Assembly: GCA_030649165.1 (NCBI GenBank)
Contig: JAUSGG010000056.1
Coordinates: 23,273 to 87,272 of the forward strand
Direction: 5' to 3'
Length of the DNA stretch: 64,000 nucleotides
DNA from: Armatimonadota bacterium
Lineage (GTDB): Bacteria; Armatimonadota; UBA5829; JAUSEB01
The translations under genes were made by a program, and so were the position numbers. The notes under the pieces are model-generated. The model was given only the letters and a program-made list of their open reading frames with translations. It ran no database searches and was not told the origin of the DNA. Shown in pieces: positions 1 through 64,000 of the stretch. The first letter of the stretch is position 1. The number at the start of each line of letters is the position of its first letter.

Positions 1-1
1 C

Positions 2-709
2 CAGCCTATATGCCCAAGCTCGAACAGGAGCTTCGAGATCCTCAAGAATCTGATCACAGAGGCTGCGGATATCTTCCCAGGGCCGTATTTCCACATAGGC
101 GCGGACGAGGTCAATTTCGCCATGTGGGACAACTGTCCGGACTGCCGGGCCAGGAAGGTGAGCGAAAACCTGAAGGACAACGAGTCGCTCTACAATTGGT
201 TCATCAACCGGGTCAACAGGTTCGTCCGGAGCAAAGGACGCAGAACCATTGTCTGGACCGGTTTCAAGCCGACCGTGCGCCCTGCCATCGACAAGAACGT
301 GTTGGTCGATCAATGGGACAACGGCTATGCGAATCCGACGGACTTGCTGGCAGCGGGGTATGACCTGCTGAACGCTTCATCCACTCCCCTGTATGTCGTC
401 CGAGACTGGGCCTCGCCGCCTGAGATGATCGCGGAGTGGGACGTATGGCATTTCGGCCCAGTGACCGCCCCTTTGCCTTACGTCCCGCCAAAGATAGCCC
501 CGACCGAAAGACTCAAAGGTGTCTGCTTCTGCTCCTGGGAGAACTCGGAGAGCGTTCAGGACGCGATTCTCTTCGGGATCGGGGAGCCGGTGCAGGGTTA
601 CGCCGGCCCCGCTCCGCGCGCGCCGATCATGGCAGAGAGGGCGTGGACCGGAAGCGGAACGAGTAAGGCGGATTTGCTGAGGCGGGTTGGGTGGAAGGCG
701 AAGCACTGA
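2..709 (+). CDS. GH20 family glycosidase, C-terminal part (5' end outside window)
   Basis: The reading frame is open from base 2, so the gene begins upstream of the window; 235 codons remain. Residues 31-36 of the fragment read HIGADE, the H-x-G-x-D-E signature of glycoside hydrolase family 20, where the Asp-Glu pair carries out substrate-assisted cleavage of terminal beta-N-acetylhexosaminides. It is followed by a CPDC motif and the expected barrel strands (TIVWTGFK, LVDQWDN, GVCFCSWEN, MAERAW). Known family role: release of GlcNAc/GalNAc from glycans, usually outside the cytoplasm; the signal peptide, if any, is not in view. It is a paralogue of the GH20-like protein at 55283-58642, which has lost these residues. 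I am sure of the family, not of the exact substrate. Confidence 0.85.
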   Translation, partial: QPICPSSNRSFEILKNLITEAADIFPGPYFHIGADEVNFAMWDNCPDCRARKVSENLKDNESLYNWFINRVNRFVRSKGRRTIVWTGFKPTVRPAIDKNVLVDQWDNGYANPTDLLAAGYDLLNASSTPLYVVRDWASPPEMIAEWDVWHFGPVTAPLPYVPPKIAPTERLKGVCFCSWENSESVQDAILFGIGEPVQGYAGPAPRAPIMAERAWTGSGTSKADLLRRVGWKAKH

Positions 710-768
710 GGAGTGAAAGAGTCGGCGGAGTCGAAGCAGTTGCTGTTCCATCGCACACGAAGGAGGCG

Positions 769-1731
769 ATGAGCTTGCGCAGGTTCATACGTCTGCATCC
801 CTGGCGGCTTGAGATAGTTCCGGCGGCGGCGTTCCTTGTCGCCGTTGCATACACGGCCTATTACCACCTCAGCGGCGCAGAGGCGGTATTGAGACGTGCC
901 GCTTACCCCGGGGAGCCGCCAGTCCAATATGAAGCCACGATAATGGGCCACATCTGTCTCGTTGCGTTCTTCTGGACGATTGCGGCGGCCTCCAACCATC
1001 GGTGGGTTCTCCTGGAACGCCGGAAGATGTATAACTGGACGGCTGCCGTGTTTCAGTTCACGATCCTCGGCAACGCCGGCATTGCGGTTTTCCTGGCGCG
1101 GACTGGACTGCCGGGAATCACGCCAACGACGGTAGCCGTGGACGTCGACGTTATTCCCGCGATCGCCTTACTCGGAATAGCAGTGACTGCAGCCCTCGAA
1201 TGGACGCGGCGGTTCGTCCCCAGGGAGTACGCTGCCGAGCCTGATCCGCCGCCCCCGACAATGGTATATACTGATGACAGCTTCCGTTATGTGGAGACGG
1301 GACTGGAGTGGGAGTGGGCGATCTTGGGAGCGGGCGTATTCGCTCTAGGCATAGGGGCTACGGCGTACGGCGGCATAACCCTCAGTGGCGTTCTGTCGGC
1401 TGTGGCCGGGGTCTTCTTCTGCAGCTTGAGTCGACGAAGACTTGAGACCAGCAGCCATCGCGTCGTGATGTGGAATGGCCTCTACAGGGTGCAGGTTGCG
1501 CTGGCGGACGCGGCATCCTGCAAGGCGACTTCGGATGAGAACGGGCAGCGGCCTAGCGAGACCAGCCGCAAGAAGTGGCATCAATTCTCGTGGAATACGG
1601 GCCGATGCCTGGAGATCGCCACGAAGCAAGGCCATATCTACCGCTTCGGCATGATCCGGCCGCAGTACGCGCGCAGCCTGATCGAGTCGGTGATCGACGT
1701 GGGCAAGTCCGACCCGGAGCCGGCCGAGTAG
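769..1731 (+). CDS. Membrane protein of unknown function
   Basis: About 320 residues. The N-terminal half has four hydrophobic stretches (around residues 18-35, 60-78, 92-110 and 123-140), then a linker rich in Pro and acidic residues, a further hydrophobic pair near 180-220 and a soluble C-terminal region of about 100 residues that could be a small beta-rich cytoplasmic domain. I do not recognise the family. Start choice: AAGGAGG at 760-766 lies only 2 nt before the ATG at 769, but 8 nt before a TTG at 775, so the true start may be the TTG. It follows the GH20 gene with a 59-nt gap in the same direction and could be cotranscribed with it. Confidence 0.6.
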   Translation: MSLRRFIRLHPWRLEIVPAAAFLVAVAYTAYYHLSGAEAVLRRAAYPGEPPVQYEATIMGHICLVAFFWTIAAASNHRWVLLERRKMYNWTAAVFQFTILGNAGIAVFLARTGLPGITPTTVAVDVDVIPAIALLGIAVTAALEWTRRFVPREYAAEPDPPPPTMVYTDDSFRYVETGLEWEWAILGAGVFALGIGATAYGGITLSGVLSAVAGVFFCSLSRRRLETSSHRVVMWNGLYRVQVALADAASCKATSDENGQRPSETSRKKWHQFSWNTGRCLEIATKQGHIYRFGMIRPQYARSLIESVIDVGKSDPEPAE

Positions 1732-1739
1732 CCCGGCGG

Positions 1740-2498
1740 CTATTTCCCCTCCGACGCGGACAGCAGCGCGACCAGTTCCTCCGCCGTCTTCACGTAGGTG
1801 AACCCCACGTCCTGAATCCCCTTCTTGCGCGTGCTTTCTCTTGCGTTCCAGGTGGCGTCCTCCACGCACAGGGTGTTATATCCCAGCCGTTTTGCCGAGG
1901 AAGCAGTCCCGAAGAGGCAGCCCTGCGTGTGGCCGCCGACGAAGATGATGTTCTTCACCCCCAGGTTGTTCAGGATGAAGTCGATGCGGGAGGAAATGAA
2001 CGCATCCTGCGCGGACTTGGCGACCACATACTCGCCCTTCCGCACCTTCAGGCATTCCGCCGGGCGGGAGGTGGGATCGGAGATGTGATGGGGCCATTTC
2101 TTCGGGTCCGGGCCGATGTCATGGAGAAACGTCCGGCGCGTCGCGGGGTCGAGGTCCATGCCGTCCTCGCACAGATACCCCCAGTGGATGAAGATCATCG
2201 GCAGCTTACGGGCGCGGCAGGCGTCGGCGACCTTCACCGCGTTCGGCATTGCAACGTCGAAAAGGTAGTCGGTCGCTTTGTTGCAGTCCTCGACCGTAAA
2301 CCCCTGCTGTTTCCATCCGTCGGGCATCTGCTCGGCCTTCATATAGACCCGAGGGACTTCCTGAAGATCGACGCAAACAAACGCGCAATTCTTGAAGAAG
2401 GCAGGGTCAAAATCCTTTGGCTGCGCGGGCGTCGCGGCATTTGCCGACAGCGCAGCGATCAGGACCAACGTGGCAATAAGTGGCAAACAAGGATTCAT
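1740..2498 (-). CDS. Secreted isochorismatase-like cysteine hydrolase
   Basis: 252 residues. It starts at an ATG preceded by a good ribosome-binding site (AGGAGAAG, 6 nt upstream). Residues 1-21 form a signal peptide (MNPCLPLIATLVLIAALSANA), unusual because most family members are cytoplasmic. The isochorismatase-like fold shows VDLQE (catalytic Asp), a central Lys, and GHTQGCLFGTA (nucleophilic Cys), which completes the Asp-Lys-Cys triad. The family hydrolyses amides or enol ethers such as N-carbamoyl compounds; the neighbouring hydantoinase/oxoprolinase gene on the same strand makes an amide or carbamoyl substrate attractive, but that is inference. The C-terminus lies 8 bp from the convergent membrane-protein gene. 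Confidence 0.82.
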   Translation of the reverse strand: MNPCLPLIATLVLIAALSANAATPAQPKDFDPAFFKNCAFVCVDLQEVPRVYMKAEQMPDGWKQQGFTVEDCNKATDYLFDVAMPNAVKVADACRARKLPMIFIHWGYLCEDGMDLDPATRRTFLHDIGPDPKKWPHHISDPTSRPAECLKVRKGEYVVAKSAQDAFISSRIDFILNNLGVKNIIFVGGHTQGCLFGTASSAKRLGYNTLCVEDATWNARESTRKKGIQDVGFTYVKTAEELVALLSASEGK

Positions 2499-2574
2499 TA
2501 GTTCTTCTCCTATAGCTTCGAGGACGCAGTAGGCCCCAAACGAAAGCGGAAACAAGTTTCCGCACTCCAAAAGA

Positions 2575-4548
2575 CTAGCCGAACGCCCCGCCGGACGCGA
2601 CAGCCGTTATCCTTCGCTCTATGAAAACACTACCGCCGTCGGAGGCGGCGCCGGAGCGGTCGTCGCGGAGGACGGTTACCTCCGGAGCCTGAGCGCCGGA
2701 TTCGACCGCCCGTTCGAGCGCCCGGGCGCGGGATATCTCCATCGCTTTCTCCGTTGCAGGCTCCAGCTCGCGGAACAGCATCCGCTCTCCGCTGCCGTGC
2801 AGGGTGAATGTGCCGTCGAGCGTCGGGGAAATTGTTATCTCCTCCCGCACGACCACGCGGCTGCCTATCGCGCCTATCGCGTTCGCAACGTCCGCGTGCT
2901 CTGGGACGATAATCTCCACACCCAGACGCTCCCCGACACCGGAGACCAGCGCCTCGGCAGGCGCGCCGATGGCCACTATCGGCCTTCGGATGGAGAGACG
3001 CACGTCGAGGCCGTCGCCTTCGCCCGCAAATGCCTTATCGATCAGGAACCCCCACGATTTGGGCAAATCGTGCAACTTGTGGTTCTCCCAGGAGACTTCC
3101 CGCCGCACTATCTCCTCAAACAGCCTGCGCGTCACCGCCCGCATTGCGAGTTCGATGATTTCCTCCGGGGAGCGGCCGAACATCGTGGAGAATATCCCCA
3201 GGGCGCGTGTCGCGGCGTCAACGTTCCACGTGGTGAACTGACCCGTAACGTGCAGCAGGTCGGTCGGGGTGAGCGCCGATCTCTTGACCGCCCCGACCGC
3301 CTCCAGCCGCGAGACCGGCAGCAGCGACGCGTCGTGCATTTTCAACTCCTTCGCCGCTACGGTCGCGGGAATTGGCCCGCCGCGCAGCAGATCGATCAAC
3401 CTGCGCTCGGAGCGAGTGGCGTCGGGCAGCGTGTCGCTTGCGAGGACCAGCACGTCCATAGCGGAGGCGTCGTACGCCCCCGCATGCCGCCGGACGTCAA
3501 ACGCGGTCAGGAAGTCCTCGACGCTCTTGTGCTCGTGGGCAAGATACGCCAGCGGGATATTGCGCACGGGACCAATCCTGATCTTCCGGTCGCGCGTGAA
3601 GTCTATCCGGCTGTCGCCGCCAAGGCCGACGGTCAGGATATCCGCCACGTCCACGTTCATCACGTAAGGGCCTACACGCGCTCCGTCGGGAGAAACCGCC
3701 ACCTGGCCGTTTTGGATAATCGCGCAATCGGTCGTGGTCCCGCCGATGTCGAGGACCAGGGCGTCTTCCAACCCTGTCAATATCCGTGCTCCGCTGACGC
3801 TGGCGGCGGGACCGGACAGGACGGTCTCGATGGGTCTTGCCCGTGCGACGCTCTCCTCGACCGGCGTACCGTCACCTTTGACGACCATGAGCCTTCCGGA
3901 TACGCCGAAATCCTCCAGGGCGTTCCGCACCGAGGCGATGAGGTCCCTGATCACCGGCAGCAGCTTCGCGTTCGCAACGGCCGTCTGCGCGCCGCGCACC
4001 GCGTTGAGCCTGCGGCTAAGCTCGTGGGCGCAGACCAGGGGAACGTCACACATCTCCGAGGCGATCTCCCGGACCCGGTTGGCCTGCTCAGGGTTGCGGA
4101 CCATGGCGTATCCCGCAACGACCAGCGCCGCGCACCGCTCCCGCGCTACGAGATGCTCGACCGCTTCCCTGCAAGCGTCCTCGTCCAGCGGTTGGAGTAT
4201 CTGGCCGGTGATCGCGGTGGCGCCGGGGATTTCCACGCACGGCTCGTGGCCGATCTGTTTGGCGAACCAGTCCCACGGGGAAAGCACGATCAGCCCAACC
4301 TTATGACCGCGACCTTCGACAACTGAGTTGGTCGCCAGGGTGGTCGAAAGGGATGTCACCCCCGCCCTGGCCAAAAGCTCCCGCGGGAGCCGGCCCAGCG
4401 CTTCGCGGATTCCCTCGACCAGGTTGTGGTAGGTCGTAAGGGCCTTGGCTTTGGCGAGGAGCCGCGTGGTCGCCATATCGCAGAGCACGGCGTCGGTGTA
4501 GGTCCCGCCCGCGTCTATTCCGAGGCCGATTGTGGATCTAATAGACAT
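2575..4548 (-). CDS. Hydantoinase/oxoprolinase family protein (HyuA-like)
   Basis: 657 residues. The N-terminus LGIDAGGTYTDAVL and the later LDIGGTTTDCAI are the two phosphate-binding loops of the actin/ASKHA fold found in HyuA and 5-oxoprolinase subunit A, which couple ATP hydrolysis to opening of hydantoin, oxoproline or related cyclic substrates; acetone carboxylase beta subunits are in the same family. The length matches HyuA-type subunits (about 650-700). No HyuB partner gene is adjacent, so this may be one of the stand-alone homologues of uncertain substrate. Its start overlaps the end of the upstream NmrA-like gene by 11 bp, indicating a shared transcript; no strong ribosome-binding site is seen, which fits translational coupling. 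Confidence 0.85.
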   Translation of the reverse strand: MSIRSTIGLGIDAGGTYTDAVLCDMATTRLLAKAKALTTYHNLVEGIREALGRLPRELLARAGVTSLSTTLATNSVVEGRGHKVGLIVLSPWDWFAKQIGHEPCVEIPGATAITGQILQPLDEDACREAVEHLVARERCAALVVAGYAMVRNPEQANRVREIASEMCDVPLVCAHELSRRLNAVRGAQTAVANAKLLPVIRDLIASVRNALEDFGVSGRLMVVKGDGTPVEESVARARPIETVLSGPAASVSGARILTGLEDALVLDIGGTTTDCAIIQNGQVAVSPDGARVGPYVMNVDVADILTVGLGGDSRIDFTRDRKIRIGPVRNIPLAYLAHEHKSVEDFLTAFDVRRHAGAYDASAMDVLVLASDTLPDATRSERRLIDLLRGGPIPATVAAKELKMHDASLLPVSRLEAVGAVKRSALTPTDLLHVTGQFTTWNVDAATRALGIFSTMFGRSPEEIIELAMRAVTRRLFEEIVRREVSWENHKLHDLPKSWGFLIDKAFAGEGDGLDVRLSIRRPIVAIGAPAEALVSGVGERLGVEIIVPEHADVANAIGAIGSRVVVREEITISPTLDGTFTLHGSGERMLFRELEPATEKAMEISRARALERAVESGAQAPEVTVLRDDRSGAASDGGSVFIERRITAVASGGAFG

Positions 4549-5401
4549 GATCTAAGAAGACTTCTATCAGTTCAGCGGCGAAGCTCTTGAAGTCTCTGGC
4601 AGGGTGGCCAACAACTTCGCGCTGGGCGGCCAACTCCTCCGAGGTCGCCCTGAGGCCGTGGTCTTTGAAATAGTCGCTCATAGCTGGGAAGTCCTCGACC
4701 ATCCACTCAGGCGTTCCCACGGAAGGCTCCCATTCGTCCAAACTTTCGCCGATGTACCGGACTTTCCGGCCTAGAACGCGGCTGTATATTTCGGCGGCGC
4801 GCTCGCCGGTGAGGGCTTCCGGCCCGTGCAGCGAACAGGTCTTGTTCTCGCAGCCCGAACCGAGAAGCGCATTAACGGTGGCGTCGGCGATATCGCGAAC
4901 GTCCACCCGGTTGATTCCCACGTTTCCGAGAGGCTGGGGATAGATTCCGAGTTCCACGATCTCTCGCCGGAAGAACCTGTCGTTCTGATAGAAGTTGTTC
5001 GGCTGCAGAATTGTATGCGGAATCCCTGATTCTCGAATCGCTTGCTCGATAGGAACCTTACCGCCGAGGCCCGGAACCTCCGCGCCCAGGTCGGTCCTGG
5101 CGACGGAGATGTAGACAATCCGGCGCGCGCCAGCGGCTTTCGCCGCTTCGACCGCGCCAAGTCCCATTGAGACTACATCCGGGCCGTCAGGAACCACGAG
5201 GAAAACGCCGTCAACCCCGCTGAGCGGGGCCGCCAGCGTTTCGGGCCGCGCCAGGTCCCCGCGAACGATCTCGACGCCAGATGGAAATACCGCCGTGTCT
5301 CCGCGGGCCATTGCCCGAACGTCCGCCCCGCGATCGAGCAAACCCCGCACGACTTCAGCGCCGACCGTTCCGGTTCCGCCGATAACCAGGACCTTCCCCA
5401 C
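4538..5401 (-). CDS. NmrA-like NAD(P)-binding protein (atypical SDR)
   Basis: 287 residues from a GTG start with GGAAGGAAA upstream. The N-terminus VLVIGGTGTVGAEVV is the GxxGxxG dinucleotide-binding motif of NmrA/atypical short-chain dehydrogenases. The rest follows the family: DLARPETLAAPLSGVDGVF, an RRIVYISV strand, ILQPNNFYQN, and a C-terminal substrate-side domain with DVRDIADATVNALL. Members range from redox-sensing regulators such as NmrA to NAD(P)H:quinone reductases, so the reaction cannot be named. It lies between the GH71/99-like gene upstream (46-bp gap) and the hydantoinase-like gene downstream (11-bp overlap), all on the minus strand. Confidence 0.8.
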   Translation of the reverse strand: MGKVLVIGGTGTVGAEVVRGLLDRGADVRAMARGDTAVFPSGVEIVRGDLARPETLAAPLSGVDGVFLVVPDGPDVVSMGLGAVEAAKAAGARRIVYISVARTDLGAEVPGLGGKVPIEQAIRESGIPHTILQPNNFYQNDRFFRREIVELGIYPQPLGNVGINRVDVRDIADATVNALLGSGCENKTCSLHGPEALTGERAAEIYSRVLGRKVRYIGESLDEWEPSVGTPEWMVEDFPAMSDYFKDHGLRATSEELAAQREVVGHPARDFKSFAAELIEVFLDHVY

Positions 5402-5446
5402 GTTTCCCGGTTTCCTTCCTTTCTTCCTTTCCTCGCAAAAAGACGG

Positions 5447-6751
5447 CTACGGATTCGCCGGCGTCGTCTTCGTCAGCGGGACCCTGCCCCGAAACATCTT
5501 TGTCCCGTAGCCCGTCAGGCGCAGGTACCAGTCCGAGGGCTTGCCTTCGTAGGTGGCCATGTAGATGCCTACCGGCGGGTCGTTTGTTACCTTGAATATG
5601 GCGGTTCCTTCGTCTACCTCGTCGAACATGGCGATGTAGATCGTATCTACCTTCTGCTCTGTCGCTGTCACGAACTGCTCCCAGAGGAAATCGCCGCCGC
5701 GGCGGGACAACGGGTGGCCGGCCCCCTGGGGATTTCCATACGCCCGCTGGAGGTTGTCCCACGTAAACCCGGGATAGATCACAGGCATATACATAATGCC
5801 GAGCTTGCGGCACTCTTTCAGGTCATCGGCCCAATAGCTGGTCGACGCCATAGAAAACTTGTTGTCGGCGGACATCGTGCTGTTGCCGGGATTCCAGGGC
5901 GTAATAGCGTTGAAGCGCCTGTAGATTGCAGGCCAGCCAGCCCAGTCAGCGTCGTTTATGCTCCGCCACCACCATGCGCCGCTGCAGACCAGGAAAGTCC
6001 CGTATTTGGGGTCATTCTTGAAGAAGTCGATGATCTTGTTCGCCGTCTCGGCCGGGAACCGCTCGGGATAGAAGCCGAACAACTGCAGGACGGGTTTGCC
6101 GTTGTGATGCAGGTATCTCTTGTCCTTCGTGATCTTCATCCGGTCCACGAGGAACTTCCAGTCGTTTACCATCCAGTCGTACAGCTTCTCCGTCGGCGTG
6201 CCGGACATATCGTAGGTTATGGAAAACACCCGGCCGTGCCTATTTGCCGAGTTACGAGCTTGCGCAAGCATTCCGCTCGCGGAAGGCGGATTCTCCAACC
6301 CGCAGACGAAACGCTGGACATAAACTCCGTCTATGCCGTATTCCCGCATCCACTTGAAGTGGACATCCATCGTCGCCGGTCTTGCCGAGCTGAACAGATA
6401 AGCCTGTCTGCCGTCCTTATGCTTCAGCCCCGCGACCGGCATCCATTCCGATTTGGGGTAGTCGGTCATGTCCGGCCAATAATCCACGGTCACACTGTTC
6501 GCGAGCACCTTTTCCGCATTCATGCTCCAGTGGATATAGCGATTTGCCGGCCCGTCGCCCGGCGTGCTGAACCAGCCCTGATACCCGCACATCACCTTGC
6601 CCTTGAGCGTAGTGGCGTCAACATCGTTTCTGCTCGGACCCTTGTACGGGGCAAGCTCCGGCGACAGCTTCGCCCCCTCATCCGCCGCCAGACAAGGCAA
6701 AACAATACCCACAACCAAAACCACCGCCAACAACAGCATGCAAATCCTCAT
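5447..6751 (-). CDS. Secreted GH71/GH99-like glycoside hydrolase
   Basis: 434 residues. ATG start at 6751 with GGAGG 9 nt upstream; a TTG one codon earlier is less likely. Residues 1-22 are a signal peptide (hydrophobic run ending CLA). The mature protein begins with KGKVMCGYQGWFSTPGDG and continues with IHWS, GVYVQRFV, ITYDMSG and MFDEVDEGTAIF, the pattern of the GH71/GH99-like family of TIM-barrel glycosidases (endo-alpha-mannosidase or alpha-1,3-glucanase relatives). It would act on polysaccharide outside the cytoplasmic membrane. The exact specificity cannot be read. It is the first gene of the minus-strand group reaching down to 1740, followed after 46 bp by the NmrA-like gene. Confidence 0.8.
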   Translation of the reverse strand: MRICMLLLAVVLVVGIVLPCLAADEGAKLSPELAPYKGPSRNDVDATTLKGKVMCGYQGWFSTPGDGPANRYIHWSMNAEKVLANSVTVDYWPDMTDYPKSEWMPVAGLKHKDGRQAYLFSSARPATMDVHFKWMREYGIDGVYVQRFVCGLENPPSASGMLAQARNSANRHGRVFSITYDMSGTPTEKLYDWMVNDWKFLVDRMKITKDKRYLHHNGKPVLQLFGFYPERFPAETANKIIDFFKNDPKYGTFLVCSGAWWWRSINDADWAGWPAIYRRFNAITPWNPGNSTMSADNKFSMASTSYWADDLKECRKLGIMYMPVIYPGFTWDNLQRAYGNPQGAGHPLSRRGGDFLWEQFVTATEQKVDTIYIAMFDEVDEGTAIFKVTNDPPVGIYMATYEGKPSDWYLRLTGYGTKMFRGRVPLTKTTPANP

Positions 6752-6793
6752 CAAAAACAGCCTCCAATCGTCTCGTACATAAACCCACCAAAT

Positions 6794-6828
6794 CCCCCCT
6801 CCTCTTAGGAGGGGGTTAGGGGGAGGTC
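6794..6828. repeat. G/C-run hairpin repeat (family A)
   Basis: CCCCCTCCT-CTT-AGGAGGGGG hairpin followed by TTAGGGGGAGGTCA. Near-identical sequence occurs at 51815-51853 and as the core of the elements at 29142-29286 and 55040-55185. It lies between the hisF 3' end and the GH71/99-like gene. It could act as a transcript 3'-end hairpin, but it has no T-run. Confidence 0.75.
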
Positions 6829-6874
6829 ACCCATCGCTCAGTCCTCATCGCCACTCTCCACTCTCAACTCTCCC

Positions 6875-7651
6875 TCACCACTTCTTCCTCACCGGCACGC
6901 CCGCCGCGGCCAATTCCGCTTTTATCTGCGCTATCGTATATTCGCCGGTGTGGATCATGCTGGCAATGATGGCCGCATCCGCCCGGCCCTGGTTGAACAC
7001 GTCGACCAAATGCTGGGGCGTTCCTGCTCCTCCCGACGCAACAACCGGAATGCGCACCGCGGTAGAGATCATACTCGTCAGGTTCAACTCGAAGCCGTCT
7101 CTCGTCCCGTCCGCGTCCACGGAGTTGACGACGATCTCGCCGACGCCCAACTCCTCGGCGCGTTTGGCCCATTCAAGAGCGTCGAGTCCGGTGCGCTCGC
7201 GGAATCCGCGAATAGTGACCTCGTAGCCGCTCGGAAAGGCGGCCCCGTCGGTTCTGACGGGATCCATCCCGAGCACTATACACTGCGAGCCGAATACCTT
7301 TGCGCCTTCGGCGATAATGGCCGGGTTGGTCACCGCAAGCGAATTGACCGAAACCTTCTCCGCGCCTGCCAGGAGCGCGCGGTACATATCGTCCAGCGTC
7401 TCGATTCCGCCGCCGACCGCAAATGGTATGCGAACGGCCCGCGCGACCTCACGGACCATCTCTATGTCGATCGGCCGCCTTTCGGCGGAGGCGGTGATGT
7501 CGTAGAAGACGAGCTCGTCGCAGCCGCCGTCGCTGTAGGCCACCGCCATCTCCACGGGATCGCCGAGGTCGATATTGTTCTGGAATTTGACGCCCTTGGT
7601 GACCTTCTTGTTTCTCACATCCAGGCACGGGATGATGCGTTTGGTCAGCAT
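6875..7651 (-). CDS. hisF: Imidazole glycerol phosphate synthase cyclase subunit HisF
   Basis: 258 residues, the usual HisF length. The N-terminus MLTKRIIPCLDVRNKKVTKG is diagnostic. HisF is a TIM barrel that uses ammonia from HisH to convert PRFAR into imidazole glycerol phosphate and AICAR (histidine biosynthesis). Seen: the catalytic Asp in CLDV, the phosphate-binding FAVGGGIETLDD, VSVNSLAV and VVASGGAGTPQHL, and the C-terminal AAIIASMIHTGEYTI. Start chosen at the ATG at 7651, as homologues begin exactly there; an in-frame ATG at 7663 is possible. It overlaps the hisH stop by 7 bp, so the two subunits are translationally coupled. Confidence 0.96.
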   Translation of the reverse strand: MLTKRIIPCLDVRNKKVTKGVKFQNNIDLGDPVEMAVAYSDGGCDELVFYDITASAERRPIDIEMVREVARAVRIPFAVGGGIETLDDMYRALLAGAEKVSVNSLAVTNPAIIAEGAKVFGSQCIVLGMDPVRTDGAAFPSGYEVTIRGFRERTGLDALEWAKRAEELGVGEIVVNSVDADGTRDGFELNLTSMISTAVRIPVVASGGAGTPQHLVDVFNQGRADAAIIASMIHTGEYTIAQIKAELAAAGVPVRKKW

Positions 7652-8268
7652 TTTCCGTCCCACCGGCTGAAGTTGTCGAGAAGTTTGAGGCCGATCCTCC
7701 CTGAGCGTTCGGGGTGGAACTGGGTGGCGAAGAGGCTGCCTTTGCCGACTACCGACGCGAACCTGAGGTCAGCGTAATCTGTTTCGCCCAGGATGTAGGA
7801 CGCGTCGGACGGCGCGGGATAATAGCTGTGTACGAAGTAGAACTCGCTCCCGTCCTCGATCCCCTCGAACAACGGGTGCGCGACGCGCTGTTCGACGGTG
7901 TTCCAGCCCATCTGCGGGATTTTGCACATCGGGTCTGACGGCGTGAAGCGCTTGACGGTCCCCGGCACGAGCCCGACGCACGGCACGCCGCCGTCTTCTT
8001 CGGTGGACTCGAAAATCACCTGCGTGCCGAGGCAAATGCCCAGGAACGGCGTCCCATTGGACACGACGCTCCGCAGCGGTTCCAGCAATTGCCGCTCGCG
8101 CAGGTTCCTCATAGCCTCGGCCGCCGCGCCGACGCCGGGGAAGATCACGCGCTCCGCCGCGAGTATGCGCGAGGGGTCGCTGGTGACCTCGCACGCCGCG
8201 CCGATGGCCTCTAAAGCCAGGCGGACGCTGGTCAGATTCCCAGCATTGTAGTCGATAATGGCGATCAC
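7645..8268 (-). CDS. hisH: Imidazole glycerol phosphate synthase glutaminase subunit HisH
   Basis: 207 residues from a GTG start (MIAIIDYNAGNLTSV), the place where homologues start; an upstream ATG at 8388 would add 40 unrelated residues through a repeat. Class I glutamine amidotransferase: nucleophile Cys in FLGICLGTQ, and the His-Glu pair in TQFHPERSG. It hydrolyses glutamine and channels ammonia to HisF. AGGTAG about 9 nt upstream is a plausible ribosome-binding site. The other his genes are not in the window, so the pathway is split in this genome. Confidence 0.95.
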   Translation of the reverse strand: MIAIIDYNAGNLTSVRLALEAIGAACEVTSDPSRILAAERVIFPGVGAAAEAMRNLRERQLLEPLRSVVSNGTPFLGICLGTQVIFESTEEDGGVPCVGLVPGTVKRFTPSDPMCKIPQMGWNTVEQRVAHPLFEGIEDGSEFYFVHSYYPAPSDASYILGETDYADLRFASVVGKGSLFATQFHPERSGRIGLKLLDNFSRWDGKC

Positions 8269-8595
8269 ATATTCGATACTACCTGAAAAGCGGGGGTTCG
8301 GCAAGGGTGGCCTTTGGACCGGCCGGACCCGTCCGACCCACCGCCTCGGGTAAGAGTTCAGGAATGGGTAGAATTGTATCACCCTCACCCTAACCCTCTC
8401 CCGTCAAGGGAGAGGGGATTACGCTCGTCTTCTTCCGAGGACGGAGGAATAACGACCGACAGTCTACCTAATCGTGAACAGTTACCGCCTCGGCGGCACA
8501 CGGACTTTCGCCTCCGTTTCAGCCCCTGCAAGTGGGGTATACCAAATGTAGAGTCTGTGTGTCTGTGTGTTCGGGCTGGAGGGGTAGTTTTCGGT
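8269..8595. other. Divergent intergenic region hisH / ade
   Basis: 327 bp between divergently transcribed genes. It holds a family B hairpin repeat (8379-8420) and otherwise no gene. GTCTGTGTGTCTGTGTGTTCG precedes the ade ribosome-binding site. Promoters for both directions should be here, but none stands out as consensus. Confidence 0.6.
8379..8420. repeat. G/C-run hairpin repeat (family B)
   Basis: CACCCTCACCCTAACCC followed by the hairpin CTCTCCC-GTCAA-GGGAGAG and GGATTACG. It is almost identical to the copy at 62168-62209, where it lies at a gene junction; other copies are at 12033-12070, 19557-19598, 25103-25150, 31428-31461 and 59887-59928. Confidence 0.85.
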
Positions 8596-10365
8596 ATGGA
8601 TGAGTTCAGCAAGGTCGCTGAGACTGCCCGCCTGGTGGCTGTCGCCCGCGGACAGGAGAAGGCCGACCTGGCGATCCGCGGCGGGCGGATCGTAAATGTT
8701 TTTACCGAAGAGATATATGCCGCTGATATCGCGATCCGCGGCGAGCGCATAGCGGGAATAGGTTCGTACAGGGGCAAAGAGGAGATAGACGCCTCGGGAC
8801 TCACCTTGATTCCCGGGCTAATAGACGGGCACCTTCACCTGGAGAGTTCGCTTCTGACACCGGCGGAGTTCGCGCGGTTCGTACTGCCTTTTGGCACGAC
8901 TGCCGTGGTGATAGATCCGCACGAGATCGCAAACGTCGCGGGCGCGGAAGGCGTTCGGCAAATGCTGGCGGCGAGCGCGGAGTTGCCGGTGACCTTCTAC
9001 ATCATGATACCTTCCTGCGTGCCGGCGTCCCGGCTCGAAACCGCCGGCGGGGAGATCACCGCGGAAGACATAGCCGAGCTGGAAATGGACTCGCGCGCGC
9101 TGGGGCTTGCGGAGGTGATGGACTATCCCGCCGTGCTGGAGGCCGATCCGGAAGTTCTGTTCAAGATAGCGGCCGGCAGTCGCAAGGTGGTGGATGGACA
9201 CGCGCCGGGGGTGGTTGGGCCGGACCTTCAGGCGTACGTCGCCGCCGGAATGGGATCGGACCACGAGACCGTGACCACCGAAGAAGCCGTCGAGAAGCTG
9301 CGGGCCGGTATGCGACTGATGATCCGGGAGGGATCGGTCGCAAAGAATCTCGATACCCTCCTGCCGCTGGTGAACCGCAATAACGTGGACCGATGTCTCT
9401 TTGTGACGGACGATCTGCTGCCGTCGGACATCCGGGAAAAGGGGCATATCGACCACCTCCTCCGACGGGCGGTGGCCGGGGGAATCGATCCGATTTGGGC
9501 GGTGAAGATGGCGACGTTGAATACGGCGAGCTACTTCGGACTTAGGGACGCGGGCGCGCTGGGTCCGGGACTCAAGGCCGACGTAGTCGCGGTTGAGGAT
9601 TTGCGCGAGTTCAAGACCCGGTTTGTCGTCAAAAGGGGCCGCCTGGCATACGCGGAGGGCCGGATTCTTGCGCGAAACTCTCGCCGGAGCAAGTTCTCCA
9701 ACGACCTGTTACACACCGTCCGTATAGACGCGCTCAGGCTGGACGATATCCGCATACCGGCGAAGCGCGGCCTGTGCCGCATCATCGAGGTGGTTCCCGG
9801 CCAGATAGTCACGGAGGAGCTTCTGGCGCAGCCGACTTCGCTGTTCGGGTGGGTCGTGGCGGACGTGCATCGCGACATCCTGAAGATAGTCGTGGTGGAG
9901 CGGCATCAGGCTTCGGGAAGAGTCGCGGCCGGCTTGATAACCGGATTCGGCCTGCAGCGCGGGGCAATAGCCAGTTCGGTTGCTCACGACGCCCATAACA
10001 TCGTCGCGGTGGGCGCGGACGATGAGGATATTCTGACCGCGATAAGCGAGGTCGCCAGGATGCAGGGCGGCCTGGCCGTGAGCGCCGGCGGAACGGTCAT
10101 GGAATCGCTGCCTCTTCCGGTGGCCGGCCTGATGTCCACGAAGCCGGCTCGCGAGGTCGTCGCGGGTCTGCGCCGGGTGGAACTGGCCGCGTTCAACCTC
10201 GGCGCGGTTCCGCGCCGGCCGTTCATGACGCTGTCGTTCATGTGCCTTTCGGTCATCCCGAAACTCAAACTCACTGACAGGGGACTGGTCGATGTCAAAG
10301 CCGGCGAGATCGTCGATCTCTACGCGGACACCTCGGGCTGGGCTGAGAGAGCTGCTGCGATCTGA
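8596..10365 (+). CDS. ade: Adenine deaminase
   Basis: 589 residues, the expected size for bacterial AdeC. Amidohydrolase fold: metal-binding DGHLHLESS, then GTTAVVIDPHEIANV, GHAPGV, GSDHETVT and FVTDD, all in the family order, followed by the C-terminal adenine deaminase domain (AHDAHNIVAVG, MTLSFMCLSVIPKLKLTDRGL). It converts adenine to hypoxanthine and ammonia in purine salvage. ATG start at 8596 with GGAGGGG 11 nt upstream. The downstream hpt gene overlaps its 3' end, so deamination and phosphoribosylation of the product are coupled genetically. The C-terminal tail after the conserved end is about 15 residues longer than usual, within the overlap. Confidence 0.95.
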   Translation: MDEFSKVAETARLVAVARGQEKADLAIRGGRIVNVFTEEIYAADIAIRGERIAGIGSYRGKEEIDASGLTLIPGLIDGHLHLESSLLTPAEFARFVLPFGTTAVVIDPHEIANVAGAEGVRQMLAASAELPVTFYIMIPSCVPASRLETAGGEITAEDIAELEMDSRALGLAEVMDYPAVLEADPEVLFKIAAGSRKVVDGHAPGVVGPDLQAYVAAGMGSDHETVTTEEAVEKLRAGMRLMIREGSVAKNLDTLLPLVNRNNVDRCLFVTDDLLPSDIREKGHIDHLLRRAVAGGIDPIWAVKMATLNTASYFGLRDAGALGPGLKADVVAVEDLREFKTRFVVKRGRLAYAEGRILARNSRRSKFSNDLLHTVRIDALRLDDIRIPAKRGLCRIIEVVPGQIVTEELLAQPTSLFGWVVADVHRDILKIVVVERHQASGRVAAGLITGFGLQRGAIASSVAHDAHNIVAVGADDEDILTAISEVARMQGGLAVSAGGTVMESLPLPVAGLMSTKPAREVVAGLRRVELAAFNLGAVPRRPFMTLSFMCLSVIPKLKLTDRGLVDVKAGEIVDLYADTSGWAERAAAI

Positions 10366-10891
10366 CGAGATCGAAGAGCGCGTGCGGGATTTGGCCGCCG
10401 AAATAGCCCGGGACTACTCTGACAGCTCTCCATTGATGATTGCGGTCCTGAAGGGGGCGTTCGTGTTTCTGAGCGACCTGATCAGGCATATCGACGCGCC
10501 GGTCGAGATCGACTTCATCCGATTGGCGAGTTACGGGTCGGGGACAATTCCAGGAGAACTACAGGTTATATCGGACATCACGACACCCGTCGCGGGGCGG
10601 GACGTGCTGATAGTGGAGGACATCGTCGATACGGGCCGCTCGCTCGATCTGCTCGTCCGAATGCTCAAGGACCGGGGAGCGAAATCGGTGCGCATTTGCG
10701 CGCTGCTGGACAAGCCCTACAGGCGCGTCGTTGACATTCCGCTCGACTACGTGGGTTTCAACATTCCCGATGTGTTTGTGGTGGGGTACGGAATAGACCT
10801 CGGCGAGCGGCACAGGGAGCTTCCGGACATATACGCGGTGGAGCAGGGGGAGGCGAGTTCTGAGCGCTCAGAACTCAGCGCTCAGAACTGA
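10292..10891 (+). CDS. hpt: Hypoxanthine(-guanine) phosphoribosyltransferase
   Basis: 199 residues as read from ATG 10292; homologues are about 175-185. PRPP-binding motif VLIVEDIVDTGRSL and the preceding VLKGAFVFLSDLIRHI plus SYGSGT flexible loop identify the type I PRTase Hpt, which makes IMP from hypoxanthine and PRPP. The conserved part begins only at LRELLRSDEIEERV, so the first 16 residues are extra and lie in the 74-bp overlap with ade. ATG 10292 has AGGGGA 8 nt upstream, which supports it; no later ATG or GTG is available before the conserved region. The last 13 codons run into a 22-bp palindrome shared with pncA. Confidence 0.93.
   Translation: MSKPARSSISTRTPRAGLRELLRSDEIEERVRDLAAEIARDYSDSSPLMIAVLKGAFVFLSDLIRHIDAPVEIDFIRLASYGSGTIPGELQVISDITTPVAGRDVLIVEDIVDTGRSLDLLVRMLKDRGAKSVRICALLDKPYRRVVDIPLDYVGFNIPDVFVVGYGIDLGERHRELPDIYAVEQGEASSERSELSAQN
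10855..10876. repeat. 22-bp perfect palindrome at convergent hpt/pncA ends
   Basis: GAGTTC-TGAGCGCTCA-GAACTC is identical on both strands and is followed by a second AGCGCTCAGAACTGA copy. It holds the pncA stop codon and lies within the last hpt codons. Related units (GCGCTGAGTTCTGAG) occur at about 50766-50788. It could end transcripts from both sides, but there is no T-run. Confidence 0.75.
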
Positions 10892-11494
10892 CGCCCTGCG
10901 CAGTTCGTGCTTGACTTCATCAAAGACCGCTGGGCGCGCGCCGGCCTCGACCATCCGGCGGATGGCTGCCTGCGAGTCGCCGGGTCTCACGTCGATACCT
11001 CTGATCGCGTCGGTCAGGAGGATCACCTCGAACCCTTGCGAGAGGGCGTCAAGAGTAGTGGCGCGGACACAATAGTCGGTCGCCAGGCCTCCTATGTAGA
11101 GACCCGTTATCCCCCTGCTCCGAAGGGACGTGGAGAAGTCCGCGCCATCTTCGTCGCGGCCCTCGAAGCTCGAATAGCCCTGCTCGCTAGGGCCAATACC
11201 GGCGGATACGACGCGCGCGTCAGCGGGAAGCTTGAGGTCCGGGTGAAACTCCGCGCCGGGGGAACTCTGAACGCAGTGCGGCGGCCAAAGACCGCCGTAT
11301 TGCTTGAAGTGACTCGTCTTCTCGGGATGCCAATCGCGGGTGGCGTATATCGGCAGTCCGGACTCTTTGAAGAGCTCGATGTACTCGTTAAAGACCGGCA
11401 CAACGGCGTCACCGTCCGAGACGGGGAGCGCGCCTCCCTCGCAGAAGTCCCGCTGCACGTCTATGATTATCAGGGCCCTTCCGGCCATTGTCAT
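10868..11494 (-). CDS. pncA: Nicotinamidase (PncA-like)
   Basis: 208 residues. Isochorismatase fold with IIDVQRDFC (catalytic Asp), metal-binding RDWHPEKTSHF (Asp and His) and PPHCVQ (His), and the nucleophile in GGLATDYCVRAT: the metal ligands distinguish nicotinamidase from plain isochorismatases. It hydrolyses nicotinamide to nicotinate for NAD salvage. ATG at 11494 has AAAGGTG 5 nt upstream; a second ATG two codons later is possible. The last eight codons overlap hpt convergently by 24 bp inside the palindrome, an unusual arrangement which gives both proteins repeat-encoded C-termini. Confidence 0.9.
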   Translation of the reverse strand: MTMAGRALIIIDVQRDFCEGGALPVSDGDAVVPVFNEYIELFKESGLPIYATRDWHPEKTSHFKQYGGLWPPHCVQSSPGAEFHPDLKLPADARVVSAGIGPSEQGYSSFEGRDEDGADFSTSLRSRGITGLYIGGLATDYCVRATTLDALSQGFEVILLTDAIRGIDVRPGDSQAAIRRMVEAGARPAVFDEVKHELRRASVLSAEF

Positions 11495-11542
11495 CGCGCA
11501 CCTTTCGTATAATACTTACCCAGCCCGGGCATACACCGCCCA

Positions 11543-11929
11543 TCAGCCGCGAAAGCGAAGACTATCCGGGTTACGGAAGGCTCTTCGTCTTCGGTGAGAG
11601 CCGTGGGCGAACGACCCGGCGAGAAGGTAGGCTGTTAACAGGGCGGCGATGAGCCAGGCCAACTTGAACGGGCCCAGCAAGTATCCGGGGGAGACGGCAT
11701 ACCAGGCTGTGAGGGCGATCGAGGAACCGAGGAATACCGCCCGGCCGCCCTGTGGGATTGCGCGGTCTGGCGCGGCGGCCATGAGCGTTTCGATCAGAAA
11801 ACCTGCGGCGGCGCCTGCGAGCAGACCGGGGTACATTCCCGAATGAGCGGCGAGAAATTCCGAGACGTGCAAGGCCGCGAGGGCGGCGATAACGTGAAGC
11901 AGTTTCCAGATACAGGAGGCAAATCTCAC
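11543..11929 (-). CDS. Small multi-span membrane protein, unknown
   Basis: 128 residues from a GTG start with GGGAG 8 nt upstream. Four hydrophobic segments (about residues 5-25, 33-50, 65-80, 86-104) end in a basic tail (HGSHRRRRAFR), which favours an in-inside cytoplasmic C-terminus. No family recognised. It lies alone upstream of pncA on the same strand with a 48-bp gap and could be cotranscribed with it. The intact ribosome-binding site and even hydrophobicity pattern support a real gene. Confidence 0.55.
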   Translation of the reverse strand: MRFASCIWKLLHVIAALAALHVSEFLAAHSGMYPGLLAGAAAGFLIETLMAAAPDRAIPQGGRAVFLGSSIALTAWYAVSPGYLLGPFKLAWLIAALLTAYLLAGSFAHGSHRRRRAFRNPDSLRFRG

Positions 11930-12032
11930 TGCGAGGCTCCCAGCGCCATTTGAACGATAGCTTGCTTTTTGTCTTCTTAACGCGGGAACTGAAAGCTTCC
12001 TCCGTTGAAGTCGGAGGAGTCGAGGGTCGTTT

Positions 12033-12070
12033 ACTCCCTCCCCTCTCAGGGGAGGGCTGGGGAGGGGTCA
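12033..12070. repeat. G/C-run hairpin repeat (family B variant)
   Basis: CTCCCTCCCCT-CTC-AGGGGAGGG followed by CTGGGGAGGGGTCA. It lies in the 271-bp gap 11930-12200, which also holds GTCATTCTGAACGCAGTGAAGAATCTGC (12102-12130 region), a fragment of the composite repeat seen again near 48540 and 63930. Confidence 0.75.
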
Positions 12071-12200
12071 TTCACCGCCAAAGACAACCACGCTACGCCG
12101 ACGTCATTCTGAACGCAGTGAAGAATCTGCTTTCGGCCATGCAAACCCATTGATGGCCCGGAAGATCCATCTTCGCGAAGCAATTCTGCAAATCACATCG

Positions 12201-14588
12201 TTATGCGTTACCGCCCAGGGCCTGCAGCTTTTGAACAAAGTTCTCTTTGAACACCATGCGGAATACGCACTTGCCGTTGCTTTTGGCTTCCCACAAGGCG
12301 CCGAGGTCTGTTTTCTCTTCCGTGTCTTCCTTGATGTGAAGACCGCCCTTGTATTCCACCGCGAGAACCCGGTCGTCGTCCAGAAGCGCTACGAAGTCCG
12401 GGTAGAACTTGTCCGTGGAGGTTTGCAGCCAGAACGACATATCGCTACGCTCGATGTTGCGAACCCAATACTTGACGTTAGGCAGGAAGTCGATCACCTG
12501 CGCACAGCGCTCCTCCTCGCCGTTCATATCGCCTATGTTGCGGTAGTAGTGCTTCTTGAAGCCGATGCCGCCGTTGTAGGGCTGTCCGAGGGGATACCTA
12601 TCCGGGTCGTATCTGAACACGCGTTCCGCGCTCACCTCCACGTCCTTCTTGTAAACACCCAAGAGAATCTGGTCAAAGCCGGCCTTCATGGCTTCGCGGC
12701 GGTATCCGTCGATCTTCAGAGCAGCCGCATCCCGAAGCCGCAACCGCTCTCGGATGAGATCCTCCAGCGGGATCCCGCGATCCTGGAGCAGGCCTTTCAC
12801 AACCCGGGTGAGGAATAGAAGCGACTGGGTCTGAACCACGTCCGGGTGCAGAATCATCCTGTCTAGCCACAACGCCAGCCTTTCGGGCGTGTTGATGTCG
12901 CACGGAACCACGACGGCCAGCCGCTGCTGCAGGTCAGATACGTGCCAGCTCTGCACAGCGCCGTCTTTCGTTACGTCGATCTCGTATAGCTGGGGAACAA
13001 TGCCATGAGGCGCGTATTCGGCCTCACCTAGCAGTGGGTCACACTCTGCCAACTGCCACTGCGCACGGAGGAAGTGGCTCTGCTCGACCGGCTCAAGTTC
13101 TCCGTCGATCCACAACGCAAGCTGCGGGACGGCGAACTTCTCCCCGCGTTCGGACGGGGTCGGGCCGGTTTCCTGTTTAAAGAGTCCCCCATAGCCCCAA
13201 TCCGAAGTAGGCAGGGCCGGATATATGGCTTGCTCGGCCTCCGGCGGCGTGAACCCGTTTGCCTCCAATGCTCCCTTCAGCGCGTCCAGGGTACTCGCCG
13301 TATCGGCGAACTGGTGAGAAGTAACGAAGGCGTAAGCCTGGTTCAGTTCGGGGCGGTTCTTGCGAGTGGCGCTGGGCATACGGAGAACTCGTCCGAGTAT
13401 CTGCTCCACGGCTGTCTTGGACGAGGTGTCCCTTACCGAGCACAGCACATAAGCGAAGGCGCAGTCCCAACCCTCTCGGAGCTTGTCAACGGTGATGATG
13501 TACCGTACCGGACAGGTATCCGCGAACACGTCGACGCCCGAAAGGTCTTGCCGATCACCCGTCTCGACCGCAATTCGAGCTTCCGGGATGCGCATCTCGT
13601 CTTTCAGGCAGTTGTATACCGTCTCGACGGTGATCTCCTCGTTCTTCTTCTGAGCTTGCAGCAGAACGATTGGCCGCAGGTATGCGCCACCATCCGCTCG
13701 TTCGGCTTCGGCCGCTTTCTCCAGTTCGTCTCGCTTCTGGCTGGCCGCCAAAATGGTTTGCCGCCAGTCGCTGCTCGTTTCAAGCCGTATGGGCAGCTTG
13801 ATCATGTCCTCCGACTTCAGCTCCCATGCGGACACCCTGCAAAGGACGTTGCTGGGATTTGGCGGTTCAATCGCTGGAGTGGCTGTAAACTCCAGAATGC
13901 ATGAGGGATCGAACCGCGCCAGCGTCTCAAACGATAGCGGCGTGCGCGCGTTGTGCGCCTCGTCCATCACGACTATCGGCATACGCAGACAGAGCACGTT
14001 AGCCAGTGAGGGTATCGGCTGGTCGGATCCGTTGTACTTCTCGAGCTTCGCAAGAGCTTCGGGCGGGAAACCGTCGAAGTGGCCCATCAGCGCCCCGTTT
14101 TGATCGTAGAGCTTGCGCTTGTCCGTATCTCCTATTCGCGGCGCCGCGAGAGTGGAGACGATGATGACGCTCTCGCTGTCCAGCGTGGGACGCGTCAGGT
14201 ATAGCGCCTCTTCAACGTCCATCACCTGCACGCGGCCCAAAGCGGCGTCGAGAGCCTGGCGGTAAGGATGCGAGCGATTGCGCAGGGCGGCCAGCGTCTG
14301 GTCCTTTATGGTATTGGTCGGCACGAGCCACAGGACGACGCACCTTTCTTGCCGCAGGAAGTCCTGGGCGGCTATCGCGACGGCATGGCAGGCCATGAGC
14401 GTCTTGCCACCGCCGGTCGGCACGCGGAGGCAGATATACGGAGGCCCCTCAATCTGCTCCACACGGCGATACGGCGCGTGAGTAAGCTGATAGAAGGCCA
14501 GATCAACGTCGTTCGTGCTTTCCGCCAGATGAAGGTATTCGCGGAGCTTGTCAAGCGCTCGCTGTTGGTATTCCTTGAGTTGCAGCAT
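12201..14588 (-). CDS. Type III restriction endonuclease subunit (Res): helicase plus PD-(D/E)XK nuclease
   Basis: 795 residues. ATG at 14588 with GGTGAAGGTGAG just upstream; it begins 2 nt after the Mod stop codon. Superfamily 2 motor: RVPTGGGKTLMA (Walker A), VVMDEAHNART (DEAD-box type Walker B), EFTATPAIEPP (motif III), and GWDCAFAYVLC with EQILGRVLRMP (motifs V-VI). Near the C-terminus KFYPDFVALLDD then LAVEYKG gives the PD...ExK nuclease signature. With the adjacent methylase it forms a type III restriction-modification pair, which translocates or slides on DNA and cuts near unmodified asymmetric sites. It is somewhat shorter than the classical EcoP1I Res (about 970). Confidence 0.92.
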   Translation of the reverse strand: MLQLKEYQQRALDKLREYLHLAESTNDVDLAFYQLTHAPYRRVEQIEGPPYICLRVPTGGGKTLMACHAVAIAAQDFLRQERCVVLWLVPTNTIKDQTLAALRNRSHPYRQALDAALGRVQVMDVEEALYLTRPTLDSESVIIVSTLAAPRIGDTDKRKLYDQNGALMGHFDGFPPEALAKLEKYNGSDQPIPSLANVLCLRMPIVVMDEAHNARTPLSFETLARFDPSCILEFTATPAIEPPNPSNVLCRVSAWELKSEDMIKLPIRLETSSDWRQTILAASQKRDELEKAAEAERADGGAYLRPIVLLQAQKKNEEITVETVYNCLKDEMRIPEARIAVETGDRQDLSGVDVFADTCPVRYIITVDKLREGWDCAFAYVLCSVRDTSSKTAVEQILGRVLRMPSATRKNRPELNQAYAFVTSHQFADTASTLDALKGALEANGFTPPEAEQAIYPALPTSDWGYGGLFKQETGPTPSERGEKFAVPQLALWIDGELEPVEQSHFLRAQWQLAECDPLLGEAEYAPHGIVPQLYEIDVTKDGAVQSWHVSDLQQRLAVVVPCDINTPERLALWLDRMILHPDVVQTQSLLFLTRVVKGLLQDRGIPLEDLIRERLRLRDAAALKIDGYRREAMKAGFDQILLGVYKKDVEVSAERVFRYDPDRYPLGQPYNGGIGFKKHYYRNIGDMNGEEERCAQVIDFLPNVKYWVRNIERSDMSFWLQTSTDKFYPDFVALLDDDRVLAVEYKGGLHIKEDTEEKTDLGALWEAKSNGKCVFRMVFKENFVQKLQALGGNA

Positions 14589-14590
14589 AG

Positions 14591-16180
14591 TTAGCTCACC
14601 TTCACCTGGTAGGGTATCTGTTTGAACGTGACTCCCGCGCGCTTCAACGCGGCCTGGGATAATGTGCAACCTTCCCCAAAGACAACGCGTGGGCCATCAT
14701 GGGGCGGCAGCGATTTCAGGAGTTTCAGAGTAAGCACGTTGCCGCCGTCTACACTCTTGTCGCCGAGTATGCCGTTGAACAAGAGATAGAATGCTACGCC
14801 CCCAGTGACACCAATCAATGCAGAATCCGGCTTCTGGCGTTCCGGCATTGGCTCGCCTGTTTCGGTGAAGAAAACGTGTCGGGATAGATCGTCAAAAGTT
14901 ACTTCCGTAGCTATTTGCCCTTGCGCGTCGAACAGCGGCTCGCCGAGCGTGCAGTAGCGAAAGCCGCCGCCGAGGCCTTCGACGTGACCTTTACCATTGT
15001 CGTAGCCTTCGATTACACGCTTGAGGCGTTGGGCTGTTATGTTATGGCATATATCCGAATCCATCTCCACGAGGATGAAACGCCGGTTTCCACCATCACT
15101 CTTATTCAACTGCATTGCCGCTTGGGCCGTAGTGCCACTGCCAGCAAACGAATCCAACACCAAGTCTGTGCCCGTGCAGAGTTGTTCGACCAGCTTCGAT
15201 ACTAGGCTGCTGGGTTTCGGGAATGAGAATACTTGTCCTCCCAAGATGTCCCTGATCTCGTGCGAGCCCTGCGCCGTGAAAACGGTGTCGATGATGCTGG
15301 GAAGACCGGTGAACTCAGTCTTCAATTCCGCAAGAAACACTTTCTCTCGCGGGCGACCGGTCTTCTTGGGCGGGAATAGTATGCGGCTCTCCGCGATCTT
15401 GGTGGCGATTGTATCTTGGCTGTACCGCCATCCGGTGTTCGGTGGACACGGATATGTGATCCCAGTTGCGGGGTCAGCAAGATCGTAGTGCAGGTTGGGC
15501 CTCTGCTCTTGGGTAGCAAGCCCCAGAATACTTCGGCTCATCCATGGGCCGCGCGGATCGTTGTCTGGATTGCTGTACTTCGTTTCGTCGCGTTCTCGTC
15601 CACGGAACCGCACATTTCCGGCGGTCTTGGCATAGACCAGAATGTACTCGTGATCTGTCGAAATGCCCGTTACCGCTCGGCTATCTATATACTGCCTGCA
15701 CTTCCAGACAAGCTTCGCCAGAAAGCTTCGCGCTCCGAAAACTTCATCCATGAGAAGCCGGAGATGACTCTCTTCGTTGTCGTCTACACTGACGAACATG
15801 GCGCCATCGTCTGTCAGGAAGTCCCTGAGAAGTGCCAAGCGCGGGTACATCATGCACAGCCACTTGTCGTGCCGCGACAGGTCGTCTCTATCTACCGTTG
15901 CGGTTAGCCACCGCGATATATCGGGCGAATTGACATTGTCGTTGTAGACCCAGCCTTCGTTGCCGGTGTTGTACGGCGGATCAATATAGATACACTTGAC
16001 CTTGCCGGCGTAGTAGGGCAGCAGGGCTTTGAGCGCGAGGAGGTTGTCGCCCTCGACGAGGAGGTTGCCGGTACCGGGGTCGCCCACGGACAAATCCTCC
16101 CGGCAGTGCAGAAGCCGGAACGGCACTTGTTGGTGATGATTGACAACGGCTTCCTTGCCGATCCAGTGCAAAGTGGGCAT
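14591..16180 (-). CDS. Type III DNA adenine methyltransferase subunit (Mod)
   Basis: 529 residues. Beta-class N6-adenine methyltransferase: IYIDPPYNTGNEGWVYND (motif IV DPPY) comes before LDSFAGSGTTAQAAMQLN (motif I, SAM binding), the order typical of type III Mod and related enzymes. The middle target-recognition region (about residues 130-330) is presumably specific to this system. It methylates the recognition sequence and supplies specificity to Res. GAGAGAG lies about 9 nt before the ATG. It is first in the operon; the 564-bp region upstream has no gene. Confidence 0.93.
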   Translation of the reverse strand: MPTLHWIGKEAVVNHHQQVPFRLLHCREDLSVGDPGTGNLLVEGDNLLALKALLPYYAGKVKCIYIDPPYNTGNEGWVYNDNVNSPDISRWLTATVDRDDLSRHDKWLCMMYPRLALLRDFLTDDGAMFVSVDDNEESHLRLLMDEVFGARSFLAKLVWKCRQYIDSRAVTGISTDHEYILVYAKTAGNVRFRGRERDETKYSNPDNDPRGPWMSRSILGLATQEQRPNLHYDLADPATGITYPCPPNTGWRYSQDTIATKIAESRILFPPKKTGRPREKVFLAELKTEFTGLPSIIDTVFTAQGSHEIRDILGGQVFSFPKPSSLVSKLVEQLCTGTDLVLDSFAGSGTTAQAAMQLNKSDGGNRRFILVEMDSDICHNITAQRLKRVIEGYDNGKGHVEGLGGGFRYCTLGEPLFDAQGQIATEVTFDDLSRHVFFTETGEPMPERQKPDSALIGVTGGVAFYLLFNGILGDKSVDGGNVLTLKLLKSLPPHDGPRVVFGEGCTLSQAALKRAGVTFKQIPYQVKVS

Positions 16181-16744
16181 AGGGTGTCTCTCTCGGTCGC
16201 TTGGCTTATGTGTTCATTCGTGACGAGTGGCGAATATCCTTCTGTAGCGAGCAGACCCCATGTCCCCGGCTCCCCTCAAAAAAACCTGAAAAAAATCCCG
16301 GAACCCCGGAACAAAACTCCCTCCCCCATCGTCTATTCACTACTAGTGGTCAGACATGGCGGCGTCCCGGCAACCTGCGCCCGAAAAAATTCCGCAACTG
16401 CAAAAAACGAACTGATTTGACAACTGAATAAGACATGCGACCATCGGCGGCGGACAGATGAACCCGGAAGGCTGAAAGCCACAGTATCTTCATCTACCGT
16501 GCGGAGGCTTCCCTGCTTTCAGGCCCTCCGCGTCTCAGCGGTGCGTAGAATGCGCAAATGGCGGTTTTCAGGAACCAGCCGATAGTCGTGAATTACTAAC
16601 CAGTTCCCATCAGAATCCATGCGGTTTCGGAACGTTTCGCATATATTTCGGAACGATTTCATTGCTTTTTCACCACGTTTGGAGCCACGCTCGGGCAGGA
16701 ACAGGCAATTGCGAATCTCGCGGGTCGCTGAAACCCTGGAACCT
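16181..16744. other. 564-bp region without a convincing gene
   Basis: Between the type III Mod start and the typA remnant. It contains A-rich patches (AAAAAAACCTGAAAAAAA near 16279, GAAAAAATT near 16382) unlike the surroundings, a TTGACA at 16417-16422 without a clear -10, and the palindrome CACTACTAGTGG near 16341. A short minus-strand frame (16519-16842) resembles nothing and overlaps the typA remnant. The lower GC suggests imported DNA delivered with the restriction system. Confidence 0.5.
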
Positions 16745-17288
16745 CTACTGCCCCCGCCTCGACGCCAGCATCCGGTCCATTTTGCTGAGTATGCGTTTGC
16801 GGAAGCGGAGGGCGTCGGGCGTGATCTCCAGCAGTTCGTCATCGCCGATGAACGACAGCGCCTGCTCCAGCGTGAACTGCCTTGGCGGGGTTATCAGGAC
16901 CGTGGCGTCTTCGGTTGAGGAGCGCATGTTGGTCATGTGCTTCGCCTTGGTGATATTGACGACCATGTCTTCCTGGCGGGAGTTCTCACCGACCACCTGT
17001 CCCTCGTACACCTCATCGCCGGGCGAGATGAAGAAGTAGGCCCTTTCCTGCAAAGGGGCGATGGCATAGGCCGTGGCGCGCCCGGTCTCTTTCCCGCTCG
17101 AGGTCGTTGGAGTCCATTACGCGCTCGGCGACAATCTGATTGCCGCGGAAGGTCCCGCTCTGGCGCAGGATCACATCGACCAGCGTCGTCTTACCGTGGT
17201 CAACGTGGGCTATAATGGCCAGGTTCCGCATATCTTCGCGGACGTGGGCCGGTTGGCCTGTTACCTGTTCTACGCTCATTGGTTCCAT
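16745..17288 (-). pseudogene. typA: Collapsed typA/bipA: N- and C-terminal ends joined out of frame
   Basis: The 5' part encodes the start of the ribosome-associated GTPase TypA/Bip[20 protein letters not shown] (G1 loop) ... [10 protein letters not shown], which normally leads into the switch region GITI. Instead the sequence passes at about 17086-17092 into a frame shifted by one base that encodes the extreme C-terminus ([19 protein letters not shown] ... [15 protein letters not shown] ... LEITPDALRFRKRIL). About 440 of the usual 610 residues, including G2-G5 and domains II-III, are missing. The joint carries the short repeat GAGAGACC-like microhomology. Either a real internal deletion or an assembly join. 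ATGs at 17288, 17279 and 17231 are all possible starts. Confidence 0.88.
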
Positions 17289-17324
17289 ACGGGAAGCAGC
17301 AAAAACGGCCGAAGCTCCCAGGGG

Positions 17325-17412
17325 GGCGGGGAATCGGACGGATAGGACGGATGGGACGTATGGGACGAGTGGCCCCAACAACCACCAACCAACAACCAAC
17401 AACCAACAACTA
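17325..17412. repeat. Short-period tandem arrays between typA remnant and gpsA
   Basis: Two arrays side by side: units like GGACGGAT/GGGACGTAT (17335-17372) and the 7-mer CAACCAA/CAACAAC (about 17376-17411). They fill nearly the whole gap upstream of typA. The same CAACCAA unit recurs inverted at 23267-23295 and loosely at 30639-30664. Confidence 0.8.
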
Positions 17413-17413
17413 A

Positions 17414-18460
17414 TCACTGGTATTCGTCTTTGGGGTCGCGCTGCATTAGGTCGGTGACGGCGTCTTTTGCGGGTTTGCTTTTGAAAACCACGAGGTAGAT
17501 CTGCTCGGTGATCGGCATGGACACGCTGAGTCTGCGGGAGAGGTTGTAGGCGGCGAGGCAGGTGGGTTTGCCTTCGACGACCTGCCTGACCTCGGCCTCC
17601 GCTTCGGCCACGCTTAGTCCACGTCCCAGCGCGCGGCCAAATCGGAGGTTGCGGCTGAGCGGGCTGCCGCAGGTCGCCATCAGATCGCCCACGCCGGCGA
17701 GGCCCATGAAGGTCCTTGCGTCCGCGCCGAGGGCGACTCCAAGCCGTGTCATCTCGGGAAGGCCCCGGGTTATGAGCGCGGCTTTGGTGTTATCGCCGTA
17801 GCCGAAGCCGTCACCGATGCCGGCGCCGATGGCGACCACATTCTTCAACGCGCCGCTGAGCTCCACGCCGATCAGGTCGGGGTTACGGTAGACGCGGAAA
17901 TGCGGAGTGGTCAGCAGCCGCTGGGCCGCCAGGGCGGCCTCGGGCGACAACGACGCGACTACCGTGGCCGCGGGGACCTCTTTCGCGATTTCGACCGCCA
18001 GGTTCGGACCGGACAGCGCGACGAGGTTCGACGCCAAACCTTCTCCAAGCTCCTCTGTAAGAATCTGCGACAGGCGAAGACCGGTATCGCTTTCCAGCCC
18101 TTTGCCCGCGTTGACGATCAGCGGAGCCCCTTGAATGCCGATTTCCGCGACCTGCCGCGCGACCCCCCGCAGAGCTTCGGACGGGATTGCGAAGACCACA
18201 CAATCCGCGCCGTCGAGAGCTTCGGCCAAGTCGCCGGTTACAGCTATGTTGTGGGGAAGGAGATGGTCGGGAAGATAGGCGGTGTTCCGGCGCGCTGACT
18301 GGATTTCGTCCACCACCGGCGGCTCGCACGACCAGAGCCGGACCGGAAAGCCCTTGCGCCCCAACAGGAGCGCGAGGGCCGTCCCCCAGCTTCCCGCGCC
18401 GAGGACGGTTACCGAGTTAACAGTGAACGGTGAACAGTGATCAGTGGACGGTTCGGTCAT
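17414..18460 (-). CDS. gpsA: Glycerol-3-phosphate dehydrogenase [NAD(P)+]
   Basis: 348 residues. [18 protein letters not shown] is the dinucleotide-binding motif and standard start region of GpsA; downstream [28 protein letters not shown] (catalytic Lys in LKNV), [12 protein letters not shown] and SRNLRFG match the family. It reduces dihydroxyacetone phosphate to sn-glycerol 3-phosphate for phospholipid synthesis. The only available start (ATG 18460, with AGGACCAGG upstream) adds about 15 residues before the usual N-terminus, and that extension ([11 protein letters not shown]) is translated from a GTGAACA-type tandem repeat. The gene therefore appears to have taken repeat DNA into its reading frame. 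Confidence 0.95.
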
Positions 18461-18514
18461 TTTTCAGCCTGGTCCTTTGGAAGTGAACGGTGAACGGTGA
18501 ACAGTGATTGGTCA
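18418..18514. repeat. GTGAACA heptamer array across the gpsA start
   Basis: Units GTGAACG/GTGAACA/GTGATCA repeat at 18419-18451 (inside the gpsA N-terminus) and 18482-18510 (upstream), with the gpsA start codon and ribosome-binding site between. The same unit occurs at 32966-33018 and 52911-52975. Confidence 0.85.
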
Positions 18515-18539
18515 TGCTATAGCGTTCTTGTACGACTTT

Positions 18540-18595
18540 CCGGGATTCGGAAATCCCGGTTTAGTCTTCGGGTGGCGATTCGGAAATCGCCACCC
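18540..18595 (-). terminator. Double hairpin downstream of the sugar isomerase-like gene
   Basis: Two hairpins with the same CGGA tetraloop: CCGGGATT/AATCCCGG (18540-18559, 8-bp stem) and GGGTGGCGATT/AATCGCCACCC (18570-18595, 11-bp stem). They lie just after the stop of the minus-strand gene at 18623 and before gpsA, in the right place to end or shield its transcript, although no T-run follows. Perfect stems with identical loops suggest a functional RNA structure or a repeat. Confidence 0.55.
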
Positions 18596-18622
18596 ATCGT
18601 GTCACTGGTCGCTGGTCACTGT

Positions 18623-19408
18623 TTACTCGCCCGCGACCTGGTCCGCGACGGCGCGCAGGAAGTGAAGCGTCGGAGCGCACTCGTTTTCGAGGTCGTTCCA
18701 CCGGCATTCGATAGAGACCCGTTTGTCGTACCCAGCCTCCCGTAACGCGCGGAAGAAACCGATGTGGTCGTACGCGCCGCTTCCCGGGGCGTATCTGCCC
18801 GTGTCGGCGGTGTGGCAATGGGCGAGGAATGAGCCGGCGGCCGCTACGTCGCTGAGCGGCTCCCCCTCTTCGTCTATGTGATATAGATCGGCGAGCGCCT
18901 TTACCTCGGGCCGCGCGGCCATCTCCGCAAATTCGACAGCTTCAGCGACACTGTTGATGACATTCGACTCCTTGCGGTTCAAAGGCTCTATCGCTATCGT
19001 CAGAGAATACTGCGCCGCAATACTGCCGCACAGGGCCAGGAATTCGAGTATCTGACGCCGGGCGTCCGGCTGGGAAAAGCCTTCTGGTACGCTTCGGGCG
19101 CCGCCGCTTCCGAATACCACGACCTTTCCGCCCAGCTTGGCGACCCTGCCGAGCGCGGTCCGCAGGTATCTTTCGATTCTGTAGAAATCGACGCTCGGGC
19201 CGGTCAGTTTCATATCACCGGGCATAAGGCAGTTCCACGCTTCGGGGCGGATCGCGCAGCCTTCGATCTGTTTGAGAATCAGCCCGAACTCGCTCTCGGG
19301 TCGTTCCGGCATTACCGAGCCAACGGGCGGCTCGATGTAATCGTAACCGGCCTTTTCAAGTACTGCGATCTTGTCCAGTCCGGCGCAGCATCCTATACGC
19401 AATCGCAT
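18623..19408 (-). CDS. Sugar phosphate isomerase/epimerase-like TIM-barrel protein
   Basis: 261 residues. Start MRLRIGCCAGLDKIAVLEKAG and the later SLTIAIEPLNRKESNVINS, LADLYHIDEEGE, AHCHTADTGRYAPG and VSIECRW match the AP_endonuc_2/xylose isomerase-like barrel; the Glu in IEPLNR, the Asp-His in DLYH, the His in HCHTAD and the Glu in IECRW are the expected metal ligands. Members act on sugars, inositols or hydroxypyruvate, so the substrate is open. GTGAGGT precedes the ATG closely. It lies between gatB and gpsA on the minus strand with repeat-filled gaps on both sides. Confidence 0.82.
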   Translation of the reverse strand: MRLRIGCCAGLDKIAVLEKAGYDYIEPPVGSVMPERPESEFGLILKQIEGCAIRPEAWNCLMPGDMKLTGPSVDFYRIERYLRTALGRVAKLGGKVVVFGSGGARSVPEGFSQPDARRQILEFLALCGSIAAQYSLTIAIEPLNRKESNVINSVAEAVEFAEMAARPEVKALADLYHIDEEGEPLSDVAAAGSFLAHCHTADTGRYAPGSGAYDHIGFFRALREAGYDKRVSIECRWNDLENECAPTLHFLRAVADQVAGE

Positions 19409-19440
19409 ACCTCACTTTCTTTGGCCAGGTCGATTCTCTG

Positions 19441-19672
19441 CGTTCAGTTGGGTTCAGAGAAGAACGCAGATGAACGCGGATGGGAAAGGAATGGACGAGG
19501 GATAGACCCCACTCCTGATTTTTAGAAGTTGGAGGTTGGAAGTTGGACAGGGGTTCAACCCTCACCCCAACCCTCTCCCTTCCAGGGAGAGGGGGTTTCT
19601 GCCCTCGACTCCTTCGACTCCTTCGACTCTTCCGACTCTTTATCTGTGTCCATCTGTGTTTATCTGCGGTTA
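19441..19672. repeat. Mixed short-period repeats and family B hairpin between gatB and the isomerase gene
   Basis: In order: GAACGCAGATGAACGCGGATG (19461-19481), a GGAGGTTGGAAGTTGGA stretch, a family B hairpin (19557-19598), CTCCTTCGA 9-mers (19607-19640) and ATCTGTGTCCATCTGTGTTTATCTGCGG (19641-19670). All four unit types recur elsewhere in the window. No gene. Confidence 0.8.
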
Positions 19673-21133
19673 CTACCTCCGCGATTCCAGCCGTTCCCGC
19701 AGGAGGCGGTTGACCAACGGCGGATTAGCTCTTCCTTTAGTATAGCGCATTGTCTGACCAACGAGAAACGCCAGAGATTTGTCCTTACCGCCAAGCACGT
19801 CCTGCACGATCCTGGGGTTCTCGTCGAGGACCTGGTTTATTATTGGGATAAGCTCACTCTCATCGGTGATCTGAGTCAGACCCAGCTTCTCCACGATCTC
19901 GGAGGCCCGCCTGCCCGTGCCGAACATCTCCTCAAAGACGGTCTTTGCGATCTTACCGCTGATCGTGCCCTTGCCGATCAAGTTCAGCATTTCCGTAAGA
20001 TGAGATGGTGTTAGCTTCGATTGCTCCATCTCCGTGCCGGTGGCGTTGAGCAGCCGCAGAAGGTCGCCCATCATCCAATTGCTGACTGACTTGGCGTCGG
20101 CGGACAGCTTCACCGCTTCCTCGAAGAACTCGGCCATTGGCCGCGAATCGGTGAGGATTTCAGCGTCGTATTCGGGAATTCCCAGTTCCTCGATGAACCT
20201 GCGCTTCCTTTGGTCGGGCAGTTCGGGGAGCGCCTTCCGCTGCTCCTCTACCCATTGCGCATCGAAGCGCAGCGGGGTGAGGTCCGGCTCGGGGAAGTAC
20301 CGATACTCCTGCTCGAATTCCTTGCTGCGCATAGAGGCGGTCGCGCCGCGGACATCATCCCACCGGCGCGTTTCGTGAACGATTTTGCCGCCTTTTAGCA
20401 GTACCTTTTCCTGTCGCTCCAGTTCATATTCGATGCCGCGCAGCACTGCCCGGAAGGAGTTGAGGTTCTTGAGCTCCGTCTTGACGCCGAACTCGATTTG
20501 GCCGACCGGGCGCAGCGAGATGTTCGGCTCGCAGCGCAGGCTGCCTTCTTCGAGCTTGCCGTCGTTCACGCCGATGTACGTCAAGATCGCTCGCAGACGG
20601 ACAAGGTATTCTTTCGCCTCCTCAGCGGATTGGATCTGGTCGAGTCCCGGCGGGGGCGGGTTTTGCGTCACGATCTCCATCAGCGGCACACCGCCGCGGT
20701 TATAGTCGATGTGGCTCCTGTCGCCCTCGACGTGCAGCAGCTTGCCGGTGTCCTCTTCCAAGTGGACGCGGCGGATGGCGATCTTCTTGGTTGCGCCGTT
20801 TACGGTTATCTGGACCCACCCATGCTGGCCGATCGGGGTGTCACCGTACTGGGATATCTGATAGCCCTTGGGCAGATCGGGGTAAAAGTAGTTCTTGCGG
20901 TGGAAGATGCTGTTCGGCGTGATAGAGCAGTTGAGCGCAAGGGCCGCCTTGACCACGTACTGCACGGCCTTAACGTTGATCACGGGAAGCGATCCGGGAA
21001 GGCCAAGGCACACGGGGCAGCACCTGGTGTTGGGCTCGCCGCCGAATTCGGCAGTACAGCCGCAGAACATCTTGCTCTCGGTCAACAATTCCGCATGGAC
21101 TTCCATGCCGATGATCGGCTCGTACTCTTGCAT
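19673..21133 (-). CDS. gatB: Aspartyl/glutamyl-tRNA amidotransferase subunit B
   Basis: 486 residues, normal length. N-terminus [23 protein letters not shown], then [38 protein letters not shown] and the C-terminal YqeY-like domain ([27 protein letters not shown]). Zn ligands are in FCGC and CCPVCLG. GatB phosphorylates misacylated Glu-tRNA(Gln) or Asp-tRNA(Asn) and accepts ammonia from GatA. Ribosome-binding site GAGAGGA precedes the ATG. It follows gatA after a 254-bp gap filled by a hairpin repeat, so gatC-gatA-gatB are not tightly coupled here. Confidence 0.97.
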
Positions 21134-21248
21134 CTATCCTCTCACGGAAAAGGCTTTCTCACGAGGAAAGAAAGAAAGGAAGGCGGTCAACTACTTGCCC
21201 GGATTGCTCACGAGCAACGCCCCGAAGGTCGTCATTCTGAGAGAAGCG

Positions 21249-21335
21249 CCCCGTTTCGGGATTTCCGGGTTGGGACCCGGAGTTGTCCGCAATAGCATAC
21301 GTATGACGCCCAACCCTCAAATCCCGAAGCACCGG
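21249..21335. repeat. Long-hairpin repeat, family C copy 1
   Basis: Arms of about 27 nt, GTTTCGGGATTT-CC-GGGTTGGG and CCCAACCC-TC-AAATCCCGAA, separated by about 32 nt, with a symmetric 2-nt internal mismatch. Copies at 48609-48697 and, inverted, 63803-63890. Preceded by GTCATTCTGAGAGAAGCG, part of a larger composite repeat. It lies between gatA and gatB. Confidence 0.88.
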
Positions 21336-21387
21336 TTCCTTTCGTCTTTTCTTACCTTTCTTATTTTCCTCGTTAAATCCCCCACTG

Positions 21388-22842
21388 CTACAGGTTCGGT
21401 TTCTGCTTATGATAGTCCGTGTTCTGTTCAAAAGCGTAGGCGACGCGGAGCGCGATTTCCTCGCCCAGGCCGGGCGCCATTATTTGCAGGCCGATCGGCA
21501 GTCCGTTGTGGAAGCCGCACGGGACCGAAATGGCCGGTATGCCGGCGAGGTTGGCGGGTATGGTGCAGACATCCGACAGTTTCATCGCCAAGGGATCGTC
21601 CACGCGCTCGCCGAGGCCGAAGGCCACTGTCGGCGACGTGGGCGTGACGAGCACGTCGAATTCTTCAAACGCGCGCTCGATGTCCCGACGCAAAAGAGTC
21701 CTCACCTTCTGGGCCTTCAGATAATATGCGTCGTAGTAGCCCGCGCTGAGGGCATAGGTCCCGATCATTATGCGCTGTTTGACCTCCGCTCCAAACCCCT
21801 CTTCGCGCGTCTTCATGAGCATCGTGATCGGATCGGGAGAGTCTTTGCTTCTGAGGCCGTACCGCACGCCGTCGTATCGCGCCAGGTTGGAACTCGCCTC
21901 CGACGGCGCGATTATGTAGTAAACGGGCAGGCCGTACTCCACGCTTGGCGTGGAGGTCTCTTTCCATTCGGCGCCCAGGCCGGCGAGAAGTTTCACGGCG
22001 TCCCAAACGGCGCTCGCCACCTCCGGAGCGGTCCCCATTCCGAAGAGCTCTTTCGGGACCCCAATTTTGATGCCTTTCACGTCGGGCGCCAGCGACTTCG
22101 TGTAGTCCGGAACGGGCACGTCGAGAGATGTCGAGTCGCGCGGGTCTTTGCCTGATATGACGTTCAGGAGCAGAGCTGTGTCGGTGACGTCTTTGGTGAT
22201 CGGGCCGATCTGGTCCAGAGACGACGCGAACGCGACGAGGCCATATCTCGACACGCGCCCATAGGTGGGCTTCATCCCGGTCACGCCGCAAAAGGAAGCG
22301 GGCTGGCGGATAGAGCCTCCAGTGTCGGAGCCGAGCGCGGCCAGGCATTCGTCCGCCGCGACGGCGGATGCCGAGCCGCCGCTTGAGCCGCCGGGGGCCT
22401 TTTCGGTGTCCCACGGGTTGCGGCTGGCGAAGAAGCCGGAGTTCTCGGTCGATGATCCCATTGCGAACTCGTCGAGGTTCGTCTTGCCGACCATGACGGC
22501 GTTCACAGCGGCGAGACGCTCGACCACAGTGGCGTCGTAGACGGGCTTGTAGTTGTAGAGAATCCTGGATGAGCACGTCGTCAGTACGCCGCGCGTGCAC
22601 ATATTGTCTTTAATGGCGATCGGTATGCCCGTCAGCGGCGCCGCGTCGCCGGAGGCTATTCTCTTGTCCGCCGCGTCCGCCTGCCGCAGGGCGATATCGG
22701 ACGTCACTGTGACGTAGGCTTTGGTCTTATCATCGACCGACTCGATCCTCCGCAGTACGGCCTCGGTCAGCTCTCTGCTGGTGACCTGCCTGCTTTTGAG
22801 AAGCTCGTGCGCCGCCTTTACAGTCAATCCGGCAAGGTCCAT
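21388..22842 (-). CDS. gatA: Aspartyl/glutamyl-tRNA amidotransferase subunit A
   Basis: 484 residues. Amidase-signature enzyme with the Ser-cisSer-Lys triad: Lys in [13 protein letters not shown], serines in [14 protein letters not shown] and [16 protein letters not shown] (nucleophile). It hydrolyses glutamine and passes ammonia to GatB. The C-terminus [24 protein letters not shown] is typical. It begins 3 nt after the gatC stop. The genome thus makes Gln-tRNA(Gln) and/or Asn-tRNA(Asn) by transamidation. Confidence 0.97.
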
Positions 22843-22845
22843 TCC

Positions 22846-23136
22846 CTAAGTCTCCACAATCCTTGGCACAGCGAAGCAGTCGTCCTGCGATTCCGGCGCG
22901 TTCGCCAGGACGTCTTGCGGCGGCAGCGACGGGCGCGCCTTATCCTCCCGGAAAACGTTTTCCACGGGTATCACGTGCGACGTTGGCTCCACTGCATCAG
23001 TATCCAGCTCCTGCAGCTTGGCGAAATGCTGAAGCAGATTGTTTATGTGCCCTGTAAGCTTGTCTTTCTCTTCGTCCGTCAGCTCAAGTCGCGCGAGGAA
23101 CGCTACTTGCGAGACGTCTTCTCTTGAGAGTATCAC
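22846..23136 (-). CDS. gatC: Aspartyl/glutamyl-tRNA amidotransferase subunit C
   Basis: 96 residues from a GTG start: ILSREDVSQVAFLARLELTDE is the normal GatC beginning, and GGGAGAG lies 6 nt before the GTG. An ATG at 23172 would add 12 residues without a ribosome-binding site. The rest (LQHFAKLQELDTDAVEPTSH, VFREDKARPSL) is typical of this small belt-like subunit that stabilises the GatA-GatB complex. First gene of the gatCAB run. Confidence 0.94.
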   Translation of the reverse strand: MILSREDVSQVAFLARLELTDEEKDKLTGHINNLLQHFAKLQELDTDAVEPTSHVIPVENVFREDKARPSLPPQDVLANAPESQDDCFAVPRIVET

Positions 23137-23227
23137 TATGTGCTCTCCCGTTGCAGCAGATTGACGCTCCATTATATCAGCCCAGGGCGGGTCGCACAAC
23201 GGACAGGGGAAGGGGAAGGGTTTTAAC

Positions 23228-23323
23228 CGCCGATGAACGCAGATAAACACAGATAGGGAAGGGATTGTTGGTTGTTGGCTGTTGGTTGTTGGACGAGTCC
23301 GACTCATCCGACTCCTTCGACTC
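23228..23323. repeat. Short-period repeat cluster upstream of gatC
   Basis: GATGAACGCAGATAAACACAGAT (23232-23254), TTGGTTG 7-mers (23267-23295) and GACTCATCCGACTCCTTCGACTCC (23300-23324) follow one another. The 290-bp gap 23137-23426 holds no gene. Confidence 0.8.
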
Positions 23324-23426
23324 CAGACGGGAAGGTTAAGGTTTATGAGGTGAGGGTTATGAGTGGGTACGCGATGCTGGGGCGGTCGGATGGCCGCCCC
23401 AGCCTGAACGCAGGTATTCAGCTTAC

Positions 23427-24002
23427 TCAGACGTCTCCCGCTTTTGCCCAGCGGGTTCCGGGATAGCGCTCGGCCACCTGGTCCCAGTACTCGCCGAGGT
23501 ACTTGCCGTCGCCGGTAGCCCGGTACTTGGCCACGCCGACCATATAGAGGGCTTCGGGCGCGGCAAGCGAGTCGGGAAGCTCGCTCACGATATGCTCGTA
23601 ACGCGCGACTGCCTCTTCGTAGCGTTTATTGTCAAATGCCTCCTGAGCCAGTCCTATGTAGAGATCGGCCAGAAAATCGTCAGGGAAAGCATAACCGACC
23701 TGCCGCCTGTGTTCGCGGCCTTCGGCGTCGAGGAAGAAGATCGCGGGGGTCCACCGCTGGAGGAACCTGTCCGTAAACTCCGGATGCTCGACCACGTTGA
23801 TTTGCACGGGAAGGAAGTTTTCGTTGATCAGTCTCGCCACTCGCTCATCGGGGTACGTCACGGCACCCATTTTCTTGCAGCCGCCTCAGCCGGGGTTGAA
23901 GAAGTCCAAAAGGACCAGCTTCCCCGTCTCCTTCGCCTTAACGAGGGCCTCATCGAGCGAGCGCGTCCATAGCCCTTGCGCGGGCATGGTCTCAATAGCC
24001 AT
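23427..24002 (-). CDS. Candidate selenoprotein: thioredoxin-fold protein with in-frame TGA at the first active-site Cys, plus C-terminal TPR-like helices
   Basis: Read from ATG 24002 (AGGAGAGAG 6-12 nt upstream) the frame is open for 191 residues except for one TGA at 23888-23886. Around it the protein reads LVLLDFFNPG-U-GGCKKMGAVTYPD, so U39 falls on the first Cys of a thioredoxin CxxC motif and C42 on the second. Similarity continues on both sides: D-F two strands earlier, KKM after, VARLINENFLPVQINV, cis-Pro in RWTPAIFFLD. Residues 105-190 form helical repeats (AQEAFDNKRYEEAVARYEHIV). A hairpin with a loop G lies at the bacterial SECIS distance. Without Sec insertion only a 38-residue stub or a motif-less fragment would be made. 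A sequencing error in a Cys/Trp codon is the main alternative. Confidence 0.8.
23851..23868 (-). promoter_or_regulatory. Putative bacterial SECIS hairpin
   Basis: On the minus strand, 17 nt after the in-frame TGA: GGGTGC-CGTGAC-GTACCC, a 6-bp stem (one G-U pair) and a 6-nt loop whose second base is G. The loop starts 24 nt after the TGA, inside the 16-37 nt window known for SelB-dependent bacterial SECIS elements, which need an exposed G near the start of the loop. Confidence 0.55.
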
Positions 24003-24179
24003 CTGTTCTCTCTCCTATGACAGTCTCGTGCATGGAAAGGTATTGTTCATCGTGTAGTTACCCGCCGGAACCGGTCATCAATCCGTGGATGATTGCGGGC
24101 AAAGGGTTCGGGGAAGGAGTTATTCGACGGACGCCGAACATTGACTGGTATGCCCGTCGGGCTACGAGAGAGGAGACAC

Positions 24180-24968
24180 ATGAGGAAAACCACAGCCGCC
24201 GGTATCGCCGCGCTTGTCGCCATATTGATGGTCGGGTGCGCCAAACCGCCTTCCGCCAAGCAGGTATTGCAGAAAACGTCCGCCACTTATCAAAAGGCCA
24301 AGACACTGAGAATCGAAGCGAGCAACAGCTCGGAATTCCGCGTCGATAATCAATGGCAAGGTAACGGATCGCTTGTTTCGACCGAGTTCGAGAGACCTAA
24401 CAAAGTGCGTCAGCAATTGGTCGGGGCAAAGAGCCCTAGCGTGATTTCCGACGGGAAAAACGCTTACTTCTATGTGGATCAGATGCAGACGTACGTACAG
24501 GTCCCGCCGGAACGCCTGGTAACCGGCGTTTCGCAAGACCCGGCGGGCGCGCGCGTCCTGAGATCGGCGGTGGAGAAGGACGCCTTCAAGAATGTCAAGG
24601 GCGCGAAGATTCTGGAAGATGAAACTGTTGACGGGGTCGATAGTTACGTGGTGCAGTTTACGCCGACTCAGGTCCTGCCGATGCGCGGCATGGAAAAGGC
24701 AAAGCTGACCGAAAAACTGTGGATCGGCAAGCAGGATTTCATCGTGCGCAAGGGCGTCTTGATTGCCAAACAGAAGGCGCCTGCGAGCGAGGGGAAGCAC
24801 GAGGCCACTTTCACGTTGACGTCGGTGTTGACCAAGCAGGAGATCGATAAACCCATCTCTCGCTCCGAATTCGTTCTGCCGAAGGGCTCGAAGGTGACTC
24901 GGATGCCGGCGATGCCAACGGCCCCACCTCACGGTGGTTCGGAGAAGACCGGCCCGGAAGGTAGATAG
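24180..24968 (+). CDS. LolA/DUF2092-like lipoprotein
   Basis: 262 residues from ATG 24180 with GAGGAGA 5 nt upstream. Signal peptide MRKTTAAGIAALVAILMVGC ends in a lipobox-type Cys20, so the protein should be lipid-anchored. The rest resembles the LolA/LppX-like beta-cup family: an early helix (AKQVLQKTSATYQKAKTLRI), repeated beta strands with SDGKNAYFYVDQMQTYVQV, GVDSYVVQFTP and LWIGKQDFIVRKGVLI. Such proteins carry lipids or lipoproteins across the envelope or serve as general cell-envelope proteins; the precise role is not readable. It is divergent from the selenoprotein candidate, the shared gap being 177 bp. Confidence 0.75.
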   Translation: MRKTTAAGIAALVAILMVGCAKPPSAKQVLQKTSATYQKAKTLRIEASNSSEFRVDNQWQGNGSLVSTEFERPNKVRQQLVGAKSPSVISDGKNAYFYVDQMQTYVQVPPERLVTGVSQDPAGARVLRSAVEKDAFKNVKGAKILEDETVDGVDSYVVQFTPTQVLPMRGMEKAKLTEKLWIGKQDFIVRKGVLIAKQKAPASEGKHEATFTLTSVLTKQEIDKPISRSEFVLPKGSKVTRMPAMPTAPPHGGSEKTGPEGR

Positions 24969-25320
24969 TGGTTAGTGGTTCGTATCGCGGGAATGCCACG
25001 CGACGCTTGGACGGCCCCACCGACAACTGACAACCGCCAACCCTTGTGAGAGTTCAGTTCTACGGGAAGCTTGTCAAATCGACGGCGCTGCGAGATCCGG
25101 TCCCCCTCACCCTACCAACCCTCTCCCGCCCAAGGGGGAGAGGGGGTAGGTGGCGCATGCTCCATTGCCTGGACAGCGTTCCCGCAAAGCTGAACTGTTT
25201 CCAACTTTTCCTCGCTATTGACAAAAAGGCAGCCCGTCCCTATACTATATCTGGGCGAATAGCTGTGCTGGTTACAAAAGTCTGCAAAACCAGTCAAATA
25301 GAGCCAAACGCCTCAAGCCC
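24969..25320. other. Intergenic region with family B repeat and S1-gene promoter
   Basis: 352 bp without a gene. The first part carries GTTAGTGGTTCG/CAACTGACAACCGCCAACC repeat-like DNA and a family B hairpin (25103-25150); the second part holds the promoter at 25218-25246 and an apparent leader of about 68 nt. Confidence 0.7.
25218..25246 (+). promoter_or_regulatory. Near-consensus sigma-70 promoter
   Basis: TTGACA at 25218-25223, a 17-nt spacer, and TATACT at 25241-25246: 11 of 12 consensus bases at the ideal spacing, so a housekeeping-sigma promoter is very likely. Predicted start near 25253, about 68 nt before the S1-domain gene. It is among the strongest-looking promoters in the window. 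Confidence 0.85.
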
Positions 25321-25776
25321 ATGTCTTCTGTTATCGAGATCGGTAGCACGGTAGAAGGCACTGTTGTGAAGCTCGCTGACTACGGCGCCATTGTTCGACT
25401 GGCGGGTGGTAAGATGGGCCTCGTCCACATCTCGGAGGTCACGGACGCCTACGTGCGCGACGTGCGCGATTACTTCCGCGAGAACGACCGAATCCTCGTC
25501 AAAGTTCTGAAGATCAACAACAAGGGTAGATACGAACTGTCTGCCAAACAGGCCGAGGGCGCGGTTCCGGTCCAACGCCCGGAGAGGCCGCCGGAGCGGG
25601 AAAAGCCGAGAATGGAAACCTCGAACGGGGCGTTTAAGTGGGAATCTCGTCAGAAGCCCGCTCCCCAGAACTTCGAGGAACGGCTGTCGCGCTTCATGAA
25701 AGACAGCGAGGAGCGCATTCACGACATCAAGCGTAACATTGAATCCAAGCGCGGCGGCGGCAGCGCCCGCAAGTAG
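25321..25776 (+). CDS. S1 RNA-binding domain protein
   Basis: 151 residues. Residues 4-78 are one S1 (OB-fold) domain: GSTVEGTVVKLADYGAIVRLAGGKMGLVH, ISEVTDAYVRDV, ILVKVLKINNKGRYELSAKQ, very like the last S1 domain of PNPase and the YabR/GSP13 group, which bind RNA or the ribosome. The C-terminal 70 residues are charged and basic (ending KRNIESKRGGGSARK), consistent with RNA binding. The ATG has no clear Shine-Dalgarno sequence, though the promoter upstream is strong, so initiation may depend on the leader structure or on the domain's own binding (autoregulation, inference). Confidence 0.85.
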   Translation: MSSVIEIGSTVEGTVVKLADYGAIVRLAGGKMGLVHISEVTDAYVRDVRDYFRENDRILVKVLKINNKGRYELSAKQAEGAVPVQRPERPPEREKPRMETSNGAFKWESRQKPAPQNFEERLSRFMKDSEERIHDIKRNIESKRGGGSARK

Positions 25777-25969
25777 GCGGGTTCCGTGGCGATTGCTACC
25801 CGTGGGCCGGCTTTCGCGCTTGGACGCCCCGTGTTTTCGACATCGTAGTAGATAATCCACGGCAGGTAACCGAACTATTCCGTGTTACGTCATATTCAGT
25901 GGAGGCGGTACCAGCTTCAGACCTCGCGGGGCCATTACCTCTGGCCGCGGGTCAAAGGGGGAATGGGCT

Positions 25970-27787
25970 ATGAAAAACACGCACATTTTTTCGAAGGTTC
26001 TCCTGGTTCTACTCACACTCGCGTTTACCGCGTTTCTGGCTTTGGCCGTGAGCCGCGCGCCTGCGTCCGCGGGCATGGGGTTCATGAAACGTGGTGACGA
26101 CGAGCAGTCGGACAGGGCGAAAAATCGCGATGACCGACAAGCCCGGGAGGACCGCGACCGCCAGGACCGGGGTCGCCAAGACCGCGATCGGCAGGAGCGC
26201 GATCGGCAATCGCAGGCAGAGCGCGAGCGTCAGGGCGACCGAGACCGCCAGGCGCGTGAAGATCGCGATCGTGAGGATCGCGGCAGGCAGGTCCGCGCTG
26301 ACCGGGAACGCCAGGACCGAGAAGTCCGCGACCGTGAGAATGGGGAGCGGCAAGCTCGGTCAGATCGAGAGCGTCAGGAACGAGACAGGCAGGCCCAGGC
26401 GGAGCGCGAGCGGCAGGCGGACCGAGACCGCCAGGCGCGTGAAGGTCGCGATCGTGAGGATCGCGGCAGGCAGGCCCGCGCTGACCGGGAACGCCAGGAC
26501 CGAGAAGTCCGCGACCGTGAGAATGGCGAGCGGCAGGCTCGGGCAGATCGAGAGCGTCAGGAACGAGACAGACAGGCCAAGGTGGAACGCGAGCGTCAGG
26601 CCGATCGGGATCGCGCGGCCCAACGGGAAAAGGACAGGGCAAGCTGGCAGGCTTCGACTGTCAAGCCCCGCCGAGGCGATTCGGACTCCGGCGCCTCGAG
26701 CGCGCGCCGGGACGGCAAGTCCGGCGGCAGCGGGGACTCGCGAAGCAACCGACCTCAGCGCTCGGGTTACGAGCGGCCGAAGGCCGATGATTCCAGGACC
26801 GACGTCCGCGTAGAGGACAGGCGGGAAAGGGGCGACTCAGGCCGTAGCGGCGTGGGTGGTATCTTCGGCAAGAGCAAGCGAGGAGAGTCCGACCGAGACG
26901 AGTCTTCCAGGGTGGAGAACCGGCCTTCCGGCTCCGGCTCGACCCGTACGGGTGAGGTGTACAGGTCCACCCCGTCGAGCAGCAACAGGCCGAAGCGCAC
27001 GGATCAGGTTGCTCGGCCTTCGATTTCCACGTCCGGTCGCTCTTGGAGCGGACAGAGGACGGACCGAGTCTTTACGAGAGTGTATGAAACTCGGCGGGAT
27101 TGGCGCGTTCGTTATCACAGCTACGATTACCGTCACCGCCCGAGCTTCCACGGCGGGTTCTACTACTATGGTTCGTCGCGCTACGATCCATACTATTATG
27201 GGTACTACTGCTTCAGCTACGTGCCGCGGTACACGTACCCGTCTCTCTATTTCTACTACGGAACGTTCCCATACATGTACCGCGACAGGATCGTGTTCAT
27301 CAGCTTCCCGTTCAGGCGATACGTATACGTTCCGCTGTATGTGTATGGCGATGACTTCTACAGGCCATACTATCAGCCGTATCCGGGATACTATCTCTCC
27401 ACGAGCAACCGCAGAGAGATGAGGAATACGCTCGACGACATTCAGGAAGCCTGGGAGCGAGCGGACTACGACCTGATCATGCGCCACGTGCGGTACAGCG
27501 AACGGGTCCACGTGTACTTCAAGGACCAGTACGAGTACTCGGTTGACTTCGATGATTACCGGGACATGACTCGCGATGCGATGGAAACGATCGACACCAT
27601 CGGTTTCGAGTTCTACAAGGTCAGCATGAGGTACCGGGACGAGGTGGTGGCCTATGGGCGTCACAAGTACTACGACGACGATGACAAGTACTCTGTCGTC
27701 AACGTGACGTATACGCTGGAGCGCCGCGGCGGCGAATGGTATATCACGGAGGTGGGCTCATCTCCGAGGAGTACAAGCAGGCTGTAA
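25970..27787 (+). CDS. Secreted protein with R/D/E/Q repeat region, Tyr-rich segment and NTF2-like C-terminal domain
   Basis: 605 residues. Signal peptide at residues 1-34 (hydrophobic VLLVLLTLAFTAFLALAV, then ASA). Residues about 45-225 are almost only Arg, Asp, Glu and Gln (DRQARED, RERQERDRQ) and repeat with a 61-residue period; this should form a long charged helix or stay disordered. Residues about 230-350 are Ser/Arg/Gly-rich. Residues 380-455 are extremely Tyr-rich (GGFYYYGSSRYDPYYYG), as in RcnB/glycine-tyrosine-type envelope proteins. Residues 480-600 resemble an NTF2-like domain (TLDDIQEAWERADYDLIMRHV, VNVTYTLERRGGEWYITEVG). Function unknown; an envelope or extracellular scaffold is a guess. 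A terminator follows. Confidence 0.75.
   Translation: MKNTHIFSKVLLVLLTLAFTAFLALAVSRAPASAGMGFMKRGDDEQSDRAKNRDDRQAREDRDRQDRGRQDRDRQERDRQSQAERERQGDRDRQAREDRDREDRGRQVRADRERQDREVRDRENGERQARSDRERQERDRQAQAERERQADRDRQAREGRDREDRGRQARADRERQDREVRDRENGERQARADRERQERDRQAKVERERQADRDRAAQREKDRASWQASTVKPRRGDSDSGASSARRDGKSGGSGDSRSNRPQRSGYERPKADDSRTDVRVEDRRERGDSGRSGVGGIFGKSKRGESDRDESSRVENRPSGSGSTRTGEVYRSTPSSSNRPKRTDQVARPSISTSGRSWSGQRTDRVFTRVYETRRDWRVRYHSYDYRHRPSFHGGFYYYGSSRYDPYYYGYYCFSYVPRYTYPSLYFYYGTFPYMYRDRIVFISFPFRRYVYVPLYVYGDDFYRPYYQPYPGYYLSTSNRREMRNTLDDIQEAWERADYDLIMRHVRYSERVHVYFKDQYEYSVDFDDYRDMTRDAMETIDTIGFEFYKVSMRYRDEVVAYGRHKYYDDDDKYSVVNVTYTLERRGGEWYITEVGSSPRSTSRL
26160..26590. repeat. 183-bp tandem repeat inside the charged-repeat gene
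   Basis: GGCGCGTGAA at 26251 and again at 26434 mark a 183-bp (61-codon) period; long stretches such as GATCGTGAGGATCGCGGCAG are identical between copies. About 2.3 copies are present, the third broken off near 26590. The high DNA identity implies recent duplication and probable copy-number variation. Confidence 0.85.
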
Positions 27788-27813
27788 GAAGTGATTAGTT
27801 GCCAGTTCGAAAT

Positions 27814-27845
27814 GAAGGCCGGCGGAGCGCTTCCCGCCGGCCTTC
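27814..27845. terminator. Strong hairpin between convergent genes
   Basis: GAAGGCCGGCGG and CCGCCGGCCTTC form a perfect 12-bp stem with an 8-nt loop, 27 bp after the stop at 27787 and 22 bp before the convergent gene end at 27867. Placement fits a bidirectional terminator even without a long T-run. Confidence 0.75.
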
Positions 27846-27866
27846 GGTGTTCCTAGCCCGGCACGT

Positions 27867-28067
27867 CTAACGCGGTTGAGCGGGCTGCTGACTCGGAGGC
27901 ACATAGGGCTTATAGCCCGGCCCGTGAATTCCCCGCGTTATCGTCTCATTCGACAGATTTGCTCCCGGCGGTCGTGTGAACTTCATTATGCTCCACGCCG
28001 CGAGGCCTACGGCCAGTATAACAACTACTACGACTGCGACGACTTTTCCAGGTGAACTGTCTTTCAT
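27867..28067 (-). CDS. Small single-pass membrane protein
   Basis: 66 residues: a short basic N-terminus (MKDSSPGK), one transmembrane segment (VVAVVVVVILAVGLAAWSI), then a Pro-rich tail (GYKPYVPPSQQPAQPR). AAGGAGT lies 11 nt before the ATG. It follows the pseudopilin gene after 33 bp on the same strand, so both are probably one transcript; small TM proteins behind DUF1559 pilins are a recurring pair, but no function is known to me. Confidence 0.65.
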   Translation of the reverse strand: MKDSSPGKVVAVVVVVILAVGLAAWSIMKFTRPPGANLSNETITRGIHGPGYKPYVPPSQQPAQPR

Positions 28068-28100
28068 AACTACACCAGACTCCTTTCAATATGCTCTAGA

Positions 28101-28910
28101 CTATGGCAAGTCCCAATCCCAGTCTTGCGGAAATTTGCGCGGATCACGAGGGTTGCGCAACTGCCTTGCGGTGTCCCAGTACAGAGGCACCGGCCACCTC
28201 TGCCACCCCTGGCACGCGCGCACATGCAAGTCCGCCATGAGTCTTACCGTGGTTAAACCCCTGATATAATTGGCACGGTTGTTGGCGGTGTCTGACTCAG
28301 GCCGAAACATAACTCTTCCGTGACCTGTGTATGTATATCCGTCTTTGTTGAGATCTCCCACCTCAGAAACACGCTGGTCACCGAGCAGCCAGGCGTACTG
28401 ACCCTTGGCGCGGCGGTCCGCGCAGTCCTGGTCCAAGTTGCGGTGTATGCCAGGAACATCGGCGTAATCGAGGGTAACACCACCGTAAGTGTATGACATC
28501 TCATAAGGCCACCGCGTGTCCGATCCACTTGTCGCCGACGCAGCCTTGCCTCGGAAGCCGAACGTATAGTCGGAAGGACACTGCCATACCTTACCTATTT
28601 TCGTCTTGGTGTCCGGAATGCCGGCCGCATCCACGACCTTAGCCGGGATGTACTTCAGATGTGCGAGGAGAATCTCGATGCAGTTGTTGCCATACGGGTA
28701 GTTCGCCGGGTACGTGTAGCCATCGTGGTCCTCGCAGTACAGCCTGATGCCGGTCCCGATCTGCTTCATGTTGCCGATACACGCGGCTCTCCGCGCAGTC
28801 TCTCTCGCCTTCGCGAAAATGGGAAAGAGTATGGCGGCGAGTATCGCGATGATCGCGATAACTACCAGCAGCTCGATCAATGTAAAACCGCTGCTCTTTC
28901 TTGACCTCAT
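28101..28910 (-). CDS. DUF1559-like prepilin-type N-methylation protein (pseudopilin)
   Basis: 269 residues. The N-terminus [20 protein letters not shown] is the type IV prepilin/type II secretion signal: cleavage after Gly8, methylation of Phe9, Glu at +5. It is followed by the usual [29 protein letters not shown] helix seen in DUF1559-type proteins of Planctomycetes and Armatimonadota. The C-terminal globular part ends with [15 protein letters not shown], replacing the common H-x9-DG ending. It would be processed by a PilD-type peptidase and displayed on the cell envelope. GGGTGA precedes the ATG; an 18-bp palindrome lies 31 bp upstream. Confidence 0.88.
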
Positions 28911-28940
28911 GTTCTTTCACCCCTGTTCCAATGTAGTTTG

Positions 28941-28958
28941 TGACTTCCGGGGAAGTCA
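28941..28958. promoter_or_regulatory. Operator-like palindrome before the pseudopilin gene
   Basis: TGACTTCC-GG-GGAAGTCA, 8-bp perfect arms, 31 bp upstream of the ATG. It could be a repressor site or a leader hairpin; no regulator is known. Confidence 0.4.
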
Positions 28959-29141
28959 TGACCGGGAAGCCGAACTGCTACGGGCCGTCACTCTTTCCGG
29001 TCTAAAGTGTGGAAAACGGCTCAACGTCTTCCGTACTATATTCTGCCCTGCCGGCGCGGCTTCGACAATTGGACGAAAGACGTATTTTTTCTAATACTAA
29101 AGTATTACTGAGCCGTTGTCCAGCAGGAGGGATGAAAACGC

Positions 29142-29286
29142 AGGAGCATCGTTTGTAGTCATTAGCCACAGATGGACCTCCCCCTAACCCCCTCCCACGG
29201 GGAGGGGGAACTTGCCCCCTCTCCTTTCAGGGGAGGGTTGGGGTGGGGTTCAGACGGGTTATGCCTTCCACAAACGATGCTCCTGG
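29142..29286. mobile_element. 145-bp MITE-like element with 16-bp terminal inverted repeats and 10-bp target duplication
   Basis: Ends CAGGAGCATCGTTTGT (29142-29157) and ACAAACGATGCTCCTG (29271-29286) are perfect inverted repeats. The element is flanked by GATGAAAACG at 29132-29141 and 29287-29296, a 10-bp direct repeat as left by transposition. The interior is made of G/C-run hairpins (family A type) and codes for nothing. A second copy, in the opposite orientation and with diverged ends, is at 55040-55185. Confidence 0.85.
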
Positions 29287-29317
29287 ATGAAAACGGCGTG
29301 GGCGCTGCCTGAAGCGG

Positions 29318-30337
29318 CTACGCTCCTATCTCCACTCTTTGCTTGGTCTTCGCGCTCTCTGTGGCGCCGAAGACCATCGCCAGGCTCTTGATGTTATCCG
29401 TGCAGACGGTTTCCGGCTCTTTTCCCTCGCGCAGGGCCGTCATCATAGCATCCATACAACCGTCGTGACCCACGAGGCGCGTGTCCAGAGGCTGTATAGT
29501 GATACGGTCGTGCTTGTAGATGAAGCCATCGGGGGCCGACACCACCTCGGCGATGATCTCATTTGCCCCATTCCATTTGGAGCTGCCTTTGGATCCCTGG
29601 ACGCGCCACTCGCTCTCCCAGGACGTATTCAGCCCCTCCGCGCACCAGGAGCCTCGATAGGTGAAGACGACATCGTTGGTCATTTCAAACATGCAGACCG
29701 CGGAGGCGTGGCCCTTGTACCAGGAGCCTTTGGGATTGTACTCATGGCAGTAGACGGCGATCGGGTCCTCGCCGCAGATGAACCGCGCCTGGTCGAACGT
29801 ATGAATGGCCATATCGAGCACGAGCGGGCTGTCCATGGCGTCTCGGAAGCCGCCGAAATGCGCGCCTAGGTAGAAATCGGCGTTGACAGTAGAGATATCC
29901 CCGATCAGGCGGTCATCCAAGGCTTTGCGCAGCCCGCGCATCTGAGGAAGATAGCGCCGGTTCTGCATCACCGCGTAGAGTTTCCCCGAGGCTTTGGCGG
30001 CGGCGACCATCTCTTTCGCTCGCTCCATGCTGTCGGCGAGCGGCTTCTCGCCAAAAACGTGGCAGCCTGCCTTCAGCGCCGCTAGAGTCACTTCGTGGTG
30101 AGCGGCGGGCACGGTGACGTCGAATACGATGTCCGGCTTCGCCATAGACAGGGCTTGATCGAGGGTGTCGAAGACTACGGATGCGGGCAGACCGTGCCTT
30201 TTCGCGCACTCCTCAGCGGTCTGCCTGTTCAGGTCTACCAGTCCCACGATCTCGAGGTCGGGAGTATTGCCGGCCATGTCTATCCAATGATGGGCCATGC
30301 CCCCGCAGCCGACTTGAACTACGCGGTACTGTTTCAT
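29318..30337 (-). CDS. Gfo/Idh/MocA family oxidoreductase
   Basis: 339 residues from ATG 30337, which has AGGAGG 6 nt upstream. Rossmann fold with RVVQVGCGGMAHHWI and LVDLNR; then HVFGEKPLADSMERAKEM, the EKP motif whose Lys is catalytic in this family; the C-terminal alpha/beta substrate domain follows (SPLVLDMAIHTFDQARFICG with the conserved D-x-x-x-H). These enzymes oxidise or reduce sugars, inositols or their derivatives with NAD(P). Substrate unknown. The gene stands alone between repeat-filled gaps. Confidence 0.88.
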   Translation of the reverse strand: MKQYRVVQVGCGGMAHHWIDMAGNTPDLEIVGLVDLNRQTAEECAKRHGLPASVVFDTLDQALSMAKPDIVFDVTVPAAHHEVTLAALKAGCHVFGEKPLADSMERAKEMVAAAKASGKLYAVMQNRRYLPQMRGLRKALDDRLIGDISTVNADFYLGAHFGGFRDAMDSPLVLDMAIHTFDQARFICGEDPIAVYCHEYNPKGSWYKGHASAVCMFEMTNDVVFTYRGSWCAEGLNTSWESEWRVQGSKGSSKWNGANEIIAEVVSAPDGFIYKHDRITIQPLDTRLVGHDGCMDAMMTALREGKEPETVCTDNIKSLAMVFGATESAKTKQRVEIGA

Positions 30338-30724
30338 AGCTGCCTCCTGCATGCCTATTGTAGCGGAAGGCAGGGGCCCGCGTCCACTCGATGGTTTGAT
30401 GGTGTGATGGTTTGATGGGTTTGATGGTTGATGGTTCATGGTTGTGGGCTGCCGATCGTCAGGTCAGATCAGTCCGATCGGTCTGATCCGTCTGATCTCC
30501 GCTAACGCGAGCGCCTCCTGACCGCGGTCAGTTGGGTGGACTAACGCCACACCCTGTGTTGCCAGCAGCCCCTGCAATCCCGGTAATCGTACGAGTTGAC
30601 AGGCAACCTGCCACGTGCAATGATGTGGTGTTTCCAACAACCGGCAACCAACAACTATCAACCAAAGACGTGGCAGTTGAAACGCCGTAGATAGGGAACC
30701 CCTTCGATAGAGGAGGGCGTACAC
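30338..30724. repeat. Repeat-filled intergenic region
   Basis: 387 bp. GATGGTTT/GATGGTGT 8-9-mers at 30391-30440, then GATCAGTCCGATCGGTCTGATCCGTCTGATC at 30466-30498 region, then CCAACAACCGGCAACCAACAAC at 30639-30660. No gene seen. The last part carries the ribosome-binding site of the broken OB-fold gene. Confidence 0.75.
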
Positions 30725-31067
30725 ATGGTGAAGAGGGCGTGTTTCATTGTTTTTGTGGCGGCGCTTTTGGCCGCTTGGGGAGCGGCGTGCGCGGTTTCGC
30801 CGGCCGTCTCCAACGTTATGGCAAGCCGCCGGTCGGACGGGCCTGGTCACCATATACGGCAAGTTCACCAAGACTAGCGATGCGACGTTCACACTGGATG
30901 ACGGCAGCGGTCTGACAGTGAAGTGCGTGGTCCCAACCGGGGTAACGACGGACTCCGGTTGGAAGTACGCTGTAGTGACCGGCATATCCTCCTGCGAAAA
31001 GGTTGGCGAGGAACTCCAGCGGCTGCTGCGGGTACGGAACCAGGGCGACATTGTGCCGTTGCTGTAG
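30725..31067 (+). pseudogene. Frameshifted small secreted OB-fold protein
   Basis: ATG 30725, with AGGAGG 8 nt upstream, opens a clear signal peptide (VKRACFIVFVAALLAAWGAACA) but this frame stops at about 30875. The continuing domain is in another frame (to 31067): TGLVTIYGKFTKTSDATFTLDDGSGLTVKCVV ... WKYAVVTGISSCEKVGEEL ... RVRNQGDIVPL, an OB-fold type domain resembling the C-terminal repeats of the GH20-like protein at 55283 (FYLNDGSIPEGIKVKL). The switch lies near 30820-30840. A one-base indel would restore about 115 residues. Either a true pseudogene or a sequence error. Confidence 0.7.
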
Positions 31068-31535
31068 GGCCATATAGCAGGGGCCGCGGCGAACCGCAGA
31101 ATAGTAGCCCATATATGACATGCTCTTCCCGCCGAAATCCGCACCCTTCGACTCCTGTCCGCTGCGCGAGGGTCTCCTCGCCTGTCCCGGTCTATCGGGA
31201 ACCCAGCGCAAGCCCCCACCGCCAAGTCTCCCCCACCCTCCACTCCCTCCACTCCTCCGACTCCTCCGACTCCTCCGCAAACGGTTGAGATAGTTACCTC
31301 GTGGGTAAAACGACCTGGGAAGAAGACAAGCTTTGAGTTGGGTCCTCGCCTCTGGGAGGGGCAACGCTAGAAGCCGCCCACGTCGCTGCAGACGCCGCGG
31401 GCGGCTTCTCTCGCAGGGAGGGAAAACCGCTCTCCTTCTAGGAGAGGGCTGGGGTGAGGTTCCGTCAGGCAGCGTAACGAGCGGTCGTTTGCGCTTTCGG
31501 AGGCGGGGGAATAAGTTGGGGGCAGGAGAATGAAA
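31068..31535. other. Intergenic region upstream of aspA with hairpins and repeats
   Basis: 468 bp without a gene. It contains CACTCCTCCGACTCCTCCGA 9-mers (31250-31277), an 11-bp perfect stem AGAAGCCGCCC/GGGCGGCTTCT (31369-31409, 19-nt loop) and a family B repeat (31428-31461). The last two lie in the likely aspA leader. Confidence 0.65.
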
Positions 31536-32981
31536 ATGAGAATCGAGCGAGACGCCCTGGGTGAGAAGGCGGTTCCAGATGAGGCGTATTACGGCGCGCA
31601 GACCCAGCGCGCCGTGGAGAATTTCCCGATAAGCGGCGGGAGACTCCACAGGCAGATGGTTCGGACGATAGGGCTGGTCAAACTGGCGGCGGCCGAGGTC
31701 AATATGGCCCTGGGAGACTTGCCGGCAAAGATCGGCTCGCGCATCGCCGAGGCGGCGGAGGAGGTCGCGAACGGCAAGTGGGACTCGCAGTTCGTGGTTG
31801 ACGCCTTCCAGGCCGGCGCCGGGACTTCATTCAACATGAACGCAAACGAGGTCATCGCGAACCGCGCGCTTGAGCTTCTGGGAAAGCCGCGCGGCGATTA
31901 CGGCACAATCCATCCGAACGATGAAGTGAACATGTCCCAGTCAACAAATGACGTGTTTCCGACGGCGATACGCCTGGCGGCGCTCGTTCTGATCCGCGAT
32001 CGCTTGCTGCCGGGCTTGACCAGTCTGGAAGAGGAACTGCGGAAGAAAGCGGCGGAGTTCGACGGCATTGTGAAGGCGGGCCGGACCCATCTGCAGGACG
32101 CGGTCCCGATCAGGCTCGGTCAGGAGTTCGGCGGGTACGCTCAGGCCGTCGCCGATGGAATCGACGCCATAAAGAGCGCGGCCCGGGGCCTCAGGCGGCT
32201 CGGCATCGGGGGAACCGCGGTCGGCACGGGGATCAATACTCATCCGAAATATCGGGAGAGGGTCATCCGCAGGCTGAGAGAGCTTACGGGACTGCCGCTT
32301 CAGCCCGCGGGAAATTTGTTCGAGGTGACTCAGAGCGCGGCCGATCTCGCGCGTGTTTCCGCGGCGCTGAGAGGGCTGGCGTTGGAACTGATCAGGATAT
32401 CGAACGATCTCCGCCTGCTTGGCTCCGGTCCTAGGACGGGTCTGGCGGAGATAAACCTCCCCGCGGTGCAGCCCGGATCGTCGATTATGCCGGGCAAAGT
32501 GAACCCTTCGATGGCCGAGATGCTGGCGATGGTGTGTTTCGAGGTGGTGGGGAACGACCTGACGATCGCGATGGCGACTCAGGCGGGGCAACTCGATCTC
32601 AACGTGATGACGCCGGTGATCGCCCACGACCTGCTGCAGTCGATCGAGATTTTGGGAAATGCGTCTTTAATGGTTGCGACTTCCTGCGTTCGCGGAATCA
32701 CGGCGAATGAAGCAAGGTGCGGAGAGTATGCCGAAAAGAGCGTCGCCCTCGTCACGGCGCTCTCGCCCAGGATCGGATACGCCAAAGCCGCCGAGATAGT
32801 GAAGGAAGCCGTGAATACGGACAAGAGCCTTTTGGAAGTGGCCCGAAATCGCCTCGAACTGACCGAGGAAGATCTCAGAAAGGTCCTGGAGCCTCTGCAT
32901 TTGACGGAGCTTTCCGATTGCGTCGGCGAGTCCGCCGGAGATGGCGAAGCAGGGAATGTAGCAGCAGACAGTGAACAGTAA
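31536..32981 (+). CDS. aspA: Aspartate ammonia-lyase (aspartase/fumarase superfamily)
   Basis: 481 residues. Superfamily signature GSSIMPGKVNPSMAEM carries the catalytic loop Ser; QFVVDAFQAGAGTSFNMNANEV, NDEVNMSQSTNDVFPTA and GRTHLQDAVPIRLGQEF are aspartase-like (DEAYYGAQT and LQDAVP rather than the WGAQT and LMDATP usual in fumarase C). It would interconvert aspartate and fumarate plus ammonia. Fumarase activity cannot be fully excluded. Start: ATG 31536 has GGCAGGAG 7 nt upstream, better than the ATG at 31530. The final residues (NVAADSEQ) run into a GTGAACA tandem repeat. Confidence 0.8.
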   Translation: MRIERDALGEKAVPDEAYYGAQTQRAVENFPISGGRLHRQMVRTIGLVKLAAAEVNMALGDLPAKIGSRIAEAAEEVANGKWDSQFVVDAFQAGAGTSFNMNANEVIANRALELLGKPRGDYGTIHPNDEVNMSQSTNDVFPTAIRLAALVLIRDRLLPGLTSLEEELRKKAAEFDGIVKAGRTHLQDAVPIRLGQEFGGYAQAVADGIDAIKSAARGLRRLGIGGTAVGTGINTHPKYRERVIRRLRELTGLPLQPAGNLFEVTQSAADLARVSAALRGLALELIRISNDLRLLGSGPRTGLAEINLPAVQPGSSIMPGKVNPSMAEMLAMVCFEVVGNDLTIAMATQAGQLDLNVMTPVIAHDLLQSIEILGNASLMVATSCVRGITANEARCGEYAEKSVALVTALSPRIGYAKAAEIVKEAVNTDKSLLEVARNRLELTEEDLRKVLEPLHLTELSDCVGESAGDGEAGNVAADSEQ

Positions 32982-33018
32982 ACAGTGAACGGTGAACAGT
33001 GAGCAGTGAGCAGTGAAC
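32966..33018. repeat. GTGAACA heptamer array between aspA and nuoB
   Basis: About seven units (AGTGAACA, GTGAACG, GTGAGCA) in succession. It encodes the aspA C-terminal residues and stop codon and abuts the GTG start of nuoB, so the whole spacer is repeat. Confidence 0.88.
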
Positions 33019-33019
33019 C

Positions 33020-33526
33020 GTGGCGGAGAGGCTGGAGGTTGATCGGGAGAGTTTCGCGATGATCGTGCCTGGGGTGGCGTTTGCAAATCTCGAAGACGTT
33101 CTGAGGTGGGCCCAGAAGTATTCTCTGTGGCCCCTTATGTATGGGCTGGCGTGCTGCGCGCTTGAAATGATGGCCACGGCGGCGTCGCGATTCGATCTCG
33201 CGCGGTTCGGGGCCGAGGTGTTCCGGCCTTCGCCAAGGCAGGCGGATCTGATGATCGTGGCCGGCAGGGTGTCCATCAAGATGGCGCCGGTCCTGAAAAG
33301 GCTGTACGATCAGATGGCGGAGCCGAAATGGGTGTTGTCTATGGGCGCGTGCGCCTCCACGGCGGGCGTCTTCAACAATTACGGGCTGCTGCAGGGGGTA
33401 GACAAGATCGTTCCGGTGGACATCTACGTGCCGGGCTGCCCGCCCAGTCCTGACGTGCTGCTGGACGGCCTGCTTAAGCTGCAGGCGAAGATTGCGCGTG
33501 GGGAGGCTCCCGGTACCGGCCGATGA
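33020..33526 (+). CDS. nuoB: NADH-quinone oxidoreductase subunit B
   Basis: 168 residues from a GTG start that directly follows the heptamer array; an internal ATG at 33059 with GGGAG 9 nt upstream is an alternative. It carries the ligands of iron-sulfur cluster N2: LACCALEMM (two Cys), [13 protein letters not shown] and [14 protein letters not shown]. NuoB sits at the quinone site of complex I. Stop and nuoCD start overlap as ATGA (4 bp), showing translational coupling. nuoA is not adjacent upstream. Confidence 0.95.
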
Positions 33527-35313
33527 CAGTCACTGACGAACTGATCACGTCCGAAAGCTTCGATCGACTCCTTGCTGAGGCCAAGGCTCTGTCGCGCCGA
33601 GAAGAGGGCAGAGAGATAACGCTCAAGTGCGAGCCGGCGGAGATCGTCCGGCTGGCGGGCGTCTTCCGAGACGACCCGGAACTCAGGTTCAGCTTCCTGA
33701 GCGACATCGTATACGTCGATCACTACGGTCAGCCGGGCAACGGCGCCAGGTTCGAGCTAATATACCGCGCATACAACCTCGACGATTACCGACGAATCCA
33801 CATCAGAGTCCCGGTCCCCGATGGGCAGTCGGTGGACTCCGTGGCGGGGATTTGGCCGGCGGCCAATTGGTACGAGCGCGAAGCGTTCGACCTGATGGGC
33901 TTCCGGTTCGCCAACCATCCCGATCCGCGGCGGATTCTGCTGCCGAGCGCGTTCGCAGGCCATCCACTCCGCAAGGACTTCCCGATCGGCGGTGAGGAGG
34001 TCCAATTCAGCGTCAACTGGGGCGAAATCGAGCCGCAGGAGACCATGCTGGACCAATGCTTCGAGGGGATGACCTGGAAGGAGTACGTCGAACGCGGTGA
34101 CGACATAGAGACTGAGGCCGGCGCAAGCCCGCTTCGGAAATGGGCCGAAGAGGACAGGATGATCATCAATATGGGACCCCAGCACCCGAGCACGCACGGA
34201 GTGCTGAGGCTGGCGCTGGCCCTGGAAGGTGAGACCGTCCTGGACGCGGCCTGTGACATTGGGTTCCTGCACACCGGCATCGAGAAGAGCGCCGAGCAGT
34301 TGATGTTCCAGCAGGCGCTGACGCTCACCGACCGTATGGACTATGCCGGTCCGCTGGGCGACAATCTCGCGTACGTGCTCTCTGTCGAGAAGCTGCTGGG
34401 GATAGAGGTCCCGCCGAGAGCCCAGGCGCTCCGGGTCATGCTGGCCGAACTTACGCGCATCGCCAGTCATTTGCTGTTCCTCGGCACGCACGCGCTTGAA
34501 CTTGGCGCGGTGAGCGTGTTCCTGTACTGTTTTCAGGACAGGGAGCAAATCCTCGACATATTCGAGCTCGCGTCCGGCGTCAGGTTGATGACCAGTTACA
34601 TCAACATCGGCGGCCTGCGTGACGATATTCCCGAAGGGTTCAGCGCGAAAGTCCGCGAGTTCCTGGAGTATCTTCCGCCGAAACTGGTCGAATACCACGC
34701 GCTTCTGACGCGAAACCCGATCTGGTTGGAGCGAACCCGCGGTGTCGGCGTTATCAGCGTCGAAGACGGGATCCGAATGGGGGTCAGCGGCGCGAACATA
34801 AGAGGCTCCGGCCTGAAATGGGACGTTCGCAAGGCCTGGCCTTACTCCGGCTACGAGAACTACGACTTCGAGATACCGACCGGCTCCAACGGCGACGTAT
34901 ACGACCGGTATCTCGTGCGGATGGAGGAGATGCGCCAGAGCCTGAGAATCGTCAGACAGGCGCTCGACAACTTGCCCGGCGGAGACTACCGCATATCGGA
35001 TTACAAGATCGTTCTTCCGCCGCGCGACAGGCTGGCGGTGAGTATGGAGGCCGTTATTCATCACTTCCTGGTGGCGTCTCGCGGGTTCGACGTGCCCGCT
35101 GGTGACGCGTACGTGAGCACGGAAAGCGCGCGGGGCGAGATGGGATTCCACGTCGTAAGCCACGGCGGGCCGAAACCCTGGAGGATGAAAATGCGCCCGC
35201 CGTCGTTCGCCACGCTTCAGGCGCTGCCCAAGATGGTGACGGGAGGAATGTTGGCCGATGTCGTTGCGACGGTGGGGAGTATCGATATCATACTGGGCGA
35301 GGTGGATCGGTGA
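33523..35313 (+). CDS. nuoCD: Fused NADH-quinone oxidoreductase subunits C and D
   Basis: 596 residues. Residues about 1-180 are NuoC (30-kDa subunit: YREALEAFDLMG-type [27 protein letters not shown]), and from about 205 to the end NuoD (49-kDa: [57 protein letters not shown]-terminal [12 protein letters not shown]). The fusion occurs in several phyla, including Enterobacteria. NuoD forms the quinone pocket with NuoB. The C-terminus is intact, so the neighbouring cassette did not damage it. Confidence 0.95.
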
Positions 35314-35556
35314 GCAGGGCTACGAGGTCTTAGTTAACCAATTGTTACTATGGCCTGCTTACTAGCCGGCTTAATAAACTAAAACGGCGATTTGGTTTAC
35401 TATGGGTTTCGATTACGGGTGACGGCAAGGTTGTCCGACGTGAACTGAGACGACGACTGAAGGGAAAGCCTGCCTAGTTGCCTAATGCTGTACCGCCGAT
35501 GTTACTCCGACCACATCGGCCTGCTTGATTCAGAGCTATCACAGGAGAGGCCCATC
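35314..35556. other. Left border of the defence-like cassette
   Basis: About 170-240 bp, AT-richer than the nuo genes (TTAGTTAACCAATTGTTACTATGG ... TTAATAAACTAAAACGG in two parts). It should carry the cassette promoter; no consensus pair of boxes is clear. I found no direct repeat shared with the right border at 44792. Confidence 0.45.
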
Positions 35557-38500
35557 TTGGAGCTTCGTGAAGGCCAGATCGTCACAGGACCATTCTTTAG
35601 CGAGCCGATGCGGATCGTCACCGCGAAACCGGCGGGCGATGGCACGTGGGTTGTCGGACTGGTGGGATTGCAGACAAGTCGATTTCGCGAAGTGCCCCTG
35701 GGCCCCAGCGAGCTTTCGCTTCTGCATGTCAACGAGGCCGAATATTCCTATGACGGCGACGGCAGCCTCCTCCGCTTGGGCCTACAATCGCACGCGCTCG
35801 GCATCGCTTATGAGTTCGATCCGTACTTCGGGCTTTCTATATCCCGCGTTGACCCACTCCCCCACCAGTTGGAGGCCGTCTACGACTACCTGCTGAAGCT
35901 CGCCAGTGTCAAGTTCCTGCTCGCGGATGACGCCGGAGCAGGAAAAACGATTATGGCCGGGTTGCTCGTCAAGGAGTTGAAGCTGCGCGGGCTCGCGGAT
36001 CGCATATTGATTGTCTGCCCCGCCAACCTGACTTTTCAGTGGCAGCGGGAGCTTACCGAGAAATTCGACGAGAAGTTCCGGGTTTGTGCGGGATCGGACG
36101 TCAAGAACCAGTTCGGCCTGAATGAATGGATGGAAACCCCGCAGATTATCACGTCGCTGGACCTCGCTAAACGCGATGACATACTGCCGGGTCTGAGGCA
36201 GTGCCGATGGAACCTCGTGATTGTGGATGAGGCCCACAGAATGTCTGCCGCGTCACACGACAAGAAGAGCCTGCGCTACAAACTCGGCGAATTGCTGCGG
36301 GATCGCACCGATAATATGCTGCTCTTAACCGCGACGCCGCACAAAGGGGATCCGGAAAACTTCACGCTTTTCCTGCGGCTTCTGGACGAGGATGCCTTCG
36401 CCGATGTTCGCTCGATACGGCAGGCCATGGACAACCGCCGCGCGCCCTTCTATCTCCGTCGCACGAAAGAGGCCATGGTATACTTCCCGGAGCTTCAGCC
36501 CGACGGAACCTGGGCGACAAAGAAGATATTCACTAAACGGATTCCACACACTGTGGCCTTCGGGATCGACGGCGCCGAATTCCGGCTGTACACGGACGTA
36601 ACTAGGTTCGTCAAGAAGCAGTCCGCTGCCGCGGCGGCCCGCGGAAACGATCGCGCGGCCCGAGCAGTTGGATTTCTTATGACTCTGTATCAGCGTCGGT
36701 TGGCCTCCAGCGCTTACGCCATACAAAGGTCACTTGAAAACCGCGCCAGGAAGCTGCAGGAGAATCTGAAGAAAGCCAAAGAACTTGCGGATACCGCCCC
36801 TCCTGACATTCCCGATCCGGAAGAAATGGAGGAGATGGAGGACAGCGAACGCGAGCAGATCGAGTCCATACTCAATGCGATTACCATAACCAGAAGCCCT
36901 GAACTCATCACCCAGGAGACCGATGAGCTGCTCGGCCTCGCGTCTCAGGCGGAAAAGGTGAAGCTGGCCGGGGAGGAAGCCAAACTCTCCCGGCTGAAAA
37001 GCCTTCTTACCGATGAGGGTTTCTTCAACGAGCCTGGCAAGAGGCTGCTCATCTTCACGGAGTTCAAGGACACGCTGCACTATCTAGCTGGCAAGGGGGC
37101 CGGGGTTGTCGGTAAGCTCGAGGAATGGGGTTTCAAGGTCGGGGTCATACATGGCGGGATGCGGCCCGGCTCACGTGACGATCCCGGCACCAGACTCTAC
37201 ACCGAACAGCAGTTCAAGGACGGAGCTATCCAGATATTGGTGGCGACCGAAGCCGCCGGCGAGGGGATCAACCTGCAGTGCTGCCACATCATGTTCAACT
37301 ACGATATTCCCTGGAATCCCAATCGCCTGGAACAGCGCATGGGCCGAATCCATCGCTACGGTCAGACCCAGGACTGCCTGATCTTCAATTTCGTGGCGGC
37401 GAACACCGTCGAAGGGGCGGTGCTGAACAAGCTCCTCGACAAGCTGCAGGAGATTCGTGACGCGCTCGACGATGACGCCGTCTTCAACGTCGTCGGCGAG
37501 GTTCTGCCGTCCTCCCAGATCCACCGAATATTCCGGGACTACTACGCCGGGAAGCTGGGGGATGCGGACCTGGAAGAGGAAATCCTCGGTCCCAATCAGG
37601 TCGAGCGGTATAGATCCGTGTGTCAGAGCGCCTTGGAGGGTCTGGCCTCGAAGAGGCTGAACCTGGCGATGCTGGTCGAGCGCCGCGCGCTTGCGAAAGA
37701 ACGGCGGCTGGTGCCGGAGACGATTGCCCGCTTCCTCAAGGATGCGAGCGCCTACGTGCCGATGACACTCCGGTCTGCCTCATCATCATCGCACACCTTC
37801 GACGGCATCACAACCCCTCCTGTTCTGCGCCGCTACAGCGAGGACCCCGGATGGAAGCTTGCGGCGGTCGCCAGCAGGTATCCTCCCTTCTCCACCGATA
37901 GAAAAGCCGCCGAAGACGCCAAACTGGAATGGGTTACGCCGGGGCATCCGCTCTTTGAGGCGATTCGGCGGCACGTGGCGGCCGGCTCACAGGAGTGTTT
38001 TGCGCAGGGCGCCTGTTTCTATTCACTGGACCACGATAAGCCGGCGCGTCTGGATTTCTTCCGCGCGCAGGTCGTAGACGGCCTGGGTCACGTGATACAC
38101 GAGCGACTGTTCGTGGTGGAGATGGCGGAAGAGGGCGAGCCATGCCTGCGGGAACCGGGGATCCTGGGAAACATGCAACCGGCGCCACCGTCCCACGCAC
38201 AGGATGTCATTGACGGGATCGGCGCTGAAGCCTGGCTGCGCGAGCGCGCTCTGACTCCGTTCCTTGAAGAAGTACGGCAGGAACGCGTCGCGGAAGTCGA
38301 ACGGATCGCGGAGCACGTGGAGCTTTCGCTTGGTGAGCTTATCCAGAGGGAAGACGAGCTTATCGGAAGGTTCTCCGAAGCGGCCGAGCGGGGCGACGAC
38401 GGCGCGGCCGGCAACCTGAAACAGGCGGAGGACCGGCAGACCGACGTCATCCACAGACGTGACCGCAGGCGCAGAGAACTGGAGAGGCAGCGGTCGCTGC

Positions 38501-39003
38501 TGCTGCAGAGCGTCGAACGGATCACCAGCGTCATGATTCTGCCGCATCCCGACAGGGACCGTCCCGATGTGCGGAATCTCAAGCCTGATCCCGAAACCGA
38601 GGCCATAGCGATGCGCGTCGCCGCGGAGTACGAGGAAGCCGCCGGACGAACCGTAACCGACGTTCACGAGAAGAACCTCGGATACGATCTGACCAGCCTC
38701 GACACCAGTACCGGCGATCTGAGGCTGATAGAGGTGAAAGGCATAGCGGCCGAGACCGGAACCGTCTGTCTCTCTCCAAACGAGAAGCGCGTCGCGGAAG
38801 ACCGCCCAGATTGCTACTGGCTCTATGTGGTGACCAACTGCAAGACAGAGCCTCGCCTTCAGGAACCAGTCTTCGACCCGGCGCGGCTTGGGTGGCGCGA
38901 GGTCAGCAAAGTGCACCACTATCAGCTTTCCGTTTCGGCCATGGGAAAGGCTATGACACTTCACGAACCGCGCGGTAGCTACGGCAAGGGGCAAGAGAAA
39001 TGA
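35557..39003 (+). CDS. SNF2-type DEAD/DEAH helicase with C-terminal DUF3883 (DrmD-like), defence cassette gene 1
   Basis: 1148 residues from TTG 35557, preceded by AGGAG 9 nt upstream; an ATG at 35485 would add 24 residues without a ribosome-binding site, and the family usually begins near LELREGQIVTGPF. SF2 motifs: LLADDAGAGKTIMAGLL (Walker A), VIVDEAHRMSA, LLLTATPHKGD, then ATEAAGEGINLQ and NRLEQRMGRIHRYGQT. The last 110 residues are DUF3883 (EKNLGYDLTSLD ... LIEVKGIAAETG), a PD-(D/E)XK-like fold with D...ExK, so it may cut or hold DNA. It resembles DrmD of class 1 DISARM. The stop overlaps the next start by 4 bp (ATGA). Confidence 0.88.
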   Translation: MELREGQIVTGPFFSEPMRIVTAKPAGDGTWVVGLVGLQTSRFREVPLGPSELSLLHVNEAEYSYDGDGSLLRLGLQSHALGIAYEFDPYFGLSISRVDPLPHQLEAVYDYLLKLASVKFLLADDAGAGKTIMAGLLVKELKLRGLADRILIVCPANLTFQWQRELTEKFDEKFRVCAGSDVKNQFGLNEWMETPQIITSLDLAKRDDILPGLRQCRWNLVIVDEAHRMSAASHDKKSLRYKLGELLRDRTDNMLLLTATPHKGDPENFTLFLRLLDEDAFADVRSIRQAMDNRRAPFYLRRTKEAMVYFPELQPDGTWATKKIFTKRIPHTVAFGIDGAEFRLYTDVTRFVKKQSAAAAARGNDRAARAVGFLMTLYQRRLASSAYAIQRSLENRARKLQENLKKAKELADTAPPDIPDPEEMEEMEDSEREQIESILNAITITRSPELITQETDELLGLASQAEKVKLAGEEAKLSRLKSLLTDEGFFNEPGKRLLIFTEFKDTLHYLAGKGAGVVGKLEEWGFKVGVIHGGMRPGSRDDPGTRLYTEQQFKDGAIQILVATEAAGEGINLQCCHIMFNYDIPWNPNRLEQRMGRIHRYGQTQDCLIFNFVAANTVEGAVLNKLLDKLQEIRDALDDDAVFNVVGEVLPSSQIHRIFRDYYAGKLGDADLEEEILGPNQVERYRSVCQSALEGLASKRLNLAMLVERRALAKERRLVPETIARFLKDASAYVPMTLRSASSSSHTFDGITTPPVLRRYSEDPGWKLAAVASRYPPFSTDRKAAEDAKLEWVTPGHPLFEAIRRHVAAGSQECFAQGACFYSLDHDKPARLDFFRAQVVDGLGHVIHERLFVVEMAEEGEPCLREPGILGNMQPAPPSHAQDVIDGIGAEAWLRERALTPFLEEVRQERVAEVERIAEHVELSLGELIQREDELIGRFSEAAERGDDGAAGNLKQAEDRQTDVIHRRDRRRRELERQRSLLLQSVERITSVMILPHPDRDRPDVRNLKPDPETEAIAMRVAAEYEEAAGRTVTDVHEKNLGYDLTSLDTSTGDLRLIEVKGIAAETGTVCLSPNEKRVAEDRPDCYWLYVVTNCKTEPRLQEPVFDPARLGWREVSKVHHYQLSVSAMGKAMTLHEPRGSYGKGQEK

Positions 39004-41969
39004 CCATCCCACGCGAGTGCAAACGCCTGATAGAGGTCGATTTTCCGATTGCGGAGGTCAGCAAGCATTCGGCCAGGGAGAAGAGCATCCGGCATGGACA
39101 TCCATCCACGCTCCATTTGTGGTGGGCGCGGAGGCCGTTGGCGGCGTGTCGGTCGGTGCTATTGGGCCTCCTGCTGCCCGACCCCTGCGATCCCAACTGC
39201 CCGGAGGATTTTGGGTCCGTTGCACGGGCGGCGCTGGGTCCGGTCCCTTGCGGGATCGGGCCGGATGATGAGGGCCTTCGCAAGGGGCTGCTGAAGTTCA
39301 TCGCGGACTTCGCCAACTGGGACATGTCGTCAAATCCGGTCTACGTAAAAGCCGGGCGCGAACTGGTGAAGGCCGCCCATGGGGAGGAGCCGCCGCTCGT
39401 CGTTGACCCGTTCGCGGGCGGTGGAAGCATCCCGCTGGAAGCGCTCAGGCTGGGCTGCGACGCTTTCGCCAGCGATCTCAACCCTGTCGCCTGTCTGATC
39501 CTGAAGGTCTTGCTGGAGGATATTCCCCGCCACGGGCCGGAACTAGCCGAGGAACTCCGGCGGGTTGGCAAAGAGATCAAGGAGAAGGCGGAAAAGGAGC
39601 TTGCCGAGTTCTATCCCCCCGATCCTGATGGCTCGCGGCCTATCGCCTATCTATGGGCGCGGACCGTCCGCTGCGAGTCGCCGAACTGCGGGTGTGAAAT
39701 CCCGCTGGCCCGTTCGTTCTGGCTATCGAAGAAGACGAATCGCAGGCGGGCGCTGAAGTATAGCGTGGACCGGACCGGGCGCGTTCCCAAAGTCGAGTTC
39801 GACATATTCACGCCTAAGTCGGAAGAGGAAGTCCAGAACGGCACCGTCTCCCGCGCGAACGCCACATGCCCCGCTTGTAGGATCGTCCTGCCCGCTCCGC
39901 GAGTCCGCGAGCAGCTTGCCGCACAGCGCGGCGGGGCGGACGTGATCTTCGATGAGAATGGCAACCGCGTTGGTGGAGCGCGCCTGACGACCGTGGTCAC
40001 CATTCGCGAGGGTCAGCAGGGGCGCAACTATCGTCTGGCTGAGGCGCGTGACTACGAAGCTGTTTGGAAGGCAACAGCCCGGCTTGAGGAGATCAACTCC
40101 CTGCCTCTGCCAAACGGTCTTTCACCCGTACCGGACGAACCACTTCCGCCAATCGGCACTCTCGGCTTTCGCGTCCAGCGTTACGGCATGCTGCAGTGGG
40201 GCGATCTCTTCACGGCGAGGCAGAAGGTGGGTTTGACCACCCTGGCGACCAGTACATCTGCGGAGACCAGGCGCGGCATGCTCGTTGCATTGCTGGCTTT
40301 GGCTGCAAGTCGATGTGCCGAGCAGTCCACAAGCCTAGTCAGATGGAGAACGACGGTCGAAGCCGTCGCGGGCACGTTTGGTCGTCAGGCATTGCCGATC
40401 ATGTGGGACTTCGTGGAGATTGTGATTACCGCCGACGGAGGCTCAAGCTATATTGCCGCCACCGAATGGGTAGCTGAAGTGGTCGCGGCACTGACGTGCG
40501 CGATCCGCCGAGCTGGACAAGTTGAGTTGTCCGACGCATGCGAATCACCCATTCCCACGAGTTCGGCCGGCGCAATCTTCACCGATCCGCCCTATTACGA
40601 CGCCATCCCCTATTCTGACCTTTCCGATTTCTTCCTGGCGTGGCTGAAAAGGATGCTGCCAGGATACCCAGTTCTGCGGGATCCATTTGACCCGGATAAC
40701 CCACTCAGTCCGAAGTGGCAGGAGATCGTTCAGGATGAGACTCGCATCGTGAATGGCCGAGCGAAGGACAAGAGTTTCTTCGAAGAGAGAATGGGCGTAG
40801 CCTTCGCCGAGAGTAGACGAGTGTTGGCTGAAGACGGAGTAGGGTGCGTGGTCTTCGCTCACAAGACGACGGAAGGGTGGGAAGCCCTACTGGCCGGGAT
40901 GGTGCAGGGAGGATGGGTCATTACCGGATCATGGCCGATAGCCACCGAACGGCCAGGGCGACTGCGGTCCCAGGACTCCGCGGCCCTGGCTACAAGCGTG
41001 CACCTTGTCTGCCGCCCAAGGCCCGCCGATGCGCCGGTTGGCGACTGGGCCGAGATACTCCAGCAGCTTCCCGGCAGGATCGCTGACTGGATGGAGCGAC
41101 TCTCCAAGGAGGGCGTACGCGGCGCGGACCTGGTGTTCGCCTGCATCGGCCCGGCGCTTGAGCTTTACAGCAAGTACCCGCGAGTAGAGACCCCCGAAGG
41201 CCGAACCGTTGACCTGGCTGAGTTCCTGGAGAAGGTGTGGGAGGTTGTTGGCCGCTCGGCTCTGGAGCAGATACTGGGAACCGCCGAAGCCCAGGCCCGC
41301 AATGGCGGTGCCGGCGCTTTGGAGCCGGACGCGCGTCTTACCGCGCTGTTCCTCTGGACGCTGCAGGCAACCGGGAACGGGAATGGTGAGGGGATTATTA
41401 CCGCGGAGGGCGCAGAGGACGCTGAGGGGGAGGATGGGGAAGCAGCGAAACCGAAAAAGCGCGGCCTCAGCCTCATGTACGATGTAGTTCGTCGATTCGC
41501 CCAGCCGCTCGGAATCCATCTTGAGGACTGGGAAGACAGGATTATCGAGACTGACAAAGGCGTGGTTCGGCTGCTGCCTGTTGTGGAACGCGCGAAGGGA
41601 CTGTTCGGCGAGGAAGGCGCGCAGGGAATGGCGGACCACATAGAGACCGCCGCCGCCCGTGGCGCGCAGGAGGCTTTCGACTTCGGCGATCTGTCGTCCG
41701 CCGCGCCGGTAGTCCGTGGGCGAGGCCGCTCCAAGAAAGCCGGCGGCGCGACGCAAACTCGCCGCGAAGCTACAACGCTCGACCGGGTCCACGCCGCCAT
41801 GCTGCTTCAGCGAAGCGGACGCGCAAACGCCCTTCGCGCGCTGATCGAGTCCGAACTCGACCGCGGCCCGGAGTTCCTCCGGCTTGCCAACGCGCTCTCC
41901 GCGTTGTACCCAAAGGATAGTGAAGAAAAAAGATTGGTGGATGCAATGCTGCTGGCTGTGAGGAGATAG
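39000..41969 (+). CDS. DUF1156 adenine-specific DNA methylase, defence cassette gene 2
   Basis: 989 residues. The N-terminus LIEVDFPIAEVSKHSAREK then IRHGHPSTLHLWWARRPLAA is the DUF1156 domain. SAM motif I: VVDPFAGGGSIPLEALRLGCDAF; catalytic motif IV: IFTDPPYYDAIPYSDLSDFF. A Zn-ribbon-like insert (CESPNCGCEIP ... ATCPACRI) lies between them. The protein is large, as in whole-cassette modifiers that mark self DNA. It is coupled to the helicase (ATGA) and followed 9 nt later by the DUF499 gene, so the three form one operon. Target sequence cannot be read. Confidence 0.9.
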   Translation: MTIPRECKRLIEVDFPIAEVSKHSAREKSIRHGHPSTLHLWWARRPLAACRSVLLGLLLPDPCDPNCPEDFGSVARAALGPVPCGIGPDDEGLRKGLLKFIADFANWDMSSNPVYVKAGRELVKAAHGEEPPLVVDPFAGGGSIPLEALRLGCDAFASDLNPVACLILKVLLEDIPRHGPELAEELRRVGKEIKEKAEKELAEFYPPDPDGSRPIAYLWARTVRCESPNCGCEIPLARSFWLSKKTNRRRALKYSVDRTGRVPKVEFDIFTPKSEEEVQNGTVSRANATCPACRIVLPAPRVREQLAAQRGGADVIFDENGNRVGGARLTTVVTIREGQQGRNYRLAEARDYEAVWKATARLEEINSLPLPNGLSPVPDEPLPPIGTLGFRVQRYGMLQWGDLFTARQKVGLTTLATSTSAETRRGMLVALLALAASRCAEQSTSLVRWRTTVEAVAGTFGRQALPIMWDFVEIVITADGGSSYIAATEWVAEVVAALTCAIRRAGQVELSDACESPIPTSSAGAIFTDPPYYDAIPYSDLSDFFLAWLKRMLPGYPVLRDPFDPDNPLSPKWQEIVQDETRIVNGRAKDKSFFEERMGVAFAESRRVLAEDGVGCVVFAHKTTEGWEALLAGMVQGGWVITGSWPIATERPGRLRSQDSAALATSVHLVCRPRPADAPVGDWAEILQQLPGRIADWMERLSKEGVRGADLVFACIGPALELYSKYPRVETPEGRTVDLAEFLEKVWEVVGRSALEQILGTAEAQARNGGAGALEPDARLTALFLWTLQATGNGNGEGIITAEGAEDAEGEDGEAAKPKKRGLSLMYDVVRRFAQPLGIHLEDWEDRIIETDKGVVRLLPVVERAKGLFGEEGAQGMADHIETAAARGAQEAFDFGDLSSAAPVVRGRGRSKKAGGATQTRREATTLDRVHAAMLLQRSGRANALRALIESELDRGPEFLRLANALSALYPKDSEEKRLVDAMLLAVRR

Positions 41970-41978
41970 GAGTGAGCC

Positions 41979-44795
41979 TTGGAACCGTGGTATAAGATAG
42001 TTCAGCCCAGAAAAGAAGTCCGCGAAGGCCGCTCGTTCAACCCGGACGAGTTCGCCATAGCACTAGAACAGGTGGTGGCCGGTACGGCGCCGGAAGACTA
42101 CCGCGATGCGGACAAGTTCTTCTCCCGAACGTGCTTCACCAGGGCATTGACCGACCACACGGCCATGGTCCTTCGCCGCCTTTCCGGCCGCACGGAGAAC
42201 ACCGCGCCTGTGCTGGCCCTCATCACCCAGTTCGGCGGCGGTAAGACTCATACTCTGGCCACTCTCTACCACCTCGCGGAGCATGGTTCGCAGGTTGTGG
42301 ACCGCGCCGAGATTCGCGATCTGCTCCGAACGGCCGGTCTGTCCGAGCTGCCCCAGGCGAAGGCTGCCGTGTTTGTGGGCAACGCGTGGGACCCCCAGCC
42401 TGGCCGGGAGACACCGTGGATCGACATAGCGCGCCAGCTTGCCGGCGATGAAGGCGTCGCCTTGTTGGGACCGTCAGCTCTGACCACGCCTCCAGGCACG
42501 GACGCCCTTGGCCGTGTTTTCACGGCGGCGGGCCGTCCGGTCATCGTTTTGTGCGACGAAGTCCTGAACTACCTCAACCGCTACCAGGGTATGGCGTCGG
42601 CCTTCCACGCTTTCATCCAGAACCTCACGGTGGCCATGACCGGGACCAGCCACGGCGCAGCGGTGATCAGCCTTCCCAGAAGTCAAGTGGAAATGACGGA
42701 CTTCGACCAGGAATGGCAGGAGAAGATCACCCGGGTCGTGCGCCGGGTCGCCAAGGACCTCATCGTGCTCGACGAGGCGGAGATCAGCGAAGTTATCCGG
42801 CGTAGGCTGTTTGAGGATTTGGGGCCGGAGAGAACCCGCAAGAAGATCGCCCGCGAGTATGCCGACTGGTGTTTCGAGCGCAGGGCGCAGTTGCCGGCGG
42901 AATGGACGGCGGTTGACACCGCGACGACCGAGGCGAAGGGACGGGAGTTTCTAACCGCTAAGTTTGAGGCGTGTTACCCGTTCCATCCATCCACGATCTC
43001 CGTCTTCCAACGGAAGTGGCAGGCCCTGAGGCAATACCAGCAAACTCGCGGCACGCTGGCGATGCTGGCCCAGTGGATATCCTGGGCGTTTCAAGAAGGG
43101 TATCACACCGCGTGGAAGGAGCCGCTGATAACGCTTGGCTCAGCCCCTCTGCATGTCCTCGGGTTCAAGTCGGTCGTACTTGGACAGCTTGGCGAAAACC
43201 GGCTTGGTGGAGCCATCGACACCGACATTTCCGGCCAGCAGAGCCATGCCGGCGCACTCGACGCGGACACATCGGGATTGCTGGTGGGTATCCACCGTCG
43301 TGTCGCCGCCGCCATACTCTTCGAGTCGTCGGGCGGGATGACCGACAAGATGGCCCATCTGCCGGAGATAAGGTTCGCCGTGGGGGAGCCGGGCATGGAC
43401 ACGACCAGCGTTGACACGGCGGCCATGGCTTTGGAGCAGAAGGGGTATTTTCTCAGAAAAGCGGGGTCTGATGGCTACAAGTTTGGGTTTAAGCCGAAAC
43501 TGAAGAAGGTAGTCAATGATCGGCGGGCTTCGCTGGATGAGGAGGAAGTGGCAAAGGCCCAACGCGAGGCAATCAGGAAGGAGTTCGAGCGCGGCGCGGC
43601 GCTGCCGCCGGCATTCTTCCCCGAAGACAGCGCAGCGGTGCAGGACTCGCCGAAGTTGACGGTTGTGTTGATGGACCCGGCCTACGCCTGGGAAAACGGA
43701 GATGTGAAGTCAATTGTGTCTTCCTGGACCAAAGAGCGGGGAGGGTCAGACCGGCTCTATCCGGCCGCGCTGATCTGGGTCATCAGGAAGCCGGGGCGGG
43801 AGCTAAAGGATAGCGTAGAGACACTGTTGGCGTGGAAGCGCGTCCAGCACGAGCAGCAGACTGGGACATTGAGCGGGGACTTCGACAAGGAAGATCTCGC
43901 TGACATCCAGTCTCATCTCTCCACCACTGAAGGCGACGTGAAGGACGAGGTGTGGGCGAGTTACCGCTACGTCGCCGTGGCCGACAGCAAAGAGCCGGAT
44001 GGACTGAAGGTCATCGACTTGGGGGCGGGACATGCGAGTTCGGGGGAGACGCTTTGCGGCCGCGTCATTACCGCGCTGAAGTCACAGGCTCTGTTGAACG
44101 AATCGGTCGGAGCCGGGTACATCGAGCGCAACTGGCCTCCAGCTCTCCAGGTAACGGGAGCCTGGCCGTTGGCCGGTCTGCGGCAAAGCTTCCTTAACGG
44201 CTCATTGACGCGACTGATGGACCCGGATACCGTGTTGAAGCGCAAGATCGCCGAGTTCGTGGAAGCTGGCGACTTTGGCCTCGGCTCAGGCCGCATCCAG
44301 GGTGGAGGATTCACCAGAACGTGGTTCAGGCAGATGGTCAGCTCGGACGAAATCGCCTTTGACGCCGACGTGTATCTGCTTACAAAGGCTGCCGCTAACG
44401 CTCTCTTGTCGCCGACTACGCCCGCTGCAGAGCTGGAGAAGGGAAAGGGCGAAACCACGCCTGGTGAAGAGCTGGTGTTGACAAGTCCGGGCTCCCCGAC
44501 CGAGACACAGCCAGAGGGTCAGGCACAGACAAGTGCGGCACAGGGCGTGCGTCAGCGGGTTCTAGTACGCGGCTCGATCCCACCCGAGATATGGAACCGT
44601 CTTGGCATGAAGCTGATTCCAAGGCTGCGGTCAGCGTGTCCTGACCTGGGCGTACGGCTCGAATTCGTCGGTGGCACAGACAGAGACGCAGCCGTTCTGC
44701 AGGCGGAGCTTCGGCAATCGCTTGTGGAATTAGGTTTGACCGAAACCGTCGAGATAGTGGTGCGCCCAGAGACGACCGCAAGAGGTGACGAGTGA
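41979..44795 (+). CDS. DUF499 ATPase, defence cassette gene 3
   Basis: 938 residues from TTG 41979 with AGGAG 6 nt upstream. N-terminal P-loop: LALITQFGGGKTHTLATLYHLAEHG (Walker A, GGGKTH), and VIVLCDEVLNYLNRY (Walker B). Next come IVLDEAEISEVIRRRLFED and the conserved FHPSTISVFQRKW segment. DUF499 proteins are large AAA-like ATPases, related to the BrxC/PglY ATPases of BREX and Pgl, and they commonly lie beside DUF1156 methylases. Its stop (TGA) overlaps the GTG start of nuoG (GTGA at 44792-44795), so the cassette is read straight into nuoG. Confidence 0.9.
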   Translation: MEPWYKIVQPRKEVREGRSFNPDEFAIALEQVVAGTAPEDYRDADKFFSRTCFTRALTDHTAMVLRRLSGRTENTAPVLALITQFGGGKTHTLATLYHLAEHGSQVVDRAEIRDLLRTAGLSELPQAKAAVFVGNAWDPQPGRETPWIDIARQLAGDEGVALLGPSALTTPPGTDALGRVFTAAGRPVIVLCDEVLNYLNRYQGMASAFHAFIQNLTVAMTGTSHGAAVISLPRSQVEMTDFDQEWQEKITRVVRRVAKDLIVLDEAEISEVIRRRLFEDLGPERTRKKIAREYADWCFERRAQLPAEWTAVDTATTEAKGREFLTAKFEACYPFHPSTISVFQRKWQALRQYQQTRGTLAMLAQWISWAFQEGYHTAWKEPLITLGSAPLHVLGFKSVVLGQLGENRLGGAIDTDISGQQSHAGALDADTSGLLVGIHRRVAAAILFESSGGMTDKMAHLPEIRFAVGEPGMDTTSVDTAAMALEQKGYFLRKAGSDGYKFGFKPKLKKVVNDRRASLDEEEVAKAQREAIRKEFERGAALPPAFFPEDSAAVQDSPKLTVVLMDPAYAWENGDVKSIVSSWTKERGGSDRLYPAALIWVIRKPGRELKDSVETLLAWKRVQHEQQTGTLSGDFDKEDLADIQSHLSTTEGDVKDEVWASYRYVAVADSKEPDGLKVIDLGAGHASSGETLCGRVITALKSQALLNESVGAGYIERNWPPALQVTGAWPLAGLRQSFLNGSLTRLMDPDTVLKRKIAEFVEAGDFGLGSGRIQGGGFTRTWFRQMVSSDEIAFDADVYLLTKAAANALLSPTTPAAELEKGKGETTPGEELVLTSPGSPTETQPEGQAQTSAAQGVRQRVLVRGSIPPEIWNRLGMKLIPRLRSACPDLGVRLEFVGGTDRDAAVLQAELRQSLVELGLTETVEIVVRPETTARGDE

Positions 44796-46948
44796 TAGGC
44801 GAGGAGTCCGGCGAAACCCAGGTCACTCTGACAATAGACGACCGGCAGGTGACGGTCCCCAACGGGACGTTGATCCTGAAGGCGGCGGAGCAGCTTGGGA
44901 TAGAGATACCTGTTTTCTGCTATCACGACAAGCTGAAGTCGATCGGCGCGTGCCGGATGTGCATTGTTGACGTGGAAGGGCTGCCAAAGCCCGTGCCTTC
45001 TTGCGCAACCGAAGTCAAGGAGGGCATGGTCGTGCGCACGCGGACGCCCGAAGTGGCGAAGATGTGGGAGGGCGTGCTGGAGTTCCTGCTGGTCAACCAC
45101 CCGCTGGACTGCCCGGTCTGCGACCGGGGAGGCGAGTGCCCGCTGCAGGACAATACGTTCAAGTACGGCCCACGCGACAGCCGCTTCACAGGTGAGAAGC
45201 GGCATTTCGCCAAACCCGTGCCGCTGAGCGCGCTCGTGCTCCTGGACCGCGAGCGGTGCATAATGTGCACTCGCTGCGTGCGGTTCTGCCAGGAAATATC
45301 CGGCGACGAGCAGTTGAAGATATGGGACCGGGGCCACGGCGAGTACATCGACACCTTCCCCGGCCAGACGTTCGACTCCAACTTCTCCGGCAATACGATA
45401 GAGCTTTGCCCGGTCGGCGCGCTGCTCAGCTCGGTTTTCCGCTTTCGGGCCAGGCCTTGGGAGATGAAGGGCGCCGCAAGCATCTGCCCGCACTGCGGCG
45501 TCGGCTGCAACATTCGCGTTGACGCGCGGAACAACCGGGAAGTCGTCAGATTCCTCTCGCGGGAGAACGCGGAGGTGGACGACGGCTGGCTGTGCGACCG
45601 CGGCAGGTTCGACTCCGATTTCCCAAACAGCGGCGCGAGGCTTACGAAGCCGCTCGCGCGCAAGAATGGAGAGCTGACGCCCGTCGAGTGGGATGAGGCG
45701 CTGGACCTGGTCGCGGAGGGACTGAGGCGAGCCGCGGAGGCCGGGCCGGACCAGGTCGGCGGGCTGGGATCGCCGTGGCGAACGAATGAGGAGAACTACC
45801 TGCTGCAGAAGCTCTTCCGCACCGCGCTTGGCTCCAACAGCCTCGACTTTACCTTCGACGGTCGCGGCGGTGGCTCCGATGCCATAGCAGAGGCTTTTCG
45901 CGAAGGGTTTTTCGACGGCTCGATTTCCGATACGACGACGGCGAACGTGATCTTCGTGCTGGGCTCGGACATCAGTATAGACCTTCCGGTGGTCGATCTG
46001 TGGCTGAAGAAAGCGGTTGGGCGCGGCGCCAAACTGATCTACGCGTATCCTACGGCCGTGGAGTTGGCCCAACATTCGCAGTTGTTCCTCCCCTACGCGC
46101 CGGGGAGCGAGGTGGAACTTATCGAAGGTTTGGCGGCGTCGATCTCCGCGGAAGAGGCGGCGGCGCACACCGGAGTCCCGGCGGAGCTGATTGCGAAAGC
46201 GCCGCAAGCTCTGATGGACGCCCGGCAGACGCTCGTTTTCGTGAGTGGGCGGCTGTTGGAGGACGAGATCGGCCACAGATTACTCGACGCTTTGCGGCGG
46301 CTCAGACGCGCGGCGGCCTCGGGGGAAGGGCAGGAGATGCTGGTCTGCGCGGTCTTCCCTGACACGAACACACAGGGGGCTATGGATATGGGACTGCTGC
46401 CGGGGCGCTACCCCGGCTATCGTCGCATCGGTGATGAGCTTGCCATGCAGACGATCGAGCGCACGTGGCTCACGCAGCCCGCCAGCGCTCCGCCGATGAG
46501 TGGGGAGCAAATGCTGGCCGCCGCGGCCGAAGGCCGGATGCAGGCGATGTACATAATGGGTCTGGACCCGGTCAGCCGGCCGGTCGGTGGCGAGGAGATC
46601 GCGGAGGCGCTGAGCAAGGTCGGCTTTCTCGTAGTGGCCGACACGTTTCTGACGAAGACAGCCGAGCTGGCGCACGTGGTCCTGCCGAGCTGCACCTTTG
46701 CCGAAAAGGACGGAACTCTTACGAACACGGAACGGCGCGTGCAGAGGATCAGACCGGCGATGCGTATTGCGGGCGAGTGCAGGCCGGACTGGGTGATCCT
46801 CTCGGAGATCGCGCGGCGGCTGGGGATGGAGTGGAGTTACGGGAAGGCCGAAGATGTTTTCGAGGAGATCGCCAGGGTAACGCCCCAGTACGCGTGGCTG
46901 GATTATGAGTCGATAGGCGAAAAGGGTCTGCAGTGGAGAACGGGGTAA
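44792..46948 (+). CDS. nuoG: NADH-quinone oxidoreductase subunit G
   Basis: 718 residues, GTG start with AAGAGG 6 nt upstream. Order of domains: [2Fe-2S] ferredoxin (CYHDKLKSIGACRMCIVDV), the His-Cys 4Fe cluster region (NHPLDCPVCDRGGECPLQDN), CIMCTRCVRFCQEI, then a molybdopterin-oxidoreductase-like domain with its own cluster motif CPHCGVGCNI and a C-terminal half lacking cofactor. It carries electrons from NuoF to NuoI. Complete at both ends. It is separated from nuoCD by the 9.3-kb cassette and nuoE/nuoF are absent. Confidence 0.94.
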   Translation: MIGEESGETQVTLTIDDRQVTVPNGTLILKAAEQLGIEIPVFCYHDKLKSIGACRMCIVDVEGLPKPVPSCATEVKEGMVVRTRTPEVAKMWEGVLEFLLVNHPLDCPVCDRGGECPLQDNTFKYGPRDSRFTGEKRHFAKPVPLSALVLLDRERCIMCTRCVRFCQEISGDEQLKIWDRGHGEYIDTFPGQTFDSNFSGNTIELCPVGALLSSVFRFRARPWEMKGAASICPHCGVGCNIRVDARNNREVVRFLSRENAEVDDGWLCDRGRFDSDFPNSGARLTKPLARKNGELTPVEWDEALDLVAEGLRRAAEAGPDQVGGLGSPWRTNEENYLLQKLFRTALGSNSLDFTFDGRGGGSDAIAEAFREGFFDGSISDTTTANVIFVLGSDISIDLPVVDLWLKKAVGRGAKLIYAYPTAVELAQHSQLFLPYAPGSEVELIEGLAASISAEEAAAHTGVPAELIAKAPQALMDARQTLVFVSGRLLEDEIGHRLLDALRRLRRAAASGEGQEMLVCAVFPDTNTQGAMDMGLLPGRYPGYRRIGDELAMQTIERTWLTQPASAPPMSGEQMLAAAAEGRMQAMYIMGLDPVSRPVGGEEIAEALSKVGFLVVADTFLTKTAELAHVVLPSCTFAEKDGTLTNTERRVQRIRPAMRIAGECRPDWVILSEIARRLGMEWSYGKAEDVFEEIARVTPQYAWLDYESIGEKGLQWRTG

Positions 46949-47106
46949 GGTTCGGGGAAGAACGTAGATGAACGCAGATGTACGCGGATTAACACAGATA
47001 AGAGCGGTAACGGGACCGCGGGAATGTCAGGGATGAGCGGGAATTTGGGGATCGAGCGCAGAGCACGAGGCCATTCCAAATCCTCAACCCTCAACGGTGA
47101 ACCGAG
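46949..47106. repeat. GATGAACGCAG-type repeats between nuoG and nuoI
   Basis: GTAGATGAACGCAGATG, TACGCGGATTAACACAGATAAG (46962-47003) repeat the 9-11-bp unit found at 19461, 23232 and 50722. nuoH, normally between nuoG and nuoI, is missing. Confidence 0.75.
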
Positions 47107-47535
47107 ATGATACGTGAGTTGATAAAGGGTCTGGGGGTGACGATAAAGCACGTGTTCAGGCCTCGGGTGACCGTGCAATATCCGGAGGTCAAGAGGGAGA
47201 TGCCGCCCCGCGCTCGCTGGCGGCATGTGCTGCTCCGGCACGAGGACGGGCTGGAACGCTGCATCGGCTGTTCCCTCTGCGCCGCTAACTGTCCCGCCAG
47301 ATGCATCTATGTCGAGGCGGCGGAGAACAGGGAGGGAGCGAGATACTCTCCGGGTGAAAGGTACGCAAAGATATACGAGATCAACATGATCCGCTGCATA
47401 TTCTGCGGCTATTGCCAGGACGCGTGCCCCGTGGAAGCGATAATTCTCAGGCCGATCTACGACATCTCGGACGACGACCGCGAGGATTTCATCTACGGTA
47501 AGGACAGGCTGATTGTGCCGTATCCCGGAGGGTGA
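47107..47535 (+). CDS. nuoI: NADH-quinone oxidoreductase subunit I
   Basis: 142 residues. Two [4Fe-4S] motifs: CIGCSLCAANCPARC and CIFCGYCQDACPVEA, plus the N-terminal helix LIKGLGVTIKHVFRP and ITVQYP-like segment TVQYPEVKREMPPRARW. NuoI holds clusters N6a/N6b between NuoG and NuoB. GAACCGAG precedes the ATG. It is the last nuo gene here; the membrane subunits (A, H, J-N) and the NADH-entry subunits (E, F) must be elsewhere or absent. Confidence 0.95.
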   Translation: MIRELIKGLGVTIKHVFRPRVTVQYPEVKREMPPRARWRHVLLRHEDGLERCIGCSLCAANCPARCIYVEAAENREGARYSPGERYAKIYEINMIRCIFCGYCQDACPVEAIILRPIYDISDDDREDFIYGKDRLIVPYPGG

Positions 47536-47566
47536 CGGGTATCGGGTGTTGGTGATGGACGCCGAG

Positions 47567-48232
47567 CTATGGGGTTGCATCAACCGCCGCGCAACTAAGC
47601 CTGAAGAACCTATGTAATGGGTTCTCGAATATTCGGAATGTGGACTCGATCGTAAAACCCGCGGCTTCAATATCCCTGGTCACTCGCTTCAGTGGAAAAC
47701 CCACTCTGCCTATCTCCCAGCAATGCCCCCCTCCATAGCCGGAATGGGGCCGTGCGAACTGAGGAGGCGCAAACAGGGTGCGGAACCTGAGCAGACGCGG
47801 TATATCAACGTGTATTCTGATGGTACGACTTCTGTCCGGCAAGGAGATGACGGAATACCGCGCAGCTACCCTTCTGATGTTGGCCAACGCGGCGGACACC
47901 GACTCGTACGGCAGATGCTCCAGCGCTTCAAAGCAGACTACCATATCGAATGACCTGTCCGGGAAAGGCAGATCGAGGACTGATCCCACATAATCAGGCT
48001 TGAGACTTTCATTGACATCGAGTGTAGATATGTCGATGCCACGTCGTCTGAGGTATCCCGCGGTGAATCCATTACCGGAACCGATTTCGAGCACTGTCCC
48101 CGGCGCCCGCTCCAGGATCTCGTCGATTTGGTGCCAGTAGCTCACGAATCTGTTCTTGGAATCGTATTGCCTCGATCCCATCGGAGTCCTGACTTCGGCG
48201 CGCAGTTCGTTCTCGGCATTGCTGTCCGGCAT
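47567..48232 (-). CDS. Class I SAM-dependent methyltransferase
   Basis: 221 residues from ATG 48232, with AAAGGAGAAG 3-5 nt upstream; an in-frame ATG at 48310 has no ribosome-binding site. SAM-binding motif I is GTVLEIGSGNGFTAGYLRRRG, followed by ISTLDVNESLKPDYVG, LPFPDRSFDMVVCFEALEHL (motif with the usual Asp and post-motif), typical of the methyltransf_11 group. Substrate unknown. Convergent with nuoI (32-bp gap). Confidence 0.85.
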   Translation of the reverse strand: MPDSNAENELRAEVRTPMGSRQYDSKNRFVSYWHQIDEILERAPGTVLEIGSGNGFTAGYLRRRGIDISTLDVNESLKPDYVGSVLDLPFPDRSFDMVVCFEALEHLPYESVSAALANIRRVAARYSVISLPDRSRTIRIHVDIPRLLRFRTLFAPPQFARPHSGYGGGHCWEIGRVGFPLKRVTRDIEAAGFTIESTFRIFENPLHRFFRLSCAAVDATP

Positions 48233-48608
48233 CGTCTTCTCCTTTTTCAGTGTCATCGGGCCACTTGTACTGTGCGCGCCGGTCCGGCTGTCCCAATGCG
48301 TCGCGAACAATAAGGGCTAACGGCAACACCGTTCACTTTAGCTCCGTAGCTTGCTTCAGCCTGCTTTCCGGTGGGCAGCGTGACGCTTTAACGTCACGTG
48401 CTAAGTGAACTGTATTGGGGCTAACGGGGAAGTCTTGGATCATTGTAGCTCTGCGTCCGACGTGGGTCAATCCCACCGAACGTTAGGAGCGAGTTCAGTT
48501 TCGCGGGAATGTCATTCCGACCGAAGTGGAGGAATCTGCTTTCTCCGGTTGCGTCACGCTGAAAAGCAGATTTCTCGACTCCGCTAGCGCTCCGCTCCTA
48601 AGGAAGCG

Positions 48609-48697
48609 CCCCGTTTCGGGATTTCCGGGTTGGGATGCGAGGTTGTGCTGTAACCGCGGGAGTGTGAAGCCCAACCCTCAAATCCCGAAACACGGGG
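48609..48697. repeat. Long-hairpin repeat, family C copy 2
   Basis: Arms GTTTCGGGATTT-CC-GGGTTGGG (from 48613) and CCCAACCC-TC-AAATCCCGAAAC with the same symmetric 2-nt mismatch as copies 1 and 3; the roughly 34-nt loop differs between copies while arms are kept. Confidence 0.9.
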
Positions 48698-48812
48698 CAG
48701 GTTCGTTTCCGAAATAACCCCGCCTGCGGGGTCGGTTGCTCGAAATGACGATGCCCGGAAGACTGAACTGTTTCGTAGTCCTCCGGCGGATTGTTAGCCA
48801 CCGGGTCCGAAC

Positions 48813-48821
48813 TGGTATAAT
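48813..48821 (+). promoter_or_regulatory. Extended -10 promoter of lipA
   Basis: TGGTATAAT at 48813-48821 is a perfect extended -10 element (TG-N-TATAAT). TTGTTA at 48791-48796 is a possible -35 with a 19-nt spacer. Transcription would begin at about 48828, only 2-3 nt before the lipA ATG, predicting a leaderless mRNA. Confidence 0.65.
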
Positions 48822-48830
48822 GGGAACGCT

Positions 48831-49715
48831 ATGGACTCGGAAATCAACAGGCGACCGGGCGGAGGCAGGCCGGATTGGATAAGAGCGAAAGCCCCATCCG
48901 GCCCGAACTTCGAGGAAGTAATGGCCCTCGTTACCGACCTCAAGCTTCACACCGTCTGCCAGAGCGCGGGGTGCCCTAACATCGGCGAGTGCTGGCACGA
49001 GCGCACCGCCACGTTTCTCATTTTGGGCAATACCTGCACGCGAAACTGCGCGTTCTGCGCGGTTCCCGGCGGCGAGCCGCTCCCGGCGGATGAGCAGGAG
49101 CCCGAGCGCGTGGCGGAGGCGTGCGCGGCCCTGTCGCTCAGGCATGTGGTCGTGACCTCGGTCACCAGAGACGATCTGCCCGACGGCGGGGCGTCGATTT
49201 TCGCCGAGACGATACGGGCCGTCAGGCGCAGGCTGCCGGATTGTTCGATAGAGGTCCTCATCCCCGACTTCCGCGGCTCCCACGAGGCGCTGCGGGTGGT
49301 GGTCGAGGCCCGGCCCGACGTGCTCAACCACAACGTCGAAACCGTGCCGCGAATGTACGGGCTGATCCGTCCGCGGGCGGACTATGAAGCGTCACTTGAG
49401 ATGCTGCGGCGGGCGAAGGAAATGGACGCGTCGATGGCGACAAAGTCCGGTATCATGGTTGGAGTCGGAGAGACTACCGACGAAATACATCAGACCATGC
49501 GCGACCTGCGGCGGGTTGGCTGCGACATCCTCACCATTGGCCAGTATTTGCGCCCATCGCTTAACCACGCGCCCATCCGGAAATACTACACGCCCGAAGA
49601 GTTCGAACATCTCAGGTTATTGGGTATAGACATGGCGTTCAAGCACATAGAGTCCGGGCCGCTCGTCAGAAGCTCATATCACGCGGCCAGGGCTTTGGGA
49701 GACAAAGATGGGTAA
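48831..49715 (+). CDS. lipA: Lipoyl synthase
   Basis: 294 residues. Radical-SAM Cys motif CTRNCAFC and the auxiliary cluster motif [12 protein letters not shown] are both complete, as is the C-terminal RSSYHA serine ligand motif. LipA inserts two sulfurs into protein-bound octanoyl groups. The target here is likely the E2 subunit encoded 4 kb downstream (pdhC, Lys42). No Shine-Dalgarno sequence precedes the ATG, in line with a leaderless transcript. The end overlaps the isocitrate dehydrogenase start by 8 bp. Confidence 0.97.
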
Positions 49716-50742
49716 AAGACACGAAGTAGCCCTGATACCGGGCGACGGCATCGGGCCGGAGGTGATCGGCGCGGCTGTCCGAGTCATCGAAGCGGCGGGG
49801 GCGGATATCGAGTGGCGCGAGGGCGTGCTTGGCGCGGTGGCGCTGGAGAAATTCGGCAGCCCGGTTCCTCAATACGTTCTGGATCTGATTCGCGAGACGA
49901 AGGTCGCGCTCAAAGGGCCGGTCACGACTCCGATCGGGACGGGGTTCACGAGCGCCAACGTGACGCTGCGCAAGTCGCTGGAGCTGTACGCAAGCCTCAG
50001 ACCGGTGCGGAACCTGCCCTCGATACGGAGCTGCTACGCTGGTATAGACCTGGTAGTCGTGCGGGAGAACACGGAGGGACTGTATTCCGGGATCGAGCAC
50101 GAAGTGACGCCGGGCGTGGTGGAAAGCTTGAAGATCATAACCGAGAAGGCGTCCACAAGGATTTCCGAGTTTGCTTTTCGTTACGCTACTGAGAACCGGC
50201 GGCAGAAGATAACGGTCGTTCACAAGGCGAACATCATGAAGATGAGCGACGGCCTGTTTCTGGAGTGCGCGCGCAGGGTGGCGAGCAAGTATCCGGATAT
50301 CGAGTACGAAGAAATGATCGTAGACAGCACGTGCATGCAGCTCGTGATGAATCCGTATCGGTTCGACGTGCTGCTTATGGAAAACCTTTACGGAGACATT
50401 CTCTCGGAGCTGTGTTCGGGGCTGGTCGGCGGAGTGGCCGTGGTTCCGGGCGCGAATCTGGGTGACGAGATGGCCGTGTTCGAGGCCGTGCACGGCAGCG
50501 CGCCGGACAGGGCGGGCACAGGCACGGCGAATCCGTTGGGGGTGATTCTCTCGTCCGTGCTCATGCTCCGCCATTTGGGCGAAAACAAGGCGGCGGACAG
50601 GATCGACAAGGCCATCGCCTCCGTCCTTACCGAGGGGCGGACACTGACGCCGGATCTTGGCGGAACGGCGACCACGGACGAGATGGCGGACGCGATTGCC
50701 GGAGCAGCAGCGGCCGTTGAAACCGCCGATAAACGCGGATGA
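49708..50742 (+). CDS. Isocitrate dehydrogenase, NAD-type (isocitrate/isopropylmalate dehydrogenase family)
   Basis: 344 residues. N-terminus [20 protein letters not shown]; substrate motif [38 protein letters not shown]; catalytic Tyr/Lys region [18 protein letters not shown]-site [18 protein letters not shown]. The [16 protein letters not shown] segment with S-x-N-x-x-L-R and IEHEV points to short NAD-dependent isocitrate (or homoisocitrate) dehydrogenases rather than LeuB. Next to lipA and pdhABC, a TCA role is the best reading. Coupled to lipA by the 8-bp overlap. The last residues (ETADKRG) come from a GATAAACGCGGATGAACGCG repeat. Confidence 0.85.
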
Positions 50743-50822
50743 ACGCGGGGTCCGGGTAGCGCTGGAGCGCTGAGTTCTGAGTTCTGAGATCCGAAGCTGA
50801 AGCTGCCGGCTGAAAGCTGATA
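50722..50822. repeat. Short-period repeats before pdhA
   Basis: GATAAACGCGGATGAACGCG (50728-50748), GCGCTGAGTTCTGAGTTCTGAG (50768-50789, unit as in the palindrome at 10855) and GCTGAAGCTGCCGGCTGAAAGCTGA (50797-50820). Confidence 0.75.
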
Positions 50823-50846
50823 TCGGGGCCAGCGAGGTGGGGTTGA

Positions 50847-51794
50847 TTGGACAAACAAGAGAAAATCGAGATGTACCGGCAGATGGTCCTTATTCGCAAA
50901 TTCGAGGACAAGGCCGGGGAAATGTACATGCAAGGCAAGATCGGCGGTTTCCTGCACCTGTACATCGGCCAGGAGGCCGTCGCCGTGGGGTTCATCTCGG
51001 CCCTTCGCCCAGACGATTACGTCATAGGCGCTTACAGAGAGCACGGCCAGGCGCTGGCGAGGGGAGCGGACCCGAAGCGCGTGATGGCGGAGTTATTCGG
51101 CAGGTCCACGGGCTTGTCCCGAGGGAAGGGCGGCTCGATGCACATGTTCGACCTGGAGCACAATTTCCTTGGCGGGCATGGGATAGTCGGAGGTGGAATG
51201 CCGCTTGCCGCCGGAATGGGGCTGGCCGTCAACTATCGGGAGACGGACCAGGTAGTCACGTGCTTCTTCGGCGACGGCGCCGTAAACGAAGGCGCGTTTC
51301 ACGAGTCGCTCAACCTGGTCTCGCTCTGGAACCTTCCCGTCATATATGTCTGCGAGAACAACCAGTACGGCATGGGCACGGCGGTCGCGAGGGCGTCTTC
51401 GCTGCCGGAGATTTTTCGGCGCGCGCAGTGTTACGACCTGGACACCGAAAGCGTGGATGGGATGGACGTTCTGGCGTGCCGGGACGCTGCCGACAGGGCC
51501 ATACGCCGGGCGCGCAAAGAGAAGGCCCCGCGGTTTATCGAGGCTGTGACCTACAGGTACCGCGGCCATTCCATGGCCGACCCCGGAACGTATCGCACCA
51601 AGGAAGAGATCGAGGAGTGGCGCACGAAGGACCCAATCGAGCGGTTCAGGCAGTCGCTGGAAGGAACGTTGACGGCTGAAGACGCGCAGCGAATTGAGGA
51701 AGAGATGAACAGTGTGATCGCCGAGGCGGTGGAGTTCGCCGACAAGAGCGAAGAGTTGCCCGCCGAGGCGTTGTACGAGGACGTGTATGCGTAG
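50847..51794 (+). CDS. pdhA: Pyruvate dehydrogenase E1 component alpha subunit
   Basis: 315 residues from a TTG start (MDKQEKIEMYRQMVLIRKFEDKAGEMY). Thiamine diphosphate motif: CFFGDGAVNEGAFHESLNLVSLWNLPVIYVCENN split as GDG...NN. GHGIVGGGMPLAAG and the phosphorylation-loop-like TYRYRGHSMADPGTYR are typical of PdhA/AcoA. With PdhB it decarboxylates pyruvate (or a related 2-oxoacid/acetoin) and transfers the acyl group to E2. GAGGTGGGG precedes the start. First gene of pdhABC. Confidence 0.92.
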   Translation: MDKQEKIEMYRQMVLIRKFEDKAGEMYMQGKIGGFLHLYIGQEAVAVGFISALRPDDYVIGAYREHGQALARGADPKRVMAELFGRSTGLSRGKGGSMHMFDLEHNFLGGHGIVGGGMPLAAGMGLAVNYRETDQVVTCFFGDGAVNEGAFHESLNLVSLWNLPVIYVCENNQYGMGTAVARASSLPEIFRRAQCYDLDTESVDGMDVLACRDAADRAIRRARKEKAPRFIEAVTYRYRGHSMADPGTYRTKEEIEEWRTKDPIERFRQSLEGTLTAEDAQRIEEEMNSVIAEAVEFADKSEELPAEALYEDVYA

Positions 51795-51814
51795 AGTCGG
51801 AGGAGTCGCGGGGA

Positions 51815-51853
51815 TTCCCCCTCCTCTTAGGAGGGGGTTATAGGGGGAGGTCA
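51815..51853. repeat. G/C-run hairpin repeat (family A) between pdhA and pdhB
   Basis: TTCCCCCTCCT-CTT-AGGAGGGGG followed by TTATAGGGGGAGGTCA; the same core as 6794-6828. Confidence 0.8.
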
Positions 51854-51904
51854 TCTCATTCAACATTCAACTCTCAACATTCAACTCCTGGGCAGGAGAC
51901 GCAC

Positions 51905-52906
51905 ATGGCGCAAATGACGTACAGGCAGGCTTTGAACCAGGCGATGCGAGAGGAAATGCAGCGCGACCCGGACGTTTACCTCATCGGCGAAGATGTCGGC
52001 GAATATGAGGGGGCGTACAAGGTCAGCGAAGGTCTGCTGCAGGAGTTCGGGCCGAAGCGGGTCATCGACACGCCTATCTCGGAGGAGGCCATTGCGGGCG
52101 CCGGCATCGGCTCGGCAATGGTGGGACTCAGGCCGATAGTGGAGATGATGACGATCAACTTCGCCCTTCTTGCGATGGATCAGATAGTGAACCACGCCGC
52201 CAAGCTGAGGTATATGTCCGGCGGTCAGTTGAAGATTCCCTTGGTCCTGCGAGCTCCCCAGGGCGCCGGAATGCAGCTCGGAGCCCAGCATTCGCAGAAC
52301 CTCGAGTCATGGTTCCTCCACGTGCCCGGACTGAAAGTCGTGGCGCCGTCAACGCCGTACGACGCTAAAGGCCTCTTGAAAAGCTCGATCCGCGACGATA
52401 ACCCGGTGATCTTCTTCGAGCACGAGCTGCTGTACGGGGTAAAAGGCGAGGTTCCGGAGGAGGATTATTCGGTTCCGCTTGGTGTCGCCGAGGTCAGACG
52501 GGCCGGCTCCGACGTGACCATCGTATCGTATCTGCGCATGGTCAACATAGCGTTGGGTGCCGCTAAGGCGCTGGAGAGCCAGGGTGTCGAGGCGGAAGTC
52601 ATCGATCTGCGGACGCTCAAGCCGATGGATTTGGATACCCTCGTCGGGTCGCTCAAGAAAACGCACCGGCTGGTCGTCGTGGAGGAAGATTACAAGACCT
52701 GTGGAACCGGCTCTGAAATCGTCGCGTCTCTGCAGAAAGAAGCTTTTGACTATCTCGACGCGCCGATGGAGCGCGTCGCCACCGCGGAAGTCCCCATGCC
52801 CTACGCAAAGAACCTCGAACGCGCCGCTCTTCCAAGCGAGCAATCCGTTATCGACGCCGTATACCGCACATTGGCGCGAGAGACTTACCAGCTAACAAGG
52901 GTATAA
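51905..52906 (+). CDS. pdhB: Pyruvate dehydrogenase E1 component beta subunit
   Basis: 333 residues, normal length. MTYRQALNQAMREEMQRDPDVYLIGEDVG with the TPP-activating Glu, RVIDTPISEEAIAGAGIGSAM, and the C-terminal transketolase domain (VTIVSYLRMVNIALGAAKAL, VEAEVIDLRTLKPMD, LVVVEEDYKTCGTGSEI). GGCAGGAG lies 6 nt before the ATG. Separated from pdhA by 110 bp with a family A repeat. Confidence 0.95.
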   Translation: MAQMTYRQALNQAMREEMQRDPDVYLIGEDVGEYEGAYKVSEGLLQEFGPKRVIDTPISEEAIAGAGIGSAMVGLRPIVEMMTINFALLAMDQIVNHAAKLRYMSGGQLKIPLVLRAPQGAGMQLGAQHSQNLESWFLHVPGLKVVAPSTPYDAKGLLKSSIRDDNPVIFFEHELLYGVKGEVPEEDYSVPLGVAEVRRAGSDVTIVSYLRMVNIALGAAKALESQGVEAEVIDLRTLKPMDLDTLVGSLKKTHRLVVVEEDYKTCGTGSEIVASLQKEAFDYLDAPMERVATAEVPMPYAKNLERAALPSEQSVIDAVYRTLARETYQLTRV

Positions 52907-52920
52907 CAAGCGAGTGACCG

Positions 52921-52970
52921 GTGAACAGTGATCAGTCCGGACTGTTCACCGTTCACTGATCACTGTTCAC
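52921..52970. repeat. 16-bp perfect inverted repeat made of heptamer units, between pdhB and pdhC
   Basis: GTGAACAGTGATCAGT (52921-52936) and ACTGATCACTGTTCAC (52955-52970) with an 18-nt loop; an alternative inner fold pairs GGTGAACAGT with ACTGTTCACC. Built from the GTGAACA unit seen near gpsA and nuoB. It ends 18 nt before the pdhC start and could modulate E2 translation relative to E1. Confidence 0.85.
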
Positions 52971-52988
52971 TGATACGGGAGGCTGGCG

Positions 52989-54293
52989 ATGGCCGAGATA
53001 ACTATGCCCAAAATGAGCGACGCTATGGAGGAAGGGACTCTTCTCAAATGGCTGAAGCACGAAGGCGATTCTGTTGAGAAGGGCGAGCCGATAGCGGAAA
53101 TCGAGACCGACAAGGCAACGATGCAGATCGAGTCGTTCGAGTCCGGCGTCGTGAAAGAATTGAAGACGAAGGAAGGAGAGACCGTGCCGGTCGGTTCGCC
53201 GATTGCGGTCGTCGAGGCCGACGGAAGAGGCGCGGTCGCGGCTCCGCCGGCCGAAGCCCAGGCGCCGGCTGCCGCGGCGGTTCCCGCCGAGGCGCCGGAA
53301 GAGGAAGCGCGCGTCGAGGAGAAACCTCCGGCTCCTCCTGAGCCTCCGCCGGCCGTCCCAACTCCTCCTCCGCCCGCGCCGCCAAAGGTCGAAGAGGAGG
53401 AGAGGATCAAGGCTTCGCCTCTCGCCCAGAAGATGGCGCGGGAGGAGGGACTGGATTTGCGCGAGATAAGGGGAACCGGACCTGGCGGACGCGTAGTCGA
53501 AGCCGACGTTCGGGAGTATACACAGAAGAAAGCCGCCGCGCTTCCCGTCGAAGAACGTCCCGCCAAACTCGCGGCCCCGCTGCCTGCTCCTGCCGCTCCC
53601 GTGGCGCCGGCTGCCGGCGAAGTCGAACTCGGGCGGATCAGAAAAGCCGTGGCCAAACGTATGGTCCAGAGCAAACAGACGGCGCCGCACTTCTACGTGA
53701 CCTCCGAAGTTATCATGGACCGGGCGCTCGAACTGCGCGAGTCGCTGAACGGCGCGCGCGCTGAAGGGGAGAAGATCGGCGCCACCGATATGATCGTGAA
53801 GGCGTGCGCGACGGCGCTGAAGCGCGTCCCGGAAATAAACGCGTCGTGGAGTGAGGACAAAGTCCTGTATCACGAACACGCGAACGTGGCGATAGCCGTG
53901 GCCCTCGACGAAGGCTTGGTCGCTCCCGTCGTGCCTGAGTGCGATATGAAATCGCTGTCGGAGATCGCGGCGGTGTCGAAAGAGCTGATCGGGCGAGCGC
54001 GGAGCGGCGCCCTCAAGCAGGAAGACTTGGCCGGCGCAACTTTCACCGTCAGCAATCTCGGCATGTTCGATGTGGAGAGCTTCACGGCCATAATCGTCCC
54101 GCCGGAGTGCGCGATTCTCGCGGTCGCCAGCATCGCCCCGAGACCGGTTGTCGTAGAGGATGCCGTTCGGGTGGCGCGCACGATGAAAATCACGCTGTCG
54201 GCGGACCACCGGATCACCGACGGCGTCGGCGCGGCGAGGTTTCTGAAGGAGGTCAAACAGCTCCTGGAATCACCGTTCAACCTTGTGGAATGA
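52989..54293 (+). CDS. pdhC: Dihydrolipoamide acyltransferase (E2) of pyruvate dehydrogenase complex
   Basis: 434 residues. Residues 1-78 form one lipoyl domain with the lipoylated Lys42 in EIETDKATMQIES. A Pro/Ala/Glu-rich linker (about 80-135) leads to the E3/E1-binding domain (ASPLAQKMAREEGLDLREIRG then GTGPGGRVVEADV). The C-terminal catalytic domain has the DHRITDG motif (His and Asp catalytic) and SNLGMFDVESFTAII. GGGAGG precedes the ATG. It forms the core to which pdhA-pdhB E1 attaches; no E3 (lpd) gene is in the window. A terminator follows. Confidence 0.95.
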   Translation: MAEITMPKMSDAMEEGTLLKWLKHEGDSVEKGEPIAEIETDKATMQIESFESGVVKELKTKEGETVPVGSPIAVVEADGRGAVAAPPAEAQAPAAAAVPAEAPEEEARVEEKPPAPPEPPPAVPTPPPPAPPKVEEEERIKASPLAQKMAREEGLDLREIRGTGPGGRVVEADVREYTQKKAAALPVEERPAKLAAPLPAPAAPVAPAAGEVELGRIRKAVAKRMVQSKQTAPHFYVTSEVIMDRALELRESLNGARAEGEKIGATDMIVKACATALKRVPEINASWSEDKVLYHEHANVAIAVALDEGLVAPVVPECDMKSLSEIAAVSKELIGRARSGALKQEDLAGATFTVSNLGMFDVESFTAIIVPPECAILAVASIAPRPVVVEDAVRVARTMKITLSADHRITDGVGAARFLKEVKQLLESPFNLVE

Positions 54294-54401
54294 AGAGGAT
54301 TACGGAAAACGACAAGTGTTTGGAACCTTTTTACTGGGTATCCCGTAGTAAAAGTGTAAAAGAGAAAACATCCTTTTTCTCCTTTCACCTCCTTTCCTCT
54401 G

Positions 54402-54443
54402 GCTCCGGTTCGGCGACTGCGACGCGGACCGGGGCTTCTTTTT
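54402..54443 (+). terminator. Intrinsic terminator of the pdhABC operon
   Basis: GCTCCGGTTCG and CGGACCGGGGC form an 11-bp stem (two G-U pairs) with a 13-nt loop, followed at once by TTCTTTTT. It lies 108 bp after the pdhC stop. Confidence 0.85.
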
Positions 54444-54449
54444 GTACAA

Positions 54450-54503
54450 GGGTTATAGGGTTATAGGGTTATAGGGTTATGAGGGTTATGAGGGTTATGA
54501 GGG
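54450..54503. repeat. Telomere-like GGGTTAT(A/G) tandem array
   Basis: Four GGTTATAG units followed by three GGGTTATGA units, period 8-9 bp. A single related stretch, GAGGGTTATGAG, is near 23350. It lies between the pdh terminator and panD. Confidence 0.85.
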
Positions 54504-54643
54504 GCCGAGAGTGCCGACTTGTGCCTTCGGCAGCGCCGCTGCCGCTCTGCTACCGAAGGATCGGTATGCCCCAGACTCCTATCATCTTAGCGCTCTCAAA
54601 ACCCTTAGAACCTTTAGGACCCTGGAACCCTATAACCCTTCTG

Positions 54644-54652
54644 TGCTATACT
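54644..54652 (+). promoter_or_regulatory. Extended -10 promoter of panD
   Basis: TGCTATACT: TG-N followed by TATACT. No clear -35. Transcription would begin near 54659, leaving a leader of about 14 nt that just contains the GGAGAG ribosome-binding site of panD. Confidence 0.55.
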
Positions 54653-54672
54653 TGGTGGCGGAGAGACGAATT

Positions 54673-55020
54673 TTGCGGCTTCTGACTATCTGCAAAAGCA
54701 AGATCCATAGAGCCTCCATAACTCAGACAGACGTTGACTACGTGGGCAGCATAACCATCGACTCCGAGCTGATGGACCGGGCCGGCATCATCGACGGTGA
54801 AATGGTCCAGGTATGGGACGTGGACAACGGCGAACGCTTCTCGACTTATGCCATACCGGGTGAACACGGCTCCGGCGATATCTGCGTCAACGGCGCCGCG
54901 GCGCACAAGGTAGGTCTGGGACACAAGATAATCATCGCCGCGTTTTGCCTCACGGACGAGCCGGTGACGCGCACGGTTGTCCTGGTGGATGACAATAATC
55001 ACTTCGTCCGGAACCTGTAG
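54673..55020 (+). CDS. panD: Aspartate 1-decarboxylase
   Basis: 115 residues from TTG 54673, with GGAGAG 7 nt upstream; this gives the normal N-terminus [19 protein letters not shown]. Self-processing site Gly25-Ser26 in [12 protein letters not shown], which yields the pyruvoyl cofactor; the catalytic Tyr is in [23 protein letters not shown]. It makes beta-alanine for pantothenate and CoA synthesis, thematically close to the acetyl-CoA-producing pdh operon upstream. A longer frame from 54511 is only repeat translation. Confidence 0.94.
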
Positions 55021-55039
55021 CTCCTATCGCCCCGGCATT

Positions 55040-55185
55040 CAGGAGCATCGTTTGTACAAGGCATAACCCGTCTGAACCCCACCTCACCCCTCCCCTGAAG
55101 TGAGAGGGGGCAAGTTCCCCCTCCCTGTGGGAGGGGGTTATAGGGGGAGGTCCATCTCTGCTAATAAGTACAAACGACGGTCCTG
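55040..55185. mobile_element. Second copy of the MITE-like element
   Basis: Left end CAGGAGCATCGTTTGTAC (55040-55057), right end GTACAAACGACGGTCCTG (55168-55185): inverted repeats with 16 of 18 matches. The interior is the reverse of the 29142 copy, with the G/C-run hairpins and GCATAACCCGTCTGAACCCC. Flanks share only CCCGGC, so any target duplication has decayed. Older than the 29142 copy. Confidence 0.8.
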
Positions 55186-55282
55186 CCCGGCGCTATTACC
55201 AGTTGTCAAACGAGCGTGGATACGTTAACCTGGTAATCAGATGCACATCCCGTCCCTCCGCATCCTGACGTACGAGGTAGTA

Positions 55283-58200
55283 ATGCGTATCCGTGCCGGT
55301 CTCGCCCCTCGCATCCGAACCACTCTCCCGGCGCTCGCGGTTGCGCTCCTGTTGGCCTGCGGCGTCGCAAAGGCGTCTCCGCCGAGCAACTCCTATTTCA
55401 CGGAGGATTTCGACTACACCCTCGGGACGAATCTGGTGGGCAAGGTCAATCCCAACGGGACGTGGCAGGGCTCAGCCGGCAATCAGATAATGATCGACAC
55501 CGCCGGGCCTCAAGTCAAGATGACCGGCGGCCTGACTTCATACGATGCGTATCAGAACGTCAACTACTCCGGCCTGAACGGCGTGATATGGGCGCATTTC
55601 AAGGTCTATCGCGGGGCCGGCGGCGGAGCAACGATGTGGACTCTCCGGCTCGACGACACGGCGGGCAACAATCTTGCCCGCTACTATGGAGCCTCCGACA
55701 CATGCCGCGGCAGGATCGGCGATGGACCAGACGTCACGGGTCAGTATAACCTGACTCAAAGCGTGTGGAATGACCTCGACATCAAGATCAACACCACGGC
55801 GAACACTTCCGAGTTCTTCTTAAACGGCGCGTCCATTGGTGTGCTCAACCACACAACGACTCCCAATAACACGCTCGGAAAGATCAGATTCGAGCGTCTC
55901 AGCTACGATCCGGCCACGGGCCACACGATATTCTTCGATGAGTTGCGCGTCGGCGAGCCGCCGAGCAATCCGACCGCTCCTCCGGCGGCCCCAACGGTGA
56001 CTTCTCCCGCAAGCGGCGCGGTAACCAACACCGATTCACCTCAGATACAGTGGACCGGCGACTCACACGACAAATACGAGGTCCACGTCAATACGACAGA
56101 TGTCGCGACGGACGCCGACGGATGGGATTCCGGCCAGGTGGCCGGCTCGGCCAACTCCTGTACTACTGGGAATCTCGTGGACAACACTCGGTACTATGTC
56201 TACGCGCGGCTTCATAATGCCCTGGGGTGGGGGGCATGGAGTTCGACTGGGTATTACATCGACGTCCTCGTTGTACCTATGATCATTCCTCTGCCACAAA
56301 GCCTAAGCTGGAAGATGGGGACCGGTTTTCAGGTGAATTCCGCCACCCGGATCGTGATGAACACGAACCCGGACGCCAAGGAAACGAACACCGCCAATCA
56401 GCTTCAGCGGAAGGTATGGGATATGACGGGCCAACTGCCGGCCATCGTCCAGGGGGGTGTCGGCGCGCCAACCAGCAACGTTATCGCAATCGGCGACCCT
56501 GCAAGGAACATCGCCGTGTCTTCCATCATCGCGGCCTGGCCCGAGGCGTCCGGAAAGGCGTTCAAGAGCGAAGGCTACATGCTTGGTATTTCGGACAACT
56601 CAATAGTGATCCGGGGTTTCGACAACCCGGGCACGTTCTACGGATGCCAGACCCTCATCCAGCTTTTGGAGAATTACAGGACGGGAAGAATACCCGGCCT
56701 CTTCTGCTATGACTATCCGGACCTGCCGTGGAGAGGCACATACTTCAGGATCAAGTGGACGCACGACTGGGCGTTCAGCAAGGAACTGATGTCGGAGATG
56801 CTCGCCAGGTTCAAGATGAACCGAATCTTCCCGGATGTCTATATGCCGTATAACAGTCATCCTGAGTGTCCGCCCCCTCCCGACGCGGTGACGCAGGCGG
56901 ACTACGCCGACTTCATCGACTTCTGCAAGCTCCACTACATAACAGACATCGAAGGCCCGGACGTGTCCGTTTTTGGGACGGACGGCAGCGTGCACAGCGA
57001 CTGGCGCGAGAACCAGTCACTGGCGATCGGGCAGCCAAACGACCTGTGCTTCCGAAACCCGAACGCTCGCGTCTTCCTGAACGATGTTCGTAACGAGTTG
57101 ATAAATTTGACCGGCACGCAGTACATTCAGACCGGCATGAGCGAGTTCAGGCAGCTTGGCTGGGATAGCTGCCCGCACTGCGGGCCTTACAGCAATGCCT
57201 GGCTGTACAGCGATTTCCTCACCAAGGACCGAAATGAGTTATACAACGGCCGTGGCGTAACTCCGATCATCTGGGGCGACATGCTCAACCCAAATCAGAA
57301 CGGGAGCCCGAGCCTCTGGAACACGGCGAGCGCGGTCGATACCATGCCCAACGAGACCATCATCTTCGACTGGTTGTATGGCACGCCAGGGAACGTCCCG
57401 ACGGATTATCCGAGCCTCGATATCTGGATCGCTCACGGCAAGAAAGCATGCGGGAGCCCTTACGGCTTCGGCAACCATCCTGAGTACAGCCAGTTTTACG
57501 GCGACAAGGAGAATATCTACTATTGGGCTAACGCGGTGTACAGCAGAAGGGCGTCCTACCCGAACCTCATGCTTGGGATAATGGCCTTCAACAAGTACAC
57601 CTGCAACGGCAAAAGGGCCATTCTGGACAGCCCGCTTTCGATGGACTTCCTGCAGCCGTTCCCGTTCTACGGGGAGTGGGGCTGGAACCCGGACGGGCGA
57701 TATTGGAATCCCTATCCGTTCGACGGCAAGGCCGTAATCCGAGCAGAGATCTCTCCGGACAGAGTGAGCAACCTCGCTGCGAGCCTGAACGGTGGCAATG
57801 TGATGCTCTCCTGGACCAACCCGCCGGATGCGGCCTGCAACGGAGCCTATATCGTGTACAGAACTGACAGGGCTCCAACCAGCCCCATAGACGGGATTTT
57901 GGTCGGCGATCAGGCAGGAAGCCCGAATGGATACTCGAGCTTCATCCACACCGCGGCCCCGCTCGGCGCGACGATTTACTACGCGGCTTTCTCCCACGAC
58001 GGAGTCAGGCATTTCTCGCCGCCGGTGACGGCTTCAGTCGCAAACGGCTCTCCTCTTTCTCTGTCCGACCTCAGCGCGCTGCTTGACGGAAGGACCGTCA
58101 ACGTGGCCGGAGGCGTCGTCACGTCGATCTACCAGGAGTGCTTCTACGTGCAGACCGAGGGGCGGATAAACGGATTGAGGGTGGAGTCGACGGAGCCGGT

Positions 58201-58642
58201 GACCGTGGGGCAGATCGTGACGATCAACGGTATTCTGGGCAAGACGGGGCATGAGCGGTCGATAGCCGCGCTTTCGGTCACGGGCACGGGCCAGAAGCTG
58301 CTCACGGACCCGTGTCTGAAGCCATTTACGCTCAACAACATGTCCATCGGCGGGGCCGACAACGGGACTATTCCGGGTTCGGGCGGAGTCGGAGCGAACA
58401 ACGTGGGAAGCCTGGTGATGACCGTCGGCAAGGTGGAGAATCCCGATCCCGGCGGCGCTTTCTTCTACCTCAACGATGGCTCGATACCCGAAGGAATCAA
58501 GGTTAAGCTGACGGGGACAAAGACGGCGATATCGATTCCGAGCCAGGGCTACGTTTCGGTTGCAGGCGTGTCCTCTCTCGATACGGACGGCAAGGCCGTG
58601 ATTTGGCCAAGGTCGCAGACAGACATAACCCCGCTGCAGTAA
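55283..58642 (+). CDS. Large secreted GH20-like protein with altered catalytic residues, fibronectin-type and OB-fold modules
   Basis: 1119 residues from ATG 55283 (ACGAGGTAG upstream); a signal peptide ends near ACGVAKA. Order: a concanavalin-like jellyroll (about 35-225), an Fn3-like module (235-330), the GH20 N-terminal domain (IPLPQSLSWKMGTGFQVN), the barrel (DYPDLPWRGTYFRIKWTHDW ...), a second Fn3-like module (RVSNLAASLNGGNVMLSWTNPP) and two OB-fold-like C-terminal repeats. At the catalytic place it reads Q616-T-G-M-S620-E621 instead of H-x-G-x-D-E, although the following CPHC motif is kept. So the oxazoline-stabilising Asp and the His are lost; it may be a carbohydrate-binding pseudoenzyme or use another mechanism. 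Confidence 0.82.
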   Translation: MRIRAGLAPRIRTTLPALAVALLLACGVAKASPPSNSYFTEDFDYTLGTNLVGKVNPNGTWQGSAGNQIMIDTAGPQVKMTGGLTSYDAYQNVNYSGLNGVIWAHFKVYRGAGGGATMWTLRLDDTAGNNLARYYGASDTCRGRIGDGPDVTGQYNLTQSVWNDLDIKINTTANTSEFFLNGASIGVLNHTTTPNNTLGKIRFERLSYDPATGHTIFFDELRVGEPPSNPTAPPAAPTVTSPASGAVTNTDSPQIQWTGDSHDKYEVHVNTTDVATDADGWDSGQVAGSANSCTTGNLVDNTRYYVYARLHNALGWGAWSSTGYYIDVLVVPMIIPLPQSLSWKMGTGFQVNSATRIVMNTNPDAKETNTANQLQRKVWDMTGQLPAIVQGGVGAPTSNVIAIGDPARNIAVSSIIAAWPEASGKAFKSEGYMLGISDNSIVIRGFDNPGTFYGCQTLIQLLENYRTGRIPGLFCYDYPDLPWRGTYFRIKWTHDWAFSKELMSEMLARFKMNRIFPDVYMPYNSHPECPPPPDAVTQADYADFIDFCKLHYITDIEGPDVSVFGTDGSVHSDWRENQSLAIGQPNDLCFRNPNARVFLNDVRNELINLTGTQYIQTGMSEFRQLGWDSCPHCGPYSNAWLYSDFLTKDRNELYNGRGVTPIIWGDMLNPNQNGSPSLWNTASAVDTMPNETIIFDWLYGTPGNVPTDYPSLDIWIAHGKKACGSPYGFGNHPEYSQFYGDKENIYYWANAVYSRRASYPNLMLGIMAFNKYTCNGKRAILDSPLSMDFLQPFPFYGEWGWNPDGRYWNPYPFDGKAVIRAEISPDRVSNLAASLNGGNVMLSWTNPPDAACNGAYIVYRTDRAPTSPIDGILVGDQAGSPNGYSSFIHTAAPLGATIYYAAFSHDGVRHFSPPVTASVANGSPLSLSDLSALLDGRTVNVAGGVVTSIYQECFYVQTEGRINGLRVESTEPVTVGQIVTINGILGKTGHERSIAALSVTGTGQKLLTDPCLKPFTLNNMSIGGADNGTIPGSGGVGANNVGSLVMTVGKVENPDPGGAFFYLNDGSIPEGIKVKLTGTKTAISIPSQGYVSVAGVSSLDTDGKAVIWPRSQTDITPLQ

Positions 58643-58648
58643 CCACGG

Positions 58649-58921
58649 TCACCGACGCGAAAGCATCCGGTAGATCTCATCATCGTTGCGCTTGCCTACA
58701 AGAAGGACTTCCAAGATGTCGCCGGCAACTCGATATATGATCCGATACTCACCGATGTCGGCGCGGCGGTAGCCTTCATCGGCGCCTTCCACCTTTCGCG
58801 AGTCGGGCGGATTTGGGTCCCCGCGGAGGTCGAGGATTTTGAGCAACACCTGCTTCGCGTGCTTGTGCTGCATCTTCTCGATGAACTCACGGGCCTTACG
58901 AGACAGACTCGGTGTCGGCAT
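58649..58921 (-). CDS. RelE/ParE-family toxin
   Basis: 90 residues. SLSRKAREFIEKMQHKHAKQVLLKI, LRGDPNPPDSRKVEG and YRRADIGEYRIIYRVAGDILEVLLVGKRNDDEIY are typical of RelE/StbE toxins, which cut mRNA in the ribosomal A site; the Arg of GEYRIIYRV and the terminal Tyr/Arg are active-site candidates. It overlaps the antitoxin gene by 26 bp, so its translation depends on the antitoxin message. Confidence 0.9.
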   Translation of the reverse strand: MPTPSLSRKAREFIEKMQHKHAKQVLLKILDLRGDPNPPDSRKVEGADEGYRRADIGEYRIIYRVAGDILEVLLVGKRNDDEIYRMLSRR

Positions 58922-59162
58922 TCAACATGCTCCTGATGAAGCTCATACTCTCCTCCGGACTTAGGAACCCGCTCTCCGCGGCGTGCCGCGCTCGCGCCGC
59001 CCACAGCGCGTCTTCCAGCGCCTCGAGCTCTTTGTAACGCTCGTTTGAGAGCACGACCGCCACGGGCCGCCCCCGCCGGTTGATCGTGACGGGTTCGCGC
59101 TGCGCCGTGTCTATCAGCTCGCCGAAGTGGTTCTGAGCTTCCTTTGATGTTACGTTTGTCAT
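58896..59162 (-). CDS. Phd/YefM-family antitoxin
   Basis: 88 residues from ATG 59162 (MTNVTSKEAQNHFGELIDTAQREPVTI), the usual Phd/YefM start. The N-terminal part (RRGRPVAVVLSNERYKELEAL) is the DNA-binding dimer domain, and the C-terminal helices (SPEESMSFIRSMLNADTESV) neutralise the toxin. Antitoxin-toxin pairs of this kind repress their own promoter, which fits the AT-rich region at 59223-59252. Confidence 0.9.
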   Translation of the reverse strand: MTNVTSKEAQNHFGELIDTAQREPVTINRRGRPVAVVLSNERYKELEALEDALWAARARHAAESGFLSPEESMSFIRSMLNADTESVS

Positions 59163-59222
59163 ACCGACACTCTCTGCCTGCTGGCGATTCGACGCTCTTC
59201 CAGGCAAGTGGCTAATTGCTAT

Positions 59223-59252
59223 ATTATAGCTATTATCTATATTCCCTGTCAA
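59223..59252 (-). promoter_or_regulatory. Toxin-antitoxin promoter with perfect sigma-70 boxes
   Basis: On the minus strand TTGACA (59252-59247), an 18-nt spacer, TATAAT (59228-59223). The spacer and -10 are very AT-rich with nested ATAGCTAT and GCTATA-T-TATAGC palindromes, suitable operators for autoregulation. The -35 box lies within the last codons of the mpg gene. Confidence 0.85.
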
Positions 59253-59889
59253 CCCGCGAAACCCACTCCGCGTACCGCCGGGAGTAGAACCGCCAGGGCT
59301 TATCTGCCGCCTCTTTGATCCCGATACGCGTCGCCTGCACGAGCTCACCCTGCTTCTCTCCATCATCGGCGATTATGAGGCAACTATCCGTCAAATCCAC
59401 CCCATTGTGGCCCCGGATGATGCCGAGCGCCTGCGTCAGTTTCCCCGGTCCGCTGCAGAGGTCGCGGTCTCGTGCGCCCTTCCTGTTTCGGCGCATCAGT
59501 TCCATACCTTCGAGCGGCTGCAATGCGCGGATAAGCACGGCCTCGGCGATGCCTTCCGGCTGCGTGACCGCGTTCATGCAGAAGTGCATTCCGTATGTGA
59601 AGTACACGTACGCGTGGCCGGGCGGGCCGAACATCACCCTGTTGCGCTGGGTCATTCCTCTGGAGGCGTGGCAGGCGGGGTCGTCTCGAAGATAGGCTTC
59701 GGTTTCGACTATGCGGCCTGAGATGATCCCTTCGGGCGAGCAGTGGACGAGCAGCTTGCCGACGAGGGCTTTGGCGGCCTCGATTGTGTCCTGGAGGTAG
59801 AAGTCACGGGGAAGAGGCTTCAGGCCGGATATGTCGGGGCAGGAGATTGCGTGGGATTTGTTCACTGGGACACTATCCGATAGCTTCAA
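59233..59889 (-). CDS. DNA-3-methyladenine glycosylase (AAG/MPG type)
   Basis: 218 residues from a TTG at 59889 (a GTG at 59865 is an alternative). [25 protein letters not shown], the catalytic [21 protein letters not shown] (Glu and Tyr), [25 protein letters not shown] and [14 protein letters not shown] are diagnostic of the alkyladenine glycosylase family, which removes alkylated purines in base-excision repair. Its start TTG overlaps the stop of the hicB-like gene (TTGA), and the GGGTGAGGG just upstream, part of a family B repeat, serves as ribosome-binding site. Confidence 0.9.
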
Positions 59890-60110
59890 CCCTCACCCCA
59901 GCCCTCTTCCTTCCAGGGAGAGGGAGTTCGGGGCCGCGCCACGGCGGGTGGTTCCTCTAGCAGCGCCTCTATATACGCTTCCGCGGCCTCTTTGAGATTC
60001 CGCATGGCGGCGTCGGGAGTGGGGCCTTGGGAGACGCAGCCTTTCAAGGCAGGGATGTAAGCCACGAAGCCCGACTCACGTCCTTTCTCGACTATCGCTG
60101 TATATCGCAT
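59886..60110 (-). CDS. HicB-like protein with repeat-derived C-terminus
   Basis: 74 residues from ATG 60110 with GGGAG 9 nt upstream. [32 protein letters not shown] then [21 protein letters not shown] is the partial RNase H-like HicB fold. The last 15 residues ([13 protein letters not shown]) are translated from a family B hairpin repeat. No HicA toxin gene is adjacent, so it is an orphan, as many HicB-like proteins are; its role is unknown. Confidence 0.8.
59887..59928. repeat. Family B hairpin repeat at the hicB-like/mpg junction
   Basis: On the minus strand it reads CTCCCTCTCCCT-GGAA-GGAAGAGGGCTGGGGTGAGGG then TTGA in parts: it encodes the hicB-like C-terminus, its stop, and the ribosome-binding site and start of mpg. 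Confidence 0.8.
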
Positions 60111-60141
60111 ACCGAATATCTCCCGCGGCCAATATAGCGCC

Positions 60142-60918
60142 TTACGCCCGACTCCGCAAGCTGCGCCCTGGCCGCCTGGTCTGCCGCGGTCTCGGTTGAA
60201 CCGACCTGAGAAGGGAAGATACCTCGCGGCTGGTGAGAGGCCGCCACTGGCCGGGTTCGAGCTCATCCGATGTCAGGCTGCCGATGCGCGTTCTCACAAG
60301 TCGCTGCAGTGGATGGTTAATCGCGTCGAACATACGGCGGACCTGCCGCTTGCGGCCTTCGTGTATTGTCAGTTCGATCCTGTTCACGGCGGTCCGGCGG
60401 TCGTAGCTGAGGACTCTTGCCTCGGCCGGGGCCGTTTTGCCGTCCTCCAGCATCACGCCCTCCGCCAGCGCGCGCAAATCGAGATAGGAAAGCCTGCCGC
60501 GGACGTCGGCCACGTAGGTCTTCGGAACCTCGTGCGACGGGTGCGTGAGATGATGTGTGAAATCGCCGTCGTTCGTCAGGATGAGCAGCCCCTCGCTGTC
60601 CACATCCAGCCTGCCCACGGGGTATACGGGAGCGGGGGCGTCTCTCAATAGCTCCATGACTGTGTGTTTGGCATGTGGATCACGGCGGGTGCTCGTGTAT
60701 CCGCGGGGCTTGTTCAGCACGATGTAGACGTTTTCGGGAGGCGGCTTGACGGGCCGGCCATCGACGGTGACGACCGACTTCTTCGCATCCACCTTCAAGC
60801 CCATCTCCGTGACGATCTCACCGTCTATCGAGACCCTACCGGCGGCGATCAACTCCTCGCACTTCCTGCGAGACCCGACGCCGGCGGCGGCCAGAGCTTT
60901 TTGCAGTCGCTGCTCCAT
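60142..60918 (-). CDS. rluB: 23S rRNA pseudouridine synthase (RsuA/RluB family)
   Basis: 258 residues. N-terminal S4 RNA-binding domain (EQRLQKALAAAGVGSRRKCEELIAAGRV in parts), then the synthase domain with YIVLNKPRGYTST and the catalytic Asp in YPVGRLDVDSEGLLILTNDGD, then LTIHEGRKRQVRRMFDAI. RluB or RluE/RsuA specificity cannot be decided with certainty; the long basic C-terminal tail (RPRQTRRPGRSLRSRA) favours RluB. The start lies inside the dacB 3' end (83-bp overlap). Confidence 0.88.
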   Translation of the reverse strand: MEQRLQKALAAAGVGSRRKCEELIAAGRVSIDGEIVTEMGLKVDAKKSVVTVDGRPVKPPPENVYIVLNKPRGYTSTRRDPHAKHTVMELLRDAPAPVYPVGRLDVDSEGLLILTNDGDFTHHLTHPSHEVPKTYVADVRGRLSYLDLRALAEGVMLEDGKTAPAEARVLSYDRRTAVNRIELTIHEGRKRQVRRMFDAINHPLQRLVRTRIGSLTSDELEPGQWRPLTSREVSSLLRSVQPRPRQTRRPGRSLRSRA

Positions 60919-62176
60919 ACTTTCTGCTCACCATTATGCCGATTAAGAGTATAAAACCGTTCCTGAGCCACGGGAAGGCGATCCCGACGAGGCTGACGCC
61001 GACATCGGCATCCGCCCGGATGGGAACCGCGGCCACCTGCTTGCCGTCAACATGCGCGAACATAGTTCCCATTCTGTCCCCGCGCCGAACGGGGGCCTGG
61101 GCCTCCGCCGCGTCCAGCCGGGAAGTCACCTTCCGTTCTTCTCCCGGTTTGACGATGGCGTGAAGCTCGGACTCCGCCGTCACGGGCACGGTCGCGGCCG
61201 CGCCGCCTTTCACCGCCGCCGAGCCGACCACCTCGCCCCGGCGCGCCACGATCACCGGCTTGAAATTGTTGAACCCGTAGTCCATCAGCGCGATTGTGTC
61301 GTCCGCGACGTTGGGGCTTGCAAGCGCCACCGAGACCAGCCTCCACCCGTCTTTAGTCGCGGAGCCGACGTAGCAGCGACCGGCCTGTTTCGTATAACCG
61401 GATTTGATGCCATCGGCGCGGGCGTATCGCTTGAGGAACTTGGAATAGTTGAACAAGACCAGATCCTTCTTGTTCTTGGAACGTTCGATCGTGGCCTTCC
61501 GAGTGCGCACTACCTCGTTGAACGCCCCGAACTCAATAGCTCGTCGGGCGAGCAGCGACAGATCGTAGGCGGTCGAGTAGTGGTTAGGATCGTGCAGGCC
61601 GTGCGGATTGACGAAATGCGTGTCGAGCGCGCCAAGGGACTTGGCTTTCTTGTTCATCGACTGTACGAAAGCCGCGCAGGAACCGGAAACGTGTTCGGCG
61701 GCCGCCACACTGCCGTCGTTCGCGGAGCGTACGAGCATTCCATAGAGCAAGTTGCGCGCCGTGATCCGCTCCCCCACCTTGAGGTGCAGTGAGCTGTTGT
61801 CGGTGCATGCGGCCTTCTTGCTGGCGGTCACCATTTCCTTCAGGTTCTTGCAATGCTCCAGAAACAGGACGGCCGTCATTATCTTCGTGGTACTGGCCAT
61901 CGGCCTGCGGCGGCGGGCGTCTCTCTCGAAAAGGATTTGGCCGCTCGCGGCGTCCACCAGTATTGCGCTTTTGGCCCCCACAGTCGGCGCTCGCGTCGGC
62001 GCTCGTTCGTTCGTACTAGGCGGCGGCAGCTCGATGGTCAGCTCCTGCTTTGAATCGAGGGCCAGACCTTGTGAAGACAAGAAGCAAGGGACGGAAAGGA
62101 CGAGAATGCCGGTTGCAAGCAGCGCGGTTTGCTTGCGCCCAAGGCGATTCAGGTGTTTGAGCAGGATCACCCTCAC
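60836..62176 (-). CDS. D-alanyl-D-alanine carboxypeptidase (PBP5/DacB type)
   Basis: 446 residues. Penicillin-binding serine peptidase S11 motifs: S95-T-T-K98 (nucleophile Ser), S151-A-N153, and K258-S-G260. An N-terminal hydrophobic signal segment (about 17-35), and after the peptidase domain a PBP5 C-terminal domain and a terminal hydrophobic helix (FILLIGIMVSR) for membrane anchoring. It trims the terminal D-Ala of peptidoglycan stem peptides. GTG start at 62176, two bases before the scpB stop, with the ribosome-binding site GGGTGAGG taken from a family B repeat. The 3' end overlaps rluB by 83 bp. Confidence 0.92.
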   Translation of the reverse strand: MRVILLKHLNRLGRKQTALLATGILVLSVPCFLSSQGLALDSKQELTIELPPPSTNERAPTRAPTVGAKSAILVDAASGQILFERDARRRRPMASTTKIMTAVLFLEHCKNLKEMVTASKKAACTDNSSLHLKVGERITARNLLYGMLVRSANDGSVAAAEHVSGSCAAFVQSMNKKAKSLGALDTHFVNPHGLHDPNHYSTAYDLSLLARRAIEFGAFNEVVRTRKATIERSKNKKDLVLFNYSKFLKRYARADGIKSGYTKQAGRCYVGSATKDGWRLVSVALASPNVADDTIALMDYGFNNFKPVIVARRGEVVGSAAVKGGAAATVPVTAESELHAIVKPGEERKVTSRLDAAEAQAPVRRGDRMGTMFAHVDGKQVAAVPIRADADVGVSLVGIAFPWLRNGFILLIGIMVSRKYGAATAKSSGRRRRRVSQEVRGVDRRR

Positions 62177-62209
62177 CCTAACCCTCTCCCATCAAGGGAG
62201 AGGGGATTA
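62168..62209. repeat. Family B hairpin repeat at the scpB/dacB junction
   Basis: On the minus strand: CTCTCCC-TTGAT-GGGAGAG then GGTTAGGGTGAGGGTG. It encodes the scpB C-terminus (IPSPLMGEG), the scpB TAG stop, and the dacB ribosome-binding site and GTG start. Confidence 0.88.
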
Positions 62210-62903
62210 CGTTCTCTCCCATCCAGGGCTCGGGACGAGGTCCTTCCGCGTGGGAACCCTCGGCCTCGGCGAAGGCTTCGCGAAGAGTATCAGCCGACTC
62301 GACAGGCTCCTGCGCAGGGGCCTCGGCCGGCTCGAACAACGACTGCTGACCGCCGTCCTCCGGCTCCGCGCCCAGCCCATCGACGTCAGGCAGGTCGTGA
62401 ATATCGTTCAAGCCGAAACGCTGCAGGAACTCGCGGGTGGTGGCGTAGAGAATGGGCCGCCCCGGGCTCTGTTTGCGTCCGACCTCACGAATCAGGTTGT
62501 GGTCCGTAAGGGTCTTCATCACGCCATCGACGTTTACCCCACGGACCGCCTCGATCTCCGGCTGCGTGACGGGCTGCCTGTAGGCTATTACGGCCAGAGT
62601 CTCCAGCGCCGCGCGTGAAAGCTTGTGTTTACTGGGTGAAAGAAGGCGGGTGACGCATTCGGAGTACTCCTGCCGGGTGCACATTTGGTATCCGCCGGCC
62701 ACTCGGACTATCTGGAGTCCGCCGCGGCCCGCCATGTCCTGGCGCAATTCTTCGACGGCGAGCTCGACCTGGGACTGGTCCTCTTCTATCTGAAGGGCCG
62801 CCGCCATTTCCTTCACTGAGACGGGTTCCGTGGAAACGAACAGGAGGCATTCGACAGCGGATTTCAGCTCTCCGTTGCGCAGCGCGTTGTTTTCTGTTTC
62901 CAT
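62178..62903 (-). CDS. scpB: Segregation and condensation protein B
   Basis: 241 residues. Two winged-helix domains: LKSAVECLLFVSTEPVSVKEMA and then ALETLAVIAYRQPVTQPEIEAVRGVNVDGVMKTL (in parts), GRKQSPGRPILYATTREFLQRFGL. ScpB dimers bind ScpA and regulate SMC in chromosome condensation. The acidic C-terminal tail (about 185-230) is variable in the family; its last nine residues come from a family B repeat. It starts 2 nt after the scpA stop region (ends 62906). Confidence 0.95.
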   Translation of the reverse strand: METENNALRNGELKSAVECLLFVSTEPVSVKEMAAALQIEEDQSQVELAVEELRQDMAGRGGLQIVRVAGGYQMCTRQEYSECVTRLLSPSKHKLSRAALETLAVIAYRQPVTQPEIEAVRGVNVDGVMKTLTDHNLIREVGRKQSPGRPILYATTREFLQRFGLNDIHDLPDVDGLGAEPEDGGQQSLFEPAEAPAQEPVESADTLREAFAEAEGSHAEGPRPEPWMGENVIPSPLMGEG

Positions 62904-62905
62904 GC

Positions 62906-63652
62906 CTATTCCGACTCCGCGCTCCGGTGGATTTCGATGGAGCCGAACGATTTGCGCTGGCGGACCTTGATTCTGCGCAGGCGCAGGAGTTCGAGCACCG
63001 CGAGGAAAGTCATAACGATCTCATAGCGGGATGGGACTTCAAAGAGTTCCTCGAACAGGACTCCCTGGTCGCTGTTCTTGATCTTCCGCCAAATCTCGCT
63101 CATCTTCATGCGAACGGTGATCTTCCGCCGCTGGATGCTGGTGACCTCTTCCTCGCCTTCGCCCACGTCCGCCAGAAGCCGGCGAAGGGCCGACAGCAGG
63201 TCAACGGAGGAGACATCTTCGAGGAGCAGGGGCAGTTCGAGGCCGGTTTCGGCGCCGCGCCCGAACAGCTTCTGCCGCTCCTCTTCCCATTCGCGGAATA
63301 TCGCCGCGGCTTCCTTGTACTTCTGATACTCGACAAGCCTCTCGATGAGTTCGGCGCGCGGATCGACGCCTTCCTCTTCATCCTGTTCGTCGGACTGAGA
63401 CGGCGGCAGGAGCATTTTGGACTTGATCTCGATCAGCGTAGCGGCCATAACGATGAAGTCGCCCGCGATTTCGAGGTCGAGGGCCTCCATAACGTCGAGG
63501 TACTGTAGATACTGGTCGGTAACGCTGGCTATCGGGATGTCGTATATGTCGATCCGGCTTTCCCGGATCAGGTGAAGGAGCAGGTCCAGCGGGCCTTCGA
63601 AGATCGGAAGTTTTATCTGGTAAGGGACTCGAGTCGTGAGTTGTCCGTTCAT
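62906..63652 (-). CDS. scpA: Segregation and condensation protein A
   Basis: 248 residues. KLPIFEGPLDLLLHLIRESRIDIYDIPIASVTDQYL is the kleisin N-terminal signature; AGDFIVMAATLIEIKSKMLLP follows, and the C-terminal winged helix (EIVMTFLAVLELLRLRRIKVRQ) closes the SMC ring. GAGAGAAAAG lies just before the ATG. First gene of the scpA-scpB-dacB-rluB cluster, with a promoter upstream. Confidence 0.96.
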   Translation of the reverse strand: MNGQLTTRVPYQIKLPIFEGPLDLLLHLIRESRIDIYDIPIASVTDQYLQYLDVMEALDLEIAGDFIVMAATLIEIKSKMLLPPSQSDEQDEEEGVDPRAELIERLVEYQKYKEAAAIFREWEEERQKLFGRGAETGLELPLLLEDVSSVDLLSALRRLLADVGEGEEEVTSIQRRKITVRMKMSEIWRKIKNSDQGVLFEELFEVPSRYEIVMTFLAVLELLRLRRIKVRQRKSFGSIEIHRSAESE

Positions 63653-63690
63653 CTTTTCTCTCTAATCGACATTCAGCCCGTATACCGTAT

Positions 63691-63718
63691 ATCGTAGCAT
63701 ATTCGGGGAGATAGTCAA
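63691..63718 (-). promoter_or_regulatory. Candidate scpA promoter
   Basis: Minus strand TTGACT (63718-63713), 16-nt spacer, TACGAT (63696-63691). A second candidate -10 lies in the nearby ACGGTATACGG. About 40 nt upstream of the scpA start. Confidence 0.5.
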
Positions 63719-63802
63719 TACATTGGAGTCGAAGGGTAAGAGTTCAGGCTTGGTGAGTACGACTCTCTTCGCTGCTCACTATCGGGAGACGACGAGCGTA
63801 AC

Positions 63803-63890
63803 CGTTGTTTCGGGATTTGAGGGTTGGGCGCCATACGCGTGCTATAGCGGACAGCTTCCGGTCCCAACCCGGAAATCCCGAAACGGGGCG
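63803..63890. repeat. Long-hairpin repeat, family C copy 3 (inverted)
   Basis: GTTTCGGGATTT-GA-GGGTTGGG and CCCAACCC-GG-AAATCCCGAAAC, in the opposite orientation to copies 1 and 2; the 2-nt internal mismatch is kept in position while the loop differs. Confidence 0.9.
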
Positions 63891-64000
63891 CTTTCTTAGG
63901 AGCGGAGCGGAGCGGAGTCGAGAAATCTGCTTTTGCTGTGGCAAGTTCCGGAAAAAGCAGATTCCTCGTCGTTCCTCCTCGGAATGACGTCCTCCAGGGC

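What the first reader, a model, noticed from the sequence alone, without database searches (positions are those of the whole stretch)
23427..24002. Thioredoxin-fold protein with Sec (TGA) replacing the first CxxC cysteine
One reading frame with a good ribosome-binding site is broken only by a TGA at 23886-23888. The residues around it (LLDFFNPG-U-GGC-KKM) align position by position with the thioredoxin active site, so the TGA falls exactly on the redox Cys, and homologous sequence runs on both sides. A 6-bp hairpin with a G in the loop begins 17 nt later, at the distance known for bacterial SECIS. TGA is a normal stop elsewhere in the window (nuoB, the helicase, DUF499, hisH), so general recoding is excluded. 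The family with a C-terminal TPR-like part is one I do not know as an established selenoprotein.
Basis: partly seen in the sequence, partly recalled or inferred. Interest (0 to 1): 0.85.

Follow-up and report, generated by a model that had tools for sequence, protein, structure and literature searches.

The report
Selenocysteine thioredoxin with TPR-like tail
This bacterial gene carries a stop codon exactly where related proteins have their redox cysteine, and both the stop codon and an RNA hairpin just after it are kept in relatives whose records name several phyla, so the gene very likely makes a thioredoxin-like protein with the rare amino acid selenocysteine, probably a member of a selenoprotein family that is already on the books.

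Summary
The minus-strand frame 24002-23427 is broken only by TGA at 23888-23886, and the genome has selA, selB, selC and selD. In a named-genome scan that did not select for TGA, 38 of 39 loci have TGA at this column. In 77 TGA-bearing family genes (window included) a downstream hairpin is kept: 512 of 539 pair cells, shuffles at most 474; synonymous and even amino-acid-changing bases covary across it. A natural control exists in one bacterial family: 11 Sec genes keep 77 of 77 pair cells, 14 close Cys relatives 52 of 98. AlphaFold predicts a DsbD-gamma-like thioredoxin domain plus a short TPR-like tail. Most listed database copies lack the N-terminal part. The family is probably not new: a genome whose contig length equals that recalled for Geobacter uraniireducens carries it, and a 2006 paper lists a Sec 'thiol:disulfide interchange protein' for that species. 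What is added is an Armatimonadota member, the breadth, the tail and the RNA-protein coupling. Catalysis and client binding are inferred.

The parts
23427..24002 (-). Gene for a 191-residue thioredoxin-fold/TPR-like protein, read through one in-frame TGA; own stop TGA at 23429-23427
   Evidence: homologues through the TGA
23886..23888 (-). TGA codon, predicted selenocysteine 39, first redox position of U-G-G-C
   Evidence: TGA at this column in 38 of 39 scan loci; Cys at the same column in Cys relatives
23877..23879 (-). Cys42, resolving cysteine of the UxxC motif
   Evidence: Cys in 77 of 77 TGA-bearing genes; 28 of them were located with a pattern that asks for C or S there, 5 with one that asks for C
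23851..23868 (-). SECIS-like hairpin GGGUGC-CGUGAC-GUACCC, 17 nt after the TGA; loop pair C-G around GU
   Evidence: published bSECIS model read
24008..24016 (-). Ribosome-binding-site-like AGGAGAGAG before the ATG at 24002
   Evidence: sequence
23652..23981 (-). Thioredoxin-fold domain (residues 8-117), DsbD-gamma-like
23745..23753 (-). W84-T85-P86, the cis-proline loop position of thioredoxin folds
   Evidence: P86 invariant and W84/T85 nearly invariant in A3; the role is recalled knowledge
23439..23669 (-). TPR-like helical tail (residues 112-188)
   Evidence: TPR_6 E 5.5e-4, 20.8 bits, below its cut-off of 26.3; YbgF, CpoB and designed TPR matches

Best explanation
The gene very likely makes a selenoprotein: the UGA at 23888-23886 would be read as selenocysteine because the hairpin 17 nt downstream is predicted to recruit SelB with its Sec-tRNA. 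The product is predicted to be a cytosolic thioredoxin-fold disulfide reductase, with Sec39 as the attacking residue and Cys42 as the resolving one, followed by a short TPR-like tail. The tail probably holds client or partner proteins, as in CnoX chaperedoxins. Shown by calls: the reading frame, the TGA column, the Sec genes, the RNA covariation, the decay of the hairpin in Cys relatives, and the Pfam family match. Predicted: the fold and the SelB readout. Inferred: reductase chemistry, cytosolic place and client binding.
Against: No selenium data or reads. The tRNA-Sec model also passes its gathering score at a second place in this genome (48.5 bits) and in 5 of 14 control genomes, so that hit is weaker than its E-value suggests. 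On the tree, independent pairs went the same way in every informative case, but there were fewer than 6 and the tests did not reach 0.05. Eight of 77 genes break two or more of the seven pairs; five of these fit a shifted hairpin with a GG loop, three (L069, L020, L022) fit neither well; L020 has Glu with TAT and breaks pair 23-34. SelA was not found in some TGA-bearing genomes: 2 of 38 and 3 of 65; SelB in one (G095) is only a 143.9-bit fragment below cut-off. One Armatimonadota relative (L024) has neither Sec nor Cys although its genome has selB. The TPR-like tail is below Pfam cut-offs. No gene neighbour supports a function.
Confidence: 0.88

Rival explanations
1. UGA is a real stop and the product is the 147-residue protein starting at Met45, as held in databases; the upstream 38 codons are an unused or leader piece.
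For: Of the 120 database hits listed (of 157 found), 89 lack the N-terminal part and 57 of these start at Met45.
Against: No TAA or TAG at the column in the 39 scan loci; the frame runs on in Cys relatives; N-terminal residues are conserved with varied codons, and nine of 77 genes have no Met at the supposed start. The 77 were collected as TGA-bearing, so they do not test stop choice by themselves.
Confidence: 0.03
2. UGA is read as tryptophan or by chance near-cognate readthrough rather than as Sec.
For: Three database proteins show W at the column (P0003, P0066, P0067), probably because a gene caller used a code with TGA=W (inference; their contigs were not seen).
Against: TGA is an ordinary stop in the window (7 of 33 long ORFs), Sec genes are present, the non-TGA relatives fetched have Cys or other residues but no Trp at the column, and the hairpin decays with Cys.
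Confidence: 0.02
3. The protein is a selenoprotein but acts as a plain thiol-disulfide reductase or peroxidase-type enzyme; the tail is only a dimer or stability element and holds no clients.
For: Best structural matches are DsbD-gamma and thioredoxins; the tail is short and matches generic TPRs; no conserved functional partners.
Against: Tail residues are conserved to the C-terminal W185; Trx plus TPR proteins such as CnoX act as chaperedoxins (passages of PMC6282202).
Confidence: 0.4

Closest known systems
'Thiol:disulfide interchange protein' selenoprotein family (PF13098, UxxC, WP_011366075.1; PMC13188914 Table 1, PMC1794560)
   Same: Best Pfam match PF13098, UxxC motif, Deltaproteobacteria. 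G605, whose contig of 5,136,364 bases equals the recalled length of G. uraniireducens Rf4, carries the gene; among its PF13098 matches over the cut-off it alone has an in-frame TGA. The 2006 paper lists this selenoprotein for 'Geobacter uraniumreducens' (passages).
   Different: WP_011366075.1 could not be compared letter by letter. A TPR-like tail and Armatimonadota are not mentioned in the passages that I saw; the 2006 table counts 3 sequences.
DsbD gamma domain (2fwe, 1vrs, 1uc7)
   Different: Not fused to the DsbD membrane parts; predicted Sec instead of the first Cys; TPR-like tail; no evident signal peptide (inspection)
CnoX/YbbN chaperedoxins (3qou)
   Same: Thioredoxin domain followed by TPR-type helices; 3qou is Foldseek rank 8 over 182 columns
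   Different: TMq 0.42 and rmsd 11.7, so the domain arrangement differs; 11% identity; shorter tail; predicted Sec motif
Bacteroidota Cys proteins of about 200 residues (P0111, P0113, P0114)
   Same: Full-length relatives with Cys at the column and a CKGCKKM-type motif; the phylum is recalled from the genus names listed (Chitinophaga, Sphingobacterium, Pedobacter)
   Different: Cys, no Sec
NCBIfam TsoB, VPGUxxT and Trx7/PDZ selenoproteins
   Same: Trx-like selenoproteins, weak partial matches
   Different: Far below each curated cut-off; other architectures

Membership tests
Bacterial selenoprotein (UGA-Sec) | In-frame UGA aligned with a redox Cys of relatives | tested here: met
Bacterial selenoprotein (UGA-Sec) | SECIS: 3-9 nt loop, 4-16 bp stem, G in first two loop bases, 16-37 nt from UGA, MFE at most -7.5 | tested here: met
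   Loop 6 nt, stem 6 bp, G second, 23 nt, -8.8 kcal/mol; model read in PMC13188914 section 5
Bacterial selenoprotein (UGA-Sec) | selA, selB, selC, selD in the genome | tested here: met
Bacterial selenoprotein (UGA-Sec) | Selenium in the protein | not testable with these tools
   needs labelling or mass spectrometry
'Thiol:disulfide interchange protein' selenoprotein (PF13098) | PF13098 over cut-off | tested here: met
   45.1 bits, cut-off 27 (with C written for Sec)
'Thiol:disulfide interchange protein' selenoprotein (PF13098) | UxxC motif | tested here: met
   TGA39-G-G-C42
'Thiol:disulfide interchange protein' selenoprotein (PF13098) | Homology to the listed representative | tested here: inconclusive
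CnoX/YbbN chaperedoxin | Trx domain followed by TPR domain, overall fold | tested here: inconclusive
   Foldseek TMq 0.42, rmsd 11.7
CnoX/YbbN chaperedoxin | Holdase activity and hand-over to GroEL/DnaK | not testable with these tools
   biochemistry needed
DsbD | Fusion to the DsbD membrane and alpha domains | tested here: not met
   191-residue protein; DsbD model 41.7 bits against cut-off 330, C-terminal part only

The most novel reading that the evidence does not exclude
A widespread 'seleno-chaperedoxin': a cytosolic Trx-TPR selenoenzyme that binds and rescues oxidised client proteins in anaerobes. Its protein sequence after the active site (M-G/D/E-A-V-T-Y/F-P) is dictated largely by the SECIS hairpin rather than by the protein, and drifts free whenever Sec is exchanged for Cys.
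Probability: 0.3. Interest if true: 0.7.

Novelty: new member of a known kind. Interest (0 to 1): 0.45.

Why it matters
The gene's closest database relatives are held mostly as truncated 'TPR repeat' or hypothetical proteins that lack the predicted catalytic residue, so a broadly spread selenoenzyme is easily overlooked. The family also gives an unusually clean look at one sequence serving both protein and RNA: base pairs of the SECIS fix synonymous codons and appear to force paired amino-acid changes, and the constraint is relaxed in close Cys relatives that still have SelA. That makes the cost and loss of Sec directly testable in laboratory Geobacter species.

Tried and rejected
Rfam scan of the SECIS stretch: nothing above gathering scores; two chance-level matches. 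Conserved gene neighbours: none found; the most frequent cluster, a response regulator, is in 9 of 39 contexts at varying distance and strand. That call had flanks of at most 6 kb (8 kb for the window) and did not show SelA, which lies 3.6-7.4 kb from the gene in 6 of 19 Sec-bearing genomes of the family of G468 and, by my reading of the listings, within 10 kb in none of the 20 non-TGA ones (positions; Fisher p 0.008, not corrected for kinship); the genes between them in G468 look unrelated (inspection). NCBIfam: no model over cut-off for P0001 or for eight further proteins, one of which (L029) is from a separate group. Cys tied to loss of Sec machinery: partly. In the wider sample 4 of 9 non-TGA genomes lack SelA against 3 of 65 TGA genomes (Fisher p 0.003, not corrected for kinship; 75 of the 85 genomes with matches were given, the other 10 were, where one, G159, lacks SelA; G396 was left out for its partial match). 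But all 20 non-TGA genomes of the family of G468 have SelA, so machinery loss is not needed. Tree direction: 13 non-Sec rows need at least 5 changes (4 forced by well-supported branches); the root is unknown, the SECIS residues were kept in that tree, and the Cys clade of the family of G468 was not in it. VIA-align and Foldseek spoke mostly to residues 8-121; the tail was not folded and searched alone.

Literature: searches. For PMC13188914 I saw the abstract and outline, passages, sections 5 and 6 and one part of the references; for PMC9312934, PMC1794560, PMC5330540 and PMC6282202 passages; for PMC12013277 a term search with no hits. The other papers I saw only as listings. Haft & Tolstoy 2025 (PMC12013261), Kryukov & Gladyshev 2004 and the 2007 Olavius paper are not held, so 'not in print' is not claimed.

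Full report
What is there. The minus-strand frame from ATG 24002 to the TGA at 23429-23427 encodes 191 residues and contains one in-frame TGA at 23888-23886. The residues around it read F-F-N-P-G-U-G-G-C-K-K-M. Pfam places residues 12-112 in thioredoxin families (PF13098 45.1 bits, cut-off 27), with weak TPR matches after residue 112. The genome (5.48 Mb, 266 contigs, completeness 99.27) has SelA, SelB, tRNA-Sec and SelD, the last with a TGA of its own. The tRNA-Sec model is noisy: a second place in this genome and 5 of 14 control genomes also pass its gathering score. The phylum is Armatimonadota: L069 is named 'Armatimonadetes bacterium' and its contig of 26,471 bases has the length of G017:C87, in a same-phylum genome, with the same protein.

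The TGA column. In 151 genomes of the phylum the nine best matches (own gene included; 92 bits and more) have TGA at this column in seven, Cys in one (L026) and neither Sec nor Cys in one (L024). Of the six Sec-bearing genomes besides the window's, five have SelB over the cut-off and one (G095) a fragment of 143.9 bits; the Cys genome G045 has none over the cut-off, and G150 (L024) has two. A scan of named genomes gave 39 loci; 38 have TGA at the column and one is a DsbD-like Cys protein. Their record titles name Deltaproteobacteria, Nitrospirae, Chloroflexi, Gemmatimonadetes, Bacillota, Actinobacteria and Armatimonadetes; these are mostly MAG labels. In 395 genomes of the phylum of a Geobacteraceae MAG, 85 had matches at E up to 1e-12. 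Of 91 matches of at least 85 bits (my count of the listing) 80 contain one TGA and 11 none; eight weaker rows (68 bits and less) contain none, or a TAG in one case. The 11 read CxxC (3), CxxS (6) or neither (2). Among 48 genomes of the family of G468, to which several of the loci named Geobacteraceae belong, 39 carry the gene: 19 with TGA and 20 without (my count). Of the 20, 15 were fetched; 14 could be parsed and all 14 have Cys at the column.

The RNA signal. I compared 77 distinct TGA-bearing genes, the window's included (44, 5, 28; two duplicates dropped). Counting bases from the T of TGA as 0, pairs 20-37, 21-36, 22-35, 23-34, 24-33, 25-32 and the loop pair 26-29 form in 512 of 539 cells; shuffles of the 3' letters average 459 and reach at most 474, and slid partners give 110 to 319. 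In the 38 genes with Gly-Ala-Val-Thr here, Gly is GGT in 38 and Thr is ACG in 38, against 14% and 25% elsewhere in the same genes. The third bases of Ala and Val pair in 38 of 38 (A-U 13, G-U 12, C-G 12, G-C 1) where 41% is expected from codon use. Pair 22-35 is G-C in 37, A-U in 30, G-U in 6 and unpaired in 4: the change from Gly to Asp goes with the silent change TAC to TAT. Pair 23-34 is U-A in 68, A-U in 3, G-U in 1, U-G in 1 and unpaired in 4; all four genes with Phe TTT have Glu, while L020 has Glu with TAT and breaks the pair. The published bacterial model asks for a pair N1-N2 around G[G/U]N in the loop (PMC13188914 section 5); the loop pair around GU fits it. Of the eight genes that break pairs, five (L021, L023, L025, L133, L136) have a shifted hairpin with a GG loop (inspection) and three (L020, L022, L069) remain unexplained. 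Kinship weakens these counts: on a tree built without the SECIS residues, independent pairs always agree where they differ at all but are too few for significance.

The natural control. In the family of G468 (Geobacteraceae type), 11 fetched Sec genes keep 77 of 77 pair cells, while 14 Cys genes keep 52 of 98; mean folding energy is -10.0 against -5.8 kcal/mol. All 20 non-TGA genomes there still have SelA, so the hairpin decays because the Sec codon is gone, not because the organism lost Sec (inference). Elsewhere, non-TGA genomes more often lack SelA, 4 of 9 against 3 of 65.

Known or new. No NCBIfam model passes its cut-off for this protein or eight further ones. Of the 120 database hits listed (157 found), 89 lack the N-terminal part, 57 of them starting exactly at Met45; 28 are full-length without W (16 CxxC, 9 CxxS, 3 others) and three show W, probably TGA read as Trp. 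But the family is probably not new. G605, whose contig of 5,136,364 bases equals the recalled length of Geobacter uraniireducens Rf4, carries the gene. Among its PF13098 matches over the cut-off it alone has a TGA; one weaker TGA match is a thioredoxin with WUPHC. PMC1794560 lists a Sec 'thiol:disulfide interchange protein' for that species, for G. metallireducens and for Syntrophus aciditrophicus (passages), and the 2026 review lists it as PF13098 with UxxC (passages). The terms TPR, tetratricopeptide and Armatimonad do not occur in that review's main text. So the finding is real, the mechanism known, the family probably catalogued; the additions are its breadth, the TPR-like tail, an Armatimonadota member and the RNA-driven coupling of codons and residues.

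Noticed in passing
L029:1501-2064 (G003), L037:1501-1953 (G044), L171 (G013), L173 (G144), L172 (G004), L174 (G055): Six other Armatimonadota genes with an in-frame TGA at the first position of a thioredoxin motif (such as DFYTDWUGWCKRL, TDTUPSC, ADWUAVC), some with apparent signal peptides: likely a separate group of Trx selenoproteins.
   Followed up: partly
L048 (G000:C27:23111-24040): The genome's own SelD matches the selD model over the cut-off with one in-frame TGA inside, so SelD is itself a likely selenoprotein.
   Followed up: no
L024 (G150): An Armatimonadota relative has lost both redox residues (NPTLVGSRYM) although its genome has two SelB matches over the cut-off.
   Followed up: no
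L123-L131: A clade of nine non-Sec relatives, mostly with CxxS or no Cys at the site, possibly a monothiol or redox-dead branch.
   Followed up: no
G468, G580, G576, G179, G167, G175: In 6 of 19 Sec-bearing genomes of the family of G468 selA lies 3.6-7.4 kb from this gene; by my reading of the listings it is within 10 kb in none of the 20 non-TGA genomes.
   Followed up: partly
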